The notes under the pieces are model-generated. The model had not been told where the DNA came from. It searched no databases and was given only the letters and a program-made list of their open reading frames with translations. A DNA stretch of 31,182 nt from Saccoglossus kowalevskii (Eukaryota; Hemichordata; Enteropneusta; Harrimaniidae): NCBI RefSeq assembly GCF_000003605.2, contig NW_003108083.1, positions 377,020 through 408,201 of the forward strand, in the 5' to 3' direction. Shown here in pieces: positions 1 to 31,182 of this stretch (within the stretch, counting starts at the first letter, position 1; the number at the start of each line of letters is the position of its first letter). The position numbers and the translations under genes are program-made.

Positions 1-885
1 CCCAATGAAATCGTACGGGAAGTTAGTTAACGAGTTCACAATGAAAGTAAATGCCCGATATTGGGCGAATTCGTGTATCATTGGCGTCATAGGAACATTC
101 CGGGGTCTTCGTTTTCCAGGGCCAGGGTCTTCGTTTTCCAGGGTCTTAGGTCTTCGTTTTCCATACACCCTGCAGAACCTGCCATTCTCAATTTTCAGTT
201 AAAATGTCAACTGCGCATGCTTCGTCATTGTCATGTGTTCAGGTCACATGACAGAGGTCATCTTGAAATCCGTCGTTCAATCGATTAAATTACGTTCGGT
301 CTAATTATACACAGAAATATATACTTTTCAAGAAGAAATAGTCCTTCATTTTCGGTCAGTAGATACCTAAGATGTTTGTGTTTGCAAGGATAACTTTTAT
401 TCGTTTTAAATTTCATTGAAATCGTTCGATAACATCAAAAATAGCGTGCGCCCCGGGATTCCGGGGCGGCGAACTGTGCGGTTCTCAATGGACGCGATCT
501 GCAGCTCTATGGCCGCAACGTAATATCAAAATAGCTTAAGCGGCCAATAAGAGCTGCTAAACTGCAGCAAGTGACGACCCTCCCGTTTTAAAGACTGATG
601 GTATCGCGCAGGTTGTATTCAATACACTTCGGGGAATAGAACGCGTGCTAAATACATTGCTTGTTTTCTCGTGTGTAAATGTGCAAATACGCATTTTTTT
701 AAAAATATATAGTTTACTCTCGGCGCAACAAAGATATTACCTTCATCTTTACAATTATTTATAAACTTCACAATTCAAACAAAAACGAGAGGTTTCTATT
801 GGCCGATTGAATAGATATTATAATGTTTTCAAATGATATCGTTGAATACTGACATCTTTCAAATGGTTTACCAATTAACACTTAC
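1..885. other. Intron (left edge); no exon recognised
   Basis: No exon with convincing splice sites is visible on either strand. A 15-base word GGTCTTCGTTTTCCA occurs three times at about 103-163. A GC-richer patch at 430-660 contains the inverted repeat CCCCGG-gatt-CCGGGG-like sequence near 451-466. The two small plus-strand open frames at 5-288 overlap each other, show no domain and are unlikely to be coding. Confidence 0.6.
103..163. repeat. Three copies of a 15-bp word
   Basis: GGTCTTCGTTTTCCA appears at about 103-117, 126-140 and 149-163, spaced 23 bases apart. It is a short minisatellite-like run inside intron or flank. Confidence 0.75.
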
Positions 886-927
886 CTTCTTCTGTGGATT
901 CCGTGGGAGGTTCCATGGTGTAGGAAT
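886..927 (-). CDS. Exon 19: short Thr/Glu/Pro exon, possible start of a third mucin-SEA segment
   Basis: This 42-bp phase 1-1 exon, residues 3888-3901, reads DSYTMEPPTESTEE. It has a good acceptor (TTTCTTTCAG) and donor (GTAAGTG). Its start resembles that of exon 16 (DPYTLAPTTEF), which suggests the next repeat module begins here, with the rest beyond the left edge. It was found by splice signals and phase continuity from exon 18. It is short, so confidence is moderate. Confidence 0.62.
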
Positions 928-1344
928 CTGAAAGAAATTTAATATCATCATACATTAGTACACTACATAGACTACATGTGCAATCCGTCTACAACCACGC
1001 TATTTTAAACATAGATACCGAAATGGAGGAACATATTTAGTTTTGAATACCCGACGAGAAAGAAAGGCACAATCAAGGTCAATATTTCATTAAAACTTAA
1101 TAATGACCTCCACCTCGGTAACTATATGTTTTATTATGCCAAATAAATAATCACGACATAAACCGTATGACATTTTTTGTTGTTTTTTGTAAACATCTGC
1201 ACATGCGCAATAACGAAATCGAGGTCAATTGATGTTCATTATTGTCTCTAAGCCAATAGTGAGTTGTGTTCACCATCACGTGACCGTGTTCAGTTCAATC
1301 AGCGGCACGACCATGGGTATGATAAAACTAAATAGAGTTTGTAC
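928..1344 (-). other. Intron between exons 18 and 19
   Basis: AT-rich intron with proper GT and AG ends. I see no further exon or element in it. Confidence 0.7.
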
Positions 1345-1571
1345 CTAGTTTTATAACATCAGTCCGGTCAATTATGACAGTTTTGTTAGAAAACTCCCTG
1401 AACGCATCAGTTTGATTCAGCCCATATGTAAATTCTTCTAGGATCAATGCCTCCGTGACGTCAGTTTCATTTAAAGGAATCGGTATTTCGACATCTACTT
1501 TAGTAATATTCTCATGCATGGGAACATTCACCATGGGTTTCTGCCTCTTCCTCCTGATAGGTGGTGATTCC
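1345..1571 (-). CDS. Exon 18: back half of SEA-like domain 2 with RRKR site
   Basis: This 227-bp exon, phase 2 to 1, covers residues 3812-3887. It starts with a loop containing SPPIRRKRQ (RRKR at 1544-1555), then VDVEIPIPLNETDVTEALI, FTYGLNQTDAFREFS and KTVII. It aligns with exon 15 along its length, one residue longer. The furin-type site, the EIPIPLNETD strand/helix boundary and two sequons (NET, N-x-T before DAF) are conserved, while the spacer between RRKR and the strand diverges. No cysteines and no G-SVVV are present. Acceptor is TCTAACAG, donor GTACAA (weak, but in the same place as the exon 15 donor). Confidence 0.84.
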
Positions 1572-2060
1572 CTGTTAGAATAGTAGGTAGTAGTGAGACA
1601 TCGCAATGTTACGTTAAAAGACCACCAGCGGTCCCTCAAGTACAATCCGTAAAACTGTCACAACGTTCATATGAATATATAATATGTATGAGTACAAAAC
1701 ACAACAGACGGAGAGCCTCTCGGCCTTTTTTTAGTTATTTCGAATAGGAAACTTGGTAGCATTGTTGATTTATTGAGCTTAATTACTAAATGTTTGAAAT
1801 GTCAAAAATAGAAAAAAAGACAGTCGCGTAGACCGCGATTTCTTTATATTCAATCCGGTTGCGCCATTGACACATAATCAGGTTCACGCCCTCACACGTA
1901 TTACGATATCATCGTGTAGCATGATCAGTGGCGTTTTATCTTTTAATGAGATGTAGAGGGCGTGATTTAAGTAATAGTCTATAGGGTATCAATCAACCTA
2001 AAACCAACTTATCATATAATAAATAATAATCATAAACAAATTCCAGTATTGTGTACTTAC
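1572..2060 (-). other. Intron between exons 17 and 18, with a 10-bp inverted repeat
   Basis: The intron holds no recognised exon. TCACGCCCTC at 1884-1893 and its exact reverse complement at 1955-1964 form a 10-bp inverted repeat about 80 bp across. This could be a decayed small transposon or chance. Confidence 0.6.
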
Positions 2061-2128
2061 GTGAATGATAGAACGTAATAACAGTATGTAAGCCCACGGA
2101 GTTTACCAACATCGAATACCTTATACAT
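2061..2128 (-). CDS. Exon 17: middle of SEA-like domain 2
   Basis: This 68-bp exon, phase 0 to 2, encodes MYKVFDVGKLRGLTYCYYV followed by LSF. Acceptor is CATGCAG behind a good pyrimidine-rich tract, and donor is GTAAGTAC. It matches exon 14 in length, phases and sequence (VFDVG, conserved Cys, aromatic residues). It joins exon 16 to exon 18 in frame. Confidence 0.82.
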
Positions 2129-2346
2129 CTGCATGATGAAAACAGGAGTAGATATGGTGAGGATATACACGTGTCTTACTAAACAATAAAACACTAAACT
2201 ATAGTAACAGTTACACCCAGTCTTGGCAATTGTATTGCAACGACCTTGAGACATGTGCATGTGTGTAATCGTGTTGGTCAATATTTCCAAAGACACGTTA
2301 TAGAAAGTTGAAACTTTGACTTGCGATTTAATGTATGATTACCTAC

Positions 2347-4439
2347 CCCCTTGCCAATGTAATCAGCCTCGTCACGAAACGTGCACGTTGATTTGTCTGA
2401 CAGGTCATCGTTCCAGGGTAATCCATATATATATAAGGTCATCATAAATCTTTGACTGGGTATCTGTACTTTACAGATATATTCCTCTGGTGTACACGTT
2501 GGTAAAACCGTTGCTGTAGTAGGCGCAGTTGTAACTTGAAGTGTTGTGGGATCTTGATGTGGTGTAGTAACTTTCGGTGCAGTTGTAACATCGCCACTTG
2601 TACTTTTTGTTGGTGTAGTAATCTTTGATGTAGTTACATCGCCACTTGTACTTTGTGTTGGTATAGTAACCTTCGATGTAGTTGCATCGCCACTTGTACT
2701 TTTTGTTGGTGTAGTAACCGTTGATGTAGTTACATCGCCACTTGTACTTTGTGTTGGTTTAGTATCCTTTGATGTAGTTACATCGCCACTTGTACTTTGT
2801 GTTGGTGTAGTATCTTTTGATGTAGTTGCATCGTCACTTGTACTTTGTGTTGGTACAGTAACTATTGATGTAATTGGTGTACCTGATGTAGCGTCTGTCT
2901 GTGATGTAGTAACCTGTCTCATTGTGGGAACCGGTGCTGTAGTTTTGACACCACTTGGCTGTGTCGATGTATCTGATTGGGTTGTTATAACTGGCGATGG
3001 TGTGCTTGGTTGTGCTGTTTTAACTGATTCAATAGTAGTAGTTTTTAATGTAGATGTTTCACCTTCTGTTCCATCTGTGAACGGACTGGCTGTGTCAACT
3101 GTACCTTCTTCTGTCGTAGGACCTGATGTTGTGTGTGGTTTTGTTGTTGTAACTGGCTCACTGGCAGTAGTTTTCAATGTAGATGTTTCACCTTCTGTTC
3201 CATCTGTGAATGGACTGGCTGTGTCAAATGTACCTTCTTCTGTCGTAGAGCCTGGTGTTGTGTGTGGTTTTGTTGTCCTAGCTGGCTCACTGGCAGTAGT
3301 TTGTAATGTAGATGTTTCACCTTCTGTTTCATCTGTAAACGGACTGGCTGTATCAACTGTACCTTCTTCTGTCGCGGGACCTGATGTTGTGTGTGGTTTT
3401 GTTGTTGTAACTGGTTCACTGGTAGTAGTTTGTAATGTAGATGTTTCACTTTCTGTTCCATCTGTGAATGGACTGGCTGTGTCAACTGTACCTTCTTCTG
3501 TCGTAGGGTCTGATGTTGTGTGTGGTTTTGTTGTTGTAACTGGTTCACTGGTAGTAGTTTTCAATGTAGATGTTTCACCTTCTGTTCCATCTTTGAACGG
3601 ACTGACTGTATCAACTGTACCTTCTTCTGTCGTAGGACCTGATGTTGTGTGTGGTTTTGTTGTTGTAACTGGTTCACTAGTAGTAGTTTGTAATGTAGAT
3701 GTTTCACTTTCTGTTCCATCTGTGAACGGACTGGCTGTATCAACTGTACCTTCTTCTGTCGTAGGACCTGATGTTGTGTGTGGTTTTGTTGTTGTAACTG
3801 GTTCACTAGTAGTAGTTTGTAATGTAGATGTTTCACTTTCTGTTCTATCTGTGAACGGACTGGCTGTATCAACTGTACCTTCTCTTGTCATAGGACCTGA
3901 TGTTGTGTGTGGTTTTGTTGTTGTAACTGGCTCACTGGCAGTAGTATTCAATGTAGATGTTTCACCTTCTGTTCCATCTGTGAACGGACTGGCTGTATCA
4001 ACTGTACGTTCTTCTGTCGCGGGACCTGATGTTGTGTGTGGTTTTGTTGTTGTAACTGGTTCACTGGTAGTAGTTTGTAATGTAGATGTTTCACCTTCTG
4101 TTCCATCGGTAAACGGACTGGCTGTGTCAACTGTATCTCCTTCTGTTATTAGGTCTGATGGTGTGCTTGGTTGTGTTGTTGTAGCTGGTTCACTAGTAGT
4201 AGCGATAATAGTAGTTTCATTTTCTGTGTCATTGCTAAAGAAACCATTCGTCATGATTGGTTCTGTTGTAACACCTGTCTCAGCAACAAGGACATCGGTG
4301 GAAACTACTTCAGTGCCTTCCACTGTGATTATGCCTGTTGTAATCTGGTCAGTATATGCATCGATATAAGTTGTCATGGTTTCCATATCCCCGACAGTTG
4401 TTGCCGGAAATTCAGTTGTAGGTGCCAGTGTGTATGGAT
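2347..4439 (-). CDS. Exon 16: mucin block D (43-residue repeats) and front of SEA-like domain 2
   Basis: This 2,093-bp exon runs from phase 1 to phase 0 and covers residues 3092-3789. It begins DPYTLAPTTEFPATT, followed by about ten 43-residue (129-bp) repeats with TTSEPVTTTKPHTTSGP and TVDTASPFTDGTEGETS. Next come about seven 16-residue (48-bp) repeats like TPTQSTSGDVTTSK. These are Pro/Thr/Ser-rich, closer to classical mucin than exons 10-11. The end switches to CTPEEYICKVQIPSQRF, TLYIYGLPWNDDLSD and TCTFRDEADYIGKG, the front of a SEA-like domain matching exon 13. Acceptor is TTTTTCAG. The donor is taken as GTAGGT at 2341-2346 because it gives phase 0 at the same residue as exon 13; it is weaker than GTAAGT. 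A long open frame on the opposite strand (2924-4369) is a repeat artefact. Confidence 0.86.
2375..2880 (-). repeat. 48-bp coding repeats of mucin block D (with adjoining unique end)
   Basis: About seven 16-residue repeats (TPTQSTSGDVTTSK type) lie at about 2570-2870 within exon 16. The period is a multiple of three, so copy-number change keeps the reading frame. Confidence 0.75.
3010..4200 (-). repeat. 129-bp coding tandem repeats of mucin block D
   Basis: About ten copies of a 129-bp (43-codon) unit fill this part of exon 16. The landmark gatgttgtgtgtgg recurs with 129-bp spacing (e.g. 3125, 3254 as ggtgttg, 3383). Internal copies are very alike and edge copies more divergent, as expected from unequal exchange. 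Confidence 0.85.
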
Positions 4440-4724
4440 CTGAAAAATAATGGAAGGAGTGATTGAAATAATAAGTCTTTGTGCAGACATACTATTTTAT
4501 GTGGATGAATAATTACTACTAATAATAATTAATATGTGCATGTAATTGATACTAACACTACGATAATTATTTCCTGTTTTCGATATTGTGAAATTCTTCA
4601 TGTTTTCTGTTTACTGATCAGTATTGAATTTTCAGTTGAGCATAATTTCCGATTGCAAATTTCAAATATATGCAAATCGCGGGGATACAAGTTGCCTATA
4701 TGAATGTGTGTGTGTGTACATTAC

Positions 4725-4948
4725 CTAATTTGGTTACGTTGGTCATACTAAGTATGACGGTTTTTGAGGATATATTTCTGAAAGCATCAGTCACATTCAG
4801 ACCATATTCAAATTCAGTTTCAATATACTCGACCGTAATGTCAGTTTCATTCAATGGTATAGGTATCTCCACTTCTACTTCAATAATATCCTCGGTATCT
4901 GTGGGAGCAATGTAGACCTGTCTTTTCCTTCTATTATGATTATGTAAC
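4725..4948 (-). CDS. Exon 15: back half of SEA-like domain 1 with RRKR site
   Basis: This 224-bp exon runs from phase 2 to phase 1 (acceptor CCAACAG, donor GTAATG), residues 3017-3091. It begins with a short polar loop and RRKR at 4921-4932, a furin-type proprotein convertase site, then VEVEIPIPLNETDITVEYI, FEYGLNVTDAFRNIS and KTVIL. The alternation EVEVEIPI fits the third SEA strand, the ETEFEYGL part the last helix, and KTVIL the last strand. The usual SEA self-cleavage motif G-SVVV is absent, and the RRKR sits in the corresponding loop. N-glycosylation sequons NET, NVT and NIS are present. There are no cysteines here; all four SEA-like cysteines lie before the cut. Strong homology with exon 18 supports the exon. 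Confidence 0.85.
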
Positions 4949-5092
4949 CTGTTGGAAAAAAACAATCCAGTTACTACAATAGTCAGCAGAAATTGAATCT
5001 TGACAGTTACAACCAAGATAGTGTATTACGAGGAGTTATACTATATTAAGTGAAGCCATACATATTCATTATATATTATACAGAATACTCAC

Positions 5093-5160
5093 GTAAACTT
5101 GGTGACATGGTAGCACGGTATTATTCTTCCCAGTCTGCCTACATCAAACACTATATGAAG
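5093..5160 (-). CDS. Exon 14: middle of SEA-like domain 1
   Basis: This 68-bp exon runs from phase 0 to phase 2 and encodes LHIVFDVGRLGRIIPCYHV followed by TKF. Acceptor is CACACAG and donor GTGAGT. It is too short for an ordinary ORF search and was found by homology with exon 17, which is also exactly 68 bp, has the same phases and shares VFDVG-L-G and a C-Y-V pattern. In the SEA fold this would be the second helix and the strand that leads to the cleavage loop. The cysteine is conserved in both copies. Confidence 0.8.
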
Positions 5161-5421
5161 CTGTGTGTTTAGTGATAATGTATAATTAACATAACATAAT
5201 TAAGACTTAAATCATAAGAGGAACATATTAAAAAACAACATATTTATGGCTACCAAAAATAACATTGAGGCTGAATACACAGTACACATAGGGGGAAGAG
5301 TAAATTATATTCCATTGATTCGCTGGATTGATTACAAAGCTAAATAGGTGCTAATGCAAACAGTAGTTTGCCACTTTCATTAACAGTTACTTGACTATAC
5401 TTAATTGTACAGAATACTTAC

Positions 5422-6893
5422 CCCATGCCCAATGCTGTCAGCTTCATCTTTGTACATGCATGTGTTATCATCATTAAGGTCATCGACCCATGTTAGGCCA
5501 AATATAACCAATTTCATCTTAAATCTCTGACTCGGGTATTGAGCAATGCATATGTAATTCTGAGTTTTGCACACTGCTGCTGTTGTAGTAATGCCATCTG
5601 TTTGGGTTGACATGTGCTGCGTTGTAGCTGTTGTACCATATGTTGATACGCCTGGTTCTGTTGTTACTATTGTTTCAGTAGTAGTCATAATCGTTTCGTC
5701 GTCCATTCCTGCTGTTGTTGAGCCAATTGATGTGAATGGTTCATCGACAATAGTAGTCTCCAATTCAGTTCCCTCTCCTACTGTGAGTGCATATGGTGAT
5801 GTAGTACCTGCTGTGGACTTTGATGTTATTTTGTCGTAATTAGTAAGAGGAACAGTTGACTGCACAGTAGTTTCTTTAAAATGAGTGGTGTCCATCGCAG
5901 GGTCGGTCTCTGTAGTAGGTACTGGTGTAGTAGGGGTAGTGGTTTTGTCATAACTTGTTGTCTCTATTTCTGTAGATAGTACTTCTGTAATTTCCTTGGT
6001 TGTGGTAGGGGTTGATACAAATTTAGAAGAGGTTTCATCATAACTTATGGTCCCAATTTCCGTGGATAGTACCTCTGTAATTTCCTCGGTTGTGGTAGTG
6101 GTTGATACAAACTGGGAAGTGGCCTTAACATAACTTGTGGCCTCCGATTCTGTGGTCATCACCTTCGTAGTTTGTTGAGTTGTGGTACGGGCTGGGGTAA
6201 ACTGGGTAGTGGCTTCATCATAACTTGTGATCTCTGTAGATATTTCATCTGTAGTTTCCTGGGTTGTTGTAAGGAATGGTGTGGAAAGGGAAGTGGTGTC
6301 ATCATAACTTGTGGTTTCTTTTGCAGTGGAAATTTCATCTGTTGTTTCCTTGGTTGTTGTAAGGAATGCTGTGAACTGGAAAGTGATTTCATCATAACTT
6401 GTGGTTTCTTTTTCAGTGACCATTTCGTCTGTAGTTTCCTGGGTTGTTGTAAGAATTGGTGTGAACTGGGAAGTAATGTCATCATAAATTGTGGTTTCTT
6501 TTGCAGTGGCAATTTCATCTGTAGTTTCCTTGGTTGTTGTAAGGAATGGTGTGAACTGGAAAGTGATGTCATCATAAGTTGTGGTTTCTTTTTCAGTGGC
6601 CATTTCGTCTGTAGTTTCCTGGGTTGTTGTAAGAATTTGTGTGAACTGGAAAGTGATGTCATCATAAGTTGTGGTTTCTTTTTCAGTGGCAATTTCATCT
6701 GTAGTTTCCTGGGTTGTTGTAAGGAATGGTGTGAACTGGGAAGTGATGTCATCATAAGTTGTGGTTTCTTTTTTAGTGGCCATTTCATCTGTAGTTTCCT
6801 GGGTTGTTGTAAGGAATGGTGTGAACTGGGAAGTGATTTCTGTACCGTATGTTTCTTTTGCTGTTGTTGTCTCTGATAGCATTGTTGTTTTAA
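5422..6893 (-). CDS. Exon 13: mucin block C (30-residue repeats) and front of SEA-like domain 1
   Basis: This 1,472-bp exon runs from phase 1 to phase 0 and covers residues 2504-2994. It opens VKTTMLSETTTAKETYG, then about ten tandem repeats of 30 residues (90 bp), for example ETTDEMATEKETTTYDDIT followed by QFTPFLTTTQ. The first seven are near identical and later ones degenerate. A non-repetitive Thr-rich stretch follows. The last ~50 residues change character: CKTQNYICIAQYPSQ, FKMKLVIFGLTWVDDLND, TCMYKDEADSIGHG. That end matches the start of SEA domains (a beta strand, W-x-DDL-D, then a helix). Exon 16 has the same end. Donor is GTAAGT and acceptor TTTTCAG. Confidence 0.86.
6000..6880 (-). 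repeat. 90-bp coding tandem repeats of mucin block C
   Basis: About ten copies of a 90-bp (30-codon) unit lie in exon 13. The word gtagtttcct recurs exactly 90 bp apart at 6431, 6521, 6611, 6701 and 6791. Copies toward 6000 are more divergent. Confidence 0.85.
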
Positions 6894-7017
6894 CTGAAAA
6901 AGAAAGGCGGTTTCAGTTTCTTTATTTACTCGTCTCAAATATAGTTCAATTATTATTCCGAATATTATTCTTATTAATTTTGTAATGAACTCAAATATGA
7001 ATGCATAATTTTCTTAC

Positions 7018-7191
7018 CTGGCTCTGTTGCAGACATAGTACCTAATTCATCTGTAATCAACGTTTTATCTTGAGTTACCGTATATGTTTCTTCTGTCACC
7101 AGAGTACTTAATTCATCTGCAACCGACGTTTCGTCTTTAATTGTTGTACCAGTTGATGTTGCTTCTGTTGTTGGATGTGCTGTAGTAGGTA
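7018..7191 (-). CDS. Exon 12: short Thr-rich linker exon
   Basis: This 174-bp phase 1-1 exon, residues 2446-2503, reads VPTTAHPTTEATSTGTTIK, followed by two related segments containing ADELSTLVTEETY and TDELGTMSATEP. It is Thr/Glu-rich with no cysteines and is consistent with a mucin linker. The donor is GTAAGA. The acceptor CTTGCAG is preceded almost directly by a ~144-bp (TAAA)n tract instead of a pyrimidine tract, so use of this exon may be inefficient. Because it is symmetric, skipping would not alter the frame. There is no CDS homologue to prove it; support comes from phase, splice sites and composition. Confidence 0.7.
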
Positions 7192-8215
<1,024 letters not shown>

Positions 8216-10102
8216 CTGTTTCAACTGGAGTATTTGTTTCAGCTGTAGTAGATGTTTCGTCTTGTTTTTTAGTTCCTGCTTCTGTCACAATAGTTGAACT
8301 TAATCCATATGCAGTTGATTGAGTGTCAGCTGCAGTTGATGTTTCGACTTCAGTCGCAGTACCAGTTTCTGTTTTACTTGCAGTACTAACACCAGGTGCA
8401 GTTGATGTTCCATCCTGAGTTGCAATACCAATTTCTGTTCTAATTACAGTACTAACTGAAGCTACAGTTTCGTCTGCAGTTGCAATACTAGTTTCTGCTC
8501 TATCTGCGGTACTATTTGAACCTGCGGTTGATGTTACGCTTTCAGTTGCAGTATCAGTTACCGTTATACCAGCTGTACTAACCCCCGCTGCAGTTGATAA
8601 TTCGTTTTGAGCTGTAGTACCAGCTTCTGATATACCTGCAGTACTAGCCAGGGCTGCAGTTGATGCCTGAACCTCAATCTCAGTTGCAGTCACAGTTTCT
8701 ATTTCACCTGCAGTACTAATCCAAGATACCACTGATGTTTTGTCTTTAGTTGCAATACCAGTTTCTGTTATACCTGCAGTACTAACTGCAGCTGCAGTTG
8801 ATGTTTCGGCTTCAGTTGCAATACCAGTTGCTGTTATACTTGCAGTACTAACCCTAGCTACAGTTGACATTCCACTTTCAGTTGTAGTACCGGTTTCTGT
8901 CATACCTGTAGTACTAACCCCAGTTGTCATTAATGTTTCAACTGCAGTTGCAGTAGCAGCTTCAGTTATATGCGCTGTACTAACTCTATCTGCAGTTGAT
9001 CTTTCATCTTCACTTGTAGTACCAGCTTCATTCATACCTGTAGTGATAAACGAAGCTGCGATTGATGTTCCGTCTTGAATTATAGCACTAGCTTGAGTTA
9101 TATGCGGAGTACTAATCTCAGTTGCAGATAATGTTTCATTATGAGTTTCAGTGGCAGTTTCTGTTATACTTGAAGTACTGACTGCAGCTGCAGTTGACAT
9201 TTCTTCCTCAGTTGCAGTACCTGTTTCTGTTAAACTTGCAGTACTAACTTCAGCTGCAGATGATATTTCTTCCTCAGTTGCAATACCTGTTTCTGTTCTT
9301 CCTGCAGTACCAAGCCCAGCTTCAGTTGACATTTCTTCCTCAGTTGCAGTACCTGTTTCGGTTATACCTGCAGTACTGACTGCAGCTGCAGTTGACATTT
9401 CTTCCGCAGTTGCAGTACCTGTTTCTGTTAAACTTGCAGTACTAACTTCAGCTGCAGATGATATTTCGTCCTCAGTTGCAATACCTGTTTCTGTTCTTCC
9501 TGCAGTGCTAAGCACAGCTTCAGTTGATGTTTCAACCTCAGTTGCTGTAATAGTTTCTATTTCATCTGCAGTACTAATCCAAGCTACCGTTGATGTTTCG
9601 TTTTGAGTTGTAGAACCAGTTTCTGTTATACTTGCAGTACTAACTTCGTCTGCAGTTAATGCACTGCCTTGAGTTGCAGTACGAGTTTCTGTTATACTTG
9701 CAGTACTAACCTCATCTGTAGTTGATGTATCGTCAGTGATTGTAGCGCCAGTCTCTGATATAGCGTGAGTACTTATACCTGATGTCTCAAGATTGCTCGT
9801 TATTGAAACAAAGCGTGAAGTCACACCTACTGTTGGCGCACTGTGTGAGCTCGGTTGAAAGCTAGTGCATGGTACGGATGTCTGTACCGCGTCAGTCTGT
9901 GTCTCGAATATGGTCGTAAAAGTATCTGTTACTGTTGGAGTCGACAGTTTATAAGTTTCTTTTGTCTCATCGTCTGCGGCAGTACCACTTGCTAACCACG
10001 TCAATGAAGCGAGAGGAGTATCAGTTGTTTTTGTAATATCGGTGTGTCCTTCCGTTCCAGTTGTCACAGTTGCTGATGTAGTCTGTGTCGTGGTCGGAAT
10101 TC
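8216..10102 (-). CDS. Exon 11: mucin block B, paralogue of exon 10
   Basis: This 1,887-bp phase 1-1 exon encodes 629 residues (1817-2445). Its first ~110 residues match exon 10 closely (both contain KTTDTPLAS and SAPTVGVTSRFVSI), followed by about 22 copies of the same 22-residue Ser/Thr/Ala/Glu repeat (for example STASITETGTATEEEMS). Acceptor is TGAACAG and donor GTATCA, at positions equivalent to those of exon 10. The flanking introns are also duplicated. It is half the length of exon 10, so repeat number changed after duplication. The block should behave as an acidic glycosylated stalk. Antisense frames are open across the repeats but reflect repeat composition. Confidence 0.85.
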
Positions 10103-12060
10103 CTGTTCAGTAAAAATAGGGTAAAATTATGTAGTATATTTCTTAATTAATTTGTTTATTAAATTACACAAGTCAAATACGAATTTATTTGTGATTTAGT
10201 GGTGATTTATTACAGATACGGTCAGTGCATTGTTTCGTTAGTTCATCTTACCATGTGATGTTTTCCTTTATGGATAACATAGAAGTTATAGCGTGCGAAT
10301 TATAGGTGTGAGGAAGGTAACGGTGGTGGAAATGATGGTTGTGAATAGAAAGTATGGTAGAGGGTGGCTTGACTCGGAAAGCGTGATATCGGGTTGATAT
10401 GTGGTGACGATAGTGAAGTGTACAATAGGTTCGTGGTGCTGGTTGACATATATCAATCTGGGTTCCATCACTCCAACGTCGAATTGTTTATTCGATGTTA
10501 TTATAAAACAATCTGACAAAACTCTGGTATGCACCCTGGTACAATAGAGTTGCAAGTTCGTCGGATGTCCTTATAATTAGTTATATTATATAAAGAAATC
10601 GATATAAGCCATGTCAATTACACACAATCACGTGAATTTGTTGAAGCAGTGACATTGGGAATATAAACATAGTATGCAGTGAGTATTTGAATCATTACAT
10701 GTGAGCCAACTTGAGTGCAATGTTGACAAAACGACACGTGAAAAAGCACCCGATTATGCGCTTCTACACCAAATACTCCCAAATCGACCAGACTTCTAAT
10801 TCGATATTACCATTTTACGCTATTACGCTACATACATCAGTACGCTTATGCTGTTATTCTAATGTAAAATAATAATGTGGATAAGTGCTCATATAACGAT
10901 ATATTCTATAGGTCTATGATGTGATTTGGGGATATATTGACCAAGGGTATATATCCAAGGGCGTTAGTGGAAAGTGTTGGATCATTGATACATTCTGCTT
11001 TGAAAAATGTTTGGAATAAGATAAATTTAATGTTAGTGTACTAGTTACACGCCATGGGTCCCACGGGTAACTAGTTATGAGTATAATAATATACGCACAT
11101 ACTGGATACTGCGCCATTAGATCTCTATTTAATGTCTTTACCGTTTTGATACGTATTGGATAAATTGAGAAAGCCGTAAGTTATCAATAGCTGCGTATAT
11201 GAGAGTTGTAAAATACTTTAAATATTTAACAGCGCCACCACCGACGAATCCGCATACTATAAAATAGACAGAATATGACACACCGCATTCTATTCTTGAC
11301 TTCTGGAACGCGAACATTATTTATAGTATTCGGTCGAGTGCCAAATAACCAATTCCTCATTATTCTAGGTGCTGGTTTTGAAAAAAAACAAAAACATTCT
11401 GAATACAGAAATAAACCAAAGTTTTCATGTACATATTGAGAAAACGTAGATTGATCGATTATTATTGCACCCTGACGTCAGCGATACAAACATTGTTCAA
11501 AATCAGAGTCACCCGGGGAATTGGTTGTTAACAACGCATCAGTAGCTGCAGTATTGCGAAGTCGGCGTTGTGCACTTACAGCTCTGTCCCGAGAATTTGA
11601 AGTTATCTGCTGTGAATTAAAAAAAATTGTCATGCGAAATTTCTATGGGCTCCCGTAATAAAATGGAACATTGCTAGTTCCAGGGCTTGCTCCCGTTTGA
11701 AAAAGAACGCGTGGATAACCAATCGTTATTTGATTTTGTTTTTAAGATTTAGGACACTTTTTATTTGTATGGTTCATAGAAGTACACCAAAATTATAATT
11801 TTATTTGTTATAATTTATCGATTTTGCATACACGTAGTCTACATACGAAACTCGCTAACTCCGGTAAATATATCTTATGCTCTTGTGTCATACCGAATGA
11901 TTGCTTAGGTGTATATTGTTAGCATAGACGGCTGCATAAATTAGGATCTCGCATATCTCGCGAACTCCGTGATTTGGCTCAGACGGTATATTTCTTAAAT
12001 TTAGCTGCAGTTGGCGTTCCATATTTAATAGTGCTATTTTTCGTTTTGATTGTGTGGTAC
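10103..12060 (-). other. Intron between exons 10 and 11
   Basis: This 1,958-bp intron contains the duplicated upstream flank (10103-10915), a unique middle part (about 10915-11740) and the duplicated downstream flank of exon 10. The unique middle part shows no exon, RNA gene or recognisable transposon. Confidence 0.7.
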
Positions 12061-15000
12061 CTGTTTCAGCTGGAGTACTTGATTTGTCTGGAGAAGATGT
12101 TTCGTCTTGTATTGCAGTCCCTGTTTCTGTCACAATAGTTGAACCTATCCCAGATGCAGTTGATGCGTCTTTGTGAAATTGAGTGCCAGCTGCAGATGTT
12201 TGTTCGCTTTGAGTTGCAGTACCAGTTTCTGATATACCTCCAGTACTAACCCTAGCTGCAGCTGATGATTCACTTTCAGTTGCAGTACCAGTTTCTGTTA
12301 TACCTGCAGTAGTATCAGAAGCTGCAGTTGATGTTTCACTTTGAGCTACAGTATCAGTTTCAGTTATACCCCCAGTGCGAATCCCAGTTGCAGGTGATGT
12401 TTTGACTTCAATTGCAGTATCAGTTTCTGTTATTCCTACAGTAGTAATCCCAGCTGCATTTGTTGTTTCATCCTGAGTTGCAATACCAGTTTCTGTTCTA
12501 CCAGAAGTACTAATTGAAGATGCAGTTAAAGTTTTGCTTTCAGTTTCAGTGCCATTTACTGTTTTCCCAGCAGTACTTACCCTAATGGCAGATGACGTTT
12601 CAAACTCAGTTGCAGTTACAGTTTCTATTCCAGTATAACTAACCCCAGCTAGAGTTGATGTCCCACTTTGAGTTGCAATATCAGTTACTGTTCTACCTGC
12701 AGTACTAGCTGACGCTGCAGTTGATAATTCGCTTTCAGTTGCAATAGCGGTTTCTGTTATACTCGCAGTATTAATCCCAGCTGCAGGTGATGTTTCGCTT
12801 TCAGTTGCAATAACACTTTCTGTTACACCCGCAGTACTAACTGCAGCTGCAGAAGTTTCGTCTTCAGTTGCGATACTAGTTGCTGTTGTAACTTCAGTAC
12901 TTGCTGAAGCTGCAGTTTCTCTTTCATCTTCAGTACTAATCCAAGCTACCGTTGATGTTTCGTCTCCAGTTGCAGTAACAATTTCTGTTAAACCTGCAGT
13001 AATAACCCAAGCTGCAGTTGATGTATCTGTTTCAGTTGCAGTAGCACTTTCTGTTAGAACTGCAGTACTAACTGCAGCTGCAGATAATGTTTCGTCTTCA
13101 GTTGCAATACTAGTTGCCGTTGTAACTTTAGTACTAGCTGAAGCTGCAGTTTCCCTTTCATCTTCAGTACTAATCCAAGCTAGCGTTGACGTTTCGTCTT
13201 CAGTTGCAGTACCAGTTTCTGTTAAACCTGCAGTAATAACCCAAGCTGCAGTTGATGTATCTGTTTCAGTTGCAATAGAACTTTCTGTTACAACTGCAGT
13301 ACTAACTGCAGCTGCAGATAATGTTTCGTCTTCAGTTGCGATACTAGTTGCCGTTGTAACTTTAGTACTAGCTGAAGCTGCAGTTTCCCTTTCATCTTCA
13401 GTACTAATCCAAGCTACCGTTGACGTTTCGTCTCCAGTTGCAGTACCAGTTTCTGTTACACCTGCAGTAATAACCCAAGCTGCAGTTGATCTATCTGTTT
13501 CAGTTACAATAGCACTTTCTGTTACAACTGCAGTACTACCTGCAGCTGCAGATATTTCCTCTTCAGTTGCGATACCATTTGCTGTTGTAACTTCAGTACT
13601 AGCTGAAACTGCAGTTTCTCTTTCATCTTCAGTACTAATTCGAGCTACGGTTGATGTTTCGTCTTCAGTTGCAGTACGAGTTTCTGTTATACCTGCAGTA
13701 CTAACCCCAGCTACAGTTGATATCCCACTTTGAGTTGCAGAACCAGTTGCCGATATACCTGCAGTACTAACTGAAGCTGCAGTTGATGTTTCGACTTCAG
13801 TTGCAATACCAGTTTCTGTTTTACCTGCACTACTAACTGAAACTACAGTTGATATCCCACTTTGAGTTGCAGTATCAGTTGCCGTTCTGCCCGCAGTACT
13901 AACTGAAGCTGCAGTTGATAATTCACTTTCAGTTGCAGTGCCAGTTTCCGTTATACTTGCAGCACTAGCCCTAGTATCAGTTGACATTCCGCTTTCAGTT
14001 GTAGTGCTAGTTTCTATTATACCTACAGTACTTTCTGCAGCTGCATTTGATGTTTCGAATTCAGTTGCAATACCAGTTTCTGTTTTACCTGCAGTACTAA
14101 TTGAAGCTGCAGTTGATAATTCACTTTCAGTTGCACTACCAGTTTCTGTTATACTTGAAGCACTAACTGCAGCTGCAGTTGATGTTTCGACTTCAGTTGC
14201 AATACCAGTTTCTATTCTACCTGTACTGCTAAATGAAGCAGCTGCAGTTAATGTTTTACTTTCAGTTGCAATACCAGTTTCTGTCACACCTACAGTACTG
14301 TCTGAAGGTGCACTTGATAATTCGCTATTAGTTGCTGTACCAGTTCCTTTAATACCTGCAGTACTAACTGCAGCTTCAGTTAATGTGTGGTCTTCAGTTG
14401 CAATACTAGTTTTTGTTCTAGCTGCAACACTAATCCCATCTGCAGTTGATGTCCAGTCTCGAATTTTTGTACCAGTTTCTGTCATACCTGCAGTACTAAC
14501 CACAGTTGTCATTAATGTTTCAACTTCAGTTGCAGTACCAGCTTCTGTTATACTTGCAGTGCTAACTCTATCTGCAGTGGATGTTTCATCTTGAATTGTA
14601 CTACCGGCTTCTGTTATACTTAGGGTAATAACCTTAGTTGCAGTTGTTGCATCGACTTCAGTAGCAGTACGAGTTTCTGTAATACTTGCATTACTAACCG
14701 AAGCTGTTGTTGATATTTCGTCTTGAGTTGTAATACCACCTCTTGTTATACCCAGAGTACTAACCCCAGTTGTAGTTGATGTTTCATCCTTAGTTCCAAT
14801 GCCAGTTTCTGTTATACTTGCAGGACTAACTGTAGCTGTAGTTGGTGTTTCTTCCTCAGTTGCAGTATCTGTTTCTGTTGTTCCTGATGTACTAGCCCCT
14901 GCTGCAGTTGATGTTTCGACCTCAGTTTCAGTAATAGTTTCTATTTTACCTGTAGTACTAATCCAAGCCACCGTTTTATCTTTGGTTGTAGTACCACCTT

Positions 15001-15690
15001 CTGTTATATCTACAGTACTAACCTCATCTACAGTTGATGTTCCACTTTGACTTGCAATATCAGTTGCTGTTGCTGTATTAACTGAAACTGCAGTCGGTAA
15101 TTTGCTTTCAGTTTCAGTACCAGTTTCTGTTATACCTGTAGTACTAATCCCAGCTACAGTTGACATTTCGCTATTAGTTGCTGTTGCAGTTAATGTGTGG
15201 GCTTCAGTTGCACCCCCAGTACTAAGCCCTGTTGTAGTTGATGTTTCATCCTGAGTTGCTGTGCCAGTTTCTGTTATACTTGCAGTGCTAACTACAGATG
15301 TAGTTGATGTTTCGTCGGTGATTGCAGTGCCAGTTTCTGATATAGCGTGAGTACTGAAATCTAAATCTGATGTCTCAAGATTGCTCGATATTGAAACAAA
15401 GCGTGAAGTCACACCTACTGTTGGCGCACTGTGTGTGCTCGGTTGAAAGCTAGTATATGGTACGGATGTCTGTACCTCGTCAGTTTGTGTCTCAGAAATG
15501 GTCGTAAAAATATATGTTACTGTTGGAGTCGACAGTTTATCAGTTTCTGTTGTCTCGTCGTCTGCGACAGTACCACTTGCTAACCACGTCATTGAAGCGA
15601 GAGGAGTATCAGTTGTTTTTGTAATAACTGTGTGTCCTTCCGTTCCAGTTGTCACAGTTGCTGAAGTAGTCTGTGTCGTGGTCGTAATTC
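12061..15690 (-). CDS. Exon 10: mucin block A, Ser/Thr/Glu-rich 22-residue repeats
   Basis: This single phase 1-1 exon of 3,630 bp encodes 1,210 residues (607-1816). It starts at a TGAACAG acceptor and ends at a GTACCA donor, which is weaker than most here. About the first 110 residues are Thr-rich and non-repetitive (ITTTTQTTSATVTTGTEG onward). The rest is degenerate tandem repeats of about 22 residues with a core like STAGITETGTATEDETS, roughly 45-50 copies. A 78-residue higher-order repeat lies near 12920-13650. Composition is Thr, Ser, Ala, Glu and Gly with very little Pro and almost no Cys, so the block is strongly acidic. Such sequences are normally O-glycosylated, extended and disordered. 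Exon 11 is a paralogous copy. The open frame runs past the chosen donor to 11888, but the repeat pattern stops at the donor and exon 11 has a donor at the matching position. Confidence 0.85.
12920..13655 (-). repeat. 234-bp higher-order repeat within exon 10
   Basis: The word ctttcatcttcagtactaat starts at 12921, 13155, 13389 and (diverged) 13620: spacings 234, 234 and 231 bp. Each unit is 78 residues and contains WISTEDERET and WVITAG, so it is several 22-residue-like repeats amplified together. The last spacing loses one codon. Confidence 0.88.
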
Positions 15691-16568
15691 CTGTTCAGTA
15701 AAAATAGAGTGAAATTATGTAGTTTATTTGTAATTAATTTGTTTATTAAATTACACAGGTCAAATACGAATTTATTTGTGATTTAGTGGTGATTTTTATA
15801 GATACTGTCAATGCATTATTTCGTTAGTTCATCTTACCATGTGATGTTTTCTTTTACCGATAACTGAGAAATTATAGTATGCGACTTGGAAATGCGAGGA
15901 AGGTCACGGTGGTGGAGATGTTGGTTGTGAATAGAATGTATGGTACAGGGTGGCTTGACTCGGAAAGCGTGATATCGGGTAGATATGTAGTGACGATAGT
16001 GAAGTGTACAATAGGTTCGTGGTGCTGGTTGACATATATCAATCTGGGTTCCATCACTCCTACGTCGAATGGTTTATGCGATGTTATTATGACAATCTGA
16101 CAAAACTCTGGTATGTACCCGGGTACAGATAGATTTGAAAGCTCTTCGGATGTCCTTATAATTAGTTGTATTATATAAAGGAATCGATGTAAGCCATGCC
16201 AAGTACACAAAATCACGTAAATGTGTTGAAGTAGTGACATTAAGAATATAAACATAGTATGCAGTAACCACGGTGAGTATTTGCATCATTACTTGTGAGC
16301 CAACCTGAGTGCACTATTGACAAGAAGACGTGTGGAAAGGCACCCAATAATGCGCTACTACACTATACACCATATAACTTAAAATCGAATAGGTTTAGTC
16401 GGGAAAGGAAACACGATATTATCATTTTACGCTATATATTATATGCACATATGCTGTTATTCTAATGTACAGGAATAATGTGGTTAAGTGCTTACATAAC
16501 GATATATTGTATATTTGGTTACATTATTTAGTAATACATAGTGTTGCTGAACTGATATTCACACGTAC
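15691..16568 (-). other. Intron between exons 9 and 10
   Basis: The intron belongs mostly to the segmental duplication. It holds a minus-strand open frame (15872-16255) whose predicted peptide is partly shared with 10286-10555; see findings. No exon assigned. Confidence 0.65.
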
Positions 16569-16739
16569 CTTCACATACTGGAAGTTCTGGAACATACGTT
16601 CCGTTCAGACACTGTACAGTATTAGGACCTTCCATTATAGCAGGTTCTGTGCAGCTTAGTGTAATATATTCTTCGTGTGCGTACATGACTTTTGACTCCG
16701 TCCATTCTAGATAAGTTATGTTTTCATACATACAGCTTG
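16569..16739 (-). CDS. Exon 9: CCP/sushi module 7
   Basis: This 171-bp phase 1-1 exon, residues 550-606, has the CCP pattern SCMYENITYLEW, ITLSCTEP, VQCLNGTYVPELPVCE. The usual Trp after the third cysteine is replaced by Tyr (NGTY). Sequons NIT and NGT are visible. The acceptor is TTTTCTAG and the donor GTACGT. It is the last CCP before the mucin region; the next exon starts in the same phase with Thr-rich sequence. The segmental duplication that produced exons 10 and 11 stops short of this exon. Confidence 0.86.
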
Positions 16740-16925
16740 CTAGAAAACAAATTTATATAGTATTAAATATATATTATGAAAAGCAACATTTCATTTCCTG
16801 TTAAGGGCTGGTTTTTCCCAGCATTGTGACATATTTCTTCAGTTACCGTCAGGAATTTATGCATACAAACTTTAATTTGATGTGTCATTCGTTCATGCTT
16901 TTAAACGCGCATAATATTCACTTAC

Positions 16926-17102
16926 CAAAACAAACCGGTACTTCTTTATCCCATGACCCATCGTCTTGACACTGTAATGCAGCAGCAGATGATATCGTGT
17001 ATCCAGTACTACACGCATACGTTATTGTTTCCCCCGGTATTACAGGAAGAGAACCCTCTACCAATTCTCCGTTATCAGGGGTACCTGGGTCTTCACATAT
17101 GC
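16926..17102 (-). CDS. Exon 8: CCP/sushi module 6
   Basis: This 177-bp phase 1-1 exon, residues 491-549, is a canonical CCP: ICEDPGTPDNGELVEG, ITYACSTGYTIS, LQCQDDGSWDKEVPVCF. Four cysteines, the G-x-W and the PVC ending are all present. Acceptor is TGTACAG and donor GTAAGTG. It and exon 9 lie close together (186-bp intron). Confidence 0.9.
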
Positions 17103-17839
17103 CTGTACATTGAAATGGCCAGTGTGGTTATTTGAGATTGATCCGACAAATGTACGTGTGTTGTAAGTTGTAAATTAGTGTCTCGTCCAATAAAAATGTA
17201 CGTATAATATCAATTTCATATTTGTATCATGTTTTGGTATATAATTCACTTATTCACATATAGATGTCAATTGTGTGTGCATGACTTCGATTCAATTTGT
17301 CGTGTAATAATAGTCCAGTCGATATTAGGAAATTCTTTCGTATTTTGGGTAAAAATGAAAACAACTGATTTTGACAAGAAAATGATTTCATATGCCCACC
17401 AATGATAATGTTCGTGATTACCGATTACACAAGAATATTACAGAAAATATTACTATATTTTTGTATTTTATTTGTCCTGTATAATGATTAGAGGTCGCTG
17501 AACGAAATTACTAAGTATGTAGTGCATTGAACAACTTATATATAAAAAATAACTAAATCAATATAATTTTACTTGGTTAAAGTACTGTATTTTCTGTATA
17601 AAAACGAAAGAAAATGTCGAAAACGGAATGTCTGTCTACAATTAACCCTAATATATTTCTCGGTCAGTGTACATATAACGTCAAAAAATATTGTGTACAA
17701 CTCAGACTCGTATATTTCTCGTAGTGCGAATATGTGTACATAATAATTTCTTTGTAAACTGAAGCTTATACACTAGTACATTTCCCGTGTGATAAAATCC
17801 CTGTAACCATTGTGTAAATATAGGCAATATTACACTTAC
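17103..17839 (-). other. Intron between exons 7 and 8
   Basis: AT-rich 737-bp intron without recognised content. Confidence 0.7.
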
Positions 17840-18058
17840 GCTGACATTCTGGATTACTGGTGGAAAAATTAAATTCCGGGTTCCACATTACAGAAAAATC
17901 GGAAAAATCTAACTGGCATGTAAACGTATCCAGACCGTTAACAAGTTGAAAGCCGTCGTCACATGACAGTGTAATTTGCATAGTTGCAGCGTAGCATAGG
18001 CTTGAATATTGACAAGTCACGTTACCGTTCTTCAGTATTCCTGGGTCTGGACAATTTT
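17840..18058 (-). CDS. Exon 7: CCP/sushi module 5 (six-cysteine variant)
   Basis: This 219-bp phase 1-1 exon, residues 418-490, opens NCPDPGILKNGNVTC and continues ITLSCDDGFQLVNG, DTFTCQL and NPECQ. The four sushi cysteines are present, plus an extra pair in VTCQYSSLC, likely a local disulfide in the hypervariable loop. The segment between the third and fourth cysteines is long and Phe-rich (DFSDFSVMW, EFNF). NVT is an N-glycosylation sequon. Acceptor is TTTTTTGTAG and donor GTAAGT. The preceding intron of about 2.1 kb contains an LTR-like element. Confidence 0.86.
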
Positions 18059-20135
18059 CTACAAAAAAGAAACATGATCACATTCAAATATGACAATGTA
18101 AACAGTAAATATCTTATTAAAATATTTTTGTCGTATACACTATAAATACAAAATAACTATTACTTTAGACTTTTCGCTCGCACACATGTGCAATTTAATA
18201 GATTTAAGACAAGGGGCAACGTTGAGAAAATGTTTCCATTACATAAAAGTGAATACGATATCACTGTCGATGAGAGGGAGAATAATCCACTATTATTTCC
18301 CTAATTATTACTGTGATATTCAATTGTATTATGGATTCAATATTATTCAATTGTGTTTCAGTTCTTTCTTATATTGTTATTGTGTTTATTCAATTCAACC
18401 GTCTTTATTACATGTTTAACTCGAAGAGAACTAGTACAAATAATGATAGCAGACGCCATTTCAAATGCTATTCTCTTATTAACCAATCATAGGTCATGGC
18501 ACTATGAACCAATCAGCACCAAGCCCGCTAAAATTTGTTACGGTGGCTGATCCTACCGAGCCTATAAAAGGCCTCAATACTTGTTTTAGCGCGCGAGTAC
18601 ATGTAACCTTTTCGAGTGACGAGTTAATAAAAGCAGTTTCTTGATATCGTTGTTTGTTTCCTGTTTCTTTGATCGACCGTCCCTTGTTTTACGCGCCTTG
18701 AACTTTACGCTCGTTAGAGTTGAGATAAGTGAAACCCTACTCTCAATCCCCCCTACAATCACCGTAGCTTTCATATTCATATTCATATTTAAATACAGCG
18801 CTGTATGAATAACCTCGTGCACCTTAAAGTGTAAACGAGAATGAAAAAGAAGATTGTGTGAAATTCATTAAGCCATTCTAACTGAGAGCATGCAAACGGA
18901 AGTTAGGAGATGTGTGAAAAAACGCCCTTGCAAGCCACTCGGTGGCCCATCAAGAAGTTATCTGTCGTTGTTGCCAAATTTCTTTTCTATCAAGTTAGGG
19001 ACCGCGTACGTAAGGCTTCTTCAGTTCTGAAGGGCTCGGGTGTATTTATTTAAAAATAATATAGTCAGACATTTTACGAAATAAAGCTACTACAATTAAA
19101 AAGATGGCCAGCTTGAAAAGAAAATGAGCATACACTAAAGGCGACAATCTAAACGCTCAACTTGTTTGTTCTCTTAGAAGATTTTTCTTCAGAGTTGAAA
19201 CCAAAAACGTCAGGCTTAGAGCATTTTGAAAATCTTAGTGAGTTCTCAAATTGTTATTTCGATAAACAACACTTACAACTGGCCAGAGAACAATTCACCC
19301 GGTAAGATGATGTTACAGTCGACCAGTTAACCATGAACATTGTGCGCGTTTTATAACACTTGCAAACAATGAACAACCGGGTAGTCCAAGCGGAATTAAA
19401 AATGAACTTATACTTCATGCTACGAATTCGCTATACATGTCACTTGTCAAACTCTTCAACTTATTTTTTTCTACGGTTTATTATCCAGAATTCTCGTAAT
19501 ATGGCCTGATGTATACTATATATAAGAAGGTTAATATTCATTATGTGTCAAACTACAGATGTATTACTTTCCTTGGTGCTATGAGAAAGTTGTTCTGTGT
19601 TGTCATTAATGTAAGAAACAGAAAGATCATATGCGCATTGTAGACTTTCATATGGGTTTGCTTATATCGATGGAGCCACGATATAGCATAAATTGATTGC
19701 AAGGGCATAGATACCAATCTGATATTCTGTGTAGAAGTATGTACGATGTTTCAATGTTTCAAGATATGGGGTATTGTGGTAGGTGAAGATTCTTTGTCAA
19801 TATTGATAAAACACAAATTATTATTTTTAACAGAGATTTCGATGTATGTAATAGCCAATCCACTCTATTTAAATTAGGAACGGAATGTATATCGAGTGTT
19901 GACAGCTAGACTTATCCGGAGATATTATTTCATTATACGGGTAATTACAAGCGGTCTGTGACAGAACTGACGAATCAAGTTTCCAAAGCTGCATTATTTT
20001 CTTAGCATTTTTTTTATATGTATTTTTTTTTTACGAAATTGTATATAATGCATTACTCGTTTCAAAAATTAGTAATAATATTCTGTATGCGTATACTAGA
20101 TAACATTTACCATTATACAAGTAATACAAACTTAC
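18059..20135 (-). other. Intron between exons 6 and 7, with LTR-like element
   Basis: The 2,077-bp intron contains the promoter/polyadenylation cluster described separately at 18483-18660. The rest shows no exon with CCP cysteine spacing and no other recognised element. TTCATA is repeated three times near 18773-18790. Confidence 0.65.
18483..18660 (+). mobile_element. Possible LTR (solo) promoter and polyadenylation core
   Basis: Two CCAATCA boxes (18483-18489 and 18509-18515), a strong TATAAAAG (18563-18570) and AATAAA (18626-18631) followed by a GT-rich tract lie in order within about 180 bp on the plus strand, antisense to the gene. A TATA box about 60 bp before a polyadenylation signal is typical of the U3-R part of a retrotransposon LTR. 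I could not find confident TG...CA ends, a target-site duplication, a primer-binding site or internal genes, so it could instead be an unrelated promoter-like sequence. Confidence 0.4.
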
Positions 20136-20333
20136 CGAAACAGAACACTGCGGACTCTGGATTCTCTGACCACATTCCATTTTCACATTTCAATTCAGGC
20201 CCACCAAATAGACTGTAACCATCGGTTGAATTACTCTGGTCACATGCAAGTGTTAAAATATCACCATCATTATATGGAGCTGAACCGGAATTAATCTGTA
20301 CTCTTTTTTTTAAAGTGCCGGGTGTGGGACATC
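20136..20333 (-). CDS. Exon 6: CCP/sushi module 4
   Basis: This 198-bp phase 1-1 exon, residues 352-417, has acceptor TATTCCAG and donor GTAAGT. The CCP cysteines are at GCPTPGTLK, LTLACDQ, LKCENGMW and VFCF, with the conserved Trp. NST is a sequon in the loop DQSNSTDGY. The basic KKR near the start is unusual compared with the other modules. It restarts the CCP series after the unknown exon 5 domain. Secure as a CCP module. Confidence 0.87.
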
Positions 20334-20895
20334 CTGGAATATACACATAATACGTATATCTAATTGACTGTCACATTTACTCACAATAATGTGTCATTTC
20401 TTTCAGCTCGGTGTGTTAGTTATATTCACCACACATATGATATTAACATTAATAGCATATATCGTGTGACATCTATGGGTATATTTTATTTTAACTTCCA
20501 CGACTACCATTCACAAGATCCGCCAGAACAATTACAAGACAATTGAAATTCTGTCGAGAAGTGTATCCACTGTTAAAATCTCAATATTGGAACACGTTTA
20601 AACTCATTAACATTAGATATGCTACTTGATGTGTTGTAGCAACGGATTATAGGTAATGGGGAAGAATACTGTTCACTCGATTTGAAAATTGAGTTGATGA
20701 ATTAGCAAACGTCGTAATGTATTATCAATTTATTAGTTTTGTATCTAAAACACGTATAGTAAATAAACCGAATATTATACATTACCGGTAAGAATAGCGT
20801 TAAGTTCAACGAACTGTAGTTAGACGAGAACGATCAGCCGATTAGATTCTTTCATTTCATCGGTAAACGTTATAACTTTAGATTGTTGTACTTAC
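20334..20895 (-). other. Intron between exons 5 and 6
   Basis: 562-bp AT-rich intron; nothing recognised. Confidence 0.7.
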
Positions 20896-21273
20896 CACAT
20901 GTTATTGTCGTGCATCCTATGAGTGTACTGTCGCCATCAAATGCATCAAGCGTGAAATTTGTGTTAGAGCCTTGTCGTAGTTCAGCGCATACGTACGTAG
21001 CACATGACGTGGGTGTCACCGCGTAATCAAAATCGAATGTGATAGCGCCACCTGGCGTCAGCTCCTGGTCTGCCTCCTCTTGCGTTAAATTGGAATCGGA
21101 TTCCAAATATCGTGTAGCCCCAGAATTGGAATCACTGAGAAACACTTTAATGGCCCAAAGATTGCTCCCAGTAGCACCAGCTCCAGCACTACTACTTGTA
21201 GCATCCACAACTAATGAAAGTGTTGACTCTTGTGTCGGTATCAAAGGTAGGCCACTGTTGACTGTCGTCACCA
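20896..21273 (-). CDS. Exon 5: ~126-residue extracellular domain of unknown family
   Basis: This 378-bp phase 1-1 exon, residues 226-351, is inserted between CCP3 and CCP4 and is not a sushi module. It starts in a Thr/Ser-rich segment, then reads NLWAIKVFLSDSNSGATRY, a Glu/Gln-rich helix-like piece, GGAITFDFDYAV, then CATYVCAEL and IGCTTITC. Four cysteines sit in the second half. Alternating hydrophobic residues (LSLVVDA, IKVFLS, ITFDFDY) suggest a beta-sandwich. I have an impression of similar segments in invertebrate adhesion proteins but cannot name a family. The donor GTAAGT is strong. The acceptor is weak: the first in-frame choice is GAAG at 21274, and a CAG twelve bases further in (exon from 21261) also keeps frame. 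Both lie just after a (TA)25 run with little pyrimidine tract, so the exon may be spliced variably. Confidence 0.68.
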
Positions 21274-21288
21274 CTTCAGTAATTATAT

Positions 21289-21292
<4 letters not shown>

Positions 21293-21342
<50 letters not shown>
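21293..21342. repeat. (TA)25 microsatellite
   Basis: A perfect TA run of about 50 bp in the intron between exons 4 and 5. It ends about 20 bases before the exon 5 acceptor on the gene strand. Confidence 0.95.
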
Positions 21343-21343
<1 letters not shown>

Positions 21344-21429
21344 TGATATAAAACTATCCCCAATTCTCAAGTTATCAGAATTCCCAGAATTCATATTAAG
21401 TGAAACGATTTGATTGTAATCAAACTTAC

Positions 21430-21600
21430 TTCCACATAAAGGTACCGAATTATCCCATGTTCCATTATAACATGTGAGAGTAGAACTGCCTATCATGGTT
21501 TTCTCTCCGTCACACTCGTAAGCAACGGAACCCGCGTGTACGTAACTTGCACCGTCGACTTCTTTGCCATTTTCTGGAGCGTCGGGTTTTTGGCAATTTA
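21430..21600 (-). CDS. Exon 4: CCP/sushi module 3
   Basis: This 171-bp phase 1-1 exon, residues 169-225, is a textbook CCP: NCQKPDAPENG at the start, VAYECDGE in the middle, STLTCYNGTWDN and PLCG at the end. All four cysteines and the G-x-W are present, and NGT is an N-glycosylation sequon. Acceptor is TTTTATAG and donor GTAAGT. The exon lies only 156 bp from exon 5 on the gene strand, and that short intron is filled largely by a TA microsatellite. This is among the most secure exons in the window. Confidence 0.9.
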
Positions 21601-21861
21601 CTATAAAATAGAAAACGTTTAAGAATATATGTCTATGATTAATTTGCCATTCGAGCCTTGCACAATTGATTTAACAAAATATGTAATTTAAAGAATGATA
21701 ATATTGGAATCGGAATGGGATTTTATATATTTGTAGTTACATCACACACTTTAAAACCTACACCGATGTATTAAAATCAATTTATTTATACCGGTATATG
21801 ATGGGGAATACACTCGGAGAATATTTCTAATCTCTTAATAATAAGTTTCATTGTCACTTAC

Positions 21862-22071
21862 AGAAACATAATTCTGGTGGAAGAGCTGTTTGTATATTAC
21901 CCCCGACTGTCCAGTCTCCGTCGTCACACGTGAACGTGTCTACACCGTACGTCGTGGTATTAACACCACATGTAAACGTAACCTGGTCACCTGTCTCATA
22001 AAATGAACCATCTACCGTTGGATCTGGACTTCGTGATCCTAAACTTGGATTTCCAGGATCCTGACAAAGTT
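21862..22071 (-). CDS. Exon 3: CCP/sushi module 2
   Basis: This 210-bp phase 1-1 exon, residues 99-168, has acceptor TTTTCCAG and donor GTAAGT. The four sushi cysteines are at LCQDPG, VTFTCG, DTFTCDDGDW and PELCF, with the diagnostic Trp after the third cysteine. An NTT sequon lies at residues 141-143 (GVNTTTYG). The stretch between the first cysteine and the first beta strand is longer than average (NPSLGSRSPDP). It sits between CCP1 and CCP3, as expected for a continuous CCP rod. The module call is secure; ligand unknown. Confidence 0.87.
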
Positions 22072-23350
22072 CTGGAAAATAAAGTACAAAACTATTTTTA
22101 CAGATAACAGTGAATATTCTTAATTATCCTAGGACGTGACATAAAATATCAATCCGTTATAAACCGAATGTTATAAGCCCAAACATAATAGGAAAGCAAT
22201 TAGAAAATCCGGAAGTAAAAGTATATTGAATTATCAAAATTTCACCAGCATTTTCAAACGTTACGTTAAATCAAAACCCGTTCCAAGTAAAGTGTTAACT
22301 CCGCATAACTCCGTATACTGGATTGAGAATATACCTATAACATTGTTCAAAACACCTCTGAACAATGTACGTTATTTTTGTAGTGTTTGTCTGTGAATAG
22401 TGATTTAATAATGCAAAATAACAAAAAACTCAGTGGAAGTATAACTAAACCGTTACCGTTTGTTGAATAATTGGTATAAATTTGTATGTGTGTTAGCATG
22501 CTCTTTCGGTCGTTTGTAATAATATCGTTCATAAATAACATAAATGAACGTGATTGTACATAAACCAGTAATTACTTAGAATAGAATATATGTAACCAGT
22601 GATCACACATAGATAATGTAAGAGTCTGTCAAAATGGTTAGAATGCAATATACTACACTGAGTTGATTTTTTTCAAAATCAAATATAGCGAAATAAATTT
22701 ATAGTTGTAAAACAAGTCAATTCTTAGTCGTTCGTTCGTAAATGCAATATTACGTGGCTGGAATATACGTCACCATGAGTAACATACATTTCAGCTAAAT
22801 TGGGTGCATCTTCCAATGGCATGCACAGCATGTAACTGTATTATACCGACTTACTAGATTATGCGATTAATGCTCTCTTAGAAACACGGCATATAAATTA
22901 ACAATTACCAGCACAGCAGTTTTAAATACGCAACTTGAATATCACATACATTGTAATACTCACAAGATTGTTTCACCTCTCAAACCAAATTAAGGTACAT
23001 TTCACTTAATGAAGAAATATTTTGTAATATAATTAAATATTTAGCTTTCCCTTGTATTTGAAATGCATTTACAAAACGTATTAGCTTAATCCAGTAATGG
23101 GTCCGTAACATACATGTTATTTTAGGTGTGTTACGTAACATAGGACAAACGTGAAGGAAATTCAGATTGATGAAAATCTCGTTTCATAGCCCAGTTTGTA
23201 CTCTATAGGGTGTAACATATATAAGAATTAGCTTGCAAACTCGAGAGAATTTTCAAGGACATCGTATATACCTCCTTATTGTGTTTGAGTGATAATTTCT
23301 AACTACATGTACATAGATTGCTGTCACAGTTCAACCATACAACTACTTAC
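22072..23350 (-). other. Intron between exons 2 and 3
   Basis: 1,279-bp AT-rich intron. I searched by eye for CCP-like cysteine patterns and saw none. Confidence 0.65.
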
Positions 23351-23584
23351 TTGCGCAAGCGGAATCACCCAGCGTTGGGGCTATACTAGATGTACCAATA
23401 ATTGTGAAGCAGCTATACCCTGTATTTGTAGACTCAAAACCGTTATCACACTGTACATATATGAAACTACCAGTCGCCAGCACAGTGCCGGGTGACGTCA
23501 CCACGGTTGTGTCGTTACACGATCCATCTATCGCTGTAGTATAGCAATCCACGTTAGATGGATAGTCTGGAAGGACACAGTTCG
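23351..23584 (-). CDS. Exon 2: CCP/sushi module 1 (six-cysteine variant)
   Basis: This 234-bp symmetric (phase 1-1) exon, residues 21-98, has a TTTTTACAG acceptor and GTAAGT donor. It begins NCVLPDYP and contains the YVQCDNGFES segment typical of the middle of a sushi module, ending GDSAC. Six cysteines are present instead of the usual four: the extra pair lies in the VDCYTTAIDGSC stretch. The conserved Trp before the last cysteine is missing. A ladder of CCP modules typically forms an adhesive or ligand-binding rod, as in complement regulators and selectins. It is the first folded domain after the signal peptide. The divergent cysteine count makes this the least typical CCP together with module 5, but the neighbouring modules support the call. 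Confidence 0.8.
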
Positions 23585-23839
23585 CTGTAAAAACAAGTAA
23601 TAAACACATATGAAGACGCTTAGGGGGGAGACCGTGACAGTTACACACACTATTTGTCAGTTTACCAGAGACTTGAGATACTAAAGACCATGATTCACCT
23701 AACAACGTTCTGGATAACAATTTTATTACTTATTCCCTGGTTGATTTCAACGCAAAAGAGGTCGAAAATATAATTCGCAGCAACCGTCTTCAAAATGACT
23801 CTAATTTATTCGTTGGCTATGATAGAAATCATATCTAAT

Positions 23840-23853
23840 GAGTATGGAATATT
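23840..23853. repeat. SINE target-site duplication, left copy
   Basis: GAGTATGGAATATT, identical to 24317-24330 on the other side of the SINE. Confidence 0.9.
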
Positions 23854-24316
23854 TTTTTTTTTTTTTTTTTTTTTAAATATTTTTGTGCCAGGCGACAGTT
23901 CTGGACATTGAATGTCACCGTTGTCTCTCCTGACTTTTTTTCTTGTATGAGCAAATTGCAAGTGCTAGTGCTGACACATAGTGCATTTTGCCACAGAAGT
24001 CATATTCATGTTTGGGACTACATGGCAGGGCTGTGTGGCCATCTCTCTGTCAAATGGCAATTTTAATGCGCTATCCTGGCGTCAACCAGGCTCGGTCGAA
24101 CACAAGCACCTGCGGACCTTAACAAAGGTTCCCCCAAAGTCGCATTCGTTAGTGAATGAATCTCGGCCAGTAGAATTGGCCTTCCCATTGAGTCTGTGGC
24201 ACACTCACCCATGGTAGGGGTTGACCCTTTGATGTTCAGCCTCAGGTAGGATTTGAACTTGGGTCTACCGATCATGAGTCTGGAGCGACAACCACTATGC
24301 TACCAGTGACCGGTCC
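23854..24316 (-). mobile_element. tRNA-derived SINE with poly(A) tail
   Basis: On the minus strand the element starts near 24316 with a tRNA-like head. TAGCATAGTGG (24292-24302) fits a pol III A box, and AGTTCAAATCC (24249-24259) fits a B box. The body is about 370 bp and ends in a poly(A) tail seen as 23 T on the plus strand (23852-23874). The element is flanked by direct copies of GAGTATGGAATATT at 23840-23853 and 24317-24330, a clear target-site duplication made by LINE-driven retroposition. The near-perfect duplication and long tail suggest a fairly young insertion. It lies in intron 1, in the same orientation as the gene. SINE family not identified. Confidence 0.9.
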
Positions 24317-24330
24317 GAGTATGGAATATT
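24317..24330. repeat. SINE target-site duplication, right copy
   Basis: GAGTATGGAATATT, identical to 23840-23853. Confidence 0.9.
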
Positions 24331-27300
24331 TGAATAATAACATATTCGTGTTTAAAATAAAGAAACACATGAACTATATTAACGCCTTCTTATTCACTAT
24401 AATGTCTTTTGTCATTTGTGTTAAGTGTATGTGTGCAGTATGCAAAATACGTCTTAGTCCGCAAATAGCAACACTCGGGCATGCCGGTTATTTGCAAGGG
24501 GATTAATGGTGTACGTTCAATATTGTATAGGAATACGCTTAACAAATAATGAATCTATCTGCGAGTTTGCACAGCTAAATACTTACATTACGTCGTCGAT
24601 ATTTGCAATCGTACAATACATGGTTTACGTGACCTCTGACTTTGTATAAGTTAACTCCTATAAAAGCATATATTTTCATGATCCATATTTTGATCATTTT
24701 TACTGTATGCCAAACTCACAAATTGTTCAAATAAGCAGAGTTTATAACTGTAACTGTATATATTCACACAAATTTAATTTAGCGGATTTCACTTACATGG
24801 GAATTTAATTTTCGTGTTTCGATTTATACCCTAAAATGTGCACAGTGTAAATGCATTTGAAGTACCATATAAAAACATTTTGAGTTTAACATTACCATGC
24901 ATCAGTCTGTTTTATACATCGTAAACTATTTCATTTATATAATTGTACATTTAAATTGTAATCGCTTCAGATTCGGGAATCAAAACACAAAATCTGAAAC
25001 CACGGTATTATACAAAAAAAATTAAACACAGCTAATAATTAATTAATTATTTAATTCGATTAATTTATACGATGGAATATATATATGATGTGAATGATTC
25101 CAATCGGCATACGTGTTTTTTTTTAATTTTGCTACACATAAATCAAAATACATATATAGGGCAAATACTATGTAGCGAGTATTTATTTCAAGCGTACATT
25201 TAATACTTCTGGTTATTAGTCGTTTCCATTTATAGTGAAACTAGTATCATGCTTAGCATTTAGTAAAAAGTACGTGTGATATAAATAGTTATAAAACATA
25301 CCAAGCTTGACAACTGTTTTCAACATTAGGTTGTCGGATTTCTGATTAATTCATTCTATATCCTCGCGCCATTTTATCTCTGGGTCAATGTGAGATAAAA
25401 CTAGCACTGTTTTCTAAGTTGTATAAAATGTTTCAAACTTCGCATGGAAACGAACGTTAACCAAACAAAACATTTATATTTATCCTAAGTCCGGATTTAG
25501 AATACACTAATAACGTCATAATTAACATGGTCCAATTAAGAGGAGTATTACGTTGTGGGGGTCGAATACAAATAATACTCTTTTTGATGATGTCAAACTT
25601 TATTAATAGAACTTAGAGAGTCCTTATAGTATGCATGTGTTTGAATATACGTAAATCACCGCAAACTAAGATTTAATTTTAAAAACTTATATAGTGTGAA
25701 ATAATTGTAAATAAAATGAAATGCACAAACCGAAAACTGACGTATTACAGACGTGTTAACAATGTCCACCTAAGATCATGCAAAGCGTTGTCCCTACCAA
25801 TCAATTGTCGATTATGGACGTTTAATTGTCATAGAGATGTATGAATTGACGTGAGTGTGGGTGTTGGTTTGCCTTGCACGAAAATGTGGGATCATCGTTC
25901 GCATGTGTTTAGGAACTTGAGACCGACTTTCAGTAATTACTAGGGGTGTAACACAAGTTATCCCTTGCAATAAAACATGTAGTACCGTATAAGGCGGTCG
26001 TCAGAAAACGAATTTTACTTCAAAATTATCTCCTGGAAATATGCCAAGTATAAATTCCGAACGTGTGTCAGGTGAAAAGTCTCACCTCGGAAAACGAACA
26101 CGTCAAATACAGCTACCTACGGTCGATTAATCGTGAAGCATGATTTTGTGATGTGTGTCCATGCAGCTGGGTGTTCCGGTTCGAATCATAATATTCAATT
26201 CAATTCAATTGTGTATCAGTACCCTTTACTGGGACAATTGCAAAGGTCGCTATTTTGAAGGTCGCCAGTCAGTTGACAAGACAGCATCGCGTAAAGTGAA
26301 GGAAAAATAGTGAAATGCAAATCGCCTGAGCTGCGCGCACACACACAGCAATAAGACTCAGACAACTAATAAATTTATTTTATTTTATAGCAGCGTTGAT
26401 TCTGTAGATTATCCGTGATTTGCACTCTACACACCATTTGTAGATCGTAATGTGAGGATGTCAATTTCCGACGTTTGTATTTCTTGGTAGGTCACCTCTA
26501 CGAACACACACACACAATCCAATAGAGTGATTAAATTGATCTAATGAATATAGGTCAAGTAAGGTCACCGTGTTATTATAAATCAATGCAAGCCATGCTG
26601 GTTGGTATATATTGAGCAGACACTCTATAGTGCGTGCTTTCACGAAGGCAGCTGCTACGTTGTGAACTGATTTCATTGTTCTTTTTTTAAAGCTGGTTTC
26701 GTAAACAGTCACAATCACAGGTATACTGGAATATGTCAGCCGATATGTTTAGTATCTAATTTTGTATTGCCCTGACGAGAACACTGTCTCCAAATCACTA
26801 TTTGGTCCACCGCACTTACGCCATATATTTCACCTGTCACGAATATAATGTTTAACTGTCGCGTTGTTTCGATATGATTTCATTCTGCATGACGCACGGA
26901 ATCCGTAGTGGCATTCCCGTTAATTGCGAAACCACTCAATGCGAGAGAAGGCAGAACAATTGTTATATAACTTATATAGACGTGTTCTCGTACTCGCACA
27001 ATTGACATCCCGGGTAACCAGAACTTATTGAAATCAAGCCATTCGAGTGTTTTCATTGGAATTAAGGTGTGTCAAGTTTCTTGACAGTGCAGTTGAAAGT
27101 AGCTACTCGATTTCTACATTGTATTGTTTGAGGACAGAGCCACAGTGTCGCACTCAATTCGGGTCGTAATTCAGGGTGTGTCAGTAAGTCGACAGTGTCG
27201 TGCATACCAGCAAAGTTCATAGAAACCGATCGAGAATGTCAACACAAATGACGTGTGTTATGCTTAAACTAGTGACAGCCTCATATTTCAGAGTATTAAC

Positions 27301-30300
27301 TTGATTAATGCACTGACAGTGTGTTTTTCAACGATATAATTCAACGAAGAAGTGAGTCTTGTAGACAGTTTGGTGAATTTAAAATGTGTCGTCGAGTTGA
27401 TTGTTGTCCATGACAACTACCACACCACGTGACTAACCATTAATAATAATTGGGACGTAATAACATATGTGGAGTCATTTAATCGACGCATTAAAGTGTA
27501 CGGGGGTTAATTACTTTATATATACTACACATACGTGATTGTGACAGTAAACTGGTATAGAGATACCAGAATGGGAACTGAATTTCGTGCGTAGACATTC
27601 CTCCATGAGAAGTACGTGCCATTATCCGTGTAAAATTGATTCGAGTACAGTAAGTAAGCTGTATACCCAGCCACGTAAGATCAAGGAGACTCGTTTTACC
27701 TCCATGCGCAAGCTGATGGGATGATGATACAAGTCGAATATATAATATTAAATAAAAATGGCTGACCAACCCACCCTACCCCCGATTTCCTAGCGTTACT
27801 GTCTTTCATTTTGTAATGTTCAGTCAAAATGTAAGTGTTCGATATTGTAGGTAGATATAGGTATTGTTTGTTAACGTCTTCTATACGTTTTTAGAACATA
27901 CACAGTTTCGCCATAACGTGAAAGTCTTTACGTGAACTAAGTTCGTTGTAAACAAAGGCATTAGTAGGATTGAGAAGAGAAAGTTAATCAGTATATGCGG
28001 GGAAAAGTAGGCTTGCACTAAACCCAGCTTGGCATAAACCAATTTTCGGCTTGGCATCGGGTAGTTGATTTTGGTGTGACCTCGCTTGTGCCTGTATGTG
28101 CATTGTACGAAATTAAAAGCCTGGTGCGTAACAAGACATGATCGGGTGACTTGACGCAATGAAAGAATATGTAAATTATGTCCATTTAACAATGAGGTGT
28201 ATATTACTTGTGAAGAAATATTGTGTAACACGCCCTTAAATTATCCCGAAGCGGCGAGGTTACTAGTATTGAGCTTCTGTGGTTAGTTGGAATGTATCAA
28301 ATGATGTGTACATTAATTTACATATTAGATTAGTACGCAGTTCAATAACAAAACAACGTGTTCTGCATTTGTAATTCATTTGTAACGACCTGTTTTTTCC
28401 CCCACATCGGTGAAAAGTTGAGCGTCTCCTATGTACAGTCGCTAGCAGGTCAAAGGTGAATTCGCGCCTGAATTTAACAAAACTGTTAAAAAGCAAAAGC
28501 CGTCTGAGAAGGACATGCACTATCTACAGAGATGATAGACTTATACCATGTCGCATTAAAACACAATTCACTGAACCCTCCGGGGAGGCTAAGAATGTGA
28601 CATCGAGTATGACCTGTGCAGTGACACGTACTGCATTATACCAATTCTATTACTGGTATAAGGCGAAATTATTTGCCTTGCAGCAACTCGACCATATATC
28701 ATACACAGAAACAAATTATTATACGAAAGATAAAGTGAGTTCTACTAATTGAATTAAGACGATAAAGGACTGAGATAGTACGACTACAAGGCTTGTACCC
28801 ACAACCACCGACCCAGAGCAAACTCGCACGTACAAATAAACATACGAGATGTCGTCTATATAACGTTTGCTATAACAATTATTTATAGATAAAGTTATAA
28901 CTTTAAGTTCGAAGATGAAATTGTCTTTTGTATAGAATTTTACAAGTCTAAGCACCCTAAAGGTTAAGCATCCTTATATTAACGAGGGTTTCGCTATGGA
29001 TGAGAGACTCGGGTATTTGTTTTCAAAGAATTCAAGCCGTTATCATAAGTTCAAATTATAACACACGTGATGTACAATAATGATAACTGGTGAATACTAG
29101 TATATAAAAACAATAATATTCCCTTAAAGTTCCAGGATGTGCGACCTTCAGGGGTCATACATAAAACATATTGTCACATTTTGAGTTTATTGAGTGATTG
29201 TATGCGATACGAGTCGATGAAATAGTCTTGTTCAATACGTGTTAATTTCATTGTACATTGCCCAAAATAACCACATGTGTGTATGTCTATAAGCGCCATA
29301 GACACCCTAGCGTAGCGTGGCGAATACGTCGTTAAAATCGTAGAATGATGATTTGTTAACACATACAGAGAAACATGGTCGTGGCGGATTGATGCACCAA
29401 AAATTCGTAGTGTAATTTTGAAGTATTTCCAGAAAAATAAAAATTGATCGATTACTAGTAAATTGTAAAATTAGTTGTTGGTACTCGTCAACAATTTATA
29501 AAACTGAAACACCTCCTATTATACAAATATGTGTTGTACATTTCTCGATATAGAAATACAACACCGACCTTATGTTAGTTCATTAAAGCTTTTAATGACA
29601 AAATGGAAATTAAAAAAATCCTGAACAAAACAACATTTCACGCCAAATTTCGTGTTTTGTCTTGCTTACTGTTCCGACATGCATGCATGTATTTGTCGTA
29701 TCGCCTGCTTTGTGATGATGCATTGTAATGTAACTTTTGTTGTTGTAACCGACAAAACAAAAATTTAGGTTATGTATTATACCTAAACATGCGTTCACTG
29801 TAAAATATTTCCCCGTGTCGATGGACGTATACAGCTCTATACATTGACAGAAAGTTATGCAAAAAATATCTGCGTCCATTGTCACTAGTTCTCCCATGAC
29901 CTAAATATAAAGAGTGGCCCACTGTGTCACTATTTTCAGAGGGGTGTCAAGCACCGGGTAAAAGTGGCAATGAATGTCAGCGTCTTGCTTGACAGTGTTG
30001 AATGCAAACACGACAAGTGTTAACAACTTGAACCGTTCACACATCAACTACATGTACTGCATTGAAAGCAAATATGGTCGGAATAAAATATAACAGCAGA
30101 TTTGTTCACGATGTATCGGGAAAATGAATCCAGGCTCCTCTGTATTAAAAGGGTCATTATTTGATCGGCAGCTCCATGGCCAATTTACGCTTTAAATAAC
30201 AAACGCATACAACTAAAAATTGATCCTTGGTATCCGTGGTCAAAATTCTTCTGAATTTTAAAGTAAACAGGACCCTACAATAAGACCTTAACCGAACCGG

Positions 30301-30579
30301 CATGCACCGACCAATGCCACCCGTAACTAGCCCGGACCAACGGAGGTACACCGGTAACTGAGTGTAGCCTGGCAGTCACTGGAGTAGTAACGTGTTTGAA
30401 GGCGTATAACAGAGTTTGAGAAAGCCTCAAAACAGGTGGTCGGATATTACCTTATACATATTTCATAACTCCAACCTTTCCGGGATATTGATATAAGGAA
30501 AGTACTATTAAATGTCCTTCAGGCTAAACTAAGTAATGCGCGCTCAACAGGATATTTATAAAACGTAATAAGAACTCAC

Positions 30580-30640
30580 CTGATATGCTGGATACCATCA
30601 GTAGGGTTATAAGTATCGGGAAATACTCCTTCCCTGTCAT
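30580..30640 (-). CDS. Exon 1: start codon and signal peptide
   Basis: This 61-bp exon begins with ATG at 30638-30640. An A sits at -3, which is favourable for initiation. It encodes a 20-residue leader: a short polar start (MTGKEY), then a hydrophobic core (FPILITLLMV) and small residues (SSIS), as expected for a secretory signal peptide. The exon ends with one base of the next codon at a GTGAGT donor, so the intron is phase 1. Exon 2 reads directly into a CCP module in that phase, so cleavage probably falls near the exon junction. A run of T on the gene strand lies just upstream in the leader region. The start codon choice is well supported by the leader and phase; transcription start was not identified. 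Confidence 0.82.
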
Positions 30641-31182
30641 CGTAGTCGTCACGCAAAAAAAAAAAAAAAACAACACAACAAAACGTGGGACTGTCTGGCA
30701 GCGATGTTAGTCCATAAGCAGTATCTCAACACATGAGTAAATATAGGCGGTGGATACCTAGATCTGTCCTTAACAGCACTGTTGCTTTGTCAGGTATTGA
30801 CGAAAGATTGTAGCTACGCCCAAGTCTCCTTTATGTTACAGTCACGCTTGACCAACTTCTTTCGTTTATGACCTTCATACATATGCAAATTCAGGTGAAC
30901 GGAGACGTCATTCGCAACTGATCAAGTCACACCCCGAATAAATTCCGTAGCCAGAGTTGATTATAATGTAATTATCATTGTTTTTCGGTAAAAGCTGATT
31001 TGTAATGACAGCAATAAACAACAATATTATAAACGTGATATTTTCTGTCTGGAAAGAGTCACGCGTAAGATATCATATCTGATTGTTAAACCAGTGATTT
31101 TATGAAAAGGTTCTCGCGTCGGGGGCACCCACAAAAGCAATATGTTAGAACACAGTCCCTCTAGAGGGACTGTGGTTAGAAG
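30641..31182 (-). promoter_or_regulatory. 5' flank / probable promoter region
   Basis: This region lies upstream of the start codon. A run of 16 A on the plus strand (30655-30670, poly-T on the gene strand) lies 14 bases before the ATG. No clear TATA box or initiator is visible. An exact octamer ATGCAAAT (30883-30890) and an adjacent CAGGTG E-box-like word could be transcription-factor sites, but words of this size occur by chance. The right end holds a palindrome described separately. The transcription start and any upstream untranslated exon are undetermined. Confidence 0.35.
31151..31174. repeat. Perfect 24-bp palindrome
   Basis: CACAGTCCCTCT is followed directly by its exact reverse complement. 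The flanks (ttagaa and ggttagaag) hint at a longer repeat element cut by the window edge. It could be the end or centre of a small inverted-repeat transposon. Confidence 0.85.

Follow-up and report, generated by a model that had tools for sequence, protein, structure and literature searches.

Two SEA-like domains with a shared furin-type site, putatively cut by a proprotein convertase, in a predicted Sushi-mucin protein of Saccoglossus kowalevskii

Introduction

Can the cut that opens a SEA domain be handed over to a furin-type protease in a mucin-like protein? In the available excerpt of PMC6954182, MUC1 (self-cleavage), Notch2 and human GPR126 (furin) are all described as being cut at one place, the loop that joins strand 2 to strand 3. 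Here we examine a gene of the hemichordate Saccoglossus kowalevskii in which the corresponding loop appears to carry RRKR. The window, meaning the whole stretch of DNA that was analysed, has 31,182 nucleotides (contig NW_003108083.1, positions 377,020 to 408,201).

The reading that we favor, with somewhat better than even confidence and from sequence, is that three exons of this gene encode a divergent SEA-type domain which would be cut at RRKR by a convertase and whose halves would be held together. Since a similar module follows further downstream, the locus is best read as encoding a Sushi-mucin protein with two tandem, putatively convertase-cut, SEA-like clasps.

Results

Gene model and architecture

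The gene was modelled on the minus strand from sequence signals, the exons being joined on these signals rather than from a transcript. The model joins 18 exons at GT-AG borders and contains 3,880 open codons. Read 5′ to 3′, it starts with eight phase 1-1 exons (16569-23584, minus strand), followed by a Ser/Thr-rich segment, SEA-like domain 1, a second Ser/Thr-rich segment, SEA-like domain 2 and a short further exon.

Among the eight phase 1-1 exons, Pfam finds Sushi above the cut-off in five and below it in one, while a scan up to E 0.1 matched the other two to no family. One of these two is the first modelled exon (23351-23584, minus), which nevertheless has Sushi-like cysteines. The other (20896-21273, minus) encodes 125 residues amid the Sushi exons and is possibly an undescribed domain.

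The mucin-like segment before domain 1 (5572-15690, minus; exons 12061-15690, 8216-10102, 7018-7191 and 5572-6893) has 2,337 residues, of which 40% are Ser or Thr and a single one is Cys. The segment between the two SEA-like domains (2497-4439, minus) has 648 residues with 44% Ser and Thr and no Cys. The short exon 3′ of domain 2 (886-927, minus) reaches its donor with the reading frame still open, and the gene is therefore expected to continue past it. Because the sequence flanking the window on the contig reads N, the start of the gene and any membrane anchor are out of sight.

SEA-like domain 1 and its RRKR

SEA-like domain 1 has 147 residues encoded by three exons on the minus strand. Part a (5422-5571; open frame, donor gtaagt) is the 3′ end of the mucin exon 5422-6893 and carries the first strand, W-x-DDL and cysteines 1 to 3. 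Part b (5093-5160; acceptor acag, donor gtgagt) is a 68 nt exon with cysteine 4, which is entered in phase 0, the next exon being entered in phase 2. Part c (4725-4948; acceptor acag, donor gtaatg) holds the RRKR loop and then the C-half.

The original prediction had placed the domain at 4725-5480 and at residues ~2945-3091; this range omits the first strand, and our model moves the start to about 5571 and the residues to 2924-3070. It had also placed RRKR at 4921-4932, and there it is indeed found, on the minus strand, in frame within an AG/GT-bordered exon, beginning at the sixth full codon.

The domain reads in the SEA-type order that had been proposed: FKMKLVIFGLTW, WVDDLND, CYHV, the loop, EVEVEIPI, a helix-like stretch and KTVIL, in which we infer the identity of the strands and helices from sequence. 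The predicted C-Y-V motif is present in its place, but its exact reading is C-Y-H-V (C-Y-Y-V in the second copy). As also predicted, all four cysteines lie ahead of RRKR and none lies behind it up to the next mucin segment.

The absence of G-S-V-V-V holds as well: by eye, neither domain 1 nor the second copy has a G-S dipeptide. A search of the 3,880 modelled residues for G[ST][VIL]x[VIL] gave a single match, GSLPV, in a Sushi exon. With neither G-S-x-x-V nor G-S in either copy, a self-cleaving SEA domain is ruled out for these modules.

A second copy of the domain

SEA-like domain 2 has 148 residues, is 54% identical to domain 1 and shares with it the intron phases, the cysteines and RRKRQ. 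It is likewise made of three parts on the minus strand: the 3′ end of the mucin exon 2347-4439 (part a, 2347-2496), a 68 nt exon with the phases of domain 1 (part b, 2061-2128) and a part with the RRKR loop and then the C-half (part c, 1345-1571). The RRKR of domain 2, located by motif search and gene model, lies at 1544-1555 (minus).

Of the aligned codons, 37 are the same in both copies, 44 show a synonymous difference, 66 change the residue and one is a gap. The NG86 estimate of dN is 0.38 and dS is saturated and not computable, so the pair is old and constrained. When the genome (572 Mb) was searched with domain 1, five candidates were scored and all five matched at E up to 0.001; they coincide with the exon parts of these same two modules, five of the six being recovered. 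More distant relatives may therefore exist beyond the five scored.

The two copies also bear on the gene model itself. If the three exons were not spliced as drawn, the domain would be an artefact, and the joins do rest on sequence signals. Against this stand the equal length of the middle exon and the equal phases of the two copies, the GT-AG borders, the number of open codons across the 18 exons and substitutions between the copies that respect the reading frame. We consider such an artefact very improbable and reject it on the substitutions and the matched middle exons and phases.

Evidence for a SEA-type fold

We judge it probable, from sequence comparison, that the two modules have a SEA-type fold. 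A comparison with the SEA HMM, which had been proposed as a check, gave no Pfam SEA match for either copy: Pfam-A and NCBIfam scans returned no family at E up to 10 for both copies, with HMMER filters dropping most matches above 0.1. A genome scan with PF01390 (10 candidates scored) likewise did not have the exons of these two domains among its matches.

A profile built from the two copies gave three matches up to E 10 among 177,635 distinct PDB sequences. The best is the mucin-16-like SEA domain 1ivz (E 0.054, columns 17-81), with an alignment that extends from the first strand across the strand-2 region in the register expected of SEA. The matched 1ivz stretch itself retrieves mucin-16, transmembrane protease, mucin-1 and agrin chains. 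The other two matches are unrelated, namely a fimbrial fusion (E 0.055, with no stretch passing alone) and a fimbrial subunit (E 1.1). The E-value of the 1ivz match alone is thus not decisive, because an unrelated fimbrial protein nearly ties with it.

Searches of PDB with the N-half of either copy as a single sequence found no SEA. As a rough yardstick, a 37-residue exon from the same genome with a sub-cut-off PF01390 match retrieves PDB SEA chains with E-values of 0.42 to 1; it was searched as a single sequence, unlike the two-copy profile that gave E 0.054.

Scored with an HMM made from five PDB SEA N-halves, domain 1 obtains 2.5 bits and domain 2 obtains 5.1; these are low scores, and each is equalled by 4 of 1,000 shuffles of the copy itself, with both copies aligned at one common offset. 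On other genome loci found with PF01390, the same HMM gives 14.3 (L011), 21.0 (L012) and 7.9 (L013).

An hhalign comparison of the N-half with eight SEA or SEA-like N-halves covered 59 gapless columns with a score of 23.3 (pairwise E 3.6e-4, probability 37%). None of 300 query shuffles reached this score, a reversed template gave 10.8, and 296 of 300 template shuffles reached at most 18.3. The remaining four had absurd scores (130-142 over 4-31 columns) and were disregarded as artefacts caused by gapped columns at the ends, as were two above 130 among a further 150 template shuffles.

The C-half gave a different result. Its hhalign score against SEA (strand 3, helix, strand 4) was reached by 78 of 300 shuffles, and in a second comparison by 211 of 1,000; against PDB it found unrelated weak matches only. 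A Chou-Fasman propensity scan, which is crude and only illustrative, gave a mixed picture.

These results allow for a domain that is not SEA at all, in which the convertase site would merely release the mucin part and no heterodimer would be held. The negative Pfam scans, the C-half and the hhalign probability all fit such a domain, as do the four cysteines of the N-half, two of them ahead of the first strand, an arrangement unusual for SEA domains. Nonetheless, the top PDB profile match of three is to a SEA domain and falls in the register expected for it, and the N-half stands out in the shuffle tests (4 of 1,000 for each copy; 0 of 300), so that we hold a non-SEA domain to be unlikely. Of the SEA-like domain originally predicted, then, the N-half has profile support and the topology is likely, while Pfam is negative and the C-half is without sequence support. 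Pei and Grishin (2017) reportedly described divergent SEA domains, and relatives of the domain in the window may be among them.

SEA-like relatives in the same genome

With an E limit of 1, the PF01390 scan gave five matches (L011-L015), none of them over the cut-off. The C-half is readable downstream in L011 and L013; the downstream sequence of L012 is largely N. In L011 the loop reads NGSIIV, the full self-cleavage motif, and in L013 it reads AGSVNA, with G-S present and the final V absent. Both are SEA-like, with G-S at the place where the gene in the window has RRKR.

The C-halves of these two loci resemble each other more than any of 1,000 shuffles. In both L011 (C506) and L013 (C1295), the N- and C-halves lie in different reading frames, which suggests that an intron separates them, as it does in the gene in the window.

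The basic site is conserved between the copies

The loop has diverged, with 7 of 24 columns identical between the copies compared to 74 of 124 away from it. Within the loop, RRKRQ is identical at all five positions and the other columns at 2 of 19. A run of five was produced by 0.95% of shuffles with seven identical columns in 24. At three of the five RRKRQ codons the copies differ synonymously; therefore conservation concerns the protein motif itself.

R-X-[KR]-R occurs twice in the 3,880 modelled residues compared to 0.033 expected from composition, both times at the corresponding place of the two paralogous domains. At the DNA level, AGRAGRAARAGR is found twice in the window compared to a mean of 0.02 in shuffles, none of 100 shuffles having two. 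Chance occurrence of RRKR is ruled out by the composition expectation and the DNA shuffles, and the sequences support specific conservation of the basic site in the two copies.

The kept motif might still go uncut in life. RRKR would then form a glycan-binding basic loop or be a cryptic site, with the SEA-type fold as an uncleaved spacer, as SEA repeats that lack the cleavage motif may be. Consistent with this, the closest structural match is mucin-16-like, the P1′ residue is Gln, and N-glycosylation sequons are near (NIT at 94 in copy 2, NET at 106/107 in both copies). General basic charge, however, explains poorly why a four-residue convertase consensus is exact amid a diverged loop, and the loop has no other basic cluster common to both copies. 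On balance we see an uncut RRKR as rather unlikely.

Proposed mechanism

In the reading that we favor, the loop between strands 2 and 3 would be long and carry the furin-type RRKR before Gln, and a proprotein convertase acting late in the secretory pathway would most likely cut after RRKR. The position of RRKR in this beta2-beta3 loop is read from the N-half alignment; the original prediction had put the site at the loop where SEA domains are cut, and on that placement the claim stands, with the site conserved in both copies.

The cut halves would stay joined through a common beta-sheet, as in Notch and human GPR126. No cysteine is present in the C-half of domain 1, in the middle mucin segment, or between the second RRKR and the last of the modelled exons. 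With no Cys behind RRKR, there is thus no disulfide between the halves of either domain within the modelled sequence.

By analogy, convertase cleavage into beta-sheet-held halves is the most likely function. We propose it because the loop holds RRKR where SEA-like relatives have G-S, and because Notch2 and GPR126 provide a precedent. Beyond cleavage, we infer non-covalent retention of the halves, release by force or shedding, and membrane anchoring.

With two modules and the 648-residue mucin segment between them, full cleavage would give three chains joined by two non-covalent clasps: a Sushi-mucin head, a releasable mucin middle of about 650 residues and a C-terminal part. That both domains are cut and that these chains are shed in two steps under force is a tentative proposal, which we put at well under even odds.

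Comparison with known systems

Human GPR126 (ADGRG6) offers the closest parallel for the site. According to the portion of PMC6954182 at hand, its SEA domain carries, in the beta2-beta3 loop, a furin site of the form (R/K)-X-K-R, the cut protein resists separation on size-exclusion, and the site is not conserved in zebrafish. It differs in being an adhesion GPCR with CUB, PTX, HormR, GAIN and one SEA domain, compared to two modules in a Sushi-mucin context here.

Notch2, in the same excerpt, has a furin site in the corresponding loop of a SEA-like fold, the heterodimerisation domain.

The heterodimerisation domain of Notch, with its S1 furin site, forms a non-covalent heterodimer. Its neighbours are LNR and EGF repeats, whereas those of the present domains are mucin and Sushi. 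No LNR was among the Pfam matches of the ten sequences scanned, a set that left out the mucin exons, and Notch was absent from the three PDB profile matches up to E 10. Membership of the Notch receptors is ruled out, as no cysteine-rich LNR precedes the domains (one Cys in 2,337 residues before the first, none in 648 before the second). The comparison with Notch is therefore to be taken as analogy only.

The SEA domains of MUC1 and MUC16 share with the present ones the mucin context and the N-half profile match, but MUC1 cuts itself at G-S-V-V-V and neither copy here has G-S. Fibrocystin (PKHD1) is described in the available part of PMC13424714 as a large ectodomain with a SEA domain and Notch-like processing involving a putative proprotein convertase; there, in contrast, the convertase site is apart from an ADAM site within SEA, and disulfide bonds are said to link the chains.

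The principle of a furin-cut SEA domain is thus already known from Notch and human GPR126, and what would be new is the presence of two such modules in a Sushi-mucin protein. Our literature search, in the portions of the sources it returned, found neither a furin-type SEA domain in any Sushi-mucin protein nor two convertase-type SEA-like modules in one such chain. If our reading is correct, convertase cleavage in place of SEA self-cleavage extends beyond receptors to a mucin-like protein, and does so twice per chain. It would also raise the questions of whether pre-cut clasps are a general route to mucin stalks that come apart, and whether self-cutting and protease-cutting substitute for each other in evolution.

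Repeats in and around the mucin exons

Finally, several repeats were found within the gene. The stretches 8328-10910 and 13907-16513 form a duplication with 79% identity over 2.6 kb, which takes in parts of the two long mucin exons and their 5′ introns. By eye, an intron stretch of about 320 bp (10248-10570) is near-identical to the low end of 15834-16285. In the mucin segment between the SEA-like domains, 2996-4202 (minus) repeats at a shift of 129 bp with 90% identity; these repeats are therefore younger than the SEA-like duplication, or have been homogenised since. A long ATTT tandem array at 7204-7350 adjoins the mucin exon 7018-7191.
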